Below, one piece after another: positions 1 to 64,000 of a stretch of DNA of 64,000 bases; the stretch's first letter is position 1; every line of letters starts with the position of its first letter. The DNA lies in the IMG/VR virus record IMGVR_UViG_3300008516_000204, positions 1-64,000 of that record; one strand, written 5' to 3'. Origin of the DNA: a virus. The position numbers and the translations under genes are program-made. Below the pieces are notes generated by a model. It did not search any database. It was not told the origin of the DNA and saw only the letters and a list, made by a program, of their open reading frames with translations.

Positions 1-289
1 TATCTATAAATCCCAGCAATTTCTTTAACTTTAACTTATCACCTGCATTATTAAAGGCAAAATGAGTACATATCCCTCTCATAGAAATAATATAAGTCCC
101 TGCTGTAGCATAAGTGTGTATCCTATCTGGATCAGTGGCAGAGGTGATTTCATCTGAAGAACCATCTCCCCAATATACGGTAAAATTATGGGTTCCAGTT
201 CCCAAGGGCAGTGTAAAAGTCTTATCCCCCTCAGTAACGGCTATCTCAAATCTAAAATGCCTATGTAGTGTAGGTAAGGGTAATTTCAT
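1..289 (-). CDS. Surface-protein-like gene, 3' part outside window
   Basis: The reading frame starts at an ATG whose first bases overlap the stop codon of the upstream HNH gene, and it stays open for 96 codons to the window edge. The visible part contains a beta-rich stretch with a WGDGSSD motif, followed by a THTY-like AGTY segment. This is the pattern of PKD-like or BspA-type (DUF285) bacterial surface proteins. In this position, after the fibre genes, it could be a receptor-binding or virion surface protein. Its true length and C-terminus are not visible. Confidence 0.6.
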   Translation of the reverse strand, partial: MKLPLPTLHRHFRFEIAVTEGDKTFTLPLGTGTHNFTVYWGDGSSDEITSATDPDRIHTYATAGTYIISMRGICTHFAFNNAGDKLKLKKLLGFID

Positions 290-1134
290 TTTATTTCACC
301 GATTAATTTAGTAAAATGCTCTTGCCAATAATCTCGGTTAAAATTTGCTCTAATATTACATATTTTGCATAAAGTTATTAAATTATTTTTACTGCAATTT
401 TGTTTGTGGTAATCAATATGATGTATTTCTATATCTCTGCTATAAATAACTAAATGCTCCTCTTGAGTCATTCCACAATTTTGGCAGATATAATTATCTC
501 GTTCTCGTATCTGCTCTTTTATCTTACTATTAAATTCTTTAGAATATGGCTCATATCCTCTGCCATGAATATAACCACACTTTCTTTCTTTGCGAGTTTT
601 GCTTACTTTTTCCCTTATGGCTAATAACTTCATTGGATTATTTAGTAGCATTATTTTTCTAACTTTCTCTCTTACTTCTGGTAAATAAAATGGACTGCTC
701 CTTTTCCTCGCACAAGAACGACATTCTTGATTACCATGTAAAAAATTATCCAAACAAATTTCATTTACTCTACAGGTCTTACAATAATGTTTTTTATGCT
801 TTTCTGTACTATAATTCCAATATTCTTCGAGAGGTCTCTGATTTCGCTTCTTTAAGGGAATATTATAATATTTTAATTTTCTTAAAATAGTAGTACAATG
901 GCAACCAAATTTCTTTGCTATTTCTCTCGGCATTTTATTATGTTTCGCATACTCGATTATCAAAAATTCTTTAGTTATGCAATATTTTGGTTTTCTGATA
1001 TTATATCTTTTCAAATACCTCTTGATAGTAGTAATTCCATACCCAAACTCGTTGGATATTTCTTTAATAGTTTTCTCTTTATGAACTTTTTCCTGTATCA
1101 AAAATTCTTCTGTAATATATGGTTTCCTACTCAA
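286..1134 (-). CDS. HNH homing-type endonuclease with two helix-turn-helix repeats
   Basis: This 282-residue protein has two N-terminal helix-turn-helix repeats, each starting with an ITEEFLI or ITKEFLI phrase and ending in a YNI motif. A Cys4 zinc cluster follows near residues 118-142, then a C-terminal HNH domain with CQNCG, IHHIDYHKQNC and CKICN. Such proteins are free-standing phage homing endonucleases that cut unoccupied target sites. Its stop overlaps the start of the next structural gene, so it sits inside the late operon without breaking it. Its repeat is related to the one in the broken gene at 52916. I cannot tell its target. Confidence 0.85.
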   Translation of the reverse strand: MSRKPYITEEFLIQEKVHKEKTIKEISNEFGYGITTIKRYLKRYNIRKPKYCITKEFLIIEYAKHNKMPREIAKKFGCHCTTILRKLKYYNIPLKKRNQRPLEEYWNYSTEKHKKHYCKTCRVNEICLDNFLHGNQECRSCARKRSSPFYLPEVREKVRKIMLLNNPMKLLAIREKVSKTRKERKCGYIHGRGYEPYSKEFNSKIKEQIRERDNYICQNCGMTQEEHLVIYSRDIEIHHIDYHKQNCSKNNLITLCKICNIRANFNRDYWQEHFTKLIGEIK

Positions 1135-1153
1135 TTATAGCTCCTCTTTTTGG

Positions 1154-1176
1154 AAGGGGAGGGATGCCCTCCCCTT
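1154..1176. terminator. Perfect GC-rich hairpin after the collagen-like gene
   Basis: AAGGGGAGGG and CCCTCCCCTT form a perfect 10 bp stem with a three-base loop in the gap between the collagen-like gene and the HNH gene. Neither strand has a long T run after it. It may be a weak terminator or an mRNA-stability hairpin for the fibre message. The stem is plain; its role is inferred. Confidence 0.5.
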
Positions 1177-1189
1177 TATATTATCAGCA

Positions 1190-2146
1190 TTAGTTTGCAG
1201 TGATTATCAACGCCTTGTAGTCTGGATCGTATACCGCCGAGGGACCAGATGGACCTTGCGGTCCTGTCTTACCAGTAGCTCCTGTTGCACCAGTAACTCC
1301 CTGCGTTCCTTGTGGTCCAGTTGGACCTGTCTCTCCTTGAACGCCTGTGTGTCCTTGAACACCAGTCGGACCAGTTGTTCCAGTCTTGCCTTGAGGTCCT
1401 GTTACACCTGTTTCGCCTTGGACACCCTGAGTTCCTTGTAAACCTGTTGGACCAGTTACTCCCTGTGGACCAGTTGGTCCTTGAACCCCTGTTGGTCCTG
1501 TCTGCCCCTTCTTAACAAATAAATCCCAATAAGCGGTTTCTGTCTCTGGATTTTTATTCGTTCCAGTTTGTAGAGCAATATAGCCAGAACCATTATATTC
1601 CACGCAGTCATTAGCAGCATATTCTACTTCAGAATCCCAAGTTCCTTCCCACTCATAGATTACACCAGTCGGACCAGTCTGCCCTGTTACTCCTTGAGGA
1701 CCCGTCGGTCCAGTTTCGCCCTGTAATCCTGTTGTACCCGTTGGACCTTGCACACCAGTTGTGCCTGTTTTGCCAGTAGCACCTTGTGCTCCCTGTAATC
1801 CAGTGGGACCAGTAGTACCCTGTGTTCCCTGCGGACCTGTGGGACCAGTTTTCCCTAAATATTCTGACCAGTTAGCACCATCAAATTTGTAATATTCATT
1901 TTCATCATCCACCCAACATATATAGCCTTCTGTTGGTGTTATCTTTGTCCAAAGAGCTGTACCTGCCTCACCTGCTGTATTACAGAAAACAATATCATTA
2001 ACAGCAAAAGCTGACCACTGGCCACCTATACCAGCAACGATGTACCTATCACCCTTGCTGGCCGCTGGGGAGGTTACGAGGTCTTTATCTTTTACAGTTT
2101 CCTGAAAACTAAAAACATCTCTTGCATTCACACGATATGTTGACAT
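1190..2146 (-). CDS. Collagen-like fibre with DUF2793-like and chitin-binding-like modules
   Basis: This 318-residue protein starts with a segment resembling DUF2793 (SKGDRYIVAG, then WSAFAVNDIVF and YYKFDGANW, about residues 5-95). A first Gly-X-Thr/Gln collagen-like block follows to about residue 165. A module like carbohydrate-binding family 5/12 comes next (YEWEGTWDSEVEYAANDCV to YWDLFVKKG, about 168-215), then a second collagen-like block. The repeats are rich in GPTGPQG and GVQGETG. It is probably a trimeric virion fibre binding a surface glycan. It is near the 3' end of the structural cluster, but I cannot decide between head and tail attachment. Confidence 0.75.
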   Translation of the reverse strand: MSTYRVNARDVFSFQETVKDKDLVTSPAASKGDRYIVAGIGGQWSAFAVNDIVFCNTAGEAGTALWTKITPTEGYICWVDDENEYYKFDGANWSEYLGKTGPTGPQGTQGTTGPTGLQGAQGATGKTGTTGVQGPTGTTGLQGETGPTGPQGVTGQTGPTGVIYEWEGTWDSEVEYAANDCVEYNGSGYIALQTGTNKNPETETAYWDLFVKKGQTGPTGVQGPTGPQGVTGPTGLQGTQGVQGETGVTGPQGKTGTTGPTGVQGHTGVQGETGPTGPQGTQGVTGATGATGKTGPQGPSGPSAVYDPDYKALIITAN

Positions 2147-2200
2147 TTTTATTTCACCCCCTGCTCAATTGATTTTTTGTTACTATATTAACAAAATTTT

Positions 2201-2416
2201 TCATAGTTGTTCCTTTTTCACTTCCACCTTTTCTTCGGACTCATCAATAAATTTTACAATTATAAAATCTGGAGCCTTTAGATTATCGCCTTTCTTACTA
2301 TTTTTAAAAGCCACATATATAACTTTATTGAGAGATATTTTTAAGCCCTCTTTTCCATTTTTGAACTTCCGAAGCCATGCCACTCCAACTTTTTCTATCT
2401 TAGCACGCTTATCCAC
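2201..2416 (-). CDS. Small hypothetical protein in fibre cluster
   Basis: This is a 71-residue basic protein with a central beta-rich segment (LKISLNKVIYVAFKN) and a charged C-terminus of alternating Glu, Lys and Val. I do not recognise it. It lies between two virion fibre genes in the same direction, so it is probably a late protein. Confidence 0.55.
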   Translation of the reverse strand: MDKRAKIEKVGVAWLRKFKNGKEGLKISLNKVIYVAFKNSKKGDNLKAPDFIIVKFIDESEEKVEVKKEQL

Positions 2417-2437
2417 TATTACCTTCCTTTCTGCATT

Positions 2438-2893
2438 TTACTGCTCAACATTAAAACAATGATAATCACTATCGTATTTGAGCAACTTTTCCATTCTTTC
2501 TTTTACATTTGCGAATATACCTTTTGGATTAGTCCCTAATTCTTCTTCAACTTTTATCAAACCATCCTTTAAAACATTGTGGTCGATAGCCAATACATTT
2601 CTATAAACTCTATCACCAACTTCGTGAGGTGATGCTGTAGTTCCCTGCATACCTCTTTCTAGTGGATTAGCAACTGTACCAAAATGGGTTGCATCCTTTT
2701 CTAAATAACGAACAATTTCACCATTTATGCTAATATAACCAGTGTCAGGAAAACCATTGGTGCTGTCGACCTCAAAAATAGTAGCTACTGCATCAACGCC
2801 TGTAATTAATGTTGTAAATCTATTGTCTTTGGCTTCTAATAATGAAGTATTATCATCAATATTATTAGGATATTTAGGAGTAGCCTCGCCCAT
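2438..2893 (-). CDS. Probable virion structural protein
   Basis: This 151-residue protein has a middle section (GYISINGEIVRYLEK, then LERGMQGT and HEVGDRVYR) typical of phage fibre or baseplate proteins that carry an 'initial value plus unit' beta-structure. Its start codon shares a base with the stop of the BppU-like gene upstream, so the two are translated together. The exact place in the virion is unknown. Confidence 0.6.
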   Translation of the reverse strand: MGEATPKYPNNIDDNTSLLEAKDNRFTTLITGVDAVATIFEVDSTNGFPDTGYISINGEIVRYLEKDATHFGTVANPLERGMQGTTASPHEVGDRVYRNVLAIDHNVLKDGLIKVEEELGTNPKGIFANVKERMEKLLKYDSDYHCFNVEQ

Positions 2894-3222
2894 CAGCCTA
2901 GCTCTTTCTTTATTTTAAAATTTATTGTATTATAATTGCTCTGAATTCTGCCATCGGGAAAAGTAATCTCTATCTCCCCAAGAAAATCACCCACAGTATC
3001 TAAATCATCTGTCTGCCAAGAATATTCACATACTCCAGCTTCAGCGTCGGTAATATCACAAAGTCGTTTAAATTTATATACCCCACTTCTGAACGCCTTT
3101 TTAAAAATAAATTTGACACTGCATCCTGTTAAAATAATAGCATCACCAGTTTCACCGCAACCATCTTCCCTACATGTAAAACGCAGAATAGGTTTGGTAT
3201 CATTTTGAATGAGTTCTATCAT
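2893..3222 (-). CDS. BppU N-terminal-domain-like structural protein
   Basis: This 109-residue protein matches the layout of the N-terminal domain of phage baseplate upper proteins (BppU). It begins with an IQNDTKPILRFT strand and continues with LTGCSVKFIFKK, DAEAGVCEYSW and FLGEIEITFPDGR. That domain normally anchors receptor-binding proteins. Here it stands alone, so it probably acts as an adaptor for a separate fibre. Its ATG overlaps the stop codon of the small upstream gene in a TAATG arrangement, which supports translational coupling. Confidence 0.7.
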   Translation of the reverse strand: MIELIQNDTKPILRFTCREDGCGETGDAIILTGCSVKFIFKKAFRSGVYKFKRLCDITDAEAGVCEYSWQTDDLDTVGDFLGEIEITFPDGRIQSNYNTINFKIKKELG

Positions 3223-3389
3223 TATCTAGTCCCTTTAAATTTAACTTCGATATCGTATTTTTTATGAAACATAGCACTAATTAATCCTTTTACAAATCTA
3301 ACAGTAATGTCTATATATCTTTTTACTACAATAAGAAAAGTATTGTAAACCTGCTTATTATACATAAATGAATTATAAATTTTATTCAC
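3222..3389 (-). CDS. Small hypothetical protein, translationally coupled
   Basis: A 55-codon frame from a GTG at 3389 fills the gap between two structural genes. Its TAA overlaps the ATG of the BppU-like gene (TAATG), which argues that it is translated. The peptide is basic and beta-rich (VVKRYIDITVRFVKG). Neither the GTG nor a later ATG at 3365 has a convincing ribosome site, so the start is uncertain. I do not recognise the product. Confidence 0.5.
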   Translation of the reverse strand: MNKIYNSFMYNKQVYNTFLIVVKRYIDITVRFVKGLISAMFHKKYDIEVKFKGTR

Positions 3390-3392
3390 CCT

Positions 3393-4481
3393 TTATATAA
3401 TACTTATAATCTGCCCATCTGTAACTGTTACAGTTTTTCCATCTACTGTAGTAAAAGTTCCATTAATTGAATTTTTTGCTAACAATTGTTCTTTATCTGT
3501 TAAAATAGGATGGTCTGGGGTGTTATATGTAGGATTTCCTTCGATTTTACACGAACCATCATACCAACAAGCATCTAATTCACCTGTCAAATAAACAGAA
3601 GTTCTATTGCGTAATTGTAAAACTAAAGTTTCTATATTGCTAAATGCCATTTTTCCCCACTCTTCATGCCCAAGTCCACAAACATAGTCTGCTACTATGT
3701 GTGCTTCTTTTCCATTACAATTAAATGCTGGTGGAGAATTAAAAGATGAATGTCCGACATAAGTTACTTGTTTCAAAGTAACATCTTGATAATCTTCAGT
3801 AAATCTAAAAATTTCATTTGCGCCTTCATCAGACATCCTAAATAATACTATATCTTTAAATATTACATTTTTACCATGCCAATAACCAGAGGAGACAGTT
3901 TTATTTATCTGCCTCATTCCAGAAAGAAATAAATCTCCTTCTATAGTAATATTAGTAATATCTTTTACAGCCGTAGAAGTTATTGTTATATTAGAAGTAA
4001 CTATAATAGTTCCACCATTTATAGTCCTTAAATAATCAATAGCATCGTCAAAGTTATCATAATCTGCTCCAGAAATTCCAACTGTGACAATTGATTTAGT
4101 TAGCCCACCACCATTTATCCATGATAATTCTTTATTCCCATCAGTCTTTAATACCTGCCCAGTTGCCCCATCCTCTGGCAAAACATAAATAGTATCTTCT
4201 GCTAAAACTTCTGGGCTCTTGAACCCAATATGCTTATCGCCATTTTTTATTCTCAATTCTTCTGGAGCATCAAAAGTTTCATTAGGACAAGCAGCAACGA
4301 TGCTATCAAGTATATCCTCATCTTCGGTGGATAAAGTATTAGTGAAGTTTACTTTTAATTCTTGGTCATCTTCCTCCCAATTACACCATTCAATACCCTT
4401 ATCAGTCATTGCTGATGCAGCAACCTCATCATGTATATATTGTAAATGGGGTAATTGAGTTTTAGTGTATTCATATAACAT
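3393..4481 (-). CDS. Probable beta-helix receptor-binding or fibre protein
   Basis: This 362-residue protein has an N-terminal part of about 120 residues, a short linker with GATGQVLKTDG and a Gly-rich turn typical of tail fibre joints. A Thr/Ile/Val-rich repeat stretch follows (GGTIIVTSNITITS and ITNITIEGDLFLSG) that looks like a right-handed beta-helix of the pectate-lyase kind. It ends in a small beta domain (DGKTVTVTDGQIISII). No catalytic residues could be assigned. It is likely a receptor-binding component. Confidence 0.6.
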   Translation of the reverse strand: MLYEYTKTQLPHLQYIHDEVAASAMTDKGIEWCNWEEDDQELKVNFTNTLSTEDEDILDSIVAACPNETFDAPEELRIKNGDKHIGFKSPEVLAEDTIYVLPEDGATGQVLKTDGNKELSWINGGGLTKSIVTVGISGADYDNFDDAIDYLRTINGGTIIVTSNITITSTAVKDITNITIEGDLFLSGMRQINKTVSSGYWHGKNVIFKDIVLFRMSDEGANEIFRFTEDYQDVTLKQVTYVGHSSFNSPPAFNCNGKEAHIVADYVCGLGHEEWGKMAFSNIETLVLQLRNRTSVYLTGELDACWYDGSCKIEGNPTYNTPDHPILTDKEQLLAKNSINGTFTTVDGKTVTVTDGQIISII

Positions 4482-4497
4482 CTTTTCTACCTCCTAA

Positions 4498-5607
4498 TTA
4501 TATTTTTCTCATAGATAATCTAACTCTACAAATCATTGCGGTATCTCCATCAGCTTTAAAATCTACATCTATTGTGTGTAAATTAGTATCTGCGAAATTC
4601 AATCTTTTAAATCCAGAAGAATTACTATATTCATCTGCCATATTAGCTTCATGATATACACGATTGATTTGAGTTGTGTCGTCTAATTCAACCTGAACAA
4701 GAGTAGCTGAACCAACTTTACTATTTGCAGTTTCTAAAGACCACTCTAATAAATAATTTCCAATAGAAGGAGGTGTAAATTCCATACTATATTTTTCTTG
4801 CCAAGCAGTATCGGTAGTAGCTGATACTGTTTCATCTTCTGCATAAGTAACATCTGCTATGGGTCCAGTTGGTCCAGTAATACCCTGAATTCCTTGTGGT
4901 CCAGTAGGACCAGTTGTGCCTGTATCACCTTGTAAACCATTCTGCCCAGTAACTCCCTGTGGACCAATAGGCCCTGTAGTTCCTGTTCCTGTAGGACCAG
5001 TGGGACCAGTCTTACCAGTTATACCAGTAACACCATGAGGATTGTCAGTACGAGTATCGTGGTCGCCATCTGTTACTAAATCAAGTTCGGTTTTATTATC
5101 ATGATCGTGTTTTTTAGCTAAAAGGTCGGTATCTATTTCGCCATCTTTAATTACCACGCCTTCAATTGTTATCCCCGCATCAAGTGTGTATTCATTTATT
5201 GTGTCTATAAATCCACAACCTGTTACATCAAGACCACAATCAAATTTAAATTTGTCTTTAGCCTCCTGCCAAATAATTTCTCCATCCCCGTTATTACCAG
5301 AAAATTTAATTTTATAATCTATACCAGTCGCACCATTTCCTATTCTAAGTGCTTCTGCTAGAGATGTATCTATATGCACTCTTCCATCAGCATCCACAGT
5401 AACTTTATCTACCCTTAATGCCTCATCTGTATTTTGAATATGCTTTTTAGCAATAGCATCTTTTATATCATTCTCATCTTCTATGATTACAAAATCTCTT
5501 ATTTCAGATTCAGGATGAGTAGAACAAGTTACATTCTCATCAACAGTCTCCTGCTCTAAATACTCATAGTGAGCACCATCTATACAATAAAATCTAACTT
5601 TATACAT
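4498..5607 (-). CDS. Collagen-like fibre protein
   Basis: This 369-residue protein has an N-terminal globular part (1-180). A His/Asp-rich segment follows, [20 protein letters not shown], then NPHGVTG, a motif common in phage fibres. A Gly-X-Thr/Gln collagen-like stalk covers about residues 190-245. A C-terminal beta-rich head of about 120 residues ([13 protein letters not shown] to the end) may trimerise and bind the receptor or capsid. It shares the NPHxVT motif and VDADGxVH segments with neighbouring genes, which suggests they build one appendage. Confidence 0.7.
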
Positions 5608-5623
5608 AACTTATTCTCCTTTT

Positions 5624-6682
5624 TTAAAATTCTATTAGTAGCCCTGAAACATATACTTCTTCTTCTGGACTCTTTGCCTGAACTTCAAACACAGCTTCCC
5701 CAGAAGGTAAATTTGCTAGTGTCCCTAAATCTATCCCAATAGGTACTAAACTACTTATTCCTGTTACTTCGCAAATAACATTAGCGTTAGTTGAATCGTA
5801 TATGCTAACATCCCCAGGTTTTACTGCGGTTTTAACATGTGCTATCACTTTGATACTAGTAGGACTGCCTAATTTAGTAGTTCCTTTAAAAATAAATCTG
5901 GTAAGGACTGCATAAGTTGCACTTTTGGCGAATAAATAATTATTGGCGTTACCACTCAAAGTAATCTCTATACATTTAGCACCATTAACTAAAGTATTTA
6001 CTTCAGCTTGGGTATATGCCCCTACTTGGGCAGAAGTAACTGTATGAGGATTATCGGTTAAATCTTTATGAGTAACTGCGTCTTTTACATCTGCTACAGC
6101 GACTTCATTGGCCCCACCTTCATCTAATTTTTGGTCTGTACCTTGAGTGTGGGCTTTAGTAACTGCATCATCATAAGCAGTCTTTAAAGCACTTGTAAGA
6201 GCTTCCTCTATTAAATCGAGAGTAGCCTTATTAGCATGTGTATGCTCGTTAATAACGCAAGAATCATAAGCACTTTTTAAAGCGGTTGTAAATGCTTCTT
6301 CTATTGCATCTAGCGTTACTTTGTTAGCATGAGTATGTTCATTCGTAACACAAGAATCGTAGGCAGTCTTTAATGCAGAAGTAAATGCTTCTTCTATCAA
6401 GTCTAAAGTTGCTTTATTTGAATGTTCATGTGCTTTTGTAACAGCATCGTCATATGCTGTTTTTAAAGCAGATGTCAATGCTTCCTCTATAAGGTCTAAA
6501 GTAACTTTATTAACATGACTATGTTTTATATCAACTGCATCTTTAATATCTGCGACTGCTACTTCATTAACTCCACCTTCGTCTAATTTGGTATCTGTAT
6601 TCTGGATATGTGCTTGCTCTACCGCTTCTGCTGTCTCATCATCCTGAATTTTGTCATACTTAGTTGGTTTAAATCTGTCCAT
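5624..6682 (-). CDS. Fibre protein with four 31-residue HxH repeats
   Basis: This 352-residue protein carries four tandem 31-residue helical repeats between about residues 54 and 178. Each starts with HSH, HEH or HTH followed by xNKxTLDxIEEA. KLDEGG..NEVAVAD segments flank the block on both sides, so the whole unit looks duplicated. NPHTVTSAQVG and a beta-rich C-terminal domain follow. HxH motifs bind metal in the tip of T4 gp37, so metal-stabilised trimerisation is likely. I infer a virion fibre; head or tail attachment is not shown. Confidence 0.65.
   Translation of the reverse strand: MDRFKPTKYDKIQDDETAEAVEQAHIQNTDTKLDEGGVNEVAVADIKDAVDIKHSHVNKVTLDLIEEALTSALKTAYDDAVTKAHEHSNKATLDLIEEAFTSALKTAYDSCVTNEHTHANKVTLDAIEEAFTTALKSAYDSCVINEHTHANKATLDLIEEALTSALKTAYDDAVTKAHTQGTDQKLDEGGANEVAVADVKDAVTHKDLTDNPHTVTSAQVGAYTQAEVNTLVNGAKCIEITLSGNANNYLFAKSATYAVLTRFIFKGTTKLGSPTSIKVIAHVKTAVKPGDVSIYDSTNANVICEVTGISSLVPIGIDLGTLANLPSGEAVFEVQAKSPEEEVYVSGLLIEF
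6149..6523 (-). repeat. Four 93-base in-frame repeats in a fibre gene
   Basis: The DNA encodes four copies of a 31-residue unit. His-x-His motifs recur at residues 54, 85, 116 and 147, with a degenerate fifth His at 178. Third-codon positions differ between copies, so the repeats are old rather than a recent slippage. Confidence 0.8.
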
Positions 6683-6750
6683 TATTATTGCCTCCTAATT
6701 TTTATTGTAATAAGAGATAGAGGCTAAACTGACTTCCCCTTATTTTTTAA

Positions 6751-7206
6751 TTAAACAGTTGTATCACTAACAACAATTTGTGTTACTTTATCGTCTACAT
6801 TATAAGAATAGGTTGATAATTTTGCAGGCTGTCCACCAGCTGCCCCAGTTGCATATTCCTTAATGGTTTCAACCTTGCCAGCCCCATTTCCAGCAGTTAC
6901 ATAAGTATATTCTGCTGTAATATTGGCTTTGTTCAGAGGATTTTCATCAACATCCACAACTCCTGAAATTGTAGAAACTCCTGTAACATGAACTGTTCCA
7001 TCAGCATCCACTTTGATATATTTAGCATTGCCTACAGTTCCATCGGTTGAAGCGATTTTTAAATTGTCTATATTCAAAGATAAAGAATCTACAGATAATT
7101 CAGTATCAACTTTTAAAACACCAAGTCCATCGGCATCTACTGTTGCTGCCAATGGTATAAATTTTACTTGATTCCCATCTTTGACAGAAGCGTATAATCG
7201 AGCCAT
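6751..7206 (-). CDS. Probable virion decoration or fibre protein
   Basis: This 151-residue beta-rich protein is high in Val, Asp, Gly and Thr. It contains LAATVDADGLGVLKVDTE and IKVDADGTVHVTG, a phrase also found in the fibre gene at 4498. It lacks charged coiled coils or membrane spans. Close to the capsid gene and rich in strands, it could be a head decoration protein or fibre base. A good AGGAGGAAAAAT ribosome site precedes the ATG. Confidence 0.5.
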   Translation of the reverse strand: MARLYASVKDGNQVKFIPLAATVDADGLGVLKVDTELSVDSLSLNIDNLKIASTDGTVGNAKYIKVDADGTVHVTGVSTISGVVDVDENPLNKANITAEYTYVTAGNGAGKVETIKEYATGAAGGQPAKLSTYSYNVDDKVTQIVVSDTTV

Positions 7207-7301
7207 ATTTTTCCTCCTTATTATTTCTGATTAAATTTTAATATTTTTACTTTCAGATTCCGCATGGTTTTATTTATAGTGATTTGCGTCTTCACACTTT
7301 G

Positions 7302-7493
7302 TTATCTCCACCAACGAAGTAGACAAAACATTGCCACAGTCAAACCAAAATATAGTGCCTGCATAATTTTGTCAAATTTATGTTGTGAAACATGATTAGT
7401 AAAATGAAGTTTTAAACCCTTTAGTGCCTCATCAAGTTGCCCTACCTTGTTACTCAATTCTACTAATATGTTTATATTATTTTGCTCTGACAT
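7302..7493 (-). CDS. Small membrane protein, XhlA/holin-like
   Basis: This 63-residue protein has an amphipathic N-terminal helix (VELSNKVGQLDEALKGLK), a His-containing spacer and one C-terminal membrane span (IMQALYFGLTVAMFCLL) ending in RWWR. The layout resembles haemolysin XhlA-type phage proteins and some small holins. It is the only lysis candidate I see in the late cluster, but no endolysin is adjacent, so the role is uncertain. Confidence 0.5.
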   Translation of the reverse strand: MSEQNNINILVELSNKVGQLDEALKGLKLHFTNHVSQHKFDKIMQALYFGLTVAMFCLLRWWR

Positions 7494-7502
7494 TTTATTC
7501 CT

Positions 7503-7805
7503 TTACTTCTTAAAAACTTTCGCCAATCCTTTATCTATAAGCTCTTGATTTACATTCCTGCCATTCAAATAGACTATTGCAAGTGAATATTCTTTTGCCA
7601 ACTTAATATCAATCAGAACTTTTTTATCTACTAAAGTATCATTAAGGTATTCAATCGCACCATCAAACTTGCTATTTTTATACTTAAGAGATGAGATATC
7701 TTTCAGTCTAAGGGTTGACCTAACTCTGACTCCAAATCCTAATGAGATTTCAGCATCAAATGTATTAATATTCTTTATATTTTTAATCACAGCTTCATAT
7801 CTCAT
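7503..7805 (-). CDS. Staphylococcal-nuclease-like domain, probably inactive
   Basis: This 100-residue protein follows the thermonuclease (SNase) fold pattern. It has an early strand (TFDAEISLGFGVRVRS), the RLKDI segment where active enzymes have R-L-x-G-I-D-T-P-E, and the C-terminal VYLNGRNVNQELIDKGLA typical of the family. The acidic catalytic residue after the I-D-T-P position is not conserved, and the second catalytic Arg is not evident. It sits just after the major capsid gene. A structural or nucleic-acid-binding role is likelier than cleavage. Confidence 0.65.
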   Translation of the reverse strand: MRYEAVIKNIKNINTFDAEISLGFGVRVRSTLRLKDISSLKYKNSKFDGAIEYLNDTLVDKKVLIDIKLAKEYSLAIVYLNGRNVNQELIDKGLAKVFKK

Positions 7806-7833
7806 TTTCTCTCCAGAATTTTTTTTAGAACCA

Positions 7834-7866
7834 GTAGGTCTGGGACTACATAAGCCCCAAACCTAC
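7834..7866 (-). other. 11 bp hairpin following the capsid gene
   Basis: On the minus strand GTAGGTTTGGG pairs with CCCAGACCTAC (one G-T pair) around an 11-base loop, just past the major capsid stop. No T run follows it in the direction of transcription, so it is more likely a processing or stability hairpin protecting the capsid message than a full terminator. Confidence 0.5.
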
Positions 7867-7884
7867 CAGATTATTTAATAGCTA

Positions 7885-8877
7885 TTATACGCTATTTTCA
7901 AGACCGTCGATTCTAACTATAGAACCAACTCCAAGGGTCTGTTTCAAATCTATTCTTTCAGAAATTACCACTCTGAGAGCATCGGCTTCGATAATCTTAT
8001 CGGATTCAAACTTAACTTTCCGTCTGTCACCAATAACAACAGCATCACGTCTCATCAAAACAGCAACACCCTTATCGGCTACCTGGGGAGCTCCACCCTC
8101 CATACAGAGAGCAGTCAACTCTTCAGGAATATAAGGAGATTCCACGAGTTTAATACCCATGTATTGCCCTAATTCACCTTTAAGAATAGTAGCATTCGGA
8201 CCATATTTTTCAACAGTCAAAACAGCAGTTTCTTGGCGTAGTTTAGAAGCAGTGTAAGGACTAACTAAAAGTATTAGTTTATCCACACCACGACCATATT
8301 TACCCATAGCTATTCTAGCAGCCTCGATAGTAGCTAATAGAGAAGTAGCGTAATCCACAGTTTTCCCAGCACCAAGTTTTAGAACACCATCAAATGCTTT
8401 TCTAGCATCCTGAGCGTTCGCCCAACCTAATCCAGTATCACCCTGAATCATAGCTTTTTCTTCCGCAGTTGCCACGCCTTGTGCAAAAGCCTCTTTAATA
8501 AGAGGTAGCATAGCCACTTTAGAATCCTCCTCTACTTCATTGGAAATATCAGTATAAGCCATTAGTTTCTTAGCAGCTAATGTAACTTTCCCTGCAAAAG
8601 CTGAAGTTAAATCAGATTTCGCAGCGGGTGCAGTTGCTTCACCAGAAACATAATAGACTGTAGCATCAGCATCAATTCTAGGAATCTCGAAGCTAGCTGT
8701 AGGCATAGTTATCGTTCTGAAAAGTTCACGACAATAATTCTTCTCCCTGACTAATTCAATAAACTCTTTAGCATATTCTACAGGTAAAAAGTTGCCAATT
8801 TCAGATGATAGCAAGTCTTCAGCATCAGCTTTTTGTAATCCTACTCCAACAGCTTTCTTAATTGCATCGTCTAACAT
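7885..8877 (-). CDS. Major capsid protein, HK97 family
   Basis: This 330-residue protein forms the head shell. The N-arm (about 1-50) is followed by the HK97-fold pattern: LFRTITMPTASFEIPRID, the AAKKLMAYTDISNEVEEDS spine-helix region, then GRGVDKLILLVSPYTASKL, and a C-terminal strand with RRDAVVIGDRRKVKFESD. The length is typical for the fold without a long delta domain, so the fused tail on the preceding protease probably scaffolds assembly. A strong AGGAGG lies before the ATG. It is the next gene after the protease, the usual order. Confidence 0.92.
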   Translation of the reverse strand: MLDDAIKKAVGVGLQKADAEDLLSSEIGNFLPVEYAKEFIELVREKNYCRELFRTITMPTASFEIPRIDADATVYYVSGEATAPAAKSDLTSAFAGKVTLAAKKLMAYTDISNEVEEDSKVAMLPLIKEAFAQGVATAEEKAMIQGDTGLGWANAQDARKAFDGVLKLGAGKTVDYATSLLATIEAARIAMGKYGRGVDKLILLVSPYTASKLRQETAVLTVEKYGPNATILKGELGQYMGIKLVESPYIPEELTALCMEGGAPQVADKGVAVLMRRDAVVIGDRRKVKFESDKIIEADALRVVISERIDLKQTLGVGSIVRIDGLENSV

Positions 8878-8939
8878 ATCTTAAAACACCTCCTGTCTTT
8901 ACAGATTCAACCTAGCACAATTTTTCTAGGATATTATTT

Positions 8940-10697
8940 TTATTTTCCAAATACGATTCTGTTCCAACCTCTATCGGTTGTCTTTTTCACATCTCTCTTC
9001 TCCTCATCATTTTTCTTATCAGCATAAGGAGCATCTGCTATAAAACTTTTTCTCTGTGGTTCTTTTTTTACTTTTTCTTTCGTTTTTTCGACTTTCTTTT
9101 CTATCTTCGGCTCTTCTTTCTTTTCCTTGGCTTTAGGTTTCTCAGCTAAAAGTTTCTCACCACAGTCTGGACAAACTTGTTCAATACAAGGAGTACCTCT
9201 TTTGTGCTCTACTTCTTTATCACATTTAAGACAGTAACAAGTACTTCTGCCTCCAACTCCCTGTCTTGGATTACCTTGTCCTTGACCCTGCCCAACTTCG
9301 GGAGCTTTCTCTTCCACTTTAGATTCCTCTACTGCTTTCTCTGGAAGTCTTGAGAGAACCTCATCAATCTTTTTACCTAAATCCTTAAGGCTCGCTAAAA
9401 TTTCTTTTAGAGGAGCTTCAGGAGCTGGGTATTGTTTTCCAGCTTCTTCTTCCTTTTTAGGATATGGGTATTTTTCAGGATAAGGATATTCCTGTCCAAC
9501 CAACTTCGATACCTTTGCTTTTATCTCCTGCAACAACGCTTTTACATCTTCATTGGTCTCTTTTGCGAGAAGCTTATCCAATAAGAAAATAATCTCCTTT
9601 ACCTCTTCACCTAGTTTTGCATAAGGGTATGGATAATAAGGATAGGGATATTGTTTAGCATCTTCAACCTCATCAATTAGAAGTTCCCAGGTTGCTTCAT
9701 CATCGTCTTTTACCTCTTCTTCCTTTTTTTCTTCTACTTTAGGTTCTTCCTTCTTTTCTTCAACTGGTTCAGATTTTTCCTCTTTTGCTTCTGAAACTGT
9801 CTCACCAGTTTTATCTGGTAAAAGATTAATTTGAATAGTAGAAGTGTCATCTGAGGTTGTAGGAGCAGCTTCAGCCTTTGTATCCTCAACTTTTTCTTCG
9901 GACTTAATTTTTTCAGCAGCTTCTTCATCCTCTTTTTCGTACTTCTCCAGATCCTTCTTCTGAGCATCCTCCTTCTCTTCTACTCTACTATCCTCTTTCT
10001 TTTCTACCTTTGTGGGCTCTTCTTTTTTCTCCTCCACAACTTCTTCAGCCTTCTTTTCCTCGGCTTTGGGTTCTGTAGTCTCAACAACATCAGAAGTTCC
10101 ATCAGAAACAGTAATGTCGGTAGTATCAGAATCAGTAGTTTCGATTTTCTTTTCTTCTGCCATTTCTTTCCCCTCCTCTCTCTTTTTGATTTCGTCTGTA
10201 ATCGCTGTGTTAAAAGATTTATTTACTAATGCAAATTTCGCTTCAGGATTAGCTGGTAATCCAACAACACTTACCTCAAATAATTCTATGCCTGTAACCT
10301 CATTATAGCGTTTACCGTCTTTTCCCACTTTTTCCTCCGATGCTATCACTCTACCACCGATGCTGAAACTATCAAGGATGTCCTCTTCTATCAGTGTCCA
10401 CAGTTGGTCGGCTGTCTGGGAAATCTCAACAACAACTTTCAAACCCTTATCATCGATTCCTGTTTCAATGACTTTTCCGACGGGAAATTTTTGATGCTCA
10501 TGTTCGTAGAAAACAGTATGGTTTTCAAGCAAGTGGTCAGCAGCCTGTCGTAACGCTTCTATAGTGATAACTTCATTCTGCCTATCGAGGGCAGCAGTAG
10601 AAGCATACCCTCTGATAAGACGTTTGCCATCCTTTTTAGATTTCTTCAGAATATCTGTGTAAACCTTAAACTGTAAATTATCAAATAAATTGTTCAT
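8940..10697 (-). CDS. HK97-type prohead protease fused to a long charged scaffold-like tail
   Basis: This 585-residue protein starts with a complete prohead protease domain (about 1-165). It contains RGYASTAALDRQNEVI, the likely catalytic His in FYEHEHQKFPVGK and the Ser in DSFSIGGRV, with the family closing motif FEVSVVGLPANPEAKF. A tail of over 400 residues follows. It is rich in Glu and Lys, has Tyr-Pro repeats (YPYPYYPYPY and similar), and includes a Cys4 zinc ribbon (CYCLKC then CPDCG). The tail probably acts as scaffold and is removed on maturation. Fusion of protease and scaffold is known, but this length, the zinc ribbon and the YP repeats are unusual. Confidence 0.85.
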   Translation of the reverse strand: MNNLFDNLQFKVYTDILKKSKKDGKRLIRGYASTAALDRQNEVITIEALRQAADHLLENHTVFYEHEHQKFPVGKVIETGIDDKGLKVVVEISQTADQLWTLIEEDILDSFSIGGRVIASEEKVGKDGKRYNEVTGIELFEVSVVGLPANPEAKFALVNKSFNTAITDEIKKREEGKEMAEEKKIETTDSDTTDITVSDGTSDVVETTEPKAEEKKAEEVVEEKKEEPTKVEKKEDSRVEEKEDAQKKDLEKYEKEDEEAAEKIKSEEKVEDTKAEAAPTTSDDTSTIQINLLPDKTGETVSEAKEEKSEPVEEKKEEPKVEEKKEEEVKDDDEATWELLIDEVEDAKQYPYPYYPYPYAKLGEEVKEIIFLLDKLLAKETNEDVKALLQEIKAKVSKLVGQEYPYPEKYPYPKKEEEAGKQYPAPEAPLKEILASLKDLGKKIDEVLSRLPEKAVEESKVEEKAPEVGQGQGQGNPRQGVGGRSTCYCLKCDKEVEHKRGTPCIEQVCPDCGEKLLAEKPKAKEKKEEPKIEKKVEKTKEKVKKEPQRKSFIADAPYADKKNDEEKRDVKKTTDRGWNRIVFGK

Positions 10698-12532
10698 TTC
10701 GTTTCCTCCTCTTTCGGTAACTCACTCTTTTCCATAGTCCAAATATCTGTTTTCGGATCTTCTCTCACAAATATATATAATCCTTTAAGATTTTTTCCTT
10801 TAAATCTGACTTTCTTAAATAAATCCGAATCCTCCAAAACTTCCGCTTTACCATCATCTGTCAAAACCGAATAAGCGGGCGTATTTTTTGTAGGATTAGC
10901 ATCAGCATTAACAATGGTCCACAATCTTTCCAGATGGTCCATCCAAACTTTATCATCTTTTTTCAATCGTGGAAATAGAACTGGTTTGGAAGTATATCTC
11001 TCACCCTTTTTGTCTTTAACAGTATAAATTTGCCCTTGAGATGTTTCATCCACTTTTTCCACTACGGTTACTTCAATAAGTTCATCTATTACTCCAGCAG
11101 GAGCCAGTGAACCATCCCATTCAAGTGCTTCCCTCACTTTACAAGGCTTATATATACAGGTTGTCTTATCAATTACTGATGGGTTTTCTGTGCATTGAAA
11201 ATGTGGAAAAGGCATTTCTCCATTATCTATTCTTACATCCCAGTATTGTTCCGATGGTCCACGCCTCACGACTATCTGTCCACGAAACCAATGCCAATGC
11301 AATGCAAATGGAAATGTTCCAACTTTCTTCTCTACAGATTTCTTTTTCGGTTGCTTTTTCAAATATTCAAAATAGGCATCCCTAATTTTCCTTCTTTCTC
11401 CAAGGCTTTCTTTAGTCCAGTATTTGAACTCAATAGGAACATTCTTTTTCAAATCTAATGGCAGTGCTGAAAAGCCTTTCGGTGGAACCCATTTTTTATT
11501 CACTGCTCGTCGTGAAATAACATAGGGGGTTTGCACAATCGGTTGAATACAAACCCAGAATACACCCAGTTTTGGTTTTCCTTCTGGAATTTTTGATGGG
11601 GGCAAAATAATTTTTTGAAGTTCGGATTTTCTAAACACTACGCAACCATTTTTGGTCAATGGAACCCAATTAATTTCAGTTGGATTGAGCTCCTCATTTA
11701 CATAAGCCAATGAAGCATTAAAACTGTTTAAAACATATTCTGGTAAAATTCCTCTCTTTACTAAACTTTCAAAAGCCTTCTGCTCTAATCTGCGAAATAC
11801 TAATCTGCCTTTTAGTTTTCCATCCATCCAGTATTCGTGATAATAACTTTTCTGGCAAAGATACTGTGCCTTGCCCTTATCTACGATTAAAAATACCGCT
11901 GGATATTCCTTAGTGGCTCCTACCGTTCCTTTCGGTGCGACTCCTTGAACCTCCATCCACTCAATTGGTATTCTTGCTTTTTCGTGTGCCCTTAATTCAG
12001 TCGGCTTTATCTGTCCAGCAGCAGTTCTCCGCATTGCAAATTTTCCAGTTTTCCAATCTATTTTAAATGCTTTACCTTCTTTTTCGATTCGCCTTGCCTC
12101 TTTCATAGTCACTACTGGCTCTTTAATAACGCCCTTTATCAAATCATCTATCGTCCAACCAATTGCATATTCGCCACGCTTCGCTATTATACGCAAATCG
12201 GTATGACAGCTCTTGCCTCGCCAATGATGATGGCATATATATTTATATGGACCTTTATCCTCGGCTGGAACTTCCTTGTATAGTAAAACTTGCTTCTCAA
12301 GTCTTTTTTTGGCTTCTGCTAATTCCTCTGGTGTAGTTTCCAAAAATTTTCTTTCCCTTTCTGAAAAATATTTCTTCATTATCTCATTATAGTACTTTCT
12401 AGAAAGTTTTTTCATTTTCTTCGGTTTTGCTGTAAAGACAGAAGGATTTTTTCTTTTTCTTTTAAGTAATTCTTTTAGTATCTTCCGCCCTAATACTAAT
12501 AATTCTTTTTTTGAAACTTCACTTAATTTCAT
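10694..12532 (-). CDS. LigD 3'-phosphoesterase-like protein (two motif copies)
   Basis: This 612-residue protein has a basic N-terminus (1-60). A segment around residues 99-130 reads HHHWRGKSCHTDLRI then IGWTI. It matches the H-x(5-6)-H-x-D-x-R core and following W of the 3'-phosphoesterase domain of bacterial ligase D. A second, weaker copy near 410-440 has LHWHWFRG and YWDVRIDNG but lacks the middle His. That domain trims 3'-phosphate or ribonucleotide ends. The gene overlaps the protease by four bases and follows the ligase after one base, so it probably works with the ligase on DNA ends. Substrate and activity are inference. Confidence 0.65.
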   Translation of the reverse strand: MKLSEVSKKELLVLGRKILKELLKRKRKNPSVFTAKPKKMKKLSRKYYNEIMKKYFSERERKFLETTPEELAEAKKRLEKQVLLYKEVPAEDKGPYKYICHHHWRGKSCHTDLRIIAKRGEYAIGWTIDDLIKGVIKEPVVTMKEARRIEKEGKAFKIDWKTGKFAMRRTAAGQIKPTELRAHEKARIPIEWMEVQGVAPKGTVGATKEYPAVFLIVDKGKAQYLCQKSYYHEYWMDGKLKGRLVFRRLEQKAFESLVKRGILPEYVLNSFNASLAYVNEELNPTEINWVPLTKNGCVVFRKSELQKIILPPSKIPEGKPKLGVFWVCIQPIVQTPYVISRRAVNKKWVPPKGFSALPLDLKKNVPIEFKYWTKESLGERRKIRDAYFEYLKKQPKKKSVEKKVGTFPFALHWHWFRGQIVVRRGPSEQYWDVRIDNGEMPFPHFQCTENPSVIDKTTCIYKPCKVREALEWDGSLAPAGVIDELIEVTVVEKVDETSQGQIYTVKDKKGERYTSKPVLFPRLKKDDKVWMDHLERLWTIVNADANPTKNTPAYSVLTDDGKAEVLEDSDLFKKVRFKGKNLKGLYIFVREDPKTDIWTMEKSELPKEEETK

Positions 12533-12533
12533 A

Positions 12534-14540
12534 TTAGTCTTTCCACTGATTATTCCTCATTTTCCAAGAAGCATAGGCACAACCCAATCGCCAATCATCA
12601 CGAAGTACTGCATCCCCCAATTTAGTCGGGTCATAGGTTCTAATATCTATAATTTTTTGTAAATAAACTTTGTAAATAGTTTCGCCTTCCATTGGAATTA
12701 TTTTTTCCTGAAATACTAATCCTGCTTTCGCTTTCCTCACAGCACTATCTATCGTATCAACTTCTTTATCGGTTTTTCCGAGTTCTCTCGGAGACCAAGC
12801 TGTTACCTTTATCTCATCAGTTTTTTCATCTCGTTCCAAATTAAGTGTCTCATATTCCAGCAAAAATACATCGCCCTTTTTCATCGGTCGTGCGGAGGAA
12901 AATGTTTTCCCGACTTTGAGATATTTTTTCCCACCGATTTCTACTATAAGTTTTTCTGTAACTTTCTTACCCTGCGGGTCAAGTCCAAAAAGATAATTCC
13001 ATATATTTTTCACTTTTGTTTCTATGGCTTCTATGACAATTACATTCGCAACTCCAGAATTGTGAAATTTCCACTGATTACTTCTTTTCCCATCTAATCT
13101 ATATTTAGCAGTTGAGAGTTTAATTACATTTCCTTCTGAGCCATCAAGTTTTCTAAGAAATTGTGTGTGCTTTCTGATGTCTTCTACTGTCTTACTTAAA
13201 ACTGCTGGTACTCTATTCAATTTATATTTTAAATTTGGTTTTCTCCAAGTTGCTTGGGGAAATTTCAAAGTTTTTAATGCCTCCAACCTTTTTTCAAATG
13301 ACTCATTATGAATATCCTTACCATTCAGATAAGTTATGTCATAAACATTTGCAACTAAACCAGTTTCGTCTGGTTCTCCTTTTCTGTGAACTCGCCCTAT
13401 AACAGCTTCTCTCGGTTGATGTTTTAATCCTCCATCTACAGTTTTCCACAACTCAACCTCTGCTACAAACGAAAAATTATCGGAATCGAGTTTCTTTAGC
13501 TCCTCAACCAACTCTGGAAATCTGTCAGTATTATCCTCACCATCTTCACTAATAATTTTTGCTTTACCTTTATCATAGTGAAACTCCAAATTCAATCCAT
13601 CATATTTTTTTGTGGAATACCAAGGCCCCTTACTTTCATTTGCTACAATTGATACAAATAAATCTATAGTTTGTCTTTCTCTTGGAAAATATCCTCTTAT
13701 CGGTTTAAGTGGTAAATAAAATCTGAATAACTTGACTTTATCTTCTTCTGCCGAGGCTTTTGCCTGAGCTTTTATTTCTGGGGATGCTGCTCTTTGTTTA
13801 GTAGTTAAATTTTTCAGGCTCATCTCTACTATATTAAATTCTGGATTTAAAATAAATTCCAATTTACCAAGACAAATATCTGTATCGGATGGCTTAAAAT
13901 TAGCATCAAACCGATACCTGATTCGATGCCAGTATTCTTTAGGAAGTGCTCTCCATATTCTAAACTTGATAGCGACTGAAATAGATGGCGGAAGTTTTGG
14001 ATAGCTAAAAACGAAATCAATATATCTCTTAGTTTCACCTTTTGCTGGTAGTTCGCCAACTAACCACAGAAACTTTTCCTCAAACACAACAGAAGATAAA
14101 CCTTTCAGAATATCATCCAAACAAATATCCTCGCCAATTTCCACGCCAGATGAGCCAACTGGAATATAAGATTTTTCCTCTGATTTTTCTTCCATAACAG
14201 TCATCTGTAATTTTCCCAGTGGAACATTTGAGGTAAAAGGTCCTCGATAGGCATCCATCATAAAATGGCTACGACTTTTTAAATTGTCATCGAGTCCCTG
14301 CATTAATTTTTCTTCCAACTCTCGAAGCATCCTATCTGGTAGATACTCAGCTCGGTATAAAATATCAAAATCACCCTTTGTTTTCTTCCTATTAACTATC
14401 CCTCCTGTCAAAAATAGAAAGGGATTTTTTATTACAAAAGAATCCATAACTGAAATTACTTCCGATAATTTAATAGGTTTCATATCAGGAGTTACCTTTC
14501 TGGGATTAACTATTAAATCTTTTTTGGTACTTTCTTTCAT
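12534..14540 (-). CDS. ATP-dependent DNA ligase with N-terminal nucleotidyltransferase-like region
   Basis: This 668-residue protein has ligase motif I at residues 311-316 (KKYDGL, nucleophile Lys312). Motif III-like AEVELW lies near 360, motif IV EGNVIKL at 469-475 and motif V around QWKFHN (Lys491). An OB-fold-like part covers 530-590. The first 230 residues contain two copies of a pattern like a nucleotidyltransferase fold (FLTGGIVN with GDFDI, then FLWLVGELP with IDFV). It seals DNA nicks. Its place between portal and protease suggests late expression and possible packaging in the head. No Shine-Dalgarno precedes the ATG; a structured element lies upstream. Confidence 0.8.
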   Translation of the reverse strand: MKESTKKDLIVNPRKVTPDMKPIKLSEVISVMDSFVIKNPFLFLTGGIVNRKKTKGDFDILYRAEYLPDRMLRELEEKLMQGLDDNLKSRSHFMMDAYRGPFTSNVPLGKLQMTVMEEKSEEKSYIPVGSSGVEIGEDICLDDILKGLSSVVFEEKFLWLVGELPAKGETKRYIDFVFSYPKLPPSISVAIKFRIWRALPKEYWHRIRYRFDANFKPSDTDICLGKLEFILNPEFNIVEMSLKNLTTKQRAASPEIKAQAKASAEEDKVKLFRFYLPLKPIRGYFPRERQTIDLFVSIVANESKGPWYSTKKYDGLNLEFHYDKGKAKIISEDGEDNTDRFPELVEELKKLDSDNFSFVAEVELWKTVDGGLKHQPREAVIGRVHRKGEPDETGLVANVYDITYLNGKDIHNESFEKRLEALKTLKFPQATWRKPNLKYKLNRVPAVLSKTVEDIRKHTQFLRKLDGSEGNVIKLSTAKYRLDGKRSNQWKFHNSGVANVIVIEAIETKVKNIWNYLFGLDPQGKKVTEKLIVEIGGKKYLKVGKTFSSARPMKKGDVFLLEYETLNLERDEKTDEIKVTAWSPRELGKTDKEVDTIDSAVRKAKAGLVFQEKIIPMEGETIYKVYLQKIIDIRTYDPTKLGDAVLRDDWRLGCAYASWKMRNNQWKD

Positions 14541-14560
14541 ATTTTTAAAAATGTTAGGAG

Positions 14561-14641
14561 GACGAATAAGAGGATATCCTCTATATTAGCCCTGGGTTAG
14601 GTCATCTTTTTTGGCTACTTTGGACCCATCCCCTATTCGTC
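14561..14641 (-). ncRNA. Structured intergenic RNA element between portal and ligase
   Basis: GACGAATA at 14561-14568 and TATTCGTC at 14634-14641 are perfectly complementary. They extend inward with GAGGAT and ATCCCC (one mismatch), closing an 81-base element that fills the whole gap. Inside, on the transcribed strand, GGGT/ACCC and TAGCC/GGCTA are ordered so that they could form a pseudoknot. AGAGGATATCCTCT at 14569-14582 is itself a perfect 14-base palindrome and offers an alternative fold. It could regulate the ligase gene, which lacks a ribosome site, or process the portal message. I do not recognise a known class. Confidence 0.45.
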
Positions 14642-16015
14642 TCATTCCCTTTCCTTATCTTCTTTCAAAAATTTGATAATTCTTTTCGATCTCTTATCTC
14701 TTTTGGTCTCTTTTTTTCTCTGTTTCTTTTTTGGCTTTTCCTGTGGTTCTTCAATTTCTTCTTGCTCAATTGAACGCTTTTTCTTGGATGGTAATCCCCT
14801 GTCTCTGCGAACTTCCTCGATATCACGAATTCCAGCCTCCAAATCAATCTGGTCTATCTTTGCTGCATCCAAAGCATCTCGTAAATCCAATTCAGCAAAT
14901 TTAAAAGTATATTTATCTGTAAACTCCGAAATTAATGACTTATTTAATTTGGCTGCTATCATTTTTTGGAGTGGAATAATCTTCTCTGTTTTAAAAGCGT
15001 TTGCCTGTTCCTTACTATTGGCTCTATTGCTCGATTCAACAATTCCAACCATAATCGGAGGAACACCAAGAACAGCCAAAATCTCATCTCGGTTAAACTT
15101 CCGCTGATTCAAAAACTCCATATCCTTTGGAGGAGTTCCGATTGGAGTTATCTTTGCCCCGCCTTCTGTTATAATTGTCTTATGGGATTTGCCACTACCC
15201 TTGTAAACAGTTCGCCAATATTCCCTCATTCTCTTCAGCTGTGGTAAGGTACAATTACCTAAATCAACATGAAGTCTTGGTGTTGCATCATTTTTGAAAA
15301 AGTCTTTATTATAAGCTTGAGCATAAAGGTCAGTTTCAATAGGTATGATTAAACTTTCTAAGGGAGATAAACCATAGACCTCTGAACCAGGATTAATTAA
15401 CCTAAAGTGAATAATCTGATTAAGGTCGAATTCGGCAACTACCTGCCAGTCAAAAACTTGAACATAACCCAATATTTTCCCATGCTCATCAACTTTTATT
15501 CTCATTGAGGGACAATATACATTATAAAGGGCTACTGGTAAATCAGTAACCCTATCTCTCACAACCTCAATATAGGCATCGCCATAAATATGCAAATCTG
15601 TAATAATTTCAGCAACTATATCTGAAAATGTATCATCTGCATTGGGTTCTTCTAATAAGTCCTTTAAAGCTCCTATCTGTGAGTTTGAAGATAACTTCTT
15701 GCTCAATACAGCTTCTTTTGAATCAATCGCACCCTCTATAGAAACCAAACGCCACCCGTTTGAGGTGGCGGTTCTAACTATAACATCGACGGCTGCCCGA
15801 ACCCAAGATTCTTTCTTGTATATCTGCTCCAGCATTGAGTAACTAACACGGGTGTCCCTACCTTTGGTTGAATCGCTTTCGCTATAATCGTGAATATATG
15901 ATGCTGGGTCTACTTTGGGCTCTTGGACCACTTTTTTCTGTAGATCTTGTATCTCTGCAATAAGCTTATCTTTTTCTCGCTTATGCCTATTAAAGAAAGG
16001 AAAGGCCAAATTCAC
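14642..16015 (-). CDS. Portal protein
   Basis: This roughly 457-residue protein forms the portal vertex through which DNA is packaged. It shows the family pattern: an N-terminal coiled coil, an AAVDVIVRTATSNGWRLVS helix, a stem region with DAYIEVVRD, and the conserved FNRDEILAVLGVPPIMVGIV followed by NSKEQANAFKTEKIIPL. The tail is strongly basic and Glu/Lys-rich. The frame opens with a GTG at 16015. An AGGAG overlaps that codon and is better spaced for a TTG at 16009, so the start may be six bases later. It is the first gene of the late operon. Confidence 0.9.
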   Translation of the reverse strand: MNLAFPFFNRHKREKDKLIAEIQDLQKKVVQEPKVDPASYIHDYSESDSTKGRDTRVSYSMLEQIYKKESWVRAAVDVIVRTATSNGWRLVSIEGAIDSKEAVLSKKLSSNSQIGALKDLLEEPNADDTFSDIVAEIITDLHIYGDAYIEVVRDRVTDLPVALYNVYCPSMRIKVDEHGKILGYVQVFDWQVVAEFDLNQIIHFRLINPGSEVYGLSPLESLIIPIETDLYAQAYNKDFFKNDATPRLHVDLGNCTLPQLKRMREYWRTVYKGSGKSHKTIITEGGAKITPIGTPPKDMEFLNQRKFNRDEILAVLGVPPIMVGIVESSNRANSKEQANAFKTEKIIPLQKMIAAKLNKSLISEFTDKYTFKFAELDLRDALDAAKIDQIDLEAGIRDIEEVRRDRGLPSKKKRSIEQEEIEEPQEKPKKKQRKKETKRDKRSKRIIKFLKEDKERE

Positions 16016-16050
16016 TCCTAAAATTGTAAAATTAAGACCAAAAAGATATT

Positions 16051-16068
16051 AGGGGACAAACTACCCCT
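16051..16068 (-). other. Hairpin in the portal leader
   Basis: AGGGG and CCCCT flank an eight-base loop immediately downstream of the presumed late start site. It may shape the 5' end of the late message. Only the stem is visible; the role is inferred. Confidence 0.4.
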
Positions 16069-16075
16069 CACTACT

Positions 16076-16081
16076 ATTATA
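16076..16081 (-). promoter_or_regulatory. Candidate late promoter -10 box
   Basis: On the minus strand a perfect TATAAT occurs about 60 bases before the portal start. At the expected spacing the -35 region reads TTATAA rather than TTGACA. A -10 without a good -35 is what one would expect of a late promoter that needs a phage factor, such as the sigma region-4-like protein at 30540. This is a prediction. Confidence 0.45.
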
Positions 16082-16223
16082 CGTAAAAAGTCCAAAAATT
16101 ATAAGTAAAATTTTAAAATAATTTCTCTAAATAGCCCTCTACTTACAAAACCATAAGGCAAGTAAAATTTAACATATTGGCATTGAAAGAGTTATAACTA
16201 TTTTGTTTGCATCTAATAGCCCA

Positions 16224-16260
16224 AATACTACTAATTACTAATAACTACTAAAATAGTATT
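16224..16260. repeat. AATACTA/TAGTATT dyad with internal TACTA copies
   Basis: AATACTA at 16224-16230 is the reverse complement of TAGTATT at 16254-16260, and TACTA repeats lie between them. It may bind a regulator or initiator protein. Confidence 0.4.
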
Positions 16261-16272
16261 TCTCTCTGAATT

Positions 16273-16302
16273 TGTCGCAAAAAGTTATAATAATATGCGA
16301 CA
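16273..16302. repeat. TGTCGCA/TGCGACA inverted repeat
   Basis: TGTCGCA at 16273-16279 and TGCGACA at 16296-16302 form a perfect 7 bp inverted repeat with a 16-base AT-rich spacer. The size suits an operator for a dimeric repressor. Confidence 0.45.
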
Positions 16303-16401
16303 GGCATCCAAATTTTGGAACTTTTCTGATTTTTTCGCAGAAAATTAAGGTATCACCCCAACCACTACAAAAATTTGGAACTATCAATTACTACTTATAA
16401 G

Positions 16402-16463
16402 TTGTATGTAAACCTACAGTAAACTGTATAAAACTATACATAAATCTGTATAGATACATACAA
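16402..16463. repeat. Nested dyads and a CTGTATA direct repeat
   Basis: TTGTATGTA (16402-16410) and TACATACAA (16455-16463) are perfect inverted repeats. Within them ACAGTAAACTGT is a near-continuous palindrome, and CTGTATA occurs at 16424 and 16446, a spacing of 22 bp or two helical turns. The pattern fits cooperative binding of an initiator or repressor. Confidence 0.5.
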
Positions 16464-17032
16464 TTCAAAGATATGTGAGAATAGAATTACCAAACAAATA
16501 GTGAGATAAAGGTGTTAATGTTAGGTAATAAGTTACTATACAATATAGCAAGCCTAATCTGACCACAAAATTTTACTACAGGATATAGCAAATCTGGACT
16601 AAATCAAACCTTTGAAAAACAGTATAGAATGAGCTAAGGCAAGAATTATTGTAACCCCAATAAAGATAAAGAGATAAGTACAATCACACCGAAAAGTGTA
16701 AGAATATACACATATAGGTACCCACCGACCAACAATATCATCATAATTTTCGGAAATCATTTATAAATCCCGTTCAATAAATAAGTTGTGTCATTTTATT
16801 ATACTCGTCTCCTCAATCACAGCCTCCGACGACACCCGACGAACAGCGACGGGACGGCTCTGCCTCTCTATATCTGTTATGTTGCTCTGTATTTATACCC
16901 GTTATTTTTATCCCATTTATCCCCCCTGTTTTATTATAATTATATGCTACGGGCAAGAGTATCCCGTTTTTCTCTGTATGTTATAATAGTCTGCTATCTG
17001 TAAGGGTATTCAAAGTTTTTTTATTTTACCCC

Positions 17033-17060
17033 TTGACATTTCGGTATTTTGTGATAAGCT
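17033..17060 (+). promoter_or_regulatory. Early promoter, first of the series
   Basis: TTGACA at 17033-17038 is followed after 16 bases by TAAGCT within GTGATAAGCT, which aligns with the GTGGTATACT of the later promoters. It lies just before the first early gene and probably drives the early block. Confidence 0.65.
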
Positions 17061-17084
17061 ATAGAGTGGAAGGAGAAAAAGACG

Positions 17085-17204
17085 ATGAGAACGCTAAGAG
17101 GACAGGCAAGGGTGAGAGGAAGCAAAGGCCAGTCAGACATACTGGTTCTGGGGTTTATAGGTTATCTGGTTTTGATTGTGGTTGTGGTTCTTTGTATATT
17201 TTAA
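17085..17204 (+). CDS. Small single-span membrane protein
   Basis: A 39-codon frame starts at an ATG preceded by GGAAGGAG at good spacing. The product has a basic N-terminus (RTLRGQARVRGSK) and a long hydrophobic C-terminal span (ILVLGFIGYLVLIVVVVLCIF). As the first gene after the early promoter, it may act on the host membrane soon after infection. I do not recognise it. Confidence 0.6.
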   Translation: MRTLRGQARVRGSKGQSDILVLGFIGYLVLIVVVVLCIF

Positions 17205-17219
17205 GGGAGGCGATTTAAA

Positions 17220-17450
17220 ATGTTTTCTATAGACAGACAAGAGGAACGAGAGTATAACAAGAGATACGCTAAAGGGGTTAAACCTCGTTATTTTAAGGCT
17301 TATCAAAAATACCCCTGTGTTATAACTTCGGATAAGTGTCAGGCCAGATTGCTACAAAAAAGATTTAAGCATACCACTACAAAAAAAGAGGGTAATTTTT
17401 ATATTGTAACCTTACAGCCTAAAAAGATATATCCTAATGTTACTTATTAG
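17220..17450 (+). CDS. Small basic hypothetical protein
   Basis: This 76-residue basic protein is rich in Lys, Arg and Tyr, with YPCVITSDKCQARLL in the middle. A GGGAGG lies before its ATG. I do not recognise it; the charge suggests binding to nucleic acid. Confidence 0.6.
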   Translation: MFSIDRQEEREYNKRYAKGVKPRYFKAYQKYPCVITSDKCQARLLQKRFKHTTTKKEGNFYIVTLQPKKIYPNVTY

Positions 17451-17465
17451 AGAAAGGATTTTAAA

Positions 17466-17591
17466 ATGACTACTATTTACACTTGGATTTATCGCATACT
17501 GGAGACGATAGACGGGGAGCGGGGCTTGAGACTTCTGTCTTATGCAATAGCGGAACGATTAAAGATTAGATTGCTTAACAAAATTAAATAA
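17466..17591 (+). CDS. Small hypothetical protein
   Basis: A 41-residue frame with GAAAGGA before the ATG encodes an amphipathic basic peptide (WIYRILETIDGERGLRLLSY). Spacing to both neighbours fits an operon. Function unknown. Confidence 0.45.
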   Translation: MTTIYTWIYRILETIDGERGLRLLSYAIAERLKIRLLNKIK

Positions 17592-17609
17592 TAAAGGAGG
17601 CGATAAAAA

Positions 17610-17930
17610 ATGGAAGAGCTTATCAAGGCAGTAAAAAAACATTCTGGAATGACAGAAGAAGATTTACTCGGTGTTAGAAATGCAAATGATGGGTATGCGG
17701 GATTTACCTATTACAAAGACACTTGCGAGTTTTACAATGAGTATGCCTCAGAAATATGGAAACAGTTAAACGAGACAGCGGAGCAGTTAGGCCAGACAGT
17801 TATTGAGATGATAGCTTCCTTTGGTTGCAGAGATAGTATCGTTAACGACAACACTTTTAAAAATGCTTTGGCTTGGTTTGCACTTGAGGAGGTAGCAAGA
17901 TATTTGCAAGACAAGAAAGAGACAGACTAA
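17610..17930 (+). CDS. DUF7222-like conserved protein
   Basis: This 106-residue acidic helical protein carries the phrase ANDGYAGFTYYKDTCEFY and ends with NALAWFALEEVARYL. That combination occurs in a conserved phage and plasmid family (DUF7222 as I recall it) of unknown function. An AAAGGAGG precedes the start. Confidence 0.65.
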   Translation: MEELIKAVKKHSGMTEEDLLGVRNANDGYAGFTYYKDTCEFYNEYASEIWKQLNETAEQLGQTVIEMIASFGCRDSIVNDNTFKNALAWFALEEVARYLQDKKETD

Positions 17931-17959
17931 AAATAGTTTGATACAAAGGAGGTGCTAAA

Positions 17960-18118
17960 ATGGGCAATATGAGTTATTGCAGATTTAGAAATACTGCAAG
18001 AGATTTACAGGATTGCTATGACAATTTAGATAATGATTTATCCGAAGAAGAAAAACAGGCTAGGGAAAGACTTATAGAATTATGTAAAGATATAGCGAGA
18101 GAAACAAAGGGGGCTTAA
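17960..18118 (+). CDS. Small conserved phage protein
   Basis: This 52-residue acidic protein starts GNMSYCRFRNTARDLQDCY and continues with LSEEEKQARERLIELC. I recognise the pattern from small phage proteins of unknown function. It has a strong AAAGGAGGT ribosome site and no transmembrane part. Confidence 0.65.
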   Translation: MGNMSYCRFRNTARDLQDCYDNLDNDLSEEEKQARERLIELCKDIARETKGA

Positions 18119-18119
18119 A

Positions 18120-18278
18120 ATGAAAGGCAGAATATACCTTACGGGGCGAAAGACCAAACTGGCGAGCAAAATTCGGGTTTATAAGGGCTTCGGGACTTGC
18201 AAGCGGTGCGGTTATGCTTTAGACGATAAGGAGGCGAAGCAGGGACTTTGCAGGGCTTGTCAAGAGCTTAAAACTTGA
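18120..18278 (+). CDS. Small zinc-ribbon protein
   Basis: This 52-residue protein has a basic N-terminus followed by CKRCG and CRAC, spaced as in a zinc ribbon. Its ATG comes one base after the previous stop, so the two are coupled. A nucleic-acid or protein adaptor role is possible. Confidence 0.6.
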   Translation: MKGRIYLTGRKTKLASKIRVYKGFGTCKRCGYALDDKEAKQGLCRACQELKT

Positions 18279-18295
18279 GGAGGTGAAACTTTAAA

Positions 18296-18442
18296 ATGAA
18301 AACTATAATAAGTTATTATGATAGAGATAAATCACTTTTACACTTGAGAAAGGGGAAATTTGTTATAGACAATGAAGTAGCTAATTATATTAAATATCTT
18401 CTCAAAAGAAGTAACAAGTTAAAAAAGGTGTTAGGAAAATAA
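18296..18442 (+). CDS. Small basic hypothetical protein
   Basis: A 48-residue basic helical peptide (NYIKYLLKRSNKLKKVLGK at the end) follows a GAGGAGGTG ribosome site. I do not recognise it. Confidence 0.5.
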   Translation: MKTIISYYDRDKSLLHLRKGKFVIDNEVANYIKYLLKRSNKLKKVLGK

Positions 18443-18443
18443 A

Positions 18444-18602
18444 ATGACTATAAAAATTGGCTTAAAATTTAAACTTAAAAGGCGAGACTGGATCTTGACT
18501 GGCTTTAGGGATGGCTTACCCCTTATAACTTGCAAAAAGACAGGGCAGGTGCAGAGGCTAAAGGACGAGGACTTATTAAGGCTTGCTAAGGCGAAAACTT
18601 GA
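18444..18602 (+). CDS. Small basic hypothetical protein
   Basis: This 52-residue protein begins one base after the previous stop. It is basic, with WILTGFRDGLPLITCKKTG in the middle, like a small beta-barrel (SH3- or KOW-like). Function unknown. Confidence 0.5.
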   Translation: MTIKIGLKFKLKRRDWILTGFRDGLPLITCKKTGQVQRLKDEDLLRLAKAKT

Positions 18603-18620
18603 CAAAAATGGACTTTTAAC

Positions 18621-18649
18621 TTGACTTGCTAAACTTGCTACAGAATAGA
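18621..18649 (+). promoter_or_regulatory. Candidate early promoter
   Basis: TTGACT at 18621 is followed after 17 bases by AATAGA. The match is weaker than in the other early promoters, but it lies in the gap before the next gene. Confidence 0.4.
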
Positions 18650-18696
18650 GTAAAACTATAAAACGAGGTAAACTTTGAAGCGAGGAGGTGCGAAAA

Positions 18697-18846
18697 ATGA
18701 GATGGCCTAAACTTTCTAAAAGGCACTATGAGAATAGGCGAGACAAAAGAGTTTTTGCTTACTATCGCTTAATAGGCTGGTATAACTTACAGGCACGATT
18801 AGGAAATATCTTATATTCGCTTATAATTCCAGCAAAAAGAACTTAA
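18697..18846 (+). CDS. Small basic hypothetical protein
   Basis: A 49-residue peptide with many Arg and Tyr residues and a weakly hydrophobic C-terminal part (LGNILYSLIIPAKRT). The ribosome site is a strong GAGGAGGTG. I do not recognise it. Confidence 0.5.
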   Translation: MRWPKLSKRHYENRRDKRVFAYYRLIGWYNLQARLGNILYSLIIPAKRT

Positions 18847-18888
18847 AAACTCTCTATACTTACAAAAAATTTTGAGGAGGTGTTATAA

Positions 18889-19080
18889 ATGATTACCAAA
18901 ACAGAAGTGGCCAGGGGAACTTTGGGCGATAAAAAGGGCTGGAACTTTGCCGTTTACTTTGCTGGGCGGAAATATCCTAACATTATATCAGCACTGTATA
19001 AGACGAAGAGGGAAACGCAGGCCCAGCTAAAAAGGTACATTGAGACTGGAGACTTGGACACTTACGGATCGGCGGAGTAG
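18889..19080 (+). CDS. Small hypothetical protein
   Basis: This 63-residue protein contains WNFAVYFAGRKYPN and SALYKTKRETQAQLKRYIE, giving a beta-hairpin followed by a helix. A GAGGAGGTG precedes the ATG. It resembles small phage DNA-binding or inhibitor proteins, but I cannot name it. Confidence 0.55.
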   Translation: MITKTEVARGTLGDKKGWNFAVYFAGRKYPNIISALYKTKRETQAQLKRYIETGDLDTYGSAE

Positions 19081-19150
19081 ACTTAAAAAAAAGCGTAGAA
19101 ACTGTCTACACTTAACAATAACTGTTGCACTTTGGGGAGGTGGGAAAAAG

Positions 19151-19297
19151 ATGGTACACTTAGGAAATATCATTTTAATAACATTTTGTTTAACAATTTA
19201 TTTATATGGTCTTGCAATAGGACTTAATTTATGGGGTGGCTTATTTGGAGCTATCTTAATTGCTGGATTTGATATAGCGATTAGACTAAAAAAATAG
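19151..19297 (+). CDS. Small two-span membrane protein
   Basis: The ATG at 19151 follows GGGGAGGTGGG; a longer frame upstream overlaps the preceding gene and has no ribosome site. The 48-residue product has two hydrophobic spans (NIILITFCLTIYLYGLAI and LWGGLFGAILIAGF) and ends RLKK. It is probably inserted in the host membrane. Confidence 0.55.
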   Translation: MVHLGNIILITFCLTIYLYGLAIGLNLWGGLFGAILIAGFDIAIRLKK

Positions 19298-19623
19298 AAT
19301 GTCTTTAGTTATAAAAGCACTTTCTCCGACGACGGCCTTGTATGATATATAGGGAGTGAGATTGCTGGACAGACGCTTCTCGTACTCTTACACACTTGTT
19401 ACACTTTGGGCTTGGGTATCCTACTTAACTTTATTGACTGCTTACGGTTGCGGAAAAGTTTGACTGGATACTTTGGGGCCGTTTGGCACTTGCGGGGATT
19501 TGGGGCATCGGATATTGTTATCGGTTTTTTGATTAGGTTTGGATTGTTCATCCGCTTTTTTTGATTATTTTTTACTCTGGGCTTTGCTTTTTTCGGCTCA
19601 ATCGGCTATTTTAAAATTTGCTC
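19298..19623 (+). other. Gap with one possible tiny lipoprotein-like frame
   Basis: This 326-base stretch has no firm gene. A TTG at 19362, preceded by GGGAG, opens a 33-codon frame to 19463. Its product has a hydrophobic stretch ending TAYGCGKV, a poor lipobox. CTCCGACGAC at 19324-19333 repeats a ten-base word from the control region (16824-16833). T-rich runs near 19556-19570 follow a weak GGAT/ATCC stem that could slow transcription. Confidence 0.35.
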
Positions 19624-19652
19624 TTGACTTTTCGGGCTTTTTATGGTATACT
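19624..19652 (+). promoter_or_regulatory. Early promoter
   Basis: TTGACT, 17 bases, then TATACT followed by TATAG. The sequence TATGGTATACTTAT is nearly the same as at 21543 and 25543, which supports a shared promoter class. Confidence 0.7.
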
Positions 19653-19701
19653 TATAGAGATTGGATTTACTTATTGACTTTTTAAAAAAGGTAGATTTAA
19701 A

Positions 19702-19866
19702 ATGAGAGTTACAAACTTAAAAAATTGCTATTGCCACACTTGCAAAAAGGCTTTCCACTATTTAGGCATAGCAAGACACCGCAGAGGTCATTTAGACCGC
19801 AAAGAGAATTGTGAAATAACATATACAAATGGAGATACTTATCTTCATAAATTTAGGAAAAAATAA
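19702..19866 (+). CDS. Small C2H2-type zinc-finger protein
   Basis: This 54-residue protein has CYCHTC followed by ARHRRGH, giving a C-x2-C and H-x3-4-H arrangement. It continues with NCEITYTNGDTYLHKF. I recognise the combination as a conserved small phage family. It is the first gene after a strong early promoter and is a likely DNA-binding regulator. Confidence 0.65.
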   Translation: MRVTNLKNCYCHTCKKAFHYLGIARHRRGHLDRKENCEITYTNGDTYLHKFRKK

Positions 19867-19867
19867 A

Positions 19868-20131
19868 ATGAAACACTTACATAAGATAACTTTTAGAGGC
19901 ACGCTTGATATATTAGCATATAATAAGATTTTAAGACTTTTATATGATAATAATATACCTTATAAATACTTTGCTACTTACTCAAAGACAAGGGATGATG
20001 CTGGACTTTTAAAATACTTTGATAGTATTGTCTTTGCCTATGATAAATATATTCCTTATGTTACGAACAGAAAAAGAATATCTATTGAAGAATTGTTTAA
20101 CAGGATTAGAAAAGAAAAGGTAACGATATAA
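19868..20131 (+). CDS. Hypothetical protein
   Basis: The ATG at 19868, one base after the previous stop, is preferred to an earlier start inside that gene. The 87-residue product has strand-helix alternation (DILAYNKILRLLYDNNIPYK) and ends in a basic helix. I do not recognise it. Confidence 0.55.
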   Translation: MKHLHKITFRGTLDILAYNKILRLLYDNNIPYKYFATYSKTRDDAGLLKYFDSIVFAYDKYIPYVTNRKRISIEELFNRIRKEKVTI

Positions 20132-20132
20132 A

Positions 20133-20396
20133 ATGAAAAACGATATTTTGAAGTGCTTATATGTCTCTGGAGGTGGTACAGAATACGATGGAGGGGATTG
20201 GAAAATAATAACCGATACTGAAAAGTCTCTTTACCTAAAATGTATCAGAGAGCCATTTTTTAAAGGGATAGACGATTTAGTCTTAAAGGTAAAAAAAGAT
20301 AATTCAGGCAAACACTGTTTAAGAATATGGGATGATGGGACTTTTACGATCTATCCTTATAGAAGTGGGACTCCACATTACTTTGAGCCTAAATAA
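20133..20396 (+). CDS. Hypothetical protein
   Basis: This 87-residue beta-rich protein contains DWKIITDTEKSLYLKC and KHCLRIWDDGTFTIYPYRSG. Its ATG follows the previous stop by one base. The strand pattern suggests a small barrel. Function unknown. Confidence 0.55.
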   Translation: MKNDILKCLYVSGGGTEYDGGDWKIITDTEKSLYLKCIREPFFKGIDDLVLKVKKDNSGKHCLRIWDDGTFTIYPYRSGTPHYFEPK

Positions 20397-20420
20397 AACA
20401 AGAAAATGTGGTGATATAAA

Positions 20421-20563
20421 ATGATAACTTTAACTATATATGCTAAGGATAAAAGAGAGTTATTAGATTACTTTGATAAATTGAAAGAGCTAATCCAAGA
20501 AGGATATACTTCAGGAACTTTTTAGATGGCTGGGATTTAGAAGAGAAGGGGATAGAAAAATGA
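20421..20563 (+). pseudogene. Small conserved phage gene with a one-base frameshift in a T run
   Basis: The frame opens at an ATG at 20421 and stops after 34 codons at YTSGTF. If the run of five Ts at 20519-20523 had six, it would continue as LDGWDLEEKGIEK. It would then stop at 20561-20563, exactly overlapping the ATG of the next gene (ATGA). The phrase GYTSG followed by DGWDLEE fits a small conserved phage protein. It may be a real deletion, a read error, or a slippage-controlled gene. The unshifted 34-residue form may also be made. Confidence 0.65.
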
Positions 20564-20748
20564 TGACAGTAAGAAAGTTAGCAGAAGCTATAAACAAGGA
20601 TTGCAGAGATTTTAGATACTTCTATGCGATAGGCTTGATAAAGGAGACTTTGGAACTTTGGCGAGAGACTGGCAATTTTACAATGCTAAATAAAACAGCT
20701 AGGATATTTGCTAACCATTACTTAGGAGAATTTAAAAATGAAAGCTAA
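20560..20748 (+). CDS. Small helical hypothetical protein
   Basis: This 62-residue protein is mostly helical (VRKLAEAINKDCRDF and IKETLELWRETGN). It starts with two Met codons; either could be used. The first overlaps the stop of the frameshifted frame upstream. Function unknown. Confidence 0.55.
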   Translation: MMTVRKLAEAINKDCRDFRYFYAIGLIKETLELWRETGNFTMLNKTARIFANHYLGEFKNES

Positions 20749-20887
20749 GATGTTGAATGGAGAATTTGAGATTTGTCCTGTATGTGGTGAAACTATGGTC
20801 AAAAGGCATAACTTAAATGGATTTAACTGGGTTTGTTTATTTGGCTGTGGTTATATCAAGGAAGCCCAGAAACTTAATAAAGATTGA
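20738..20887 (+). CDS. Small zinc-ribbon protein
   Basis: This 49-residue protein has CPVCG and, 20 residues later, CLFGCGY, suggesting bound zinc. A TTAGGAGAA site lies inside the end of the previous gene. Its stop TGA is part of the next promoter's TTGACA. Confidence 0.55.
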   Translation: MKAKMLNGEFEICPVCGETMVKRHNLNGFNWVCLFGCGYIKEAQKLNKD

Positions 20888-20912
20888 CATACTTGCTCTA
20901 TCTTCTTATTCT
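20884..20912 (+). promoter_or_regulatory. Early promoter upstream of an HNH gene
   Basis: TTGACA at 20884-20889, 17 bases, then TATTCT at 20907-20912. It begins inside the stop codon of the preceding gene and would transcribe the HNH endonuclease. Confidence 0.6.
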
Positions 20913-20952
20913 GGGCAGATTTATTTGTCTTAACTAAAAGGAAAGCTTAATA

Positions 20953-21414
20953 ATGGAACGACATACAAAATTATATAAGGGATATTGTAAACAATGTGGC
21001 AATAAATTTTCAAGTGGAATAAGCTGGCAAATATATTGTTCAAAGGAATGTCGCCAACTATCAAGAAATAATAGTGGCCAAAGAAGATGGTATCAATTAA
21101 GAAATAGAGCAAAGAAAAGAAATCAATCTTGTTGTACTTTAGATGAATTTAAAAATTTTTATACTCGTAGGAAACATATTTGCGAGTATTGCGAGATGCC
21201 TGAAGATTTAAGTATTAAAAAATACAAGAGGCGAATAGAAATAGATAAAAAAGATGCTACAAAAGGCTATGTAATAGAGAATTTAGCTCTGGCTTGTTAT
21301 AAATGCAATACTGTTAAAAATGATATTTTGACCTATGAAGAAATGAAACAGGTCGGGCATCAGTATATTAAGCCTAAATGGCTTAAAAGCACACAAAAGC
21401 AGGGCAAATTTTAA
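20953..21414 (+). CDS. HNH-family endonuclease
   Basis: This 153-residue protein has an N-terminal zinc motif (CKQCGNKF then YCSKECRQ). A C-terminal HNH-like unit follows: CEYCEMPED, RIEIDKKDATKGYVIENLALACYKCN and VKND. The usual first His is replaced in RIEIDKKD, as in the branch of the family with an Asp there. It is probably a homing endonuclease inserted among early genes under its own promoter. Confidence 0.75.
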   Translation: MERHTKLYKGYCKQCGNKFSSGISWQIYCSKECRQLSRNNSGQRRWYQLRNRAKKRNQSCCTLDEFKNFYTRRKHICEYCEMPEDLSIKKYKRRIEIDKKDATKGYVIENLALACYKCNTVKNDILTYEEMKQVGHQYIKPKWLKSTQKQGKF

Positions 21415-21542
21415 CGAATTGGCTTATTTGGTGGTTGGCTATGCCGAAATAGAATAATCGCTTGTAAGTGAAATATGAGGGCTTTTCTACTTGACACTTA
21501 AACTTGAAATACGTGGTGGTTAAAAAATCTTAAAATAGGCAC

Positions 21543-21571
21543 TTGACAAATCGGATTTTATGTGGTATACT
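21543..21571 (+). promoter_or_regulatory. Early promoter
   Basis: TTGACA, 17 bases, TATACT, within TGTGGTATACTTATG. The last 14 bases are almost identical to the promoter at 25543. Confidence 0.75.
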
Positions 21572-21625
21572 TATGGGGTAAGGTTATACTTATTGACTTT
21601 TTTAAAAAATAATGGGGGTGTTAAG

Positions 21626-21868
21626 ATGCGAGTAACTGTAATGTATAGGAATAACTGGTTTGGTGGGGATGGATGGACTTATTATCCTAAGACAGTTGAA
21701 ATATCCGATAATTGTCCTATATGTGGGGGTCCTAGAGGAAAAGCAAAACCTTATCGCTTTTGCGAAGATGGGGAATGGTTCGTTGTAGATACTTGGAAAA
21801 ATCTTTGTGGGCATATTGATTCTTATAAAGATTGTTTAGTAGAAGCAAAAAAATTGTTGGTGGTTTAA
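21626..21868 (+). CDS. Small zinc-binding hypothetical protein
   Basis: The ATG at 21626 follows GGGGGTG and is preferred to an upstream in-frame start that would lie in the promoter. The 80-residue product has DNCPICGGPRGKAK and a later CGH. It contains several Trp residues and ends in a short helix. I do not recognise the family. Confidence 0.6.
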   Translation: MRVTVMYRNNWFGGDGWTYYPKTVEISDNCPICGGPRGKAKPYRFCEDGEWFVVDTWKNLCGHIDSYKDCLVEAKKLLVV

Positions 21869-21869
21869 A

Positions 21870-22076
21870 ATGTTTACTTGTAAAATAAAAGTTGGGGCAG
21901 AATGGAGATTACCTGCGAGTATAAAAAGACAAGATGAAGCTGGGCACATGCTTATAAAAGGCAAAAAAATGAATGACATTAAAGCGATTAAAAAGATATT
22001 AAAGAGTTTAAAAGGACAGTATAAAACTATTACACAGGAAGAAGATGGGGAGTATATCGTAATTAAGGCGAGTTAA
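21870..22076 (+). CDS. Small basic hypothetical protein
   Basis: A 68-residue protein whose C-terminal half (IKAIKKILKSLKGQYKTI, then DGEYIVIKAS) suggests a helix followed by a beta-hairpin. The start is one base after the previous stop. Function unknown. Confidence 0.55.
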   Translation: MFTCKIKVGAEWRLPASIKRQDEAGHMLIKGKKMNDIKAIKKILKSLKGQYKTITQEEDGEYIVIKAS

Positions 22077-22092
22077 AATGGAGGATAGAAAA

Positions 22093-22380
22093 ATGAAAGG
22101 CAGAGGAGTTTTAACTAAAAGGGTAAATGAAATTGCTAAGAAAATGATCGGCAGAGAAATATCTCAAATAGAGTTAAGGTTAATACCTTATATTCAATAT
22201 GTAATGGTCAACGAACAAAAAATTAAGATAGAACATATTAACTCTGAAGAACGGAAAATCCTGGCTAAATGGAAAAAAGAAAATTTTATAGAAGGTGGAG
22301 CAACAGGCTTAGCAATAACTAAAGAATTTTGGGACTCTATGTGCGAGATACTTTTTGAAGCATATGTAGATATACAGTAA
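22093..22380 (+). CDS. Hypothetical protein
   Basis: An ATG at 22078 is possible, but the GGAGG at 22079-22083 is correctly spaced for the ATG at 22093. The 95-residue product has a basic N-terminus and a compact mixed fold (IELRLIPYIQYVMVN and EERKILAKWKKENF). I do not recognise it. Confidence 0.55.
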   Translation: MKGRGVLTKRVNEIAKKMIGREISQIELRLIPYIQYVMVNEQKIKIEHINSEERKILAKWKKENFIEGGATGLAITKEFWDSMCEILFEAYVDIQ

Positions 22381-22402
22381 TAAAAAAATAATTAAAGATA
22401 TT

Positions 22403-22458
22403 GCAGGTCGCCTCCTGCTTCCCGAAACCTTTGCGGTGGATATAGGGTTAAACCGCTA
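22403..22458 (+). other. Two adjacent short hairpins in a leader
   Basis: GCAGG pairs with CCTGC, and GCGGT pairs with ACCGC a little further on, in the 98-base gap before the next gene. The stretch is more GC-rich than its surroundings. It may be a small structured leader RNA; no T run follows. Confidence 0.35.
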
Positions 22459-22478
22459 CTTACTTTTGAAAGGAAAAA

Positions 22479-22652
22479 ATGATGATACTTTATAAAGTCT
22501 TTAAATGTTCAAAATGTGGTGAGATTATAGAATTGCAATATGATGAAACTAAAAGAGTTTATGCTGGCTTTTGTAAAACTTGCAATAGAAAGATAGAAAC
22601 AAGAAGTATCGGAGACGAACAAAGTATAAAGGATAAATATACAGGAGGATAA
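22479..22652 (+). CDS. Small zinc-ribbon protein
   Basis: This 57-residue protein has CSKCGEII and CKTCNRK, a typical zinc ribbon. GAAAGGA lies just before the double Met start. It is one of many such small ribbons in this block. Confidence 0.6.
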   Translation: MMILYKVFKCSKCGEIIELQYDETKRVYAGFCKTCNRKIETRSIGDEQSIKDKYTGG

Positions 22653-22653
22653 G

Positions 22654-22950
22654 ATGAAATTATTACGTAGTTTTCTTGAGTTTGTAGAAAAAAGGATTTT
22701 TGGTAAATATGTCTATCATAGAAATCTTTGCCGAAAAGAAGGAAAATGTATAAACTGTGGAAGATATATATGCAGTGGTTGTAATGCTTCTTTTAATGGT
22801 AAGGATTATGGTTATTGTATGGAATGTCAAGCTAAGTTTGAAGGATATAAAAATAGAACGGCTTTACCTTTTAAACCTCTGTTTAAACCTCGTGGGATAA
22901 AAAGATTTAGAATAAGTTGTAATAACAGAGATACAAGTGATGATTATTAA
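22654..22950 (+). CDS. Cysteine-rich zinc-binding protein
   Basis: This 98-residue protein has five Cys pairs or singles in CRKEGKCINCGRYICSGC and YCMECQ, enough for two zinc sites. A hydrophobic N-terminal helix and a basic C-terminus flank them. An ACAGGAGG site precedes it. Function unknown. Confidence 0.6.
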   Translation: MKLLRSFLEFVEKRIFGKYVYHRNLCRKEGKCINCGRYICSGCNASFNGKDYGYCMECQAKFEGYKNRTALPFKPLFKPRGIKRFRISCNNRDTSDDY

Positions 22951-22987
22951 AAATAAAAAACAATCCTAAATAGAAAGGATAAATAAA

Positions 22988-23095
22988 ATGAACGAATTTG
23001 TAACCATAGTACTCTTGACCTTATTGGTTTTGCTAATCCCTCTTTTAGTAGCAAGCGTTATCGTTAGAAAATCTAAAAATAAAAGTAGAGAGTAG
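22988..23095 (+). CDS. Small single-span membrane protein
   Basis: A 35-residue peptide is nearly all one hydrophobic span (TIVLLTLLVLLIPLLVASVI) with a basic tail RKSKNKSRE. AGAAAGGA precedes the ATG. Confidence 0.5.
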   Translation: MNEFVTIVLLTLLVLLIPLLVASVIVRKSKNKSRE

Positions 23096-23099
23096 TAAG

Positions 23100-23273
23100 A
23101 TGAAAAAAGATTGGTACTGTTATATTTGTGGAAATAAAGTATTAAAGAGTTATTATCTATGCTCTATGAAAAATTCCACTGATAGAGTTTTCTTGATATG
23201 TAAAAATAAGAACTGTATTGAACAAGTCAATCTTAAAGAAGTGCTAGTAACTAAAATAAAGGAGATAAAATGA
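23100..23273 (+). CDS. Small zinc-binding protein
   Basis: This 57-residue protein has CYICGNK and, after YYLCSM, a second site ICKNKNC. It shares an ATGA overlap with the next gene. Function unknown. Confidence 0.55.
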   Translation: MKKDWYCYICGNKVLKSYYLCSMKNSTDRVFLICKNKNCIEQVNLKEVLVTKIKEIK

Positions 23274-23524
23274 CATTCGATAGCGACAGGCAATACGATG
23301 CAATGGGAGAGAATTATCCCTTTATTGATAAGAGAAAAGAAGAATATACCCCAGAAGAAGCAATCAAAATTTTGACAGAAGCACAGATGTATAACGAAAT
23401 TAAGAAGTGCATAGAGCATAATGGGCTTGAGGGAACGGAAGATGTGATTAAAAGAGCTTATAGCACTGTACCGAAATTGAGAGAAAAAATGCTTAGGATA
23501 TTGTATCTTATATGGGACAAATAA
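23270..23524 (+). CDS. Hypothetical acidic protein
   Basis: This 84-residue acidic helical protein contains EYTPEEAIKILTEAQMY and ends in MLRILYLIWDK. It overlaps the upstream gene by four bases. I do not recognise it. Confidence 0.55.
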   Translation: MTFDSDRQYDAMGENYPFIDKRKEEYTPEEAIKILTEAQMYNEIKKCIEHNGLEGTEDVIKRAYSTVPKLREKMLRILYLIWDK

Positions 23525-23525
23525 A

Positions 23526-23774
23526 ATGAAGAAGCCGAAGATAGCACAAAAATTTAATCTTACTTTCTGGCTACATATAGCCAAAGATTTAGAACTGAGC
23601 CGACAGTTTGAAGAAAGAGGGAATGAGAGACAGAAGAAGGCTCTTAGACAAGCTCAGAAGTATTTAAAGTGGTTAGATATACAAAAGAAAGAGGACAGGG
23701 AGTATTTTGAGAAACAACTTAAGAAAAGGACTAGACCAAAAAAGAAAAAGAAACTAAAGAGAAGGAGAAAATGA
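23526..23774 (+). CDS. Hypothetical basic helical protein
   Basis: This 82-residue protein is rich in Lys and Arg with a long amphipathic helix and a polybasic end. It starts one base after the previous stop. It may bind nucleic acid. Confidence 0.55.
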   Translation: MKKPKIAQKFNLTFWLHIAKDLELSRQFEERGNERQKKALRQAQKYLKWLDIQKKEDREYFEKQLKKRTRPKKKKKLKRRRK

Positions 23775-23775
23775 A

Positions 23776-24039
23776 ATGACAAGTCGAGTTTCCAAAGAAC
23801 TAAGGAGCAAGATTGAAACCCTTGAGTACTACAAAAATGGCTTTGATCACTTAAGCGGGGCCAATGTCCACGCTGTCAATGTCAAGATAAGGAAGTATAA
23901 AGCCATTGCGGATATTTTACTAATTACCGATGCTGAAAATGGTACTCTTGAAAGATACAATAATTGTGAATATCCTTTAGACTTACTTGAGGGAACATTT
24001 ATTAAAAAAGATAAATATGCTAAACTGAAAAGGAATTAA
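23776..24039 (+). CDS. Hypothetical protein
   Basis: This 87-residue protein is helical at the start (SRVSKELRSKIETLEYYKNG) and mixed later. A GAGAAGGAGAAAATGAA ribosome region lies before the ATG. I do not recognise it. Confidence 0.55.
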   Translation: MTSRVSKELRSKIETLEYYKNGFDHLSGANVHAVNVKIRKYKAIADILLITDAENGTLERYNNCEYPLDLLEGTFIKKDKYAKLKRN

Positions 24040-24040
24040 A

Positions 24041-24199
24041 ATGTTAGGATATAAATGTCGTTATTGTGGTGCTCTAAAGTTTCCTGATGGTAAAGGTTGC
24101 CAATGTGGAGCAAGTTATTCTTCCTTGAAAGTAATTAAATTAAAAAACACTTTGAGACCAGAAAAAGATAAAGGGTATTATGGAAAAGAGGGAAAATAA
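24041..24199 (+). CDS. Small zinc-ribbon protein
   Basis: This 52-residue protein has CRYCGALKF and CQCGASY, a compact zinc ribbon, followed by a basic tail. Its ATG follows the previous stop after one base. Confidence 0.55.
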   Translation: MLGYKCRYCGALKFPDGKGCQCGASYSSLKVIKLKNTLRPEKDKGYYGKEGK

Positions 24200-24328
24200 A
24201 TGCGAGCAGTTAGGATTATTAAAAATAATGATGGGACTTATTCCGCTTATATCTTTAGTCGTTGTATTTACACTGGAACTTATGAAAATTGTGTCAGAGA
24301 ATTAAGTTATCATAATGAATATATTTAA
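24200..24328 (+). CDS. Small hypothetical protein
   Basis: A 42-residue protein, directly after the previous stop, with a beta-hairpin pattern (VRIIKNNDGTYSAYIFSR). Function unknown. Confidence 0.45.
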   Translation: MRAVRIIKNNDGTYSAYIFSRCIYTGTYENCVRELSYHNEYI

Positions 24329-24475
24329 AATGATGGAGAAAAAAATTAAATAGGAAAAATAAAAAACAAATAATGCAAAAAGCAAGACAAAGAAATATAA
24401 AATTTATTTCAAAAGTTTGTCAAGAACATTGGATAGAATAAATAAAAAAGATGAAATAGAAAGGAAGATTATAAA

Positions 24476-24625
24476 ATGTCTTATAATATGACCCTAGTAA
24501 ATTTGGCTCTTAAGAAAGCCGAACAGTATGAGAAAGCAGGGGATACCAAGAAAAGGGATTACTGGCTTGCTTACGCTGAACGGGCAGAAAAGGCGTACAA
24601 GAAACTTGAAAAGAATAATGCCTAA
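24476..24625 (+). CDS. Small helical hypothetical protein
   Basis: A 49-residue protein with two amphipathic helices (NLALKKAEQYEKAGDTKKRD and AYAERAEKAYKKLEK), a layout like one TPR unit. AGAAAGGAAG lies before the ATG. A 22-codon frame at 24373 upstream is too weak to call. Confidence 0.5.
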   Translation: MSYNMTLVNLALKKAEQYEKAGDTKKRDYWLAYAERAEKAYKKLEKNNA

Positions 24626-24952
24626 CCGATACTATTATACCAGTTACTATACAGAGCATATATAATATATAACAATAGTACCTTTTCTACTACAGGTTGT
24701 TGAAGATTGGCGTAACTCTTTTTATGATAGGAGGATGTAGGAGAAAAATCAGCAATTTTGTGAGATGGACTTGCTTCAGGTTATAATAAATCTATATTTT
24801 GTAGTAATACTACATTATGTGGTAAATGGATATAACTTCTTAGTACGAACGAGGTTATGATAGCGAAAAGATAGGGTTACTTAACTGATATTGTGAAAAG
24901 TGAAAAAAGTTGAAAATGTGATTTAGAAAAATCTGGGGTTAAATCAAGGAAG
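24626..24952. other. Gene-free stretch with an operator-like palindrome
   Basis: This 327-base AT-rich stretch before an HNH gene has no gene I can support. TGTAGT-AAT-ACTACA at 24800-24814 is a perfect inverted repeat of 6 bp arms, the size of an operator. A 31-codon frame from 24762 lacks a ribosome site. The gap may mark the insertion of the HNH gene. Confidence 0.4.
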
Positions 24953-25534
24953 ATGAAAATGAAAACGGACTTAAAAAAATGTAATGTTTGCAACAAATGG
25001 AAGTCCTTAATGGAATTTTATAAACGGGGTAATGAAGAAAATAAATTGCGTAATAAATGTAAAAAATGTTTTCAAAAGTATCATCAAAAGCGTTTACATT
25101 ATCTGAAATGTTATCTGAAAAAATATCGTCAAAAAAATAAGATAAAAATAAGACACAGAAGAAGGAAATACTATGAAGCTAATAAAGATAAACTCTTAAG
25201 AGAAAGAAAAATTCATTTTAGAAAAGTAAAATTAACTTGGCTTCCTTATTTAAAATCCAATCCAAGATGTGAAATTTGTGGCAAGCAACTCAATTATTTT
25301 TCAAGAAGCAATAATGGAGTATATTTTGACCATAAAAAACTGTCAGAAAAAATAAAAACAACCCCAGTTTCTTGGTTACAAACTCATCCTTATACATTAG
25401 AAAATATGAAAATTTGGAGAACTTGTAACTTTGGTATTTTATGTAATCATTGTAATCGCACTTTGCCAAGTAAAGATAGAGAGAAATGGCTAAGGAAAGT
25501 AACTCGATATGTCTATGAAATAGATAATTTTTAA
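24953..25534 (+). CDS. HNH endonuclease, endonuclease VII-like zinc module
   Basis: This 193-residue protein begins with a zinc unit (CNVCNKWKSLMEFYKRG, then CKKCFQKYH) as in endonuclease VII-like proteins. A long basic helix follows, then CEICGKQLNYF, VYFDHKKLS and ILCNHCNRTL, giving an HNH site. GGAAG is better spaced for the second ATG at 24959. It ends nine bases before an early promoter and is probably a mobile homing gene. Confidence 0.7.
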   Translation: MKMKTDLKKCNVCNKWKSLMEFYKRGNEENKLRNKCKKCFQKYHQKRLHYLKCYLKKYRQKNKIKIRHRRRKYYEANKDKLLRERKIHFRKVKLTWLPYLKSNPRCEICGKQLNYFSRSNNGVYFDHKKLSEKIKTTPVSWLQTHPYTLENMKIWRTCNFGILCNHCNRTLPSKDREKWLRKVTRYVYEIDNF

Positions 25535-25542
25535 AAAATTAC

Positions 25543-25571
25543 TTGACAAGAAACAGTTTTTGTGGTATACT
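25543..25571 (+). promoter_or_regulatory. Early promoter
   Basis: TTGACA, 17 bases, TATACT within TGTGGTATACTTATG. It restarts transcription after the HNH gene. Confidence 0.75.
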
Positions 25572-25599
25572 TATGATGGAACTTGGAAAGGAGAATTAG

Positions 25600-25848
25600 A
25601 TGAAGTGTCCCTATGTTTCTAATCCCGATAAAATTGATAAACGATTTAATGAGCCTCTGAATTATAAAGATTTTGGAGGGGCTGTAGATTATACTTTCTT
25701 TAATCATATTGACCCATTTGGAAAAACAAGACGAGTGCAATTTTGTGAACTTTGTGGGCGCAAGCAAGATGTCTTTGAATGTCTTAATGAAAGTGAATGG
25801 AAAAATTGTCCCCATTATAAAATTGCAAAAGAAAGGAAACTAAAATGA
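25600..25848 (+). CDS. Hypothetical zinc-binding protein
   Basis: This 82-residue protein has a Cys pair FCELCGRK and single Cys residues at both ends (KCPYV and NCPHY). It overlaps the next start by four bases. An AAAGGAG site precedes it. I do not recognise it. Confidence 0.6.
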   Translation: MKCPYVSNPDKIDKRFNEPLNYKDFGGAVDYTFFNHIDPFGKTRRVQFCELCGRKQDVFECLNESEWKNCPHYKIAKERKLK

Positions 25849-26084
25849 CCCAATCCGAAATGCTGAAGAAAATCCAGGACTCCAATGGCAGGATAATGAA
25901 CATCGTCTTCATCAAGAGGGACGGGACTCGGCGCAGTATGAACTGTCGGCTCGGAGTGAGGAAGGGCGTTACTGGCAAGGGGATAAAAGGATTTTTAATT
26001 GATAATGCTGGTATGCTATTACAAAGTTTATCGCCAACAGTAGAGATAGATACCATTACATTAATCGATGGAGAGGAGTATTAA
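25845..26084 (+). CDS. Small SH3-like phage protein
   Basis: This 79-residue protein has IMNIVFIKRDGTRRSMNCRL and GVRKGVTGKGIKGF, a pattern I know from small phage proteins with a predicted SH3-like barrel. The DNA of its first half is clearly more GC-rich than the genes around it, which may show a separate origin. Function unknown. Confidence 0.6.
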   Translation: MTQSEMLKKIQDSNGRIMNIVFIKRDGTRRSMNCRLGVRKGVTGKGIKGFLIDNAGMLLQSLSPTVEIDTITLIDGEEY

Positions 26085-26085
26085 G

Positions 26086-26376
26086 ATGAAAAATAATTAT
26101 TCCCAATTTTATAAGGGGGTTTATTCTCAAGATAATCCCGAAGGAAATGCTTATGGTTGGATACAATGGAAGGGAACAGATGTCTGTGTAGATTTGCACT
26201 GTAAATGTGGTTATCACGACCATTTTGATGGAGATTTTTTCTATTACTTTGAATGTCCTAAATGCCATAGAAAGTATGCAGTTGGGCAGAATATAAAATT
26301 GATAGAACTTACTGAAGAGCAGATAAAACTTGGTAGAGTTAATGATTTTCAAAATGGAGAAAAGGAGAGGAATTAA
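26086..26376 (+). CDS. Zinc-ribbon-containing hypothetical protein
   Basis: The ATG at 26086 has GGAGAGGAG at good distance, better than an earlier in-frame start. The 96-residue product carries CKCGYHDHFDGDFFYYFECPKC, a zinc ribbon in a beta-rich domain, and an acidic tail. Function unknown. Confidence 0.6.
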   Translation: MKNNYSQFYKGVYSQDNPEGNAYGWIQWKGTDVCVDLHCKCGYHDHFDGDFFYYFECPKCHRKYAVGQNIKLIELTEEQIKLGRVNDFQNGEKERN

Positions 26377-26377
26377 A

Positions 26378-26602
26378 ATGATAACAAGTAGTGGAGCTAT
26401 TTGTGATATTTGTGGAAAATATATTTTACCCTTAGACCCAAAAGAAAGAGTCAATTGTTTTGGTATTAAGGGAATAACCGAAACCCTACATTGTGATAAT
26501 AAGTGTAAAGAATTATTATTAAATATTAAAAAAGATTGGACTCAATTACCTAAAGAAGGAAGACTTTATAAAGCCTTTGCAGAAACAAACGAGGAGAAAT
26601 AA
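26378..26602 (+). CDS. Small zinc-binding protein
   Basis: The ATG at 26378, after GGAGAGGAATT, is preferred to an in-frame start within the previous gene. The 74-residue product has CDICGKYILP and HCDNKCKE. Function unknown. Confidence 0.6.
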   Translation: MITSSGAICDICGKYILPLDPKERVNCFGIKGITETLHCDNKCKELLLNIKKDWTQLPKEGRLYKAFAETNEEK

Positions 26603-26603
26603 A

Positions 26604-26858
26604 ATGTATTACTACTTAACAGACCAAGAATTGCGAACTTTGGAAACTGAGCTTGCCAATATAAAAAATGCCCTTAGAGGATTGCAGTTTCTGGATGGCG
26701 AGGAGAGATTTCGGAATTTGTCTTCGGAAGAAAGGCTGGAATATACCAACAGGAAGAGACCTTGCATAGTCTGCGGTGGAGATATAGTTATGCACAGTGG
26801 TGGGGACAGTTATGAGATTATTTGTAGCGAGTGCGGGTTTATATATGATGAGGATTAG
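26604..26858 (+). CDS. Helix plus zinc-ribbon protein
   Basis: This 84-residue protein has an N-terminal helical part (DQELRTLETELANIKNALRG) and a C-terminal ribbon (CIVCGGDIV then CSECGFIY). GAGGAG precedes the ATG at 26604. I do not recognise the family. Confidence 0.6.
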   Translation: MYYYLTDQELRTLETELANIKNALRGLQFLDGEERFRNLSSEERLEYTNRKRPCIVCGGDIVMHSGGDSYEIICSECGFIYDED

Positions 26859-26873
26859 GAGGAATAAGAAAAA

Positions 26874-27107
26874 ATGAATAAATTTTTATTAGCTTATACT
26901 ATATTTGTGGCAATTTGGTTTTTAAATATCTGTTATGACTTAATTAAAACCCTCTTGGTAAAATTCTGGATAGCAAGAGGAAGATGTCCAAAGTGTCTTA
27001 AACATTTTTGGGCTTACAATGATTATGGAATAGAGTTTGATTACTGTCCAGATCATATTGATGAGGCTTATTATGAGGATGGGGTTAAAGTAATTTTTAG
27101 AGATTAA
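26874..27107 (+). CDS. Membrane-anchored zinc-binding protein
   Basis: This 77-residue protein begins with a membrane span (LLAYTIFVAIWFLNICYDLI) and continues with a cytosolic or exported part holding CPKCLKHF and, further on, DYCPDH. A TAGGAGGAATAAG site precedes it. The role is unknown. Confidence 0.6.
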   Translation: MNKFLLAYTIFVAIWFLNICYDLIKTLLVKFWIARGRCPKCLKHFWAYNDYGIEFDYCPDHIDEAYYEDGVKVIFRD

Positions 27108-27119
27108 GGAGAGAATGAA

Positions 27120-27713
27120 ATGAGACTATGGTCAATTCATCCACACTATCTTGACAGACAAGGACTTTTAGCCGTTTGGAGAGAGGGATTATTAGCCCAA
27201 AAAGTATTGATACAGGGAGAATATAAACTTTGTTCTTGTATCAACGGAGTAGTAAGAAAATTTATAGATGTATCTCCTGTTGGTAAACATAGATGGGGAT
27301 ATGTCAAGTGTCGAAATTGTAAAGGCACAACTAAAATAAAAACTCCTTATTACAATCATCCACAACTTTTGCGTTTTAAACAATGTAAAAATTCTATTAG
27401 AACTATAAACTATTATTTAAGAAAGATTTGGGAAGAAAGTGTCAAAAGAAAATATAATTTCGATATAAATAAAATAAAAGATGTTTATGCAGTAGAAGAA
27501 TTAACAGTAACAACAGGACAATTAGAGTATGAATTTAAACATTTACAAAATAAATTATTTGAAAGAAATAAAAAACAATACATTAAAAACAAAAAATATA
27601 TTTCAAAATATAATTTAAAATGGGGTATTGTTTGTGATGTAAAGAAAATAGAACCTCATCCTTTATTCAAAGTAGTAAAAGGAGATATTGAATCTTGGGA
27701 AAAAATAAAATAG
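27120..27713 (+). CDS. Pyrimidine-dimer DNA glycosylase-like protein with a zinc insertion
   Basis: This 197-residue protein starts MRLWSIHPHYLDRQGLLAVWREGLLAQKVL. It later has NHPQLLRFK, INYYLRKIWEESVKRKYNFD and NKIKDVYAVEELTV. These phrases match the pyrimidine-dimer glycosylase/endonuclease V family, which repairs UV damage. Between the two halves, where relatives have a short loop, about 45 residues are inserted with CSC and CRNC motifs, suggesting bound zinc. A C-terminal extension follows. The insertion could change substrate choice. I am fairly sure of the family, not of activity. Confidence 0.65.
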   Translation: MRLWSIHPHYLDRQGLLAVWREGLLAQKVLIQGEYKLCSCINGVVRKFIDVSPVGKHRWGYVKCRNCKGTTKIKTPYYNHPQLLRFKQCKNSIRTINYYLRKIWEESVKRKYNFDINKIKDVYAVEELTVTTGQLEYEFKHLQNKLFERNKKQYIKNKKYISKYNLKWGIVCDVKKIEPHPLFKVVKGDIESWEKIK

Positions 27714-27719
27714 GCTATC

Positions 27720-27748
27720 TTGTTTGCCTGTCAAGAAACTATATAAAT
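27720..27748 (+). promoter_or_regulatory. Weak promoter candidate
   Basis: TTGTTT is followed after 16 bases by TATAAA in the gap before the basic-protein gene. TAGGCT and AGCCTA, and CTGTC and GACAG, form nested stems across the gap (27713-27790). Promoter and structure are both only possible. Confidence 0.3.
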
Positions 27749-27806
27749 TAGAAAAGTGGTAGAGCTATCAAAAGAGCAGGACAGCCTACTATGGAGGAGA
27801 AAATCA

Positions 27807-27941
27807 ATGGCAGGTCGAAAGCAATTAAAAGGAGTTAAGAAAAACAGACGGAAAACCTCCGCTGGCAGAAGAAGTCGAAGCAAGAGAAAGAAGTCTGTAG
27901 TAAAGAGACGGAGACTGAGATTGTTGGAGAAGAAGAAATAA
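27807..27941 (+). CDS. Very basic small protein
   Basis: The ATG at 27807 follows GGAGGAG. The 44-residue product is about half Lys and Arg (RRKTSAGRRSRSKRKKS), like small nucleic-acid-binding or ribosomal proteins. It could condense DNA or bind RNA. I do not recognise a family. Confidence 0.55.
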   Translation: MAGRKQLKGVKKNRRKTSAGRRSRSKRKKSVVKRRRLRLLEKKK

Positions 27942-27969
27942 CAACATTGATTAAATAAAGGAGAAGATA

Positions 27970-28095
27970 ATGAAATTGATTTATTATTTGAAATATTTTT
28001 TACTTGGCTTATGGGATGAACGAAATTATGTAGCATATCAAACTAAAGAGTTTATTAAAGATATTCACGAACTAACATTAAGTAGAATAAAATGA
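27970..28095 (+). CDS. Small hypothetical protein
   Basis: A 41-residue peptide with a short hydrophobic start (LIYYLKYFLLGLW) follows AAAGGAGAAG. It overlaps the next gene by four bases. Confidence 0.45.
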   Translation: MKLIYYLKYFLLGLWDERNYVAYQTKEFIKDIHELTLSRIK

Positions 28096-28214
28096 ATTAT
28101 TTAGAGAAAGAAAAAGAACGAGAAGAATTGCAAAAGCTAATAGAGCAAGACAGAGAAGATGATAGTGCTGATTTTAGGCAATATGGCTTCTTAAAATGGA
28201 GAGTGAGGGAATAA
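28092..28214 (+). CDS. Small acidic helical protein
   Basis: A 40-residue charged helix (EKEKEREELQKLIEQDRED). It is coupled to both neighbours by overlapping start and stop codons. Function unknown. Confidence 0.45.
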   Translation: MNYLEKEKEREELQKLIEQDREDDSADFRQYGFLKWRVRE

Positions 28215-28369
28215 TGTTTATCGTAATTGAGTATATTAAAAATACTTATAATAATTGTAGCCTAGGCAGAAATGAAGAGGGGGATGTTATCTTCTTTGGA
28301 AGCGAGCATAGCGCCGAGCAATGGGCGAGAGTAAATTGTGTTCAAGACTATAAAATAGCAGAACTATGA
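28214..28369 (+). CDS. Small hypothetical protein
   Basis: A 51-residue protein with a beta-hairpin pattern and GDVIFFGSEHSAEQWARVN, whose start shares a base with the previous stop. Function unknown. Confidence 0.5.
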   Translation: MFIVIEYIKNTYNNCSLGRNEEGDVIFFGSEHSAEQWARVNCVQDYKIAEL

Positions 28370-28383
28370 ATGAGGAGGATAAA

Positions 28384-28509
28384 ATGACATATAAAAATGT
28401 GCTTACCATAGCGATTGTTAGCCTTGCAATAGTTTTTGGTCTGCTGATTCTGCGGATAGGCTATATTTTAACAGAGATTTTGCATCAACTTCTTTCATCT
28501 TTAGTATAA
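28384..28509 (+). CDS. Small single-span membrane protein
   Basis: A 41-residue peptide with one strong hydrophobic span (VLTIAIVSLAIVFGLLIL) and a short amphipathic tail. GAGGAG lies just upstream. Confidence 0.5.
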   Translation: MTYKNVLTIAIVSLAIVFGLLILRIGYILTEILHQLLSSLV

Positions 28510-28524
28510 ATAGAGGAGCTAAAA

Positions 28525-28623
28525 ATGTTTTTACTTAAGATAGGAATAGGAGTGATTATTTTCCTGCTTACAGTTGCTTACTTGATTTGTCGGGAAAAAG
28601 AGGAATATAAGCCAGATAAATAA
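28525..28623 (+). CDS. Small single-span membrane protein
   Basis: A 32-residue peptide with one span (IGIGVIIFLLTVAYLI) and a charged tail CREKEEYKPDK. AGAGGAG precedes the ATG. Confidence 0.5.
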   Translation: MFLLKIGIGVIIFLLTVAYLICREKEEYKPDK

Positions 28624-28633
28624 AGGAGATGTA

Positions 28634-28771
28634 ATGAAAAATAAATATTGTCCATATTGCAAGAGTAAGAATATACAGAAAGTAGTCATTAAATTTTCAA
28701 ATAGTCAGGAACAACGAGTAGGTCTTTGTATGAGTTGCAAAAAGATTTTCAGTATTAAAAAAGGAAAATAA
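28634..28771 (+). CDS. Small zinc-ribbon protein
   Basis: A 45-residue ribbon with CPYCKSKN and CMSCKKIF, preceded by AAAGGAG. Confidence 0.55.
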   Translation: MKNKYCPYCKSKNIQKVVIKFSNSQEQRVGLCMSCKKIFSIKKGK

Positions 28772-28772
28772 A

Positions 28773-28814
28773 ATGCTACTATTGGCGGTATTATTAATTC
28801 TTTTAATTTGCTAG
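28773..28814 (+). CDS. Possible 13-residue hydrophobic peptide
   Basis: A 13-codon frame (LLLAVLLILLIC) follows AAGGAAAATAAA and resembles the first half of the 23-residue peptide at 55229. It may be a micro-membrane peptide or chance. Confidence 0.25.
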   Translation: MLLLAVLLILLIC

Positions 28815-28852
28815 CTGATTAACAAATTTATGGAAATATGAGGAAGGTGAAA

Positions 28853-29092
28853 ATGAGAAAGAAAGAGTATAGGAAGGTAGAACTAACTTGCGTAGATATA
28901 ATTTCTTATGAGAAAGGAATTTGGAAACCAGAAGAATTGGAATTGCCAGAAGTAAAGATAGTCGGTTATTTGTGGTTTAAAGACAAGGAAAAGGTTGCTC
29001 TTAAAAGGATAGAAGGACATCCTGAAGATGAGCCCATTCTAATACCATTGGGATGCGTAAAGAAGATGACCTATCTTAAGGAAGTAAAATGA
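28853..29092 (+). CDS. Hypothetical protein upstream of the cyclase
   Basis: GGAAGGTG suits the ATG at 28853 better than one at 28838. The 79-residue product is beta-rich (VELTCVDIISYEKG and IVGYLWFKDKEKVALKRIEG) and overlaps the cyclase gene by four bases, so the two are co-translated. It could be a partner or regulator of the cyclase. I do not recognise it. Confidence 0.6.
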   Translation: MRKKEYRKVELTCVDIISYEKGIWKPEELELPEVKIVGYLWFKDKEKVALKRIEGHPEDEPILIPLGCVKKMTYLKEVK

Positions 29093-29607
29093 CTAAAAGA
29101 GAACTTCAGCGAAAATTAAAGAAATTAGAAACCAAACTAAAAAGATATAAAAAATTTAGTTGGTATGATGACTTAACCAATCTTTTTAATAGAAGAAAAT
29201 TAAAGAGAGATTTGAATAGGTTATGCTATGATTATAAGAGATATAGACATATATTTATGATGATTTTAATAGATATAGATGGATTTAAAGAAATAAACGA
29301 CACCAAAGGACATTTGGAAGGAGATAGAGTTTTAAAGAAATTTGCAAATATAATTAAAAAAGCTATTAGAGAAACTGACAGAGCCTACAGACCGAGTGGA
29401 GACGAATTTGTTATTGTATTACCTCATAGTAATATTAAAAGTGCCAATAATGTTATACGAAGAATTAAGACAAATGCACAGGTAAATATAAGTTATGGAA
29501 TAGATAGAGGAAAGAAACCAAAAGAATTGCTTATTAATATAGATAAAAAAATGTATGAAAATAAAAGGAAGAATACTACAAAGAATAGAATAATAACTGG
29601 GACTTGA
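29089..29607 (+). CDS. Diguanylate cyclase (GGDEF domain)
   Basis: This 172-residue protein makes cyclic-di-GMP from two GTP in the host cytosol. It has a 25-residue coiled lead, then the whole GGDEF domain. DDLTNLFNRR is at 27-36, LIDIDGFKEIND (metal Asp62) at 60-71, GHLEGDRVL follows, and the active-site loop SGDEF is at 103-107. RETD at 94-97 lies exactly five residues before it, the place of the product-inhibition RxxD site. Ser replaces the first Gly. No sensor domain is present, so output probably depends on expression and feedback. Its stop lies within the promoter of the riboswitch region. Confidence 0.88.
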   Translation: MTKRELQRKLKKLETKLKRYKKFSWYDDLTNLFNRRKLKRDLNRLCYDYKRYRHIFMMILIDIDGFKEINDTKGHLEGDRVLKKFANIIKKAIRETDRAYRPSGDEFVIVLPHSNIKSANNVIRRIKTNAQVNISYGIDRGKKPKELLINIDKKMYENKRKNTTKNRIITGT

Positions 29608-29632
29608 CAAATTAGGTTTTATAGCATATACT
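29604..29632 (+). promoter_or_regulatory. Promoter of the riboswitch-controlled operon
   Basis: TTGACA at 29604-29609, 17 bases, TATACT at 29627-29632. It overlaps the stop codon of the cyclase gene and would start RNA near 29639, about 25 bases before the first aptamer. It belongs to the same family as the early promoters. Confidence 0.75.
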
Positions 29633-29663
29633 TAAATATATAGGTTAAAGAGTAACTTAACGA

Positions 29664-29747
29664 TATCCTCGATAAAGGTAAACCAGCCGAAAGACTGGGG
29701 CACAAAACTCAAGGTCGTTTTAAGCGAAGCCGAGTTGCCGAAGGATA
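29664..29747 (+). ncRNA. GEMM-type (cyclic-di-GMP-I-like) riboswitch 1
   Basis: P1 is TATCC (29664) with GGATA (29743). After GATAAAGGTAAACC comes the stem CCAG/CTGG with an inner C-GAAA-G tetraloop. Then follow GGGGCACAAAAC (compare GGGACGCAAAGC) and a second stem, AACTC/GAGTT, ending in GCCGAGTTGCCGAAG. These parts appear in the order of the GEMM-I (cyclic-di-GMP-I) class, including the tetraloop and its receptor-like GCCGAGTTGCC. Some core bases differ from the commonest form, so the ligand (c-di-GMP or cyclic AMP-GMP) cannot be fixed by eye. Confidence 0.8.
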
Positions 29748-29765
29748 GGTAATTCGGCTTTTTTA
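29727..29765 (+). terminator. Intrinsic terminator 1, overlapping aptamer 1
   Basis: GCCGAGTTGCC (29729) pairs with GGTAATTCGGC (29748), and a T-rich run follows. The 5' arm is also the 3' strand of the aptamer, so the folded aptamer and the terminator exclude each other. Ligand binding should therefore allow read-through. Confidence 0.85.
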
Positions 29766-29815
29766 TTTAGGAGGAATTTCTGAAGTAGTATAACTTCAAC
29801 ACACAATTTGATTTA

Positions 29816-29882
29816 CGATAAAGGCAATTCGCTAGTATAGCGAAGCGCAAAGCTGTGGGTCAGAGATGATAGCCGAGCTACC
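29816..29882 (+). ncRNA. GEMM-type riboswitch 2 (less typical)
   Basis: CGATAAAGGCAA is followed by the stem TTCGCT/AGCGAA, then GCGCAAAGC (class core CGCAAAGC), GTGGGTC and GCCGAGCTACC, parallel to riboswitch 1. The first stem has a five-base AGTAT loop in place of the GAAA tetraloop, and I could not find a clear P1. It is probably a diverged member of the same class, with possibly altered affinity or ligand. Confidence 0.6.
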
Positions 29883-29909
29883 ACAGTATTCGGTAGCTCG
29901 GCTTTTTTT
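29871..29909 (+). terminator. Intrinsic terminator 2, overlapping aptamer 2
   Basis: GCCGAGCTACC (29872) and GGTAGCTCGGC (29892) form a perfect 11 bp stem followed by seven Ts. As in the first unit, the 5' arm is the 3' strand of the aptamer, so ligand binding should turn transcription on. Confidence 0.9.
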
Positions 29910-29928
29910 CTAAAAAAGGAGGTCTAAA

Positions 29929-30510
29929 GTGCCTATGAAATTAATTAACCGATTAATAATAGCAACTATTTTATGCTCGGTAAACTTAATAGCTTATGGG
30001 GAAGTGATGGAGGGCGAGGGTTTTGCTATCGGTGGGTTAAAGGGCAGATATTATGAAAATGGTGGATGTATCTATTTTATTGGGGATTTTACAGAGAAAG
30101 AAATTATTATGCACCAACAAAAATATGAAAAAAGAATGACTAAAAGAGCAAGGCAAGTCGATGGTGAAATACAGCGAAAACATGAAATAGAGATTGAGAA
30201 AATTAGGGCTCAGGCATTGAGAGATTACCTAATTGCTCAAGATATGCCATTACGAGAAATTGCGGATGCTATGAGAAATCTTAAAATTAGGCAGAATGTA
30301 AATATAGGAGATATTACTTCCTCAAGTTCTTCTTCTATTGGGGATATAACAAATACATCCTCCTCAATTTCCGAAGGCAGTAATGCTACAGGAACTGGTG
30401 GAACTTTAACCAATACAAATACCAATTCGGCCAGAAGTTGGGGTTGCCCTTGTATAAAATGTCTTGAAGCGCCACTGCTTGAGACCATACCAAAAGAATT
30501 AGAATATTAA
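29929..30510 (+). CDS. Exported protein under riboswitch control
   Basis: This 193-residue protein starts at GTG, with AAGGAGGT five bases before it, just after terminator 2. Residues 1-24 form a signal peptide (basic start, INRLIIATILCSVNLIAYG). A Gly-rich part, a long charged helix (KRMTKRARQVDGEIQRKHEI) and a Ser/Thr-rich repeat with two IGDIT units and NTNTNS follow, then a Cys-containing tail (WGCPCIKC). It is probably secreted to the periplasm or cell surface. I do not recognise the family. As the first gene past the switches it is their most direct output. Confidence 0.75.
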   Translation: MPMKLINRLIIATILCSVNLIAYGEVMEGEGFAIGGLKGRYYENGGCIYFIGDFTEKEIIMHQQKYEKRMTKRARQVDGEIQRKHEIEIEKIRAQALRDYLIAQDMPLREIADAMRNLKIRQNVNIGDITSSSSSSIGDITNTSSSISEGSNATGTGGTLTNTNTNSARSWGCPCIKCLEAPLLETIPKELEY

Positions 30511-30539
30511 AAATTAGTTTACTAAATGAGGAGGAGCTA

Positions 30540-30884
30540 ATGTGTCCAAAACAATACAAAGAAATATTCCGAGGAAAGACTGCTCGAACTCTGGAACTAT
30601 TGAGAGAGGAACAAGAACCCAAAACTCCTCTGGAAATTCTCATTGAGGAGGAGAAAAATGAGTTTGATGTTACCCAGAAAAAGCAGGAACATTTAGTCAA
30701 GGAAGTCAGGAGGGCTTTGAAAAGTTTGACATTAAGACAAAGGCAATGTATCAGATTATACTTTACAAGGAACAAAAAGCAGAAAGAAATAGCTCAAATA
30801 TTAGGCATTAATCAGAATGTAGTAACAGTACATCTTGCGAGAGCGAAAAAAAAGTTAAAAAAAGTGCTTAAAGGGAAGCGATAA
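30540..30884 (+). CDS. Sigma-70 region 4-like transcription factor
   Basis: This 114-residue protein ends with a helix-turn-helix (ALKSLTLRQRQCIRLYFTRN, then KEIAQILGINQNVVTVHLAR) as in sigma factor region 4. The first 60 residues are acidic and do not look like region 2. It may bind RNA polymerase or -35 DNA and redirect transcription to late genes such as the portal promoter. GAGGAGG precedes the ATG, and no promoter is visible between it and the exported protein, so it lies in the riboswitch operon. Confidence 0.75.
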   Translation: MCPKQYKEIFRGKTARTLELLREEQEPKTPLEILIEEEKNEFDVTQKKQEHLVKEVRRALKSLTLRQRQCIRLYFTRNKKQKEIAQILGINQNVVTVHLARAKKKLKKVLKGKR

Positions 30885-30885
30885 A

Positions 30886-31152
30886 ATGCCGAAAAAACAC
30901 TATATTATGAGGGGTAAAAAGTTGAAAAGAGATAGAAAAATGACCTATCCTGTTACAGACAGAGAGGTTGAAGAATTTATCTACAATGCTTTTGAACGCC
31001 AGAACCCACCGAGTATATTCAAAATGGCCCTTGACCGATTGAAGGAAGAGGGCTTTCGTTTTGATACAGCCAGAAACCTGCGAAAAAATTGGGATAGGCT
31101 TATAGATAGGGCTTTGGAGATTAGAGAGGAACTTGATAGAGAGGAGATATAA
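30886..31152 (+). CDS. Hypothetical basic protein
   Basis: This 88-residue basic helical protein contains DREVEEFIYNAFERQNPPSI and RNLRKNWDRLIDRALEIREE. It starts one base after the sigma-like gene, so the two may act together. I do not recognise it. Confidence 0.55.
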   Translation: MPKKHYIMRGKKLKRDRKMTYPVTDREVEEFIYNAFERQNPPSIFKMALDRLKEEGFRFDTARNLRKNWDRLIDRALEIREELDREEI

Positions 31153-31153
31153 A

Positions 31154-31468
31154 GTGAGAAAGTTATTTATAATTTTATTTATATTAGGATTAGTATTTTT
31201 TAGTAAAACAAACTATTCTCCATATTCTTGGCAAATTGCAATAAATCCAAGAGAAATTCATACTATAAATAAGATTGATTTAACATATCGAATTAAAGGG
31301 TTTCAATTAGTGGTATGGAAAAGACTATCATTTGAACCCTACATAGGTTTTCCTATCTTTACTTTAACAGGAGAATTGGAAAGAGAATGGATTAAAGAAA
31401 AGGGTGAAGCAGAAATTTTTGCAGATAAAATGATAAAAATACATAAAGTTATAGAGGAGATGAAATGA
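31154..31468 (+). CDS. Exported or membrane-anchored hypothetical protein
   Basis: A GTG at 31154 after GAGGAGATATAAA is preferred to an earlier start inside the previous gene. The roughly 104-residue product has an N-terminal signal or anchor (KLFIILFILGLVFFS) and a beta-rich domain. Function unknown. Confidence 0.55.
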   Translation: MRKLFIILFILGLVFFSKTNYSPYSWQIAINPREIHTINKIDLTYRIKGFQLVVWKRLSFEPYIGFPIFTLTGELEREWIKEKGEAEIFADKMIKIHKVIEEMK

Positions 31469-31632
31469 AAAAGAAATTAGAAGTCATAACCAAAGTCAAT
31501 AAGAGTGAGTGCTATATCTGCAAAGGCAGTGATAAGGATTGCAGGGCCTGTAATGGAACTGGCATTTACAAGGATAAGACCTATTTCTTCATTGTGAACG
31601 GTTATGCCTATTCTGGGGATACTTTAAAATAA
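31465..31632 (+). CDS. Small zinc-binding protein
   Basis: A 55-residue protein, sharing ATGA with the previous gene, has CYICKGSDKDCRACNGTG. This is a DnaJ-like Cys-rich loop in miniature. Function unknown. Confidence 0.55.
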   Translation: MKKKLEVITKVNKSECYICKGSDKDCRACNGTGIYKDKTYFFIVNGYAYSGDTLK

Positions 31633-31642
31633 GGGGAATAGA

Positions 31643-31816
31643 ATGATACAGACAATCTTAACTTATGTCCAGCCGATAACAATAATCGCTTTCATAGTGG
31701 CAGGAACCTGCTGTTTATTGCTTAGACCGATACAGTTAACTACTGGCATTATTAACTATTTGCTTGGTGCTATCAATTTCTTTATTTTTTACGGGCTAAA
31801 AATTTTAGGGAGGTAG
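31643..31816 (+). CDS. Small two-span membrane protein
   Basis: This 57-residue protein has two hydrophobic spans (TIIAFIVAGTCCLLL and GIINYLLGAINFFIFY) joined by a short polar loop, a holin-like layout. AAGGGGAAT precedes the ATG. Role unknown. Confidence 0.5.
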   Translation: MIQTILTYVQPITIIAFIVAGTCCLLLRPIQLTTGIINYLLGAINFFIFYGLKILGR

Positions 31817-31825
31817 AAAAATAAA

Positions 31826-32104
31826 ATGAGAAAATTAAAAAAATATTTGAAGTATAAAAGATTTATAAGAAAAATTAGAAATCAATTACCTATTCGTCAT
31901 CCAGAAACAGGACAATGGTTAAATTGGGATGTAGAACTTATTAGAATTGGTAGTAAATATAACCCAATGACAGGCGAGGAATATGGAGGCTATTTAACAT
32001 TAAGTATAACTCAACATAATGACTATATATCTGTAGATGATACTGTTTATAGATATAACTGGAAGAAAAAAAGAATAGAACAAACTGGAGCTAGATGGAG
32101 ATAA
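31826..32104 (+). CDS. Hypothetical protein
   Basis: This 92-residue protein has a basic helical N-terminus and a beta-rich part (WDVELIRIGSKYNPMTGEEY, then YLTLSITQHND). GGGAGG precedes it. I do not recognise it. Confidence 0.55.
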   Translation: MRKLKKYLKYKRFIRKIRNQLPIRHPETGQWLNWDVELIRIGSKYNPMTGEEYGGYLTLSITQHNDYISVDDTVYRYNWKKKRIEQTGARWR

Positions 32105-32105
32105 G

Positions 32106-32978
32106 ATGAAAACCGATTTCCAAGATTTACTCATCGCACTAAATCTGTTGCCATTGAACAAGAGGCAGATTAACGCCCTGCTTTTGCTTTACTCTTACTA
32201 TCTCGACTCAAATGGGGATAATTCCGAAAAAGTCAGTATAAAAGACCTGAGCCTCCAAATCGGACTGGACAGCACAGTTGGCTCATTCACTCTGGATAGT
32301 TTGATAGATTACAATATTTTGGGCTCTGTTGTGCTAAAAGAGTTTGTGGTAAAAAAGGAGATTGCACAGCATTTTCAGCGAGATTTCCTGCAAACTTTAA
32401 AAGGCAAAAAAAATCTGGTAAAACAGGCTATCAGCAGGGTGGGATTTTTTATCAAAGAGGGAACGAAGATTTATGTCTTCAACCCAGTTTTGGAGAGCTG
32501 GAAATATCCGAGCTGGTACAAGTTGAGAAAGGCACTTAAAATTTTAAAGACAAGATTTCCAGCAAACGAGTTTTTGAAAAATCTGTCAAGCACTCTTGAG
32601 AAAAATTCTAAGAATACGAGGAAGAAAGTTACCGACAAAGAGGGAAGGATAAACGCACCCTATCTGGTCAGGGTGTTTCTGTCCAAGTTCAACAATGCCT
32701 ATGGAAAGAAATACACGCCGAACTGGGCGATGGACAGCATCAAAATGAACAATCTCATCAGGCAGTTTGAGAAGAACAATATGACTGCAAAGGATGTTCC
32801 AGATTTTCTGGACTGGACTTTCGGGAAAGCGGAGGAAAGAAAACTATCTATGCACACAGGACTGTTGCGGACTTTTGCAAACGAGTATGTGATAAAGGAT
32901 ATTCATCGGATAAAGCGAAATCGGAAGTTTCGAGAAACGATAGATGGAGACAAATTTATTCGGACAAAGGAGGAATAA
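32106..32978 (+). CDS. Winged-helix replication-associated protein (putative)
   Basis: This 290-residue protein has an N-terminal winged-helix pattern (KRQINALLLLYSYYL, then VSIKDLSLQIGLDSTVGSFTL) and a C-terminal domain. The latter contains NNAYGKKYTPNWAMDSIKMN, a phrase like that in phage replication initiators and helicase loaders. It lies just upstream of the primase-helicase gene. I infer a role in origin binding or helicase loading. Its GC content is a little higher than that of its neighbours. Confidence 0.5.
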   Translation: MKTDFQDLLIALNLLPLNKRQINALLLLYSYYLDSNGDNSEKVSIKDLSLQIGLDSTVGSFTLDSLIDYNILGSVVLKEFVVKKEIAQHFQRDFLQTLKGKKNLVKQAISRVGFFIKEGTKIYVFNPVLESWKYPSWYKLRKALKILKTRFPANEFLKNLSSTLEKNSKNTRKKVTDKEGRINAPYLVRVFLSKFNNAYGKKYTPNWAMDSIKMNNLIRQFEKNNMTAKDVPDFLDWTFGKAEERKLSMHTGLLRTFANEYVIKDIHRIKRNRKFRETIDGDKFIRTKEE

Positions 32979-32979
32979 G

Positions 32980-33267
32980 ATGAAAAGATTATTGATTAGT
33001 TTATTGGTAGGAGTTATTTTATTTGTTAATATGCCTTCTTATGCTTTGACTAAAGAAGAAGCAGATGGATATGTAGGAATGAAAAATGTTATAGTTTTGA
33101 CTTATGGATTGCTCAATCCTATAGAAGGCTTGAGATGTAACATCATAGCTGGAAGAACAATTGTCGAGAAAAATGGGAATTATGATGTTTATCTTTTGGA
33201 AAAATTAAATGGAGATGTGATTAGTATAAGAATTGAATATATCATCGAAGTATTAACAACTCAATAA
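32980..33267 (+). CDS. Small exported protein
   Basis: The ATG at 32980 after AAGGAGGAATAAG gives a 95-residue protein with a good signal peptide (RLLISLLVGVILFVNMPSYA) and likely cleavage before LTKEE. The mature part is about 73 residues and beta-rich. It may modify the cell envelope. Unknown family. Confidence 0.65.
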   Translation: MKRLLISLLVGVILFVNMPSYALTKEEADGYVGMKNVIVLTYGLLNPIEGLRCNIIAGRTIVEKNGNYDVYLLEKLNGDVISIRIEYIIEVLTTQ

Positions 33268-33299
33268 ATAGATACCGCCTCATCTTCTTTTTTAAAACT

Positions 33300-33446
33300 A
33301 TGAGATATATTAGCAAGAGAAAATACAAGAAACTGATTAACCTCGTGGAAAAAATACTCTCTTCTGGGGAGGAATATGATGTTGCGAGGGAGTATTTTAT
33401 CGTGGAAGTTATCTTGGAACGGTTGCATATAAAGGTGGAGAAATAA
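33300..33446 (+). CDS. Small charged hypothetical protein
   Basis: This 48-residue helical peptide (KYKKLINLVEKILSSGEEYD) overlaps the next start by one base. No ribosome site precedes the ATG, so expression is less certain. Confidence 0.4.
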   Translation: MRYISKRKYKKLINLVEKILSSGEEYDVAREYFIVEVILERLHIKVEK

Positions 33447-33559
33447 TGGCGATATTTTATCAGATAGTAGCGGGATTTCTTATGCTTTGTCTTCTTGGAT
33501 TGGTGGGATTTTTGGTTGCAATAGTTATTAGAGGGTTATGGCAAATATTTTGGAGATAA
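33446..33559 (+). CDS. Small single-span membrane protein
   Basis: A 37-residue peptide made of one long hydrophobic span (IVAGFLMLCLLGLVGFLVAI) with a C-terminal RGLWQIFWR. GGTGGAG lies in the end of the previous gene. Confidence 0.5.
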   Translation: MAIFYQIVAGFLMLCLLGLVGFLVAIVIRGLWQIFWR

Positions 33560-33562
33560 AAA

Positions 33563-33745
33563 ATGACTAAGATTAAAAGTGATAGGAAAATCCATAAATT
33601 ACATTACGGTATCAATATGCGTTCTCCTTATTATCGTTCTTCTTGTGGAAGGTGGAATGATTTAAAAATGGTAGGAACTTTTCAAGGAAAAGAAGTAACT
33701 TGTAAAACATGTTTGAGGTCAATGAGAAAGAAAGAGAGAAATTAA
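33563..33745 (+). CDS. Small basic protein with a Cys pair
   Basis: A 60-residue basic protein with HKLHYG and CKTCLRS that may bind zinc. It lies four bases before the primase gene. Unknown family. Confidence 0.5.
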   Translation: MTKIKSDRKIHKLHYGINMRSPYYRSSCGRWNDLKMVGTFQGKEVTCKTCLRSMRKKERN

Positions 33746-33749
33746 ATAA

Positions 33750-36044
33750 GTGAGAATAAAAAATTTAGAAGAACTAAAAAATAAACTCAGACCTTATTTA
33801 AAGGAATATCTCGAACTCAATGATACTGTATTCGAGGGGAATCACCTGACCTGTCCCTGTCGGTCTAATCACAGGAACGATGACAACACCCCATCTGCGA
33901 CATTCTTCCCCGACGATGAGCATATCAAGTGCTTTGTGTGTGACGATGTATCCAATGCCGACATATTTGCTTGTGCTTATTTTCTTGAGGGAAAGCCTCT
34001 TACTGGTTCTGAATTTATCAGTGATAATGTTTTATACTTGGCGAAAAAGTTTGATATCTCCTATAAGGTGGAGGACATAAGCGACAGGGAAAAGCAAGCG
34101 AGTCAGTTGCGAGAAATTTTGGAAGTGGCTAACAAGATGATGAAAGCGGTAATAAAGCAGGAACATTCCTCGTTGAAAAAAGTCAAGGATTATATTAAGA
34201 AAAGACATTGGGATAAAATCATAGACAAGTTTGAGTTTGGTTACTGCCTTTATGAGAAGTTAATTGCTAATCTTTTGAAGCGGGGATATACCAAAGAACA
34301 GCTTGAAATGGCTGGCTTAACAGATAAAGATAATGGGAGAAACCAGAATAGTGCCAAAGGCGTTTTGAATAATCGGCTCGTATTTCCCATTAGGGACGGA
34401 TATGGCAGGATAACTGGGTTTGCTAGCAGACGATTAAGCGACAAAAATGGGGAGCAGAAATACATCAACTTTAGGGCGACTAATTTGTATAAAAAAGCCG
34501 AGATACTATATAACTTGAAAGAGGCGAAAAATCATCCCAAAGTCTATCTTGTTGAGGGGTATGCCGATGTGTGGTCTTTGGCTTTAAAAGGAGTGGATAA
34601 TGTCATTGCTCTGGGAGGTTTGGGATTTAGTGATAAGCAATATGACCTTTTGGTGTATAATAGGATTAAGCAGTTGACACTCTGTCTTGATAATGATGAG
34701 GCTGGAAAAGAAGCGACTACCCGAATTGTTGAAGAAAAATTAAAGGCAAAAAGGGATATAGAAGTTTTTATCAAAGAGCCAAATGGAAATAAAGATCCAG
34801 ATGAATACTTACAAAGACATAGTGCTGAAGATTTTCTTGGCTTACCAGAGTTCACCATTTTTGAGTGGAAACTTAAGGACTTGAAAGAGAATAAAGAGAA
34901 TGAGTTTCTCAAAAATGACTTGATCCAGTTGGTAGTTAATGAGGAAGATTATGTAACCACCGAACAGATGATAAGGGATCTGGCCGAGGTTTTAAATGTT
35001 ACTTTTGAGACACTCAAAAAAGAAGTTGAGCGAAACAGGAAATTGGGTAGTGGCAAATATTTGCTAACTTCACGTGATATATTGAAAGAGAAAGCATCTC
35101 TTGAAACCGAAGTAAACCAGTTCGAGTCTTGGGCTTGGTCGAGGGGTGGTGGACTTTTGGGTCTGAAAACTGGCTATCCGATACTCACGAAAAAATTAGA
35201 TGGGTTGCAAAATGCTTTCTATCTGCTCGCTGGACAGACAAACATAGGAAAATCAGCAGTCTTATTAAATCTGGCCTTAAATCTTACGAAACATAACGAT
35301 GTCTTTGTATTGTTCTTTTCCATTGATGATAATATCAGGCAAATACTTCCGAGAATAATTGCTGCCGATACTAATTTGGAAATAAATACTGTGGCAAATC
35401 CGAAGTTCAAGATTAAATATAACAAGGAACTCAAACCAGAAAGAGCCGAAGAGTTGCTCAAAGCCCGTGAAAAAGCGATGACCAACCTAAAATCCTTGTC
35501 AAATTCTTTTGCCGTAAAAGAGGAAAACGATATTCGCAGCATAGAGGAGATGGAAAAATACATCCGAATATACAAGGAGATTGCGGGCAAGAAGCAGTTG
35601 GTTGTAATCGTTGACAATCTGCACAGGATAAAAAGCGAACTGAGGTTCGGCTCGGTGAGGGAGACATATATGTATGTGTCGGACACGCTGAAAAGATGGA
35701 AGACCGATTATGATATTCCAGTTGTGGCCACAGCCGAACTCAAGAAGATAAACTCGTTGCGGAGACCGTTGGGCGACGATATTAAGGAATGTGTTGATTT
35801 GCAGTTCGATTCAGATTTTACAGCACTACTCTACAATGATTTTGATTTGCGGGATGACAGTACCCTGTATTTTGTGGATAATAATGGGAAATCCCAACCT
35901 GTCATTGAAATAAGCGTTATCAAGAACAAGACGGGCGGGTTCAAGGGAAAGTTATACTACAAATTTTATAAAAATTTTTCCAAGATAGTTGAGGCTTCAA
36001 GAGAGGAAATGGAGCAATACTTTTCAGATTTTATAGGAAGATAA
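33750..36044 (+). CDS. Primase-helicase (zinc, TOPRIM and DnaB-like domains)
   Basis: This 764-residue protein makes primers and unwinds the fork, like T7 gp4. It begins at GTG. The zinc site has Cys35, Cys37, Cys61 and Cys64. A TOPRIM domain has VYLVEGYADVWS, then IALGGLGF and LTLCLDNDEAGKEA, at about 265-330. A DnaB-type ATPase has Walker A AGQTNIGKSAV near 490 and a Walker B-like LVVIVDNLHRIKSE, with later IKECVDLQFDSD. All three parts are intact. It is the first large replication gene and probably works with the PolA at 56126. Confidence 0.9.
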   Translation: MRIKNLEELKNKLRPYLKEYLELNDTVFEGNHLTCPCRSNHRNDDNTPSATFFPDDEHIKCFVCDDVSNADIFACAYFLEGKPLTGSEFISDNVLYLAKKFDISYKVEDISDREKQASQLREILEVANKMMKAVIKQEHSSLKKVKDYIKKRHWDKIIDKFEFGYCLYEKLIANLLKRGYTKEQLEMAGLTDKDNGRNQNSAKGVLNNRLVFPIRDGYGRITGFASRRLSDKNGEQKYINFRATNLYKKAEILYNLKEAKNHPKVYLVEGYADVWSLALKGVDNVIALGGLGFSDKQYDLLVYNRIKQLTLCLDNDEAGKEATTRIVEEKLKAKRDIEVFIKEPNGNKDPDEYLQRHSAEDFLGLPEFTIFEWKLKDLKENKENEFLKNDLIQLVVNEEDYVTTEQMIRDLAEVLNVTFETLKKEVERNRKLGSGKYLLTSRDILKEKASLETEVNQFESWAWSRGGGLLGLKTGYPILTKKLDGLQNAFYLLAGQTNIGKSAVLLNLALNLTKHNDVFVLFFSIDDNIRQILPRIIAADTNLEINTVANPKFKIKYNKELKPERAEELLKAREKAMTNLKSLSNSFAVKEENDIRSIEEMEKYIRIYKEIAGKKQLVVIVDNLHRIKSELRFGSVRETYMYVSDTLKRWKTDYDIPVVATAELKKINSLRRPLGDDIKECVDLQFDSDFTALLYNDFDLRDDSTLYFVDNNGKSQPVIEISVIKNKTGGFKGKLYYKFYKNFSKIVEASREEMEQYFSDFIGR

Positions 36045-36045
36045 A

Positions 36046-36255
36046 ATGGATATAAATAGTATAAGCAAACTGTATGGCAAATCGGTTATAGAAACATTTA
36101 ATGAGAAATATCATAAATTTGATATAGTGGATAGGAGTTATCTTGAAAAATCTCTGCTTACCAAATCAGTCCAAGATTTTTATTTTACAGTGAGTTTAAG
36201 GCTTATAGCAGATTATCTTAAATGTATGCTACAGGAGAGGAAAAATGCAAAATAA
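36046..36255 (+). CDS. Small hypothetical protein
   Basis: A 69-residue mostly helical protein, one base after the primase stop and overlapping the next gene by 11 bases. Unknown family. Confidence 0.5.
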   Translation: MDINSISKLYGKSVIETFNEKYHKFDIVDRSYLEKSLLTKSVQDFYFTVSLRLIADYLKCMLQERKNAK

Positions 36256-36451
36256 AGACAGCCGAAGGCTCGTGGGCATTTACCTAAAATTGAAGGAGTA
36301 TGAGGGCGAACTGCTTGAAATGGAGTTTTCACATCCCAACCATAAAGAGTTCAAGGCCATTATATTGAGATGTGTTGATGAGTTGGATGAGGTTGCTCAC
36401 TTGCTTGTTGTGGAAGCGAATCAGATAAAGGGAGATAAAAATGAAAAATAA
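36245..36451 (+). CDS. Small helical hypothetical protein
   Basis: A 68-residue charged helical protein (RLVGIYLKLKEYEGELLEME). It overlaps both neighbours by 11 bases, and GGAGAGG precedes the ATG. Confidence 0.5.
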   Translation: MQNKDSRRLVGIYLKLKEYEGELLEMEFSHPNHKEFKAIILRCVDELDEVAHLLVVEANQIKGDKNEK

Positions 36452-36677
36452 AATTAAGAAGACAAAGCAACTTATAAAGAAACTAGAGCCTTATTGGAAA
36501 GAACTGCAAGAAATTGAAAGAGAGTACTATAGTGCAGTTTATAGATTAGAAAAGAGAATGTCAAAAGAAATTGGGATATTGGGTTTAGAGTTTTTCCAAT
36601 GTGATAATTTCTTTGTAGGAATTGGTAATTTAGAGAGGACATTGCCACTTATTCACGCTAGGGAGTTAGAAAAATGA
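36441..36677 (+). CDS. Small helical hypothetical protein
   Basis: A 78-residue protein with an N-terminal coiled coil (KIKKTKQLIKKLEPYWKELQ) and an ATGA overlap with the deformylase gene. Unknown family. Confidence 0.5.
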   Translation: MKNKIKKTKQLIKKLEPYWKELQEIEREYYSAVYRLEKRMSKEIGILGLEFFQCDNFFVGIGNLERTLPLIHARELEK

Positions 36678-37213
36678 TAGTTACCGATACTAAACAATTA
36701 CTAATATCTTGTAAAAATGTTCAGCCAGAACAGGCAAAAGAAATTATCCAAAAGCTGGAGAAGGAACTTGTCTTACACAAAAATGGCATAGGACTTTCAG
36801 CAAACCAAATCGGCATCGATGCTAAAGTCGCTATCATTCGTATTCCTGACAAGGAAAAGATTGACCTGATAAATCCCAAAATAGTCGAGCATAGCAAGGA
36901 AATCGTGTTCTACAAAGAGGGTTGTTTGAGCTTGCCTGACCAGAAAAAGGAGATAACGATCCAGAGATACGAGCAGATAACCATCGAGAATGGATTTGAC
37001 AGGACTAAATATGTATTGTATGGGATGGAAGCGATTGCTTGTCAACACGAGATAGACCACCTAAATGGGTTATTGATTACTGATAAGCAAGCCAAACCAT
37101 ATGCAAGACCAGAAAGAAAGATAGGCAGGAACGAGAGATGCAAAGTTTGTGATATGAAATATAAAAAGCACACAAATTCCAATCACGGATTTATTCCAAA
37201 AGAGGGGGAATGA
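36674..37213 (+). CDS. def: Peptide deformylase
   Basis: This 179-residue enzyme removes the formyl group from new proteins. All three family motifs are present: GIGLSANQIG (38-47), EGCLSLP (82-88, metal Cys84) and QHEIDH (124-129, catalytic Glu126). A basic tail with RNERCKVC and a later His resembles a SEC-C zinc motif, which is unusual for a deformylase and could tether it to the ribosome. With the methionine aminopeptidase at 49615 it forms a full N-terminal methionine excision pathway. Confidence 0.93.
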   Translation: MIVTDTKQLLISCKNVQPEQAKEIIQKLEKELVLHKNGIGLSANQIGIDAKVAIIRIPDKEKIDLINPKIVEHSKEIVFYKEGCLSLPDQKKEITIQRYEQITIENGFDRTKYVLYGMEAIACQHEIDHLNGLLITDKQAKPYARPERKIGRNERCKVCDMKYKKHTNSNHGFIPKEGE

Positions 37214-37218
37214 TTGAG

Positions 37219-38088
37219 ATGATAAAGTCATTGAGACGAATATTATACACAGTTTTGGTAATCGCTGTTTTGTCCAATGCTTTTATTCATATAAGGGAAA
37301 TTGAAAAGTCGATTTCATTAGAACAAAAAGTAGAAAAAAATGAGACTGTATCACGATTTTCTTTCCAGTTAATAGGTAGCATTTTTGATAATTATGCCAA
37401 AATTATTGCCGATTTGTATAATAGAGTTGATGTTCTTTCTAAAAAGATAGTTGCGGTCAAACCAGATTTTGAAAGATTGATGAACGGAACGGTTATTATT
37501 TACAATGAAGAATATGTAGTTGCTGGGGTGTGCATAGAAGAGGATGAGGATTTTTATTATATCCTGACAGTTCAGCACTTGCTTGGAGATAGAGAAAATG
37601 AAATTTCAAGTCATATAGATACCGTCCCCGAATCGAATATGGGACTGGCTGTCAAATTAGAAAAGATTCAGCAATTTTTTCAAGAGAAAGCATTACAGCA
37701 ATTTGTCCCCAGTGAAGATATTACAGCTATAACTGTCCAGATGAGAAATCATACAATGGTAGCTGGGGAATTTTTATTTGTAAATTATGATTTAGATTTG
37801 GGTTTCCTGAGAATATATAAAAGTGAAAGAGTGGAACTTGAGGTATTAAAATTGGCCGAACCTTATCCCAAAGTAGGAGATGAAGTCTATGTTTTAGGAC
37901 ATCCATTAGGGAGAAAATACAATCTTTCAAAAGGTATAGTGAGCAAAACAGATATTGATTCCACTTATTTTGGTATTGATGCTCTTACTACTTTTGGTAA
38001 TTCGGGAGGTGCTGTTTTTAATAATAGAGGAGAAATCATTGGTATCTGTAGTATGGTTCCAGTGTATAGCTTTGAAATAGAGGAATAA
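37219..38088 (+). CDS. Membrane-anchored trypsin-like serine protease
   Basis: This roughly 289-residue protein has an N-terminal membrane anchor (LYTVLVIAVLSNAFIHI), then a coiled part and a protease domain of the HtrA/DegS kind. The likely triad is His in ILTVQHLLG, Asp in VNYDLDLGFLR and Ser in FGNSGGAVFNNRG. No PDZ domain follows. The domain should lie outside the inner membrane. The ATG at 37219 is better spaced from GGGGGA than one at 37210. It may cut host envelope proteins. Confidence 0.75.
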   Translation: MIKSLRRILYTVLVIAVLSNAFIHIREIEKSISLEQKVEKNETVSRFSFQLIGSIFDNYAKIIADLYNRVDVLSKKIVAVKPDFERLMNGTVIIYNEEYVVAGVCIEEDEDFYYILTVQHLLGDRENEISSHIDTVPESNMGLAVKLEKIQQFFQEKALQQFVPSEDITAITVQMRNHTMVAGEFLFVNYDLDLGFLRIYKSERVELEVLKLAEPYPKVGDEVYVLGHPLGRKYNLSKGIVSKTDIDSTYFGIDALTTFGNSGGAVFNNRGEIIGICSMVPVYSFEIEE

Positions 38089-38116
38089 AAACTACCAAAA
38101 ATAGGAGATGATTAAA

Positions 38117-39325
38117 ATGAAAAAGAAAACTAATTTAGTGCAGTTTAACAAGGATTACAACAGGGGGTTGACTACCACTCAACTGTCCATTAAATATGGC
38201 ATCAGCGAAAGGACTGTTGAGAGAATAGCAGCCAAACAAAGAGCAAAAGGACAGTTAAACTATAAGAAATATATTACCAAATCAGGGGTTATCAAGGAAG
38301 ATGCTTCTGTAACACAGAAAGAATTGTTGAAACTTTTGGCTCTTTATGAGACCAAATCTGTAGTTGCCAAGAAACTGGGCATAAGTGAAGGCAAAGTGAG
38401 GGGATTATGCAAGCAATATAATATAATCGATTCAACAACTCGTTCTAAACTTCTGGTAGAATCCTTGCACGAACTTACGAAAGATGTTAAACCATATCAG
38501 GCAGCCAAAACCCATTCACATATTACTGGCGAAACGCTGGTAATCCAATTAACCGACTGGCATGCTGGAAAAATAGTAAAAGACCAACAGGGTAATGTGG
38601 TCTATAACGAAGCCGTATTTAAGCGGAGAATGGATAAATTCTGTGCCCAGATATTGAAGCTATTGGACAACCACATTAAGAAAGGGACTAAAATCAATGA
38701 TGTGGTTCTCATCTCGACTGGAGATAATGCCAATGGCGAAGACATATATGCAACACAGGCATATGAACAAGAGCTTGCACCTCCTTATCAGGTAATGTTG
38801 GTTGTGGAAGTGTTTACCAAATTGATTCAGGCTTTGCTAGATAGGAAACTAAATGTTAAGTTTTATGGGGTAAAGGGAAATCATGGTCGCCTTGGCAAGG
38901 ATAAAGACCCGAATTCCAACTGGGATATTATGATATACCTTATCCTCAAATATCAAGCGTATGCTAATAATAAAAAGGTTGAGATAAATTTTTCTACTTT
39001 AGATTACCTCAATTTTGAAATACAGGGATGGAAATACCACATTCGGCATATAGCACCAGAGCAACCAGACACATCTGCAAGCAGGGCGAAGTTTGGTGGG
39101 TGGGCTGGTATGCACAACGCCGATGCGATAGTCTATGGACACTTTCATCACTTCGGCATTTTCGATGCCAATGGAACGAGAGTGTTCAGGGGCGGTTCGC
39201 CCATCGGTGCGGATGAGTTTGCCGAATCTTTGGCTAAAGAGGCTGACCCAGTTCAGTTGGTCTGGGGCGTTTCAAAGGAGAGGATTCTGACCTTTAGCTA
39301 TGCGGTTGATTTAGCGGATATTTAA
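38117..39325 (+). CDS. Metallophosphoesterase with N-terminal helix-turn-helix
   Basis: The ATG at 38117 has a well-spaced GGAG. The roughly 402-residue protein starts with two helix-turn-helix units (LTTTQLSIKYGISERTVERI and KSVVAKKLGISEGKVRGLC). A calcineurin-like phosphoesterase follows, with the metal motifs QLTDWHAGK, STGDNANGED, VKGNHGRLG and VYGHFHHFG. It resembles phage SbcD/Mre11-like or nucleotide phosphoesterases. The DNA-binding start suggests a nuclease. The substrate is not shown. Confidence 0.8.
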   Translation: MKKKTNLVQFNKDYNRGLTTTQLSIKYGISERTVERIAAKQRAKGQLNYKKYITKSGVIKEDASVTQKELLKLLALYETKSVVAKKLGISEGKVRGLCKQYNIIDSTTRSKLLVESLHELTKDVKPYQAAKTHSHITGETLVIQLTDWHAGKIVKDQQGNVVYNEAVFKRRMDKFCAQILKLLDNHIKKGTKINDVVLISTGDNANGEDIYATQAYEQELAPPYQVMLVVEVFTKLIQALLDRKLNVKFYGVKGNHGRLGKDKDPNSNWDIMIYLILKYQAYANNKKVEINFSTLDYLNFEIQGWKYHIRHIAPEQPDTSASRAKFGGWAGMHNADAIVYGHFHHFGIFDANGTRVFRGGSPIGADEFAESLAKEADPVQLVWGVSKERILTFSYAVDLADI

Positions 39326-39339
39326 TGAGGAGCAATAAA

Positions 39340-39477
39340 ATGATTTTTGGATTTTGGGATAAAATTATGTTTACAATTATTGCTTATAGTATGATGATTT
39401 ATTATTACATAAAAATCCACTTAGAAATTTTGGGAGTGATTTATTTAATTAAGGTAGTAAAAAGGAGGGTACCTTAA
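39340..39477 (+). CDS. Small membrane protein
   Basis: A 45-residue peptide with two weak hydrophobic stretches (MFTIIAYSMMIYYYI and LEILGVIYLIKVV). It ends in a one-base overlap with the next ATG, and its C-terminal codons hold that gene's AGGAGG. Confidence 0.45.
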   Translation: MIFGFWDKIMFTIIAYSMMIYYYIKIHLEILGVIYLIKVVKRRVP

Positions 39478-39758
39478 TGCCTTATATTACACAAAGAGAC
39501 AAGGATAGATTTACAGCTAATGCAGATAATAATGGAGTAGCAGAATATCTAAGTAGATTAGGATTAGGAGAATTTGCTGGGCATCTAAATTATCTCAATT
39601 TTAAGATAGTTCGTAGATGGATAAAAAAGAACGGCAAAAAATATTTTGCATTTGCTACTATTGTAGGAACTTTAATTTGTTGTATATTAGAGATTTATCG
39701 CAGATTAGTCGCTCCTTATGAAGACAAAAAAATTCGTGAAAACGGGGATGTGAAGTGA
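39477..39758 (+). CDS. Small membrane-associated protein
   Basis: This 93-residue protein starts MPYITQRDKDRF, later LNYLNFKIVRRWI, a start I associate with a conserved phage family (DUF6899-like). It has a hydrophobic segment (FAFATIVGTLICCILEIY). Function unknown. Confidence 0.55.
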   Translation: MPYITQRDKDRFTANADNNGVAEYLSRLGLGEFAGHLNYLNFKIVRRWIKKNGKKYFAFATIVGTLICCILEIYRRLVAPYEDKKIRENGDVK

Positions 39759-39946
39759 TGGGATTTTTTGAGTTTGGAGAGGATATTTTTAAAGAGGAAT
39801 ATAAAGATAGTTTGGATAGATTTACTAAAAGAGCATTGAATAGGGCTGCTAAAGATATTAATTTTTTAAACAAGATATCTGACAAAATTCGTTCTCGAAT
39901 TGAGTCTATCAGAAAATTTAATAAGATAATTGATAATATAAAATAA
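39758..39946 (+). CDS. Small basic helical protein
   Basis: A roughly 62-residue charged helical peptide (DIFKEEYKDSLDRFTKRALN). A GTG one codon earlier is also possible. Unknown family. Confidence 0.5.
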   Translation: MGFFEFGEDIFKEEYKDSLDRFTKRALNRAAKDINFLNKISDKIRSRIESIRKFNKIIDNIK

Positions 39947-39947
39947 T

Positions 39948-42900
39948 ATGAAAACTATAGCATTAGCAATGATAGTCAAAAACGAATCGAGAGTGATAAA
40001 GCGTTGCCTCGATTCTGTCAAAAACATTATTGACTATTATGTGATAATAGAGGACACCGCTTCTACCGATGGCACAGCAGATATTATTCGTGAAACCCTG
40101 AAAGATATCCCAGGCGAGATAATACAGAAGGACTGGGTAGGATTTGCGGATACTCGAAACCATTATATTGAGGCATCGAAAGGGAAGGCGGATTATATTT
40201 TGGTAATGGATGCCGACCAAATTTTGGAAGTTGATAACGATTTTGACAAGGATAAATTGGACAAGGACATTTATAACTGTATCGTGAAATATCCCACATT
40301 GCAACACCATTTCCCCAAGATATTTAGACCAGATTGCGGATGCAAATATAAGGGCATTATACATAACTTTTTATCTACGAGTAATGTAACTGTGGGACAG
40401 CTAAATAATATCAGATTTTTAGATCTACACGACGGGAAGCGGGCAATGAATTATTCGGAAAAGATAAAGAAAGATATTGAGATTTTGAAAAGTGCTATTA
40501 AGGCAGACCCAGCAAATAAAGTGAGATATACATTTTACTTGGCACAATCTTTGCGTGAAGATGGAAGATATGAACAGGCTATTAGATACTATAAGAAACG
40601 AGTAAGTTATAAGGGTTGGCGAGAGGAAGTTTATCGAAGTTTATACCAAATAGGTAATTGTTATTTAGCACTTAAAGATTATAATAGAGCTATCTACAGT
40701 TACTTAAAAGCATATAATTACAGACCAACGAGGGCAGAATCTATTTTCAAATTAGCACTTTTATATCGCAATCTCGGACAGAGGCAATTGGCGTACGAAT
40801 TTTCTAAAATAGGAATCGGGATTAAGTATCCCAAATCCGATACATTATTTGTTGAGCATAATATCTACGATTATCTAATGTTGTTTGAGTATTCAATTGC
40901 CCTTTATTATGTAGGAAGATATGCGGAGTCGATTAGGGTTTGTAATAGGATAGATTCTATGGTGGGAGTTCCCAAATCTATTAAAGAACAGAATAGAAAA
41001 AATCGGGAGTTCTCGCTGAATAAGATTTCAGAGTGGTCTATGGACAAGGAAATGTATAATTGGATAAGAAGAAATGTACCCAGAGGGGGTACTATACTTG
41101 AACTTGGAAGTGGGAAAAGCACGATAGATTTAGAAAAGGATTATAGAGTATATTCAGTAGAGCATAGTAAAGAGTGGTTAAATCTCTCACCCAAAAGTAG
41201 ATATATTTATGCTCCGATAAGAAAGGGTTGGTATGATATTGATGTATTGAAAAGGGAGATGCCAATTCACTATAATTTGATAATTGTGGATGGTCCGCCA
41301 GGATATATAGGAAGAAAGGGTTTCTATGAGAATCTAAAATTGTTTAATACCAAAGTTCCCATTCTATTTGACGATACCAATCGCAAAGCAGAAAAAGGTT
41401 TATTGGAAAAGGTAGCAAAGAAATTAAGAACCAAATATACAGAATATAATGTCAGTAATAAAAAGTTTGCTGTGCTTAATTATATAGAGAAAAAGCCTAA
41501 GAAATATGATGTTATTTTCTATGATAATGTTACAACACCATTTACTTCAAGGACTTGGAAAAGTAAGGCTGTCGGGGCTTCAATATTGGAAGCATCATTA
41601 TTGCTAACTGAACTCGCTAAAGAGAAGAAAGTTTTGGCTTTTTCTCGGACAGATAAGTCAAAGGTACAAGATAGAATTTTGTGGAAGAATTATAATAATT
41701 GCTACAATTATGAGTGCGATACTCTGATAGTTTTCAGATACAGTAGTTTGCCTCCAATTAAGTATAAAAGACTTATCGTATGGGCACACGATGCACCACC
41801 ACTCGCCCATAGGCATTTATTTGAAGCATTAAATAGGGATAACGCAACTTTGGTTACAATATCGGATTGGCAGAAATCTCTTTTCGAAAAATATGTAAAG
41901 AATATTGAGACGATAAGATTATGGCTTCCAGATTGGATTTACAGTTATAAGACAGAAAAAGACCCAAATAAATATATCTATGCGAGTGCCAATGTGAAAG
42001 GATTAGATAGCACGATTAAACTGTGGTCGGAACTAAAAAGAGATAGCCGAATGATAGGGGCAACCTTGTATGTTTGTACGCCTGGATATGACAAAGTGGA
42101 TGAACAAAAATTGAGGGAAGCAGGTGTAGTATTTTTAGGAAGCCTTCCAACATTAGAAGATGTAATCAGGGAAATTGCAAGTTCGGTAGGAATGTTTTAT
42201 GTCAATGATTTTCCAGAGACATTTGGGGTATCTCCTTATTTGGCAGAAGTATTAGGTTGCCGAACTCATATTTTATGTGTAAAAGGATTTGGTGCTTTGA
42301 GAGAAGTGTTGAATAGCGATTTACTGACAGATGATAGGGATAAGTTTATGGCAGATGTTTTGGAGGCACATCAAAATGGTGGGCATATATTTGAGCCAGA
42401 TGTACTTACAAAAGAGGAACAATATAGAAAATGGAAGGCAATGATAGATAAAAAGGAAATCACCGAAATCCTACAGGAAAGCGATATTCCAAAAGGGATG
42501 TATTTGAGGAATTTTGAGGGTGGTAAAGAGGGATTACAGGAACTGATTAGCAACTTACCGAAGAATTGTGTTATGGCTGAAATTGGAAGTTATATTGGAG
42601 AGTCTACTGAATTATTTGCTAAAAATTGTTTTAGAGTTTATGCTATCGATGCTTGGGAAAATTATTACGATAAAAATGATAAATCATCTTATCAGTATCC
42701 TATGAAGTTAGTAGAGCAGGCTTTTGATGTTAAAACAAAAAAATTCTTTCTTAAGATAGTAAAAATAAAAAAATATAGTAAAGAAGCAAGTGAGACTTTT
42801 GGAAACAAGATTTTTGATTTTGTCTACATAGATAGCAATCATCAGTATGAGAATATCCTTGAGGATATTAAGATTTGGTTGCCGAAGATAAAGCCGAATG

Positions 42901-43031
42901 GGATGATAGGCGGGCACGATTATGGCTATTTACCCAATGTTACAAAAGCGGTTGATAAAGTATTCGGGGAGCAGAAAGTAGAAACTTTTGAGGACACAAG
43001 TTGGTTGGTTAGATTGGAAAATGTAAAATGA
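39948..43031 (+). CDS. Glycosyltransferase/methyltransferase fusion protein
   Basis: This 1027-residue protein appears to have four enzyme parts and a repeat. A family 2 glycosyltransferase (1-150) has IALAMIVKNESRVI and YILVMDADQ. TPR-like repeats (200-340) include EQAIRYYKKRV and NRAIYSYLKAYN. A small methyltransferase-like unit (360-510) has ILELGSGKSTIDL and LIIVDGPPG. A GT4-like transferase (515-840) has VTISDWQKSL and YVNDFPETFGVSPYLAEVLG. A C-terminal methyltransferase-like domain (865-1027) has MAEIGSYIGES and FVYIDSNHQYE. It probably builds and caps a glycan on virion or DNA; the acceptor is unknown. Confidence 0.8.
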   Translation: MKTIALAMIVKNESRVIKRCLDSVKNIIDYYVIIEDTASTDGTADIIRETLKDIPGEIIQKDWVGFADTRNHYIEASKGKADYILVMDADQILEVDNDFDKDKLDKDIYNCIVKYPTLQHHFPKIFRPDCGCKYKGIIHNFLSTSNVTVGQLNNIRFLDLHDGKRAMNYSEKIKKDIEILKSAIKADPANKVRYTFYLAQSLREDGRYEQAIRYYKKRVSYKGWREEVYRSLYQIGNCYLALKDYNRAIYSYLKAYNYRPTRAESIFKLALLYRNLGQRQLAYEFSKIGIGIKYPKSDTLFVEHNIYDYLMLFEYSIALYYVGRYAESIRVCNRIDSMVGVPKSIKEQNRKNREFSLNKISEWSMDKEMYNWIRRNVPRGGTILELGSGKSTIDLEKDYRVYSVEHSKEWLNLSPKSRYIYAPIRKGWYDIDVLKREMPIHYNLIIVDGPPGYIGRKGFYENLKLFNTKVPILFDDTNRKAEKGLLEKVAKKLRTKYTEYNVSNKKFAVLNYIEKKPKKYDVIFYDNVTTPFTSRTWKSKAVGASILEASLLLTELAKEKKVLAFSRTDKSKVQDRILWKNYNNCYNYECDTLIVFRYSSLPPIKYKRLIVWAHDAPPLAHRHLFEALNRDNATLVTISDWQKSLFEKYVKNIETIRLWLPDWIYSYKTEKDPNKYIYASANVKGLDSTIKLWSELKRDSRMIGATLYVCTPGYDKVDEQKLREAGVVFLGSLPTLEDVIREIASSVGMFYVNDFPETFGVSPYLAEVLGCRTHILCVKGFGALREVLNSDLLTDDRDKFMADVLEAHQNGGHIFEPDVLTKEEQYRKWKAMIDKKEITEILQESDIPKGMYLRNFEGGKEGLQELISNLPKNCVMAEIGSYIGESTELFAKNCFRVYAIDAWENYYDKNDKSSYQYPMKLVEQAFDVKTKKFFLKIVKIKKYSKEASETFGNKIFDFVYIDSNHQYENILEDIKIWLPKIKPNGMIGGHDYGYLPNVTKAVDKVFGEQKVETFEDTSWLVRLENVK

Positions 43032-43270
43032 AAACTATAAAAGAAGTTTATTATAGCCCCAAATATAATCGATTTGTTCAAATTAGAGGACTCCGAGATG
43101 ATGGATATATAATTGGAGGTTTTACTATTTTTTATAATGATGCTTTTACCACTACCAGAAATAGCAAGATGAGTAGAAATTTCTGTAAAGATTTTATTGA
43201 AATTGATAATATAGATGAGCTCAAATTTGCTAAATTGGATGAAAATACTAATACTTGGAGAATAAAATGA
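43028..43270 (+). CDS. Small beta-rich hypothetical protein
   Basis: This 80-residue protein (KEVYYSPKYNRFVQIRGL, then GYIIGGFTIFY) overlaps both sugar genes by four bases. It is co-translated with them, but its role is unknown. Confidence 0.55.
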   Translation: MKTIKEVYYSPKYNRFVQIRGLRDDGYIIGGFTIFYNDAFTTTRNSKMSRNFCKDFIEIDNIDELKFAKLDENTNTWRIK

Positions 43271-44070
43271 ACATAGGTATCTGGGGAACTGGCATAGTAG
43301 GCTCGGCAACAGGCAGGGTGCTTGAGCAGGCACACAAGGTCTATTACTATGATAAGTATAAAAAAGACCCCAAACTTACTACTGATAAAGAGTTGGTGGA
43401 TAATTGCCAGATTATATTCATTACTGTTCCTACACCTATGTTGCGAAGCGGTAGGATTGGTATAAGAGATATAAAAGACTCTCTATTTCAAATACAAAGA
43501 TTGACGAAATTGAGGAAGATAATTGTTATCAAAAGCACAGTAGTCCCAGGTACTACCAAGCGATTTGTCTACAAGTTTCCACAGTTTGACTTTGCCCATA
43601 ATCCAGAATTTTTGCGGGCTAAATATGCTTATGAAGATATGTTAAACTCCAAAAGAGTAGTGCTTGGTGTGGATAAAGATGAAATTTTCCAGATACTTGA
43701 GAAAATGTATCGTGAGATATTTAAGGAAATTCCTATTATAAAGGCGACATTCACCGAAGCCGAGATAGTAAAATATGCCTCCAATATAATGTTAGCTGGG
43801 CAGATAGCACTGGCTAATGAATTGTATCAGGTTTGTAAGCAGTTAAGAATAGACTATAAAATAATTGAACAAGTTTTAAGTTATGATAAAAGAATAGGAA
43901 CAAATATTAAAATGCCAGGTTTGGATGGTAAATTAGGTTTCGGTGGTGGATGTTTTCCTAAAGACCTCAATGCACTGATTTATAGGTCAAGGGAAGCGGG
44001 TTATCGCCCATATTTGTTGGAAGAAATTTGGCGATTAAATGTGAGAGTTAGGAAAGGTGCTAAAAAATGA
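43267..44070 (+). CDS. UDP-glucose/GDP-mannose dehydrogenase-like protein, short form
   Basis: This 267-residue enzyme would oxidise a nucleotide-sugar to its uronic acid. It has the NAD site IGIWGTGIVG (3-12), TVPTP and KSTVVPGTT, HNPEFLRA, the central-helix region, and GGGCFPKD with catalytic Cys219. Family members usually have about 400-450 residues; the C-terminal sugar-nucleotide domain is missing, so the protein ends soon after the Cys. It may act with a reduced substrate site. It overlaps neighbours on both sides, next to the glycosyltransferase. Confidence 0.8.
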   Translation: MNIGIWGTGIVGSATGRVLEQAHKVYYYDKYKKDPKLTTDKELVDNCQIIFITVPTPMLRSGRIGIRDIKDSLFQIQRLTKLRKIIVIKSTVVPGTTKRFVYKFPQFDFAHNPEFLRAKYAYEDMLNSKRVVLGVDKDEIFQILEKMYREIFKEIPIIKATFTEAEIVKYASNIMLAGQIALANELYQVCKQLRIDYKIIEQVLSYDKRIGTNIKMPGLDGKLGFGGGCFPKDLNALIYRSREAGYRPYLLEEIWRLNVRVRKGAKK

Positions 44071-44720
44071 CAAACGAGCATATCCTAAAAGTCTATTTGG
44101 CAGGTCCGATGGAAGACATTCCAGATGGTGGTATTCAGTGGCGAAACAGGATTACACCCAAATTAATTGAATATTTTGGCGATAGAATTGTCATTCAAGA
44201 CCCTTGCCGAATGGAAAACGATAAACTAAAGGGCTTCGTAGACCCAAATACTCCATTGGAAAAAGTCAAAGAGGTATTGCAGGGTTGGAGACAGGGTGGG
44301 CATTGGGATAAGTTTGACCCAGCAATGGAAAAGATAATTGATATGGATTTTGATTGTGTCGAGAAAAGTGATTTTATTATTCTCTTCCTAAAATTTAAAG
44401 ATAGGGATGGTAAAAAAGTTCAAATGGGTGGAACTATCAGTGAACTCACTTACGCTTACAGACATCGTATTCCAATTTATGCGGTTACATACAATACTAT
44501 TTCAGAAGAGAATAGTTGGATAGTTCGTATGGCACGGGGAAAAACAAAAGCTATTGGAGATAGAAAGATTTATCCCAATTTTGCCCAAGCATTGGAAGCC
44601 ATCAAAGAGGATTATAGGGAATTTAAGGTACCCAAGAAAGAAGCCGAAAAAGCATTAAAGGAATTCAAATCCGAACAAAAACCTGATGAACCCCTTAAGG
44701 AAGCTAAAGGTGAAAAATGA
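44067..44720 (+). CDS. Nucleoside 2-deoxyribosyltransferase-like protein
   Basis: This 217-residue protein begins LKVYLAGPMEDIP and has SDFIILFLKFKDRDG and MGGTISELTYAYRHRIPIYAV, the Rossmann-like pattern of nucleoside deoxyribosyltransferases. The conserved Glu is probably in SELTYA. A basic, charged tail of about 40 residues follows. It may hydrolyse or exchange bases of nucleotides, or act on a nucleotide-sugar. The neighbours favour nucleotide-sugar work; this is inference. Confidence 0.65.
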   Translation: MTNEHILKVYLAGPMEDIPDGGIQWRNRITPKLIEYFGDRIVIQDPCRMENDKLKGFVDPNTPLEKVKEVLQGWRQGGHWDKFDPAMEKIIDMDFDCVEKSDFIILFLKFKDRDGKKVQMGGTISELTYAYRHRIPIYAVTYNTISEENSWIVRMARGKTKAIGDRKIYPNFAQALEAIKEDYREFKVPKKEAEKALKEFKSEQKPDEPLKEAKGEK

Positions 44721-45151
44721 TTAATTACTTAATAGGTATAGGACTAAGTTTGGTTCTTAGTGGTTTGATTGGGTGGGAACGAGAATCCCAAAAGAAACCA
44801 GCAGGACTGAGAGATGCTATGCTAATTTGTCTTGGTGCTACTATGTTTACTATTATCTCGCTTATTTTAAGGGATGTTCCTGCTTCTGAAGGAGTTAAGT
44901 ATGATTTAGGAAGAATTATTGCTTACACTGTGGCTGGTGTCGGCTTTCTTGGTGGTGGGGTTATGCTAACCAATAAAAAGAAAATTGAGGGAATTACCAC
45001 AGCAAGTATGCTTTGGGCGATTGTAGGTATCGGAATTTTATGTGGGTTAGGGGAATATTTATTGGCTAGCATTTGTACGGGAGCAATTTATTTAACCTTA
45101 AAATTAAAATATGTTCAAATTAAAATAATTAAACAAAAAAATAAGAAATGA
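44717..45151 (+). CDS. MgtC/SapB-family membrane protein
   Basis: This 144-residue protein has four membrane spans and the family phrases SGLIGWERESQKKPAGLRDA, VAGVGFLGGGVML and GITTASMLWAIVGIGI. MgtC proteins help bacteria survive low magnesium and, in Salmonella, restrain the ATP synthase. Only the N-terminal membrane domain is present, without the cytosolic ACT-like domain. Presence in a phage is unusual. It could tune host ATP, magnesium or envelope state in infection. Confidence 0.85.
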   Translation: MINYLIGIGLSLVLSGLIGWERESQKKPAGLRDAMLICLGATMFTIISLILRDVPASEGVKYDLGRIIAYTVAGVGFLGGGVMLTNKKKIEGITTASMLWAIVGIGILCGLGEYLLASICTGAIYLTLKLKYVQIKIIKQKNKK

Positions 45152-45738
45152 GAAAATTAATATTATTAGCAATATTCATAAGTTTATCTATATATTTGAT
45201 TAAGACGAATTTTGTAGAGCTTAAATATCATTTGCCCCTGCCTATAAAAATAGAAACCAGAGCAAATCTGACAGAGACTAAAAAAATGTTGCAGGGCAAT
45301 CCGATGAAAATAGCAAGATGGTTGGATAACAATATAACTGGAAAGTCAGATGGAAGAATTCAGTATGCCCAAACACCAGAAGAGACATTTGAGAGGCGCA
45401 CTGGTGATTGCGAAGATTATAGTATTTTGGCAAAATATTTTTTAGATTCTCGATATGATGAAATTTATTTAATAATCTGGCAAGGAAAGTCTAAGTCCTC
45501 ATCTGAACATTATGCAAAGCGTAAACAACAATCAATATGTCACTGTATTTGTGTATTCAAGATAGGCGAAAAAATGTGGGGTATAATGGATAATAGCAAT
45601 TTTATAATGGCTTATGGTTCAATAGAAGATATAGTTAAAGCAGATTGTGAATTTAGAGATACTAGGATTGGGCGTGCCTATATTGTGCGATTTACTCACT
45701 ATATTTATCGAAGAATTAAGAAACTGGATATAAAATGA
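45148..45738 (+). CDS. Membrane-anchored transglutaminase-like cysteine protein
   Basis: This 196-residue protein has an N-terminal anchor (KLILLAIFISLSIYLI) and a transglutaminase-like core: RTGDCEDYS with Cys88, CHCICVF with His132 and WGIMDNSNF with Asp148. Such proteins are often cysteine peptidases. It overlaps MgtC and ClpP genes by four bases each. It may process envelope peptides outside the membrane. Confidence 0.7.
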   Translation: MRKLILLAIFISLSIYLIKTNFVELKYHLPLPIKIETRANLTETKKMLQGNPMKIARWLDNNITGKSDGRIQYAQTPEETFERRTGDCEDYSILAKYFLDSRYDEIYLIIWQGKSKSSSEHYAKRKQQSICHCICVFKIGEKMWGIMDNSNFIMAYGSIEDIVKADCEFRDTRIGRAYIVRFTHYIYRRIKKLDIK

Positions 45739-46271
45739 CCAAGAGAAAGAAAAATAAGAAATCACGACGAGACAAATCCCGTGTCCTACATCTATTCAAG
45801 GAAATCAATAGCGATAGTGTTGAAAATATTATCACAAAACTCCTCGAATTAGATAGGGACAGGAAGCGGAGGCTCATTACCATTTATATAAATTCTCCTG
45901 GTGGGGATTGTGGTTCAGGATTTGCTCTCATCGATATTATGGAAAAATGTAAGTGCCCTATTAAAACAATCGCTGTGGGCGAGGTGGCGAGTATGGCTGT
46001 TCCAATTTTTTTGGCTGGAACGCAGGGAAGGCGCTATATCTCCAAGCATACATTTCTTATGATACATCCGCTTCATTTGGGAGCGAGGGATTATTTATCT
46101 TTCGCTAAATCGAGAGTGTTAAATGCCGAAGAACTTGAGAAATTGTATGACAACTATGTTATTGATAGAAGCAATTTACCTAAAAAGATTATAGATAAGG
46201 CAAAGACTAAAGAAGTATGGCTTAATGCTAAAGAGTGTTTAAAATATGGGTTGGCTGACAAGGAACTATAA
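45735..46271 (+). CDS. ClpP-like serine protease
   Basis: This 178-residue protein has the ClpP pattern: ITIYINSPGGDCGSG, VGEVASMAVPIFLAGTQGRRY with Ser86, and FLMIHPLHLGA with His111. The third residue, an Asp before the F/W-L-x-A-x-E motif in E. coli, appears to be a Glu here (TKEVWLNAKE). It might cut host or phage proteins with a host Clp ATPase or help capsid maturation. It is short at the N-terminus, with a basic start. Confidence 0.85.
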   Translation: MTKRKKNKKSRRDKSRVLHLFKEINSDSVENIITKLLELDRDRKRRLITIYINSPGGDCGSGFALIDIMEKCKCPIKTIAVGEVASMAVPIFLAGTQGRRYISKHTFLMIHPLHLGARDYLSFAKSRVLNAEELEKLYDNYVIDRSNLPKKIIDKAKTKEVWLNAKECLKYGLADKEL

Positions 46272-46523
46272 ATGAAAAGGCTTAAGAAAATCAAGCAGAT
46301 ACAGAAATTTCAGAGGGCTTATACAGCCCTCACGAGTAAGCTATTCGAGGCTGTAAAAAATGATGAGCCAGACGATTTCAAGAAGCTGGTTATGGGTTAT
46401 CTGATGGAACAGCAGAGATTGAATACGGAATTCTCTATGGACTTATTAAGGGCGATTCCAAAGGAAGTTGATAAGGACAGATTTGATAATATTATAAAAC
46501 CATTAGAAAAGGAGATTGGATAA
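46272..46523 (+). CDS. Small helical hypothetical protein
   Basis: An 83-residue helical protein (KKIKQIQKFQRAYTALTSKL) that follows ClpP without a gap and may be its partner. Unknown family. Confidence 0.5.
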   Translation: MKRLKKIKQIQKFQRAYTALTSKLFEAVKNDEPDDFKKLVMGYLMEQQRLNTEFSMDLLRAIPKEVDKDRFDNIIKPLEKEIG

Positions 46524-46855
46524 TGCTAAAAAAAGACAGAGATAAGAGCAGAAAGATTCAAGCCAAAGAGAAGGATATCCCAAGAAAACTATCCTATTTC
46601 AATGAGTTTATAGGACATATGAAAAGCATTATACTCCAAGGGACAGACAAATATACTGGGGCAGAAAAGGACAAAGCCGAAACTATAGATATTATGCCCC
46701 AAGTTGTCGGGGAAGATGGGTATGTGAGTTTCATTATCTGTGATATATTAAAGAGGTTGATTAGGTTCAAGAATGATAGGAGAGAGAGAGATATAATCAA
46801 AATAGCTGTCTGGTGTTATTTACTGTTAAAATTTTATAAGGATAAACACAAATGA
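46523..46855 (+). CDS. Hypothetical protein, weakly DUF1599-like
   Basis: This 110-residue protein has an ETIDIM segment, DILKRLIRFKNDRRERDIIK and AVWCYLLLKF. The order resembles the DUF1599 group associated with modified nucleotides, though the match is weak. It overlaps the methyltransferase start by four bases. Confidence 0.4.
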   Translation: MLKKDRDKSRKIQAKEKDIPRKLSYFNEFIGHMKSIILQGTDKYTGAEKDKAETIDIMPQVVGEDGYVSFIICDILKRLIRFKNDRRERDIIKIAVWCYLLLKFYKDKHK

Positions 46856-47406
46856 AAAAATATCAAATTATATATGTAGATCCTCCTTGGTCTTACAACG
46901 ATCAAGGTTGTCAAGGAACAATGGCAAATCATTATAAAGGTATGAAACTGGAGGATATTAAGAATCTTCCTGTGAACCAAATAGCCGATAAGAATAGTAT
47001 ATTATTTTTATGGACAACTTATCCAATGTTGCAAGAGGCATCGGAAGTGATAAAGGCATGAGGCTTTCAATACAAGAGTATTGCCTTTCAATGGGTCAAA
47101 CTAAATCCCAAAGCCCTAACCCCTTTCTATGGATTAGGGAGACGGACACGGGGTAATACAGAACCATGTTTATTGGCAACAAAAGGTAAGCCTAAAAGAG
47201 TAAGTGCCTCTGTTTTTCAACTAATATTTGCTCCTCGCAGAAAGCATAGTCAAAAACCAGATATAGCAAGAGATAAAATCATTCAACTAGTAGGAGATTT
47301 ACCTCGTATAGAATTGTTTGCTACAGAGAAAATAAAAGGATGGGATTCAATAGGTTATGAGATCGATGGCAAGGATATACGAGATGTTTTACAGGAGATG
47401 ATATGA
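46852..47406 (+). pseudogene. MT-A70 adenine methyltransferase with one in-frame TGA
   Basis: The frame reads MKKYQIIYVDPPWSYND (active-site DPPW at 10-13), continues to SEVIKA, meets TGA at 47059-47061, then goes on in the same frame with GFQYKSIAFQWVKLNP. It ends at 47406 with an ATGA overlap. In MT-A70 enzymes the interrupted place is normally Trp (WGFKYK), so one G-to-A change of TGG explains it. No frameshift is present, and 114 codons past the stop stay well conserved. It may be newly inactivated or read through at a low level. Confidence 0.8.
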
Positions 47407-48317
47407 AAACAAATAAAAATCTTAATTATTATATCAAGGTCTGTAAGAAATTGATAGATAGGCCATACAATAAATTCAATCTGGGCAACTATCGAGGCAT
47501 TATGGCATCTGAATATGATACCCCTGTTTACTCCTACCCAACAAAATCAGATAGCCCGATTAAGTTGATGGCAGGACAGCATAGAGAAGCCCAGATTATT
47601 TCCACCGATTATCAATTTAAGCATAATAAAAGGCGAATTATCTTGGTGGGAAAAGGGATTTTATTTGATTCAGGTGGATATAATCTAAAGCCCAAAATGG
47701 TGAATATGAAAAGTGATATGGCTGGGATGGCTGTCTCATTTGCTGTAGCTTCTTATTTTAAAAAGCAAAATGATGTAATTGCCTTCTGCCCTGTTGCAAC
47801 GAATTTTCTTGATGGAAATCAGATAATCCCTGGCGATGAAATAAAAATAGGTAATAAAATTGTTAAAATAACCAATACAGATGCGGAGGGAAGATTGATT
47901 TTAGCCGAGGCACTTTCTGAATTAAAAGTCAAACCCACAGATATAGTAATCACAGTTGCGACTTTAACTGGGGTTGTGGGCTATGCGATAGGTGATAAGG
48001 CTACTGGCGTTTTTAGTCCTAATAAAAGATTGGCAAATAAGTATTTGGAAGCATCTAAAAAGGCAAAAGAACTGGCATGGGAATTGCCCTTATGGGATTA
48101 TTTGCAGAAGCATTTTGATAAGAAGAAAATTAAAAATGTCCAGAAGATAAATCCAGGTGCCTCAATGGGAGCAATGTTTCTCAAGCAATTTGTTAGATAT
48201 CCCCAAAACTGGTTACATCTCGATATCGCTTATTCTGCTTGGGATAAGAAAAAGGAAAAGGCAACTGGTGAGCCAATTAAATCGTTAGTTCAATTTATAG
48301 AAAGGATAGGGCAGTAG
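47403..48317 (+). CDS. Leucyl aminopeptidase (M17 family)
   Basis: This 304-residue enzyme has the M17 metal and active-site motifs: LVGKGILFDSGG (Lys84, Asp89), MKSDMAGMA (Asp105) and NTDAEGRLILAEAL (Asp160, Glu162, Arg164). The N-terminal domain typical of long forms is missing, so it is the catalytic domain alone. It removes N-terminal residues from peptides and could supply amino acids or finish protein N-termini after deformylation and Met removal. Confidence 0.88.
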   Translation: MKTNKNLNYYIKVCKKLIDRPYNKFNLGNYRGIMASEYDTPVYSYPTKSDSPIKLMAGQHREAQIISTDYQFKHNKRRIILVGKGILFDSGGYNLKPKMVNMKSDMAGMAVSFAVASYFKKQNDVIAFCPVATNFLDGNQIIPGDEIKIGNKIVKITNTDAEGRLILAEALSELKVKPTDIVITVATLTGVVGYAIGDKATGVFSPNKRLANKYLEASKKAKELAWELPLWDYLQKHFDKKKIKNVQKINPGASMGAMFLKQFVRYPQNWLHLDIAYSAWDKKKEKATGEPIKSLVQFIERIGQ

Positions 48318-48319
48318 AT

Positions 48320-48520
48320 ATGTCGCTGAAACGGTCTATTGTTATCGATGATAGGCACTGTATATGCAAAAATTGCAAGCGTAGTAATGTCTGCCCAATC
48401 TATACTAAATACCAGAAAATGCTTGACTTGATGGAGAATATCGAACCCGATAAATATTTGATTAAGATAACAGCACATATTAGGAAATGCAATAACTTTT
48501 TATCAGACGAGGAGGTGTAA
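48320..48520 (+). CDS. Small Cys-rich hypothetical protein
   Basis: A 66-residue protein with CICKNCKRSNVCP, and a later single Cys, that could bind zinc or an iron-sulfur cluster. Unknown family. Confidence 0.5.
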   Translation: MSLKRSIVIDDRHCICKNCKRSNVCPIYTKYQKMLDLMENIEPDKYLIKITAHIRKCNNFLSDEEV

Positions 48521-48521
48521 A

Positions 48522-48869
48522 ATGACGAAGATGATTCCATGTTTTGTGTGTTCCAAATTAGTTGAGGCGATTGAGGACAAGGCGATAGCGAAACTGTGTC
48601 CCGAACACGATACAGCCCAGAATCGAGAGGAAATGCGTAACACTCCAGTTCATCAGCTCTTGAGAAGGCTCAATGATTCCATTCAGAAGCAGGTTGACCA
48701 AGTTACGAATGATGTAGGAACGACCAATGCCAAGTATGAGGAAATCAGGCAGGAACTGGTTATTTTGCAGGGCAAGATAGACAGCTTGGAGACGACCCCA
48801 GCATCAGCACCTGTGGTTGAAGAACCGAAAGATACCACAAAATTAAATGAATATGGTGAGTTGATCTAA
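48522..48869 (+). CDS. Zinc-motif and coiled-coil protein
   Basis: This 115-residue protein has CFVCSK and CPEH near the start, then a coiled coil (IQKQVDQVTNDVGTTNAKY) and a Pro/Glu-rich acidic tail. GAGGAGGTG precedes it. Function unknown. Confidence 0.55.
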   Translation: MTKMIPCFVCSKLVEAIEDKAIAKLCPEHDTAQNREEMRNTPVHQLLRRLNDSIQKQVDQVTNDVGTTNAKYEEIRQELVILQGKIDSLETTPASAPVVEEPKDTTKLNEYGELI

Positions 48870-48887
48870 TTTTTGAAAGGGAATAAA

Positions 48888-49052
48888 ATGACAGATGTTC
48901 AATTTCGAATAATGCAAGAAGCTGTAGCTAATCTGCTTAAAGTAAAAGACGAGATGGCTAAAGGTCTATTTGAAATGTATAAGGCATATCAGAAAGCAGG
49001 CTTTAAGAAGAAAGAGGCTATGGAGTTGTTGAAAACTATTCTGAAACCATAG
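48888..49052 (+). CDS. Small helical hypothetical protein
   Basis: A 54-residue charged helical protein (KVKDEMAKGLFEMYKAYQKA), with GAAAGGG before the ATG. Unknown family. Confidence 0.5.
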   Translation: MTDVQFRIMQEAVANLLKVKDEMAKGLFEMYKAYQKAGFKKKEAMELLKTILKP

Positions 49053-49060
49053 GGGATAGA

Positions 49061-49393
49061 ATGAAGAAAAGTTTGGTAGGGTGGGCTAAAAGTGAACAAT
49101 GGTTTTTAGGTCTTATTAAAACAGTAATGGAAGTTAAAAAAGTTCCTTTCTGGTTATTTGAAGATAAAGATTTTATGGCATCTATTACTTTTGGGGCTTC
49201 TTGTTTTTATTGTGAAGAAGATTTTTTATATTGGTTGGATAAATTCTTAAATGGGCTTTCAAGACATTCTCAAGAATTAGTTAATAGAGTATCTTGTATA
49301 AGAATAGTAGAAGAACTAAAAAGAAGATATGATTTGACAGATGAAAAAGGCAAGAAAGAAATTAGAGAGGAATTGTCAAAGATCACATATTAA
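49061..49393 (+). CDS. Hypothetical protein
   Basis: This 110-residue protein has aromatic helical segments and the Cys pair FYCEEDFLYWLD, ending in a charged helix. I do not recognise it. Confidence 0.55.
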   Translation: MKKSLVGWAKSEQWFLGLIKTVMEVKKVPFWLFEDKDFMASITFGASCFYCEEDFLYWLDKFLNGLSRHSQELVNRVSCIRIVEELKRRYDLTDEKGKKEIREELSKITY

Positions 49394-49402
49394 GGAGAAT
49401 AA

Positions 49403-49618
49403 ATGGAGAAAAATACCATCACAATAGGCAATGTCATCAGGCTTACGCAGGAGAATGGGCGATATACTGTTGAAGAAAAAACCGATGGCAAATGGATAGA
49501 GATAGCGAGATTTGCTCTGGGAATTGATATGATTACCTATGTCAAGGGCTATCTGGATGAGTATGTTGAGCAGATGAAACGATATGGCAACAATATAGAA
49601 GAACAGAAGGAAAAATGA
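49403..49618 (+). CDS. Small beta-rich hypothetical protein
   Basis: A 71-residue protein with NVIRLTQENGRYTVEEKTDG and a C-terminal helix, coupled to the next gene by an ATGA overlap. Unknown family. Confidence 0.5.
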   Translation: MEKNTITIGNVIRLTQENGRYTVEEKTDGKWIEIARFALGIDMITYVKGYLDEYVEQMKRYGNNIEEQKEK

Positions 49619-50328
49619 TTAGACTTAAGACAGATAAAGATATTCAGTTAATTGAGAAGGCAATCGAAATAGGAAAAAATGCTTTATCGGTTGCCAAGCA
49701 AATTACTGTTGTCGGGATTACTACACAGGAGATAGATAGGCAAGTGGAAGCATACATTCTTAAAAAGGGTGCCGCTCCCTCGTTCAAAGGCTACAAGGGC
49801 TTTCCTACTGCTTGTTGTATAAGTTTGAATAATGAGATAGTACATGGATATCCCAGAGATAACAAGATAAAAAGCGGTGATATAGTCAAGATAGATATTG
49901 GTATATGCTTTAAGAGCAGATATTCCGACCAAGCAATTACATTTGTAGTTGGAGAAGGCAAGTCTAAAAAGCATCTTGATTTAGTATATACAACCAAACT
50001 GGCATTAGAGAGAGCAAAAAAGGTTGCTATTCCAAATAATACTTTGAATCAGATTTCGTGGGAAATACAGCGAACAGCACAGGAAAATGGATTGGGTATA
50101 GTTACTGCTTATACAGGACATGGCGTGGGTTTTGAAATTCACGAAGAACCAATTATCAGAAATATTGTTACTCCAAATGAAAATATGCGATTAGTAAAAG
50201 GAATGGTGTTGGCTATTGAGCCGATGTTTGCATTAGGAAAGGGCGATGTTGAAGATAAAGGATATGCTGTTGTAACTAAAGATAATAGTATGTCCTCCCA
50301 TTTTGAGGAAACAATTATCGTAAGATGA
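49615..50328 (+). CDS. map: Methionine aminopeptidase, type I
   Basis: This 237-residue enzyme removes the first Met from new proteins. The five metal ligands are in place: Asp94 (KIDIGI), Asp105 (YSDQAI), His169 (TGHGVG), Glu202 (AIEPM) and Glu232 (HFEETIIV). His77 and His176 also match. Length is typical of the type I form without an N-terminal extension. It overlaps both neighbours. With the deformylase it covers the whole N-terminal Met excision pathway. Confidence 0.93.
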   Translation: MIRLKTDKDIQLIEKAIEIGKNALSVAKQITVVGITTQEIDRQVEAYILKKGAAPSFKGYKGFPTACCISLNNEIVHGYPRDNKIKSGDIVKIDIGICFKSRYSDQAITFVVGEGKSKKHLDLVYTTKLALERAKKVAIPNNTLNQISWEIQRTAQENGLGIVTAYTGHGVGFEIHEEPIIRNIVTPNENMRLVKGMVLAIEPMFALGKGDVEDKGYAVVTKDNSMSSHFEETIIVR

Positions 50329-50930
50329 AAAAGAGTAAGACAAAAAAACTACTGTGTGAATATTGGAATCAGGGCAAAATCTGCGGTCTTGATAGAACTA
50401 AGCATTGCCCCTATACCAAAGCCACCAGTTACAAATGCGAGAGCTGGCTCAAGCGGATAAAACGACGCAAGAAAGGGATACATATTCCTGTGATAATTAC
50501 CGATACAAGAGAAAATTGTGGCTACTTATTCAAGGGCAAAGAGGCAGAGGCAAAAATAGTTATGAAGAAACTGGCAACAGGAGATTACAGTTTGGAAGGC
50601 TTCGAGAACGATATAGTCATAGAAAGAAAGCGGATAAACGAACTCTTTGGGAATTTTGCTGGGGACAGGGAACGATTTATGCGGGAAGTTGAACGAATGG
50701 AAAAAATCCCATATAAGTTTCTCTTGATAGAGGGTTCATTCAAAGATTTAGCCCAAATGAAAAAAGTCCCAGGCAAAGTCAGTATTAAATTAGTGGTGGC
50801 TACCCTCATCAGTTTGATGATAAAGCACAATGTAAAAGTTGTATTCGCTGGAAATCCGAAACTGGCGGAACAGTTGGCATATAGGATTCTTATCAAGTTT
50901 TTTAACTATAAGATAAAAGGGGATGTATAA
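50325..50930 (+). CDS. ERCC4-type structure-specific nuclease
   Basis: This 201-residue protein has an N-terminal Cys/His cluster (CEYWNQGKICGLDRTKHCPY) followed by an XPF/ERCC4 nuclease core: PVIITDTREN (Asp60), ATGDYSLEGF and IVIERKRINEL. The ERK at 100-102 has Arg and Lys swapped from the usual order but keeps the charge. Such enzymes cut branched DNA. The zinc start may help bind DNA. Phage ERCC4 proteins usually act in recombination. Confidence 0.8.
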   Translation: MKKSKTKKLLCEYWNQGKICGLDRTKHCPYTKATSYKCESWLKRIKRRKKGIHIPVIITDTRENCGYLFKGKEAEAKIVMKKLATGDYSLEGFENDIVIERKRINELFGNFAGDRERFMREVERMEKIPYKFLLIEGSFKDLAQMKKVPGKVSIKLVVATLISLMIKHNVKVVFAGNPKLAEQLAYRILIKFFNYKIKGDV

Positions 50931-51304
50931 TGGGAACTAATTACTATTTAAGAACAGATATTTGTAAAAGTTGTAAGAGATATGAAGAGATTCATTTAGG
51001 TAAGCATAGTTTTGGTTGGGTATTCCATCTACAATTTAACGATGGCAAATTTTATGAGCACTGGAGAGGAATGAGAAAATGGCTGAGAGACAAGACAAAA
51101 AGTGGTGCAAAGATATTCGATGAATATGAAAAAGAAGTTAATTTATGCAGTTTTATAAGATTAGTTCAAAAATTCCAGAGAGATAAGAAGAATAGAAGGC
51201 ACAATGATTATGTGAAAAAGAATTTTCCCTATAACCCTGAGTATTTAAAGGATATGATTGTAGATGCAGATAATTTTGAATTTGCTAATTACGAATTTAG
51301 TTAA
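50930..51304 (+). CDS. Conserved phage protein with a zinc motif
   Basis: This 124-residue protein starts MGTNYYLRTDICKSCKRY and continues EEIHLGKHSFGWVFHLQ, a start common to a phage and bacterial family of unknown role. The Cys pair and nearby His may bind zinc. Confidence 0.65.
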   Translation: MGTNYYLRTDICKSCKRYEEIHLGKHSFGWVFHLQFNDGKFYEHWRGMRKWLRDKTKSGAKIFDEYEKEVNLCSFIRLVQKFQRDKKNRRHNDYVKKNFPYNPEYLKDMIVDADNFEFANYEFS

Positions 51305-51330
51305 AAAAAGAGAAATAGAAAGGAAATATA

Positions 51331-51447
51331 ATGGAGTTTATTAGATTCTTACGATTTTGGTGGCGATACAAAGCATTGGGATTTAAAAGATGTTGGAGAG
51401 AAAGAGAGAATTTTAAAAGATTAGTTCGTTTAATAGACGAGTTTTAG
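51331..51447 (+). CDS. Small basic hypothetical protein
   Basis: A 38-residue Arg- and Trp-rich peptide (IRFLRFWWRYKALGFKRCWR) after GAAAGGA, like an amphipathic membrane-active helix. Function unknown. Confidence 0.45.
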   Translation: MEFIRFLRFWWRYKALGFKRCWRERENFKRLVRLIDEF

Positions 51448-51459
51448 GAGGAGAATTAG

Positions 51460-51720
51460 ATGGATTGGTTAGATAAAGAACTTGCTTTTATAACTTGGCT
51501 TTATAAATATAGTAACTTTTTTGGACAGTTAAAGCGGAAAGAGTTTAAGGAATTTCTCACCAGAAAAGAGGCTTGGGAACAATTTTGTAAGGAAATAGGA
51601 GAAGATAGGTGTCCAAACTGTGGTGGTGAATATCAACAGATTGGAAAATATTTCACCGCAGAAGGATATAAGATTTTAATTGATGGCTGTAAAAATTGTG
51701 GGCACACGAGGGAAAGATAA
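51460..51720 (+). CDS. Small zinc-ribbon protein
   Basis: This 86-residue protein has a helical start and a C-terminal ribbon (CPNCGGEYQQ and CKNCGHTRE). AGGAGGAG precedes the ATG. Confidence 0.6.
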   Translation: MDWLDKELAFITWLYKYSNFFGQLKRKEFKEFLTRKEAWEQFCKEIGEDRCPNCGGEYQQIGKYFTAEGYKILIDGCKNCGHTRER

Positions 51721-51721
51721 A

Positions 51722-51961
51722 ATGGCAAATGATGTATGGCTTATGACTCCCGAAATCTATATGGAGATATACAGATTGGCTGTGAAGCATGGCAAGAAGG
51801 TTGGGGATTCGATGGCGGAGGAGTTTAAGGAAATTTTGCAAAAGAGAAAAGGTGAAATCGAGCATCTGGGGACTTCTGATAAGGATGCAGATTTATTGAC
51901 AGGGAATCTTCGTGAAGAAGGTTTGAAAATAATAAACCTCAGAGAACTGGAAAAAGAATGA
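51722..51961 (+). CDS. Hypothetical protein
   Basis: The ATG at 51722, one base after the previous stop, is chosen. The 79-residue product is helical (IYMEIYRLAVKHGKKVGDSM) with a short beta-rich end. Unknown family. Confidence 0.5.
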   Translation: MANDVWLMTPEIYMEIYRLAVKHGKKVGDSMAEEFKEILQKRKGEIEHLGTSDKDADLLTGNLREEGLKIINLRELEKE

Positions 51962-51980
51962 TACTGCGAAAGGTAAACAA

Positions 51981-52190
51981 ATGAAACATCCTAAATTAAG
52001 AGCAAGGAAAAGACCAAAAAGAACGAATATCCGTAAAACTAAGCAAGATATTACAGAAATTATTGAAAATAGTCAAAGAGATATTCGTTGGTATTTGGCT
52101 AAAGATATTATGGATTATTTGAAGAAAAGAGGTATGTTAGATGTCAGGAAGAAAGACAAGAAGAAAAATAAAAAGAAGAAAAAGAAATAA
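51981..52190 (+). CDS. Very basic small protein
   Basis: A 69-residue Lys/Arg-rich protein with GAAAGGT upstream. Its last 50 bases overlap the next gene in another frame, where both are Lys/Arg-rich, so one of the two ends may be overcalled. It may bind nucleic acid. Confidence 0.45.
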   Translation: MKHPKLRARKRPKRTNIRKTKQDITEIIENSQRDIRWYLAKDIMDYLKKRGMLDVRKKDKKKNKKKKKK

Positions 52191-52419
52191 ACATAGATTA
52201 AGAACAAGAGGATTTGTTGAAAATCTTACACATTTCTTTTTAAAAGGAAGAGTTACTGACAAGTATACCAAAATAACTACTTTAATGATTATAGTATTAG
52301 AACTATATTGGACAACATTAGATTCTGTTTGGTTTGCTGTTGAAATGTGGTCTCCAATTCCAGTATTAGTAAACATATTGGTTATGTTATTCTTACTTCG
52401 ATTAATAAATGGGAAGTAG
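52141..52419 (+). CDS. Membrane protein with a basic N-terminus
   Basis: A 92-residue protein with a polybasic start (RKTRRKIKRRKRNKHRLR) and two spans (TTLMIIVLELYWTTLDSVWF and VLVNILVMLFLLRLI). AGAGGT precedes the ATG. It overlaps the previous gene by 50 bases. Confidence 0.5.
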   Translation: MSGRKTRRKIKRRKRNKHRLRTRGFVENLTHFFLKGRVTDKYTKITTLMIIVLELYWTTLDSVWFAVEMWSPIPVLVNILVMLFLLRLINGK

Positions 52420-52422
52420 AAA

Positions 52423-52623
52423 ATGAAAGACCCAAAAAGAATAAATAGAATATCAAAATTGATTGGGAAGATTTGGAGAAAAAATCCTAGTTTGAGATTA
52501 TGCCAATTAATAGGAAATTGCTTTAATTTTAGCACAAACGATACTTCAATAATAAACGATTTATATTATATAGAAGATGACGAATTGGAACGAAGATTAA
52601 GAGAGATATATAAGGAGGAATAA
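52423..52623 (+). CDS. Small conserved phage protein
   Basis: A 66-residue protein starting MKDPKRINRISKLIGKIW and containing PSLRLCQLIGNC and DLYYIEDDELERRLRE. I recognise the layout from small phage and bacterial proteins of unknown role. Confidence 0.65.
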   Translation: MKDPKRINRISKLIGKIWRKNPSLRLCQLIGNCFNFSTNDTSIINDLYYIEDDELERRLREIYKEE

Positions 52624-52625
52624 AG

Positions 52626-52919
52626 TTGAGTCTGCATAAGACATTGAAGCCGAGAAGAAAAAAGGTTCGTTCCGTTCTAAAGAGACATGAAAGATTGGCA
52701 AAGGCTATTAGGGAACGGAATTGGCTCAAAAAGATGGGTGCATATGGTTTACCCAAGTTTAACCCACTAAAATTTAAAGTGAAAAAGAAAGAGGAAGAAG
52801 AGCAAACAACTACATTAGGTAAAGTTGATATTGTAGCACAGCATAAATTAGAGAAAGAAAAATTAAGAGAAGAAAAAAAACAGAGAAAGAAAGGGAAAGA
52901 TACAACTGGAATAAGATGA
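52626..52919 (+). CDS. Small basic protein, Chlamydiae/Verrucomicrobia-type family
   Basis: A TTG start after AAGGAGGAATAAAG gives a 97-residue protein. Its first 55 residues (SLHKTLKPRRKK, SVLKRHERLAK, YGLPKF, then KVKKK) follow the layout of the small basic, rRNA-associated protein known in Chlamydiae, Verrucomicrobia and Planctomycetes. A Lys/Glu-rich extension is added. If the match is right, it hints at the host group and a role at the ribosome. I am moderately sure of the family. Confidence 0.55.
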   Translation: MSLHKTLKPRRKKVRSVLKRHERLAKAIRERNWLKKMGAYGLPKFNPLKFKVKKKEEEEQTTTLGKVDIVAQHKLEKEKLREEKKQRKKGKDTTGIR

Positions 52920-53518
52920 TTAAATATTGCCTATGTGGTAATAAAATAGATAAAAGGTCTAAAAATTGTAGAATATGTGCTAACTTGGGAATAAATAATC
53001 CAAGATATGAATTTAGTAAATATAATATAACTAAAGAATTTTTGATAGAAGAATATCTTAATAATAGAAATTCCATTTCTCAAATTGCAAGAAAGAAAAA
53101 ATGTTCCGAATCTTGTATTTATAGTAAATTGAAGAAATTTCAAATTCGGATTAGGACAAGAAGCGAAGCTAATAAAGGAATAAGTAGAGGTTTGGGTAAG
53201 AAACGACTTCCTTTTACAAAGGTGTGGAAAAGAAGAATTAGTGAAAACCATGCAGATTTTTCTGGTAAAAATAATCCCAGATTTGGTAAAAGATTATCCA
53301 AATAAACGAGAAGAAAAATCAGAACTACAAAAGTCAAACATCATGTTTATTTAAAAGAAAATAAAGACGATACGGTACTTATTAAGCAATCAATTCATCG
53401 TAAATTACACGCATATGCTTATAATTATTTAGTAGAACTTGGTTTAATTAAAAAATATATTAAATGGTTTGAAAAAAAATTGAAAATAAAATTAATGAAA
53501 ACTATGGGGAGGAAATAA
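52916..53518 (+). pseudogene. Homing endonuclease gene with one in-frame TAA
   Basis: The frame has an N-terminal zinc motif (CLCGNKIDKRSKNCRIC), a helix-turn-helix repeat (ITKEFLIEEYLNNRNSI) like that of the 286-1134 protein, and a NUMOD3-like part ending KRLSK. It meets TAA at 53303-53305 and continues without frameshift as TRRKIRTTKVKHHVYLKEN, with the later IKQSIHRKLH and a helical end, up to 53518. NUMOD3 usually has Glu where the stop falls, so a single-base change of GAA would explain it. The nuclease part with KHHVY is lost unless the stop is read. Confidence 0.75.
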
Positions 53519-53524
53519 TAAGTA

Positions 53525-53614
53525 ATGAAAATTGTATTGTACATATTATTAGGTTATGCGGTGATGGCAATAATTTGCTTTTGTTTAGTGGTGAGAACAT
53601 TGAGTAGTATATAA
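53525..53614 (+). CDS. Small single-span membrane peptide
   Basis: A 29-residue hydrophobic peptide (VLYILLGYAVMAIICFCLVV), in the gap before the methyltransferase. The ribosome site is GGGGAGGAAAT. Confidence 0.45.
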   Translation: MKIVLYILLGYAVMAIICFCLVVRTLSSI

Positions 53615-53628
53615 ATGAAGGAGGAAAA

Positions 53629-53739
53629 ATGACATTGACTCCATTACAGCAGTTAATAATTATGGGAACTATCTATGTTTCTGTCTATGTTGGGATAGTT
53701 CTGTTTCTAAGACATTGTTACAGGAAAGATAAAAAATGA
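53629..53739 (+). CDS. Small single-span membrane peptide
   Basis: A 36-residue peptide with one span (LIIMGTIYVSVYVGIVLFL) and a basic tail. GGAGGA precedes it and its stop overlaps the methyltransferase start. Confidence 0.5.
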   Translation: MTLTPLQQLIIMGTIYVSVYVGIVLFLRHCYRKDKK

Positions 53740-55232
53740 AGCTCAAGAACCACCTATATTATTCAGAAAAAGGAATCAGGTTATACAATGCAGATTGTCT
53801 GGATGTTATGCGGAAACTGCCAGATGATTATGTGGATTTGATTGTAACCGATCCTCCTTATGGAATTTCCTTCATGGCAAAGGAGTGGGATACTTTTAAT
53901 GAGGTTAAGGATATTCAAAAAGAATTTAGTAATACTGTTTATGCTAAAAAAGGATTCAAGAAATTACCAAGAAATAAACCCTTTGGAATGATTAAATTTT
54001 TCGTGCCTATTTGGAAAGAAGCATTAAGAGTATTAAAGCCAGGAGCCTTTGCTTTTGTAATGTGTGCTCCTCGTCAGGATGTATTAAGTAAACAGATAGT
54101 AGCATTACAAGAGGCTGGATTTGAAACTGGGTTTAGTAGTGTTTATTGGAGTTATGCAACAGGATTCCCAAAAGCAAGTAATATAGGAAAGAAAATAGAT
54201 AAGAGATTAGGCAAAGAAAGAAAAATTATAGGAAAAAAACCAGGAAATTATGCTGATATTCGTAGAGACAAAAAAACAGGGCAGGATAGTCTTCATGGAG
54301 GGATTGCGACACAAAGAGAAAGAATAGAAAGTTTTATTACCGAACCAGCATCACCACAAGCCAAATCTCTTGATGGTTCTTATGGTGGCTTCCAACCCAA
54401 GCCAGCAGTTGAAATAATAATAGTAGCAATGAAACCTTTATCTGAAAAATCATATATAGACCAAGCATTAAAGAATAAACATGGTATTACATATTTAGAT
54501 AACTGTAGAATTCCTTATGAAAGTGATAATGACAAGAAGAAAGCCAAATTTGGGACTCAAACAGATATCAGGGGGAATGCTTATAATAAGAATAGACCAA
54601 GCGAGGGAAAAATTTATGCTAAAAATGTTTTATCATCCCAAAAAGGTCGTTTTCCCGCAAATTTGCTCGTGAGTAATGATGTATTAAATGATGGTGGGAA
54701 TTACAAAACAGGTAATCTGAATAGACGAGGTAATAGCAAATATTGGGGTTTAAATGGACAGGCTTTAAATCACAAGGGTAGTTCTGGTTCATATTCTCGT
54801 TATTTTTCACTTGATAAATGGTGGATAGAAAGAGTTAAAAAATTACCCCCAGAAGTTCAGAAAGTATTTCCTTATTTAATAGTGCCTAAAGCTAGTAAAA
54901 GAGAGAAAAATAGAGGATGCGAAAATTTACCTAAAAAACAAAAAGTATTTAATGGTCAAAGTAATCAATCATCTAAAGATATAAAAGATGTAGAAGAAAG
55001 ATTTACCACACAACCTACAAGTAATAATCACCCTACTGTAAAACCTATAAAACTCATGAGTTATCTCATTACTTTGGGAAGTAGGGAAAATGACATCGTA
55101 TTAGACCCGTTTGCTGGCTCTGGAACTACCTTGATTGCTTCCAAATTGCTCAATAGAAAAGGAATAGGAATTGAACTAAGCAAAGAATACTGCGAGATAG
55201 CGAAGCACAGGATAAAAGGTCGGTCAAAATGA
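53736..55232 (+). CDS. DNA methyltransferase (adenine-N6 or cytosine-N4)
   Basis: This 498-residue enzyme has the catalytic motif VTDPPYGI near residue 38 and the SAM-binding motif DPFAGSGTT near 455, the order of the beta class. The long middle part should recognise the target. It methylates phage DNA, probably against host restriction. TDPPYG-type motifs are mostly adenine-specific. The specificity cannot be read from the sequence. Confidence 0.88.
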   Translation: MKLKNHLYYSEKGIRLYNADCLDVMRKLPDDYVDLIVTDPPYGISFMAKEWDTFNEVKDIQKEFSNTVYAKKGFKKLPRNKPFGMIKFFVPIWKEALRVLKPGAFAFVMCAPRQDVLSKQIVALQEAGFETGFSSVYWSYATGFPKASNIGKKIDKRLGKERKIIGKKPGNYADIRRDKKTGQDSLHGGIATQRERIESFITEPASPQAKSLDGSYGGFQPKPAVEIIIVAMKPLSEKSYIDQALKNKHGITYLDNCRIPYESDNDKKKAKFGTQTDIRGNAYNKNRPSEGKIYAKNVLSSQKGRFPANLLVSNDVLNDGGNYKTGNLNRRGNSKYWGLNGQALNHKGSSGSYSRYFSLDKWWIERVKKLPPEVQKVFPYLIVPKASKREKNRGCENLPKKQKVFNGQSNQSSKDIKDVEERFTTQPTSNNHPTVKPIKLMSYLITLGSRENDIVLDPFAGSGTTLIASKLLNRKGIGIELSKEYCEIAKHRIKGRSK

Positions 55233-55300
55233 CATTGTTGATTGCAGTGCTTTTAATTTTACTAGTAAGTTATGGAGTAGTTAAATTATTAAACTGGTGA
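55229..55300 (+). CDS. Tiny membrane peptide between two methyltransferases
   Basis: A 23-residue hydrophobic peptide (LLIAVLLILLVSYGVVKLL) overlaps the previous stop by four bases. It could be a membrane micropeptide. Confidence 0.35.
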   Translation: MTLLIAVLLILLVSYGVVKLLNW

Positions 55301-55304
55301 TGAT

Positions 55305-56123
55305 ATGAAGCAATATACTTTAGAACAATTTAAAACCAAATTGAATAAGATCTATTGCTGCGAGTGTTTGAAAGGAATGCAGGCTATACCAGATAAATCT
55401 GTAGATTTAGTAGTTACTTCTCCTCCCTACGATGCTATTAGAGATTATAAAGGATTTGGTTTGGATTTGAATAAAGTTGGAATTGAGTTAGGAAGAATAT
55501 TAAAAGAAGGAGGTATTTGTGTAATAGTTATTCAGGATCAAACTAAAAATTTTAGAAAGTCATTAACTTCTTTTAAAACTATAGTCAATTGGTGTGAAAA
55601 TACAGAGATGGATTTATTTGAGTGTGTAATTTATTCTCGTCAAGGGAGACCTGGAGCTTGGTGGAAAACAAGATTTAGAGTAGACCACGAATATATACCG
55701 ATTTTTTTAAAAGGGAAAAGACCTCAATATTTTGATAAATCTCATTTAACAGTTAAATTAGACCATAATTGGAGCGCAAAAGGAACAACTAGAATGACAG
55801 ATGGGAGAACTTTACATAATACAAGTGGAAATATTGGAAATACTAAAACACAAGGAACTATTTTTCATTATTCCAATTCTGCTTCTGAATCTTGCATTGA
55901 TAAAAAAATTAAACTCAAACATCCAGCAACTTTTCCAGATAAATTAGCGGAAGATTTTATTAAATGTTTTTGTCCAGAGAATGGAATTGTTCTTGACCCA
56001 TTTATGGGAAGTGGAACTACTTTAAAAATGGCTAAATTAAATGGTAGAAAGTTTATCGGTTTTGAAATATCGCAAGAATATGTAGATATCGCTAATAAAC
56101 GATTAGCAGAAATTAAGGATTAA
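55305..56123 (+). CDS. DNA methyltransferase, cytosine-N4 type
   Basis: This 272-residue enzyme has VVTSPPYDAIRDY (the SPPY motif of N4-cytosine enzymes) near residue 37 and DPFMGSGTT near 225. The order is the beta class, and the length is usual for solitary phage enzymes. No restriction nuclease is nearby, so protection of phage DNA is the likely role. Confidence 0.85.
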   Translation: MKQYTLEQFKTKLNKIYCCECLKGMQAIPDKSVDLVVTSPPYDAIRDYKGFGLDLNKVGIELGRILKEGGICVIVIQDQTKNFRKSLTSFKTIVNWCENTEMDLFECVIYSRQGRPGAWWKTRFRVDHEYIPIFLKGKRPQYFDKSHLTVKLDHNWSAKGTTRMTDGRTLHNTSGNIGNTKTQGTIFHYSNSASESCIDKKIKLKHPATFPDKLAEDFIKCFCPENGIVLDPFMGSGTTLKMAKLNGRKFIGFEISQEYVDIANKRLAEIKD

Positions 56124-56125
56124 AT

Positions 56126-58666
56126 ATGTCTATATACTGCACAAAATGTCCTTTACACTTAACAAGCTTTACAAACGACAAGAAACATAAGGTAATCTGT
56201 CTTTCTGGTTGTGGCTCTAAATCTGCCAAGATTATGCTCATCGGCGAAGCACCAGGGAATGATGAGCTATTTAAGAAAGAGCCATTTGTGGGCAAGGCAG
56301 GCAAAGAACTGGACAAATGTTTGAAAGAGGCAGGGATAAATCGAGCCGAGATATTTTTGAGCAATAGTTGTCGTTGCCGACCACCAGATAATCGTGACCC
56401 AAATGCCAAAGAACTAAAAGCCTGCCGAGAATTTTTGGTGAATGAGATAAACGCTATCAAACCCAATGTCATCGGGCTTCTCGGTAATATAGCGATGAAG
56501 CAGGTTCTGGGCAAAACTGGTTCACTAAAGTATCAGGGGCAACCATTTTGGAGCGATGAGTTTCAGGTTACTTGTATACCACTTATTCATCCCAGTTATA
56601 TTATTAGAAATCAGGATAATATGGAGATTAGGGAGAAATTTATCAATGCCCTCAAATTTGTTAAGGAAGCCAGCAAAACTAAAAATCCAATTAAGCGGAA
56701 AGTTTCACCAGTTAAATATGTAGTTTGCGATAATATGAAGAAAGTTAAGGCACTATTTTCAAGATTAAGGCAGATTAAAGAGAATTCTATTGACACAGAA
56801 TCGACTTCCTTGCGACCTTATAATGGCAAATTGCTTTGTGCGTCTTTTAGCTGGAAGGAAAATACTGGAATAGTCCTGCCTATTTTGGGCAGAAACCTCA
56901 AGCGGATTTGGAACAATCAGCAATATAATTGGATCTTGGGCGAGCTTCGCAAATATTTTAGTAGAAAAAATGTCAAGAAAATATATCAAAATGGTAAGCA
57001 TGATATTCAATGGTTCAAATATCACCTCGGCATAGAAAGCACGATAGAGTTTGATACTCAGTTGGCTCATTATTCTTTGAATATGGAATCGCCTCGACAC
57101 AGTCACGGACTAAAGGAAATGGCTTGGACTTTTACAGATATGGGGAACTATGCTGAAAAAGTTGACCCAAAACAATTTGGCGACCCAAAATATATTAAAG
57201 AACATTACGATGATATAATGCAATATGCCTGTGCGGATGCCGATTGCACTTTCAGGATTTACCGCAAATTATCGCCACAAATTACAAAAGAAAAAATGGA
57301 CTATGTTCTTTATAACATAATGCTTCCAGAATCCATAGTCTTGGCAGATATTGAACTAAATGGTGTCCAAATTGACAGGAAAAAATTGGAACGACTAAAA
57401 TTTCAGTATGCTCGCAACTTGAATGCAACCGAAACCAAACTTTATTCTCTGCCAGCGATTAAAACAGTTGGGAACAAGCAATATAAGAAACTTGTTGATA
57501 AGCAGAAAGCCAAGTATAAAAATTCCAAAATAATTAAGAAGCGACACACATTAAAAGAATATCTGGACAAGGTTGAGCGACCCAAGTTCAATTTCAAATC
57601 GCACCAGCAATTAGCCATATTGTTTTATGATATTTTGAAAATGCCCAAACCAGAGAAAACGAAGAAGGGAACAGCATTATCCACAGATAAAAAGACATTG
57701 GAAAAATTGGAAGGGAAACATCCCGTTATAAAACTGATTCTCAAATATAAGAAGCTGACGAAGATGTATAATACTTATATCTGCCCGACACTTGAATCTT
57801 TGGATGAGAACGACAGGATACACACGGAATATAATCAGCACATCACTCGGACTGGTAGAATTTCGTCAAGCAGACCGAATCTCCAGAATGTTCCGAAGGA
57901 GTATGGCAAGGATTTTAGGGACTGTTTTATAGCAAAAAAGGGACATAGACTATTGGAAGCAGATTCGAAACAAATCGAGTTTAGAGTATTGGCACATTTA
58001 TCCCAAGACCAGAGAATGATTGCTGATATAAAAAGTGGAAAAGATATTCATACCATTACAGCATCAAGATTGTATAGGACAAAAGAAGAAGATGTTACCA
58101 AGGAACAGCGTGATAAAAGCAAGCCATTCGTTTTCGGCGTACCTTATGGTCGTGGTGCGAAAGCCATCGCTGAACAATATAAGCTGACGCTGAAAGAGGC
58201 GGAGGAACAGTTGAGATACTTCAATCAGATTTATCCGAGGGCTTCCAGATGGAACAAGGCAGCAGTGAGTGGTGCTAAAAGACACGAATATGTTAAGAGT
58301 TGGTTCGGGAGAAAAAGACCACTATTCCATATTAATGATAAGGATAAAATGTTGTCCGAGAAAGACGAGAGAAAAGTCGTGGCATCGGCTGTCCAATCAA
58401 CCGCTTCAGACATTGTTGCCTTGCAAATGGTTGAGGTATATAAGAGATTAAGGGCGAATACCAAATCCAGAATTGTGCTAACCATTCACGATAGCATTGT
58501 AAGCGAAGTTCCCGACAATGAGATTGAAAAGGTTACAGGAATAGTAAAAGAGGAGATGACCAAAGCTCCTAAAGGATTCAGAGTTCCTCTGGATACCGAT
58601 GTCAAGGTCGGGGAACAATGGGGTTCTATGCACGATTCAGATAAGGTTGAAAGCGAGGAAGAATAA
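56126..58666 (+). CDS. DNA polymerase I fused to a uracil-DNA glycosylase-like domain
   Basis: This 846-residue protein replicates the phage DNA. Residues 1-180 match family 4 uracil-DNA glycosylase (YCTKCPLHL, IGEAPGNDE, IPLIHPSYI, with spaced Cys residues for an iron-sulfur cluster). A 3'-5' exonuclease (210-400) has SIDTESTSLRP, QNGKHDIQW and YACADADCT. The polymerase (440-846) has EADSKQIEFR, DKSKPFVFGVPYG and TIHDSIVSE as motifs A, B and C. Phe stands at the sugar-selective position. The Asn of NFG is Val. The fusion suggests uracil removal coupled with replication. Confidence 0.9.
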   Translation: MSIYCTKCPLHLTSFTNDKKHKVICLSGCGSKSAKIMLIGEAPGNDELFKKEPFVGKAGKELDKCLKEAGINRAEIFLSNSCRCRPPDNRDPNAKELKACREFLVNEINAIKPNVIGLLGNIAMKQVLGKTGSLKYQGQPFWSDEFQVTCIPLIHPSYIIRNQDNMEIREKFINALKFVKEASKTKNPIKRKVSPVKYVVCDNMKKVKALFSRLRQIKENSIDTESTSLRPYNGKLLCASFSWKENTGIVLPILGRNLKRIWNNQQYNWILGELRKYFSRKNVKKIYQNGKHDIQWFKYHLGIESTIEFDTQLAHYSLNMESPRHSHGLKEMAWTFTDMGNYAEKVDPKQFGDPKYIKEHYDDIMQYACADADCTFRIYRKLSPQITKEKMDYVLYNIMLPESIVLADIELNGVQIDRKKLERLKFQYARNLNATETKLYSLPAIKTVGNKQYKKLVDKQKAKYKNSKIIKKRHTLKEYLDKVERPKFNFKSHQQLAILFYDILKMPKPEKTKKGTALSTDKKTLEKLEGKHPVIKLILKYKKLTKMYNTYICPTLESLDENDRIHTEYNQHITRTGRISSSRPNLQNVPKEYGKDFRDCFIAKKGHRLLEADSKQIEFRVLAHLSQDQRMIADIKSGKDIHTITASRLYRTKEEDVTKEQRDKSKPFVFGVPYGRGAKAIAEQYKLTLKEAEEQLRYFNQIYPRASRWNKAAVSGAKRHEYVKSWFGRKRPLFHINDKDKMLSEKDERKVVASAVQSTASDIVALQMVEVYKRLRANTKSRIVLTIHDSIVSEVPDNEIEKVTGIVKEEMTKAPKGFRVPLDTDVKVGEQWGSMHDSDKVESEEE

Positions 58667-59005
58667 ATGAAACACAAAAATCATGAATGGCAATTAACCA
58701 ATTTGGAATTATCTAAACGCTTAAAGGAATTAGGAGTAAAGCAAGAGAGTTTGTGGTGGTGGGTTAATTTTGAAGGTATTTCAAAAGATGACCCTGCTTA
58801 TGGCGGTTATCCTGATTGGCAATTAGTGCAAGAAGATAATGATTTTAGCGATAGAGATGCTTACTCCGCCTTTACTGTTGCTGAATTGTATCAAATTCAT
58901 TGGAAAGCATTTGGCAGATTTCCAAGCGTAATAGGACTTAAGCCTACTCAAATAGCAAATTATTTAGCAGAAGAACTTATAGAGAGAAAAAAGAAATATA
59001 AATGA
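58667..59005 (+). CDS. Conserved phage protein of unknown role
   Basis: This 112-residue protein has LSKRLKELGVKQESLWWWVNF and DRDAYSAFTVAELYQI, a layout found in many phage and prophage proteins without known function. It directly follows the polymerase stop. Confidence 0.65.
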   Translation: MKHKNHEWQLTNLELSKRLKELGVKQESLWWWVNFEGISKDDPAYGGYPDWQLVQEDNDFSDRDAYSAFTVAELYQIHWKAFGRFPSVIGLKPTQIANYLAEELIERKKKYK

Positions 59006-59181
59006 AACTATTTGACATCAAATTCAACACCATACCTGTCAGAAAATGGCTAAACGAGCATCGATGCCATAGAAAAAGGCAGTTCTCGGCATATGACGAG
59101 GAAAATCATGGGATAGTTTGTGTAAAATGTCTGGATTGCAATCAACTTTTTATATTGGATGAGATAGGAGGTTTGAGATGA
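59002..59181 (+). CDS. Small zinc-binding protein
   Basis: A 59-residue protein with CHRKRQF and VCVKCLDCNQLF that may bind zinc. It overlaps both neighbours by four bases. Confidence 0.5.
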   Translation: MKLFDIKFNTIPVRKWLNEHRCHRKRQFSAYDEENHGIVCVKCLDCNQLFILDEIGGLR

Positions 59182-59435
59182 AGATAGCAACTAAATTAAA
59201 TATGCTCCCAACTAATATTATAGGGAAACCTGTAAAATATGATAGAATTAAAGTTGGAAAGATAATTGAGGTTAATAGTCCTACCCAAGGTTTTGTAACT
59301 ATAAAAATAGATACTAAATATTGTAAGTTATTAAGAGAGCTTATAAGAAGCAAATTAGTAAAAACACAAATAAAAGCAGATAATTTATTGCTCTATTCAG
59401 AAAAAAGATTCCCTCAAAAGATAAAGGAGGAATAA
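59178..59435 (+). CDS. Small beta-rich hypothetical protein
   Basis: An 85-residue protein with IIGKPVKYDRIKVGKIIEV and TQGFVTIKIDTKY, a small barrel-like pattern with a basic helix at the end. AGGAGG precedes it. Unknown family. Confidence 0.5.
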   Translation: MKIATKLNMLPTNIIGKPVKYDRIKVGKIIEVNSPTQGFVTIKIDTKYCKLLRELIRSKLVKTQIKADNLLLYSEKRFPQKIKEE

Positions 59436-59436
59436 A

Positions 59437-59625
59437 ATGAAGATAACCAAAGTTGTTCGTGGGTTCGGGAAAAATATCAATCTGGGCAACTATGAATCGG
59501 CTCGGTTCTTCGCCTCACTGGAAGCCGAAGTCAACGATGGCGATGATGTCAAGAAAGTTTCCAAGCAGCTTCAAAAGGGCGTGGAACATCTCGTTAATCA
59601 GGATATTAAGAAATACAAAGGATAG
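59437..59625 (+). CDS. Small conserved phage protein
   Basis: A 62-residue protein with KNINLGNYESARFFASLEAEV and a C-terminal helix. Proteins with this NLGNYES phrase occur in phages near recombination genes, without a known role. AAAGGAGG precedes it. Confidence 0.6.
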   Translation: MKITKVVRGFGKNINLGNYESARFFASLEAEVNDGDDVKKVSKQLQKGVEHLVNQDIKKYKG

Positions 59626-59634
59626 AAGGAATTA

Positions 59635-59874
59635 ATGTTTTATAAAATATATAGATATTTAGCAGAATTTTTCTTGGAAAGATGTGGTTTTCTGCCAACA
59701 GAAATAAAAAGAGTATTTGCTACGCATTTAGTAAAAAATATTCCAACTGGTGAGAAATTTTGCATAGCTCCAGAGAATATAGAGAATAGCCAAGTTTCGC
59801 TTCAAGAAATAAAAGAAATATGCTCTTCAGTTGAATATAGTGCTGAAGAAGATTTGTATAACTGCATAAGATAG
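59635..59874 (+). CDS. Small hypothetical protein
   Basis: A 79-residue helical protein (YRYLAEFFLERCGF) with an acidic end. GAAGGAATT precedes the ATG. Unknown family. Confidence 0.5.
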   Translation: MFYKIYRYLAEFFLERCGFLPTEIKRVFATHLVKNIPTGEKFCIAPENIENSQVSLQEIKEICSSVEYSAEEDLYNCIR

Positions 59875-59885
59875 GAGCTCCAAAT

Positions 59886-60032
59886 ATGGAAAAAAAAGAT
59901 GATATCATACTATCTCGAAGTGAGCAAGGCTTATGTCCTTTTTGCAAAGAACTTATCGGAACAGATTTTAAAGTAGTAGAATACAGAGGTAAAAAAATTT
60001 GGGTTTGTAAAAAACACCCAATAAGCGAATAG
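59886..60032 (+). CDS. Small zinc-binding protein
   Basis: A 48-residue protein with CPFCKEL and VCKKHP, a compact zinc site. GGAGCTCC precedes the ATG. Confidence 0.5.
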   Translation: MEKKDDIILSRSEQGLCPFCKELIGTDFKVVEYRGKKIWVCKKHPISE

Positions 60033-60041
60033 GAGGCTAAT

Positions 60042-60482
60042 ATGAAAACCTTGGACAGAATCATCAGGGAACTCAAGCTGACCGACGACATCAAGCGGAT
60101 TTCGAAGGTCGAGCAGCGAATCCCCAGAAATGGCATTATCCCAGAAAACGATGCCATGATATTGCATGTGCTATTCCTGCAAGCAAAAATGAAGCTGACA
60201 GACTTGGTAACGAAAGCCAAGAGGTATGAGCAGCACATAAAGATAACGAGGAATAATAAGTTAAATCTGCTTACATCCAAATCTGGCGAAAAAAGCGAGG
60301 CTGCGAAGTTGAGGATAGCACATGGTAATAAGGAGTGGCAGGTTTTGCAAGAGGAGAGGGTAAATGCAGAAATTCTGGTGGACTGGCTTATAAACAAGCG
60401 TCGGGATTTTGGGGATGCTTCTATTATGTGCCGAGAAACATTGAAGTTTGTGCGTGAGGATAAAAATCAAGAACAAAAATAA
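60042..60482 (+). CDS. Helical protein next to the SSB-like gene
   Basis: This 146-residue protein is mostly long charged helices (LHVLFLQAKMKLTDLVTKAK). The DNA of its first 100 bases is more GC-rich than nearby genes. AGGAGG precedes it. It lies just before the SSB-like gene, so a role in recombination or replication is possible. Unknown family. Confidence 0.5.
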   Translation: MKTLDRIIRELKLTDDIKRISKVEQRIPRNGIIPENDAMILHVLFLQAKMKLTDLVTKAKRYEQHIKITRNNKLNLLTSKSGEKSEAAKLRIAHGNKEWQVLQEERVNAEILVDWLINKRRDFGDASIMCRETLKFVREDKNQEQK

Positions 60483-60501
60483 ATGATAAGGAGGTGTGAA
60501 A

Positions 60502-61050
60502 ATGGCTGACAGAAAAGACAATAACGACCTTGCCAACTTCGAGGTTAAAGTCAGTGATGGTCAGGGTGGCGATTATTATCTTCTGCCCGAACGGACTTGG
60601 TTAGCAGCAAAATTAATCGCTGTAAAATCCAAGAATACCCAAAAGGGGCAGAGAGCCAACTTTGTCTATGAAACAGTCAAGGAATATGATGGCGAAACTC
60701 GTAGAGCATATCGTTCAGTTCCGCTTCATAAGACTGTTACAGAGAAGGCTGATTTATATGTAACCATAGCTGAACATCTTGGCAGACCTTTGGAAGTTGA
60801 TGAGAGCGTTAAACTTGGTGATTTGACTGGGAAAGTTTATCTCATTTCTTTGGATAATAAAGAAGTCGGGGAAAATACTTACCAGAATGTTACCAAGGTC
60901 AAGCCTTACAAGGGAAAGGGCAAAACTACCACTCGTCGCAGACCTGTGGAGATAGCAGAAGAAGAACCCTTACTTGTAGATGATGATTTGAAGGAAACAC
61001 AGGCAGAACCACAAGAGGAAGAAATTAGCGAGGAAGAGCTTCCTTTCTAA
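60502..61050 (+). CDS. Single-stranded DNA-binding-like protein
   Basis: The ATG at 60502 follows AAGGAGGTG. The 183-residue product has a beta-rich core (TWLAAKLIAVKSKNTQKGQR to KVYLISLDNKE), a basic linker (KGKGKTTTRRRP) and a long acidic tail ending EISEEELPF. That layout, an OB-like core and an acidic tip ending in Pro-Phe, is typical of SSB proteins, whose tip recruits other replication proteins. The core is too diverged to be certain. Confidence 0.65.
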   Translation: MADRKDNNDLANFEVKVSDGQGGDYYLLPERTWLAAKLIAVKSKNTQKGQRANFVYETVKEYDGETRRAYRSVPLHKTVTEKADLYVTIAEHLGRPLEVDESVKLGDLTGKVYLISLDNKEVGENTYQNVTKVKPYKGKGKTTTRRRPVEIAEEEPLLVDDDLKETQAEPQEEEISEEELPF

Positions 61051-61065
61051 TTAAAATGCTTAATC

Positions 61066-61092
61066 GGTGGGGTGTCCAAGCGATACCCCACC
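61066..61092 (+). terminator. Strong hairpin after the SSB-like gene
   Basis: GGTGGGGT and ACCCCACC form a perfect 8 bp stem around an 11-base loop in the gap before the C5 methyltransferase. A long T run does not follow, so it may be a partial terminator or processing site. Confidence 0.45.
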
Positions 61093-61118
61093 TAAAGCAA
61101 ATTTAAAAAGGTATAATA

Positions 61119-61745
61119 ATGAAAGTAATTGATTTATTTTGCGGTGCTGGTGGAGCCAGTATAGGTTTGAAGCAAGCAGGCTTTAATTATATTCTTGGTA
61201 TTGATATAAATAATCAACCAGAATATCCTTTTGAGTTTATTAAATCTAATGTATTTGATATGGATGCTAATTTTTTAAGGCGATTTGATTTTATTTGGGC
61301 TTCACCGCCTTGTCAAAAATATACTTGGGCTTCAAAGAAGTGGCAAAATAGGGGCAAAAAATATCCTGATTATATTAAAAGAACTAGAGAAATGCTTTTA
61401 AAAGTTAGCAAACCCTTTGTTTTAGAGAATGTTATTAATGCACCATTAAGAAAAGACTTAATTCTTTGTGGTGAGATGTTTAACCTAAAAGTTATAAGGC
61501 ATAGGATTTTTGAAATCGAAGGTTTTCAAGCAGAACAACCAAAACATAAGAAGCACAAAGGAACAGTAAGACAAGGATATTATGTTACTGTTGCGGGTCA
61601 TGGTGGAGATGGTAAAGCAAGTTTAAAAAGTTGGCAAGAAGCGATGAAAATTAATTGGATAGCAGATAAAAAAATGTTAGCAGAGGCAGTTCCTCCAGCT
61701 TATGCAAAATATATCGGAGAACAATTTATAAAATGCAAATCCTAG
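61119..61745 (+). CDS. C5-cytosine DNA methyltransferase, short
   Basis: This 208-residue protein has DLFCGAGGASIGL (4-16), the catalytic SPPCQ with Cys65, VLENV with Glu103, and a closing PPAYAKYIGEQF. Usual members exceed 300 residues; the target-recognition part is very short here. Such compact forms occur in phages and may modify a simple site. It overlaps the RuvC-like gene by 13 bases. Confidence 0.82.
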   Translation: MKVIDLFCGAGGASIGLKQAGFNYILGIDINNQPEYPFEFIKSNVFDMDANFLRRFDFIWASPPCQKYTWASKKWQNRGKKYPDYIKRTREMLLKVSKPFVLENVINAPLRKDLILCGEMFNLKVIRHRIFEIEGFQAEQPKHKKHKGTVRQGYYVTVAGHGGDGKASLKSWQEAMKINWIADKKMLAEAVPPAYAKYIGEQFIKCKS

Positions 61746-62329
61746 GAATTGATTTAGACACGAATTACTGTGGTGTCGCAATATTAGACCATAACCTACG
61801 CTTAATTAAGCGAAAGCTCCTTACTCTATCTGGCAAGACGGAAATTCAGAAAATGATTGAATTGGCTTTTTACATCTATTCTATTAAGCACAGTATTGAT
61901 GAGATAGTTATTGAGGATACTTTTATGGCGAAAAATGCCAAAACATTTAAACATTTATCAAGATTGGCGGGAGCAATTGAGTATCTCTGTTATCGCAAGT
62001 TTAATAAAGAGGCACATTTTATTATGGCACGACAAGCACGAGGGTATTCACAGCTTAAGGGCAACTGCAAAAAAATAGAAACCCAGTTAAAAATTGCCAA
62101 GGAATATGGATTGGTGGATGACAAGATTTTTTATAAGTATCATGGCAAAATCGGAAACCTGTATCAGCAATACAAGGACAAGAAAATAACCAAGGGGCAG
62201 TTCGACTACCGAGCCGACAAAAAGTTTAGCGAGGAGTTTTTCGAGGAAACCAAATTATCAAATCACGAGGCTGATGCTGTGATTATCGGCAAGGCACTAA
62301 TTCTGCGATTAAAGGAGAAAAAGATATGA
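61733..62329 (+). CDS. RuvC-like Holliday-junction resolvase
   Basis: This 198-residue protein has an RNase H-like fold with ILGIDLDTNYCGVAI (Asp7), EIVIEDTF (Glu61) and SNHEADAVIIG (Glu179 and Asp181) as the acidic active site. A basic insertion between residues 110 and 170 is present. It should cut branched DNA before packaging. It lies between the methyltransferase and RecA genes. Confidence 0.8.
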   Translation: MQILGIDLDTNYCGVAILDHNLRLIKRKLLTLSGKTEIQKMIELAFYIYSIKHSIDEIVIEDTFMAKNAKTFKHLSRLAGAIEYLCYRKFNKEAHFIMARQARGYSQLKGNCKKIETQLKIAKEYGLVDDKIFYKYHGKIGNLYQQYKDKKITKGQFDYRADKKFSEEFFEETKLSNHEADAVIIGKALILRLKEKKI

Positions 62330-62664
62330 GTTTTTATTGCAAATCCTGCGGACTTGCTCCAAAAGGAGTGAAGCAACAGAAGGTAGTAACCAAGGCGAGA
62401 AATGTAAAATACCTTTTTCGCAATATCTATCTCAGTAGGCAGATCGATAACATTACTGGTATCCCCAAACTTATCCCCTCAGCTCCTAAAGTCGTGAAAG
62501 AAACCTCTGGATTTGAGATAATTGAACAGACTATCTACTGTCCTAAATGTGCACCAGAGGATGACAAACCCGAAGTTGTGGGAACAGTTAATAGGTATAT
62601 CGACAGAACCGTTTATGTGAGGGACAGGGAAAAGAGAGGGATGTTTAGCAGGAGGAGAAGGTAA
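62326..62664 (+). CDS. Hypothetical protein with two Cys pairs
   Basis: This 112-residue protein has YCKSCGLAPKG at the start and YCPKCAPED in the middle, a split zinc site, and a basic end (KRGMFSRRRR). It overlaps the resolvase gene by four bases. Unknown family. Confidence 0.55.
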   Translation: MSFYCKSCGLAPKGVKQQKVVTKARNVKYLFRNIYLSRQIDNITGIPKLIPSAPKVVKETSGFEIIEQTIYCPKCAPEDDKPEVVGTVNRYIDRTVYVRDREKRGMFSRRRR

Positions 62665-62665
62665 G

Positions 62666-62809
62666 ATGTATGGACATATCCAATGCAATAAGCATACAAG
62701 GCAGTTTCCCGAACTGGGAATTCGAATTGAATATTTTCGTCGAACTAAAGGTAGAAAGATTCATATGACTGTATCTCTATGGACTATCAGAATATATCTT
62801 TTTATATAA
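62666..62809 (+). CDS. Small basic hypothetical protein
   Basis: A 47-residue basic peptide (RIEYFRRTKGRKIHMTVSLW), with GGAGGAGAAGG before the ATG. Unknown family. Confidence 0.45.
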   Translation: MYGHIQCNKHTRQFPELGIRIEYFRRTKGRKIHMTVSLWTIRIYLFI

Positions 62810-62819
62810 GGAGAAATAA

Positions 62820-63839
62820 ATGGGAGAACTTGAAAAAATTATCAATGAAATAAATAAACAGTATCCAGGCTCGGTTATGCGACTCGGAAAATGTGCCTAT
62901 ACCAAGAAGAAACGGGTTTCCACTGGCTCTTTTGCGCTTGATATGGCGACTGGTGGAGGCATACCAGAAGGGAGCATAATCGAGATGTTTGGCCCATTAT
63001 CTTCGGGAAAAACATTTTCGGCACTCAAACTGGTCGCCGAAGTCCAGAAAATCGGAAGAAAGGCAGCATATATCGATTTGGAAAACGCCATCGATTTGGA
63101 GTGGTGCGAAAAATTGGGGGTAAACAACAAAGAGCTGATTATATCCCAACCTTCTTCGGCAGAACAGGCGATAGATACCGTTGACAAGTTGGTTAGAAGC
63201 AGAGAATTGGGGATTATTGTGATTGACAGCTTGGCGAGTATGACCCCGCTAGTAGAGATAGAAAGCTCGGCTGAAGACCAGCAAATGGGAGTCGCTGCCC
63301 GTCTCGCCAACAAAATGGTTCGGAAGGTTCAATCGGCACTGCAACCAGTTGATTTGGGAAAGGGAGAATCTTATAATAGGTGTATCGTTGTCTTCATTAA
63401 CCAGATTAGGATGAAAATCGGAGTGCTATATGGTAATCCTGAAACCACGCCTTGTGGAAAAGGTGTTGGATTTTGTGCTGCTATTCGGATTAGATTAAGC
63501 AGAAAAGAATGGCTTCAGGAAGGAACTGGCGTGAATAAAAAGACTGTTGGGCAGGTTGTCGCCTTCAAGACGGTTAAGAACAAGACCTATGAGCCATTCA
63601 GAGTGGGAACTTTCAACATTTATTTCAAGGATGGTTCAATAGACAATTATGCAAGCATCATTCAGTATGGAATATTCTATGAGTATATTAAGAGGGCAGG
63701 GGCGATTTATACTTTTGAGAAGAAAAAATTTAAAGGCAAGGTTGCCTTAATCAATCATTTAAAGGCTCATCCTAAATTGGTTGGAAAACTCAAGACCGAT
63801 ATAAAGAAAGCACTGTTTAGAGGAAATGAAGAAGAATAA
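62820..63839 (+). CDS. recA: RecA recombinase
   Basis: This 339-residue protein pairs homologous DNA. It has TGSFALDMATGGGIPEGSII, Walker A GPLSSGKT (58-65), AYIDLENAID, Walker B IIVIDSLASM and FINQIRMKIGVLYGNPETTP, the signature part of RecA with the loop 2 region. Length is that of bacterial RecA. AAGGAGAAAT precedes the ATG. Confidence 0.95.
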   Translation: MGELEKIINEINKQYPGSVMRLGKCAYTKKKRVSTGSFALDMATGGGIPEGSIIEMFGPLSSGKTFSALKLVAEVQKIGRKAAYIDLENAIDLEWCEKLGVNNKELIISQPSSAEQAIDTVDKLVRSRELGIIVIDSLASMTPLVEIESSAEDQQMGVAARLANKMVRKVQSALQPVDLGKGESYNRCIVVFINQIRMKIGVLYGNPETTPCGKGVGFCAAIRIRLSRKEWLQEGTGVNKKTVGQVVAFKTVKNKTYEPFRVGTFNIYFKDGSIDNYASIIQYGIFYEYIKRAGAIYTFEKKKFKGKVALINHLKAHPKLVGKLKTDIKKALFRGNEEE

Positions 63840-63987
63840 ATTAGTTATATACGGCTGTCCCCATTGCAGAGAATATTTGTGCAAATGTGATTATTATAGA
63901 TACTGTATGTATTGTGGCAAATCCTATGATAAGAATAAATTGATAATTTTGAAGACTATAACTTGGGAGGATTTTGGTTGTGAATAA
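63826..63987 (+). CDS. Small zinc-binding protein
   Basis: A 53-residue protein with CPHCREYLCKCDYY and CMYCGKSY, enough Cys for two zinc sites. It overlaps the recA end by 14 bases. Confidence 0.55.
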   Translation: MKKNKLVIYGCPHCREYLCKCDYYRYCMYCGKSYDKNKLIILKTITWEDFGCE

Positions 63988-64000
63988 ATCCTGTTCTAAC
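63980..64000 (+). CDS. Possible start of a further gene, cut by the window edge
   Basis: A GTG at 63980, nine bases after GGGAGG, opens a frame of seven codons to the window end. Too short to identify. Confidence 0.25.

Follow-up and report, generated by a model that had tools for sequence, protein, structure and literature searches.

Introduction

In phage lambda, early genes end at terminators that protein N overcomes for later genes. Tandem c-di-GMP-I riboswitches have been described in Bacillus thuringiensis, where the Bc3-5 triplet consists of ON switches and the terminator forms without ligand (PMC4759541); 347 doublets of tandem c-di-GMP-I riboswitches have been counted, and a digital response noted (PMC9481103). 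Phages carry switches too. Those of the c-di-GMP-I class in Clostridioides difficile prophages (Cdi1_4, Cdi1_5; phiCD27, phiCD119) are single, of the OFF type, and precede the antitoxin RNA of a type I toxin-antitoxin system (PMC3649979, PMC7699646), and in methylophage Melnitz a glutamine riboswitch is linked to the tmRNA gene (PMC9004378). Viral diguanylate cyclases are reported as auxiliary genes, for example in Mu-like viruses of the Cariaco Basin (PMC7785012). In the literature that we examined, riboswitches in phages (PMC9004378, PMC7699646) and diguanylate cyclases in viruses (PMC7785012) are both reported; a coupling of the two was not found.

The locus analysed here lies in a window of 64,000 bases, namely bases 1-64,000 of the 106,111-base IMG/VR virus record IMGVR_UViG_3300008516_000204, which comes from an uncultured bacteriophage. 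Like the B. thuringiensis tandem ON switches, the pair of switches in the window combines the same aptamer class with one terminator per aptamer, in a serial order expected to sharpen the response. Unlike them, it is located in a phage, after the phage's own cyclase gene and before genes for a regulator and for replication. It shares with the C. difficile prophages a c-di-GMP-I aptamer in phage DNA (69.1 bits at L013), but the prophage switches are single and OFF, and the phiCD27-like record tested has no GGDEF gene. The Cariaco Basin viruses also have a cyclase on a viral contig, but theirs was read as host-signalling, whereas the window cyclase is coupled to riboswitches of the same genome. 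Melnitz likewise uses a riboswitch for phage genes, but has no phage-made ligand. As in lambda, terminators stand between early and later genes; unlike the N protein, the predicted signal here is a small molecule sensed by RNA. On our estimate the balance tips slightly towards a virus that produces a second messenger and uses RNA of its own to sense it. The cyclase would be the last gene of the early operon, and the two riboswitch terminators in series would be the only intrinsic-terminator checkpoint ahead of the replication and regulatory genes.

Results

The two ends of the record (G000:C1:1-99 and 106013-106111) are identical 99-bp direct repeats, and the record therefore covers the complete genome as a circular map of about 106,012 bp. 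It is organized as two long arms. Rightward genes span about 17 to 85.4 kb; leftward genes, of which the portal gene is the first, run from 16.0 kb back across the record start to 85.5 kb. No tRNA genes were found in the phage, and BLAST against annotated phages returned no relative of the 29-33 kb region. The features discussed below are collected in Table 1.

Table 1. Positions of the features discussed, in window coordinates unless stated otherwise.
Feature	Coordinates	Strand	Evidence or remark
Portal (late) promoter region	16076..16105 (or 16076..16110)	-	TATAAT twice, 22 bases apart; TTGACA absent
Early promoter 1, first in rightward arm	17033..17060	+	TTGACA-16-TAAGCT; PWM 12.5
Early promoter 2	19624..19652	+	TTGACT-17-TATACT, TATGG before -10; conserved in G002
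Early promoter 3	21543..21571	+	TTGACA-17-TATACT, TGTGG before -10; conserved in G002
Early promoter 4	25543..25571	+	TTGACA-17-TATACT, TGTGG before -10; conserved in G002
84-aa conserved phage protein	28838..29092	+	stop overlaps cyclase start (ATGA)
172-aa diguanylate cyclase (GGDEF)	29089..29607	+	PF00990 E=7.9e-35, cut-off passed; gene ends at gate promoter
Gate-leader promoter	29604..29632	+	TTGACA-17-TATACT; overlaps cyclase stop codon; conserved in L007
c-di-GMP-I aptamer 1	29667..29742	+	RF01051, 50.9 bits
Terminator 1	29726..29765	+	14-pair stem + T tract; 5' arm inside aptamer 1
c-di-GMP-I aptamer 2	29813..29885	+	RF01051, 49.3 bits
Terminator 2	29871..29909	+	12-pair stem, 8 G-C, T run; 5' arm inside aptamer 2
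Ribosome-binding site AGGAGG, first gated gene	29917..29922	+	sequence
193-aa exported protein, first gated gene	29929..30510	+	signal-like N-terminus; homologues in related phages
114-aa regulator, sigma region 4 helix-turn-helix	30540..30884	+	PF08281 (Sigma70_r4_2) E=1.8e-12
Primase-helicase, gated block	33750..36044	+	DNAG_N, Toprim, DnaB_C
Exonuclease, gated block	38108..39325	+	phrog_284 E=7e-49
DNA polymerase, gated block	56126..58666	+	phrog_17 E=2.1e-155
UvsX/RecA-like recombinase, gated block	62820..63839	+	phrog_97 E=3.1e-67
160-aa protein, sigma regions 2 and 4	record G000:C1:75079-75561 (L003), outside window	+	region 2 PF04542 E=8.8e-8

Both aptamers exceed the curated Rfam cut-off for RF01051 (35 bits) and belong to the c-di-GMP-I class; that they bind the ligand is a prediction from this match. 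In the c-di-GMP binders of this class the contact bases are G20, A47 and C92 (Vc2 numbering), and A20 would mean cGAMP. Reading the alignment by eye, we take the corresponding bases to be G, A and C in both window aptamers.

Each aptamer is followed by a terminator that competes with it. The arms AGCCGAGTTGCC and GGTAATTCGGCT pair in the first and AGCCGAGCTACC and GGTAGCTCGGCT in the second, with a T run after each. In all four switches compared, two from the window phage and two from its relative G002, the 3' strand of the aptamer doubles as the 5' arm of the terminator, so that the two folds are mutually exclusive. The terminator helix is 100% paired over the four, with two pairs changed on both sides, and the changes between the window phage and G002 keep every pair. 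When switch 1 was folded at growing length, the aptamer-type fold was present by about 29,740-29,755 and the terminator took over once its 3' arm had been made; blocking that arm cost 9 to 17 kcal/mol across the four switches. Thus the terminator overlaps aptamer sequence and is favoured without ligand, as in a transcriptional ON riboswitch. Because the terminator fold is favoured, transcription would by default stop when ligand is absent, and c-di-GMP should allow read-through by stabilizing the aptamer; we consider it highly probable that both are ON switches. By analogy with the tandem switches counted elsewhere (PMC9481103), two in series should steepen the response.

These two terminators, together with their aptamers, form what we call the gate, and they have no equal in the genome. 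A stem-and-T-run score was computed on both strands of the whole 106-kb record, with 20 random genomes matched in dinucleotide composition as control. The riboswitch terminators score 28 and 26, every other site in the 106 kb scores at most 15, and the best random site reaches 20. No other intrinsic terminator in the record rises above chance, which bears out the absence of a strong terminator to the right claimed in an earlier sequence-only reading of this DNA. The 82-kb contig G002 gives a similar picture (28 and 27, next best site 16).

The promoters point the same way. The exact pair TTGACA-17-TATACT occurs three times in the 106-kb record (21,543; 25,543; 29,604) against 0.13 expected; all three read in the + direction and no copy comes after 29,604, so the sequence-only reading was right that no further promoter of this class lies to the right. 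A matrix built from the remaining early promoters, with the riboswitch promoter at 29,604 left out of training, ranks 25,543, 21,543, 19,624 and 29,604 at the top of the record. It finds the same five sites in both phages: these four and 17,033 in the window phage, and 21,406, 25,472, 27,035, 30,618 and 36,398 in G002. The score of the 17,033 promoter is by itself within the random range; its G002 counterpart (17.4) is outside it. All five host-type early promoters of the window phage are at or before the gate, and in G002, too, early promoters occur up to the gate only. The same reading had called for a trained scan of 30-64 kb; extended to 30-85 kb of the + strand, both in the window phage and in G002 as far as it is sequenced, it returned no site above the random maximum. 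Nor was there a strong promoter between 29,910 and 30,540, a feature named beforehand as speaking against a gate. With this layout, no transcript, whether begun upstream or at the local promoter, can avoid the gate.

On this promoter and terminator anatomy, the gate probably controls the whole 55-kb rightward block from 29.9 to 85.4 kb. The control could be more local: c-di-GMP might govern only the exported protein and the region-4 regulator, with the replication block served by other promoters or by antitermination. Matrix and consensus scans of the host type are indeed blind to promoters of another class (phage sigma or host alternative sigma), and the late promoter itself has no -35 box. 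A phage antiterminator could also override both terminators. We nevertheless regard the local switch as unlikely, because neither the window phage nor the sequenced portion of G002 has an above-chance + strand site between 30 and 85 kb, and because there is no other terminator after which a new unit would have to start.

Directly before the gate lies the cyclase gene. Its product has a short N-terminal coiled-coil-like stretch followed by a GGDEF domain, and phmmer matches it to many solved cyclases; its single-sequence AlphaFold model was poor (mean pLDDT 48) and was left unused. Five residues before the signature SGDEF, which has Ser in the first place of GG(D/E)EF, is RETD, an inhibition site (I-site) of the RxxD form. 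SGDEF is compatible with activity in MbaA of Vibrio cholerae, which makes c-di-GMP (PMC8079147), and VCA0965, with AGDEF, is reported to do the same (PMC3974145). The window protein is a predicted producer of c-di-GMP from GTP. Because its start codon overlaps the stop codon of the early gene ahead of it, the enzyme should be produced along with the early proteins, before the gate and independently of it. An ATGA-type junction also precedes the GGDEF gene in a related phage (L007); at another locus (L012) a homologue of the 84-aa protein sits immediately 5' of a sigma-like gene. A search for a PilZ effector found none.

Comparison with relatives bears on where the signal comes from. The 35-kb contig G001 has regulator, cyclase and primase-helicase proteins identical to those of the window and the same aptamer pair. 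G002 is more distant (primase 95% and region-4 protein 78% identical) and carries a different enzyme at the cyclase position, a REC-GGDEF-HD-GYP protein whose GGDEF part is only 32% identical to the window cyclase and whose best cellular relatives, from many phyla, are only about 39-45% identical. The same promoter, two aptamers and two terminators then follow, the aptamers scoring 57.1 and 33.5 bits, the weaker (aptamer 1) below the Rfam cut-off. G003 (22 kb) and G004 (17 kb), which hardly differ over the stretches compared, both encode the exported and region-4 proteins, and neither has a GGDEF match or an aptamer; G003 has no terminator by the stem-and-T-run score and has the same type of primase-helicase without a gate. 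In both, the region-4 gene comes directly after the small gene that in the window stands before the cyclase, and the exported gene has another place, separated from the regulator by other genes. The regulator is thus kept without the gate, which makes the gate an optional addition that such phages do not require. The primase-helicase at L012:10001-13570 is 1189 aa long, with an apparent intein inserted at the helicase nucleotide-binding loop.

Across these three lineages, enzyme and switches occur either together or not at all, and one type of enzyme can be exchanged for another with the switches left in place. No other indirect evidence speaks as strongly for enzyme and switches working as a pair. 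The sequence-only reading, which did not take in the cyclase gene, had suggested that the phage could delay its programme in motile cells or run it in biofilm cells. On such a host-state view, later genes would be expressed in sessile, biofilm-like cells only, and the cyclase, if active, would only reinforce this or alter host behaviour. Switches of the c-di-GMP-I class do normally respond to the c-di-GMP of the host, no GGDEF match was found in the riboswitch-bearing phage records G005 and G008 (phiCD27-like), and the G002 enzyme has a REC (input) domain as well as an HD-GYP domain that could remove c-di-GMP. Against this, a GGDEF gene directly precedes the gate in both gated lineages although the enzymes differ, none was matched in the gate-free contigs, and the cyclase is in the early, ungated part. 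Host-state sensing as the main function now looks rather unlikely, and the phage probably, though with less assurance than we attach to control of the whole block, supplies its own c-di-GMP. A role for host c-di-GMP alongside the phage-made signal is possible.

A wider search of viral contigs relied on sequence patterns. Two strict riboswitch patterns gave nothing, and a check with phiCD27 showed the second to be too strict. A third, looser pattern worked, with the limits that it misses some switches and would miss the window's own; it found 63 stretches in the viral collection, 35 of which resemble c-di-GMP-I switches, nearly all from C. difficile prophages. None of the 63 matched the GGDEF domains of the window phages, and four contigs searched whole with the GGDEF family had no match. 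An unrelated 223-kb phage contig, IMGVR_UViG_3300021400_000048, has tandem c-di-GMP-I switches on its minus strand (L112:8264-8457) that share aptamer sequence with their terminators and look ON. They precede an operon of exported proteins resembling, by eye, camelysin/TasA, and the contig has no GGDEF match.

The first gated genes are those that the sequence-only reading had described: an exported protein, recognized here by its N-terminus and with no Pfam match, and 29 bases later a sigma region-4-like protein. Could the cyclase serve to alter the host, through motility arrest, its surface or a counter to cyclic-nucleotide defence, with the riboswitch merely matching expression of the exported protein to that change? 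The first gated gene does encode a predicted exported protein, and the 223-kb contig has its tandem switches before genes for exported, surface-type proteins. We consider this explanation very improbable, as the regulator follows the exported gene so closely with no strong promoter between, and as G003 and G004 keep the exported gene apart from the regulator. Further into the block (39948-44070, + strand) are a glycosyltransferase/methyltransferase fusion gene and a UDP-glucose-dehydrogenase-like gene, which suggests surface-sugar changes in infection.

What, then, does the gate control? The proposal that c-di-GMP gates a transcription factor, and with it the step from early to later genes, holds in part. 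The gate does precede the region-4 protein and the 55-kb block, but the family search found no region 2 in the 114-aa protein, which by its sequence is a region-4-type regulator and not a complete sigma factor. A search of the PDB with its structure model matched region 4 domains at E 0.003 and above. Between the window protein (30540-30884) and that at L007:10004-10345, the N-terminal 38 residues are nearly identical and the recognition helix differs. As a candidate factor for turning on the late arm, the 160-aa protein at 75.1 kb is to be preferred; its gene is near the end of the rightward block, two genes before that for a GRGGFRPGAGRKKG-type protein, which may be a small terminase, although a family search did not confirm this. 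Both sigma-like proteins are assigned putative actions only from their domains. The portal promoter, with a -10 box and no -35 as had been noted, is conserved almost base for base in G002, and this conservation together with the missing TTGACA is what we would expect of a promoter with its own factor. A search for a repeated late-promoter motif gave four TTTACGTATAAT-like sites, none of them above the random maximum; all four are minus-strand sites.

Discussion

The DNA itself displays the aptamers, their competing terminators, the distribution of promoters and terminators, the cyclase gene and the conservation of the arrangement. The best reading of these features, to which we give a probability of about 0.58, is a feed-forward gate between early and later genes, for which the phage supplies the signal itself. 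Promoters of the host type at 17.0, 19.6, 21.5 and 25.5 kb would transcribe the early genes, the diguanylate cyclase last among them. Transcripts reaching 29.7 kb, from these promoters or from 29,604, would halt at the two serial terminators unless c-di-GMP occupied both aptamers. As the product of the cyclase accumulated, it would open both switches, probably with a steep response from two in series. RNA polymerase would then enter the genes for the exported protein, the region-4 regulator and replication, and near the end of the block would reach that for a sigma factor, a possible activator of the leftward late genes. Dependence of the entire block on the gate, and a role of the gate in timing, are predicted from the gene and signal layout. 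Counting against a self-supplied gate are the gate-free G003 and G004, the promoters to which the scans are blind, the weak aptamer 1 of G002 and the Ser in the GGDEF signature.

The module is simple to test, consisting of one enzyme and two switches, with natural relatives that have it and that lack it. Phage programmes are usually timed by proteins; the timer predicted here is a small molecule that RNA reads and that the phage itself probably makes. If this is true, phage development would be tied to the second-messenger physiology of bacteria.
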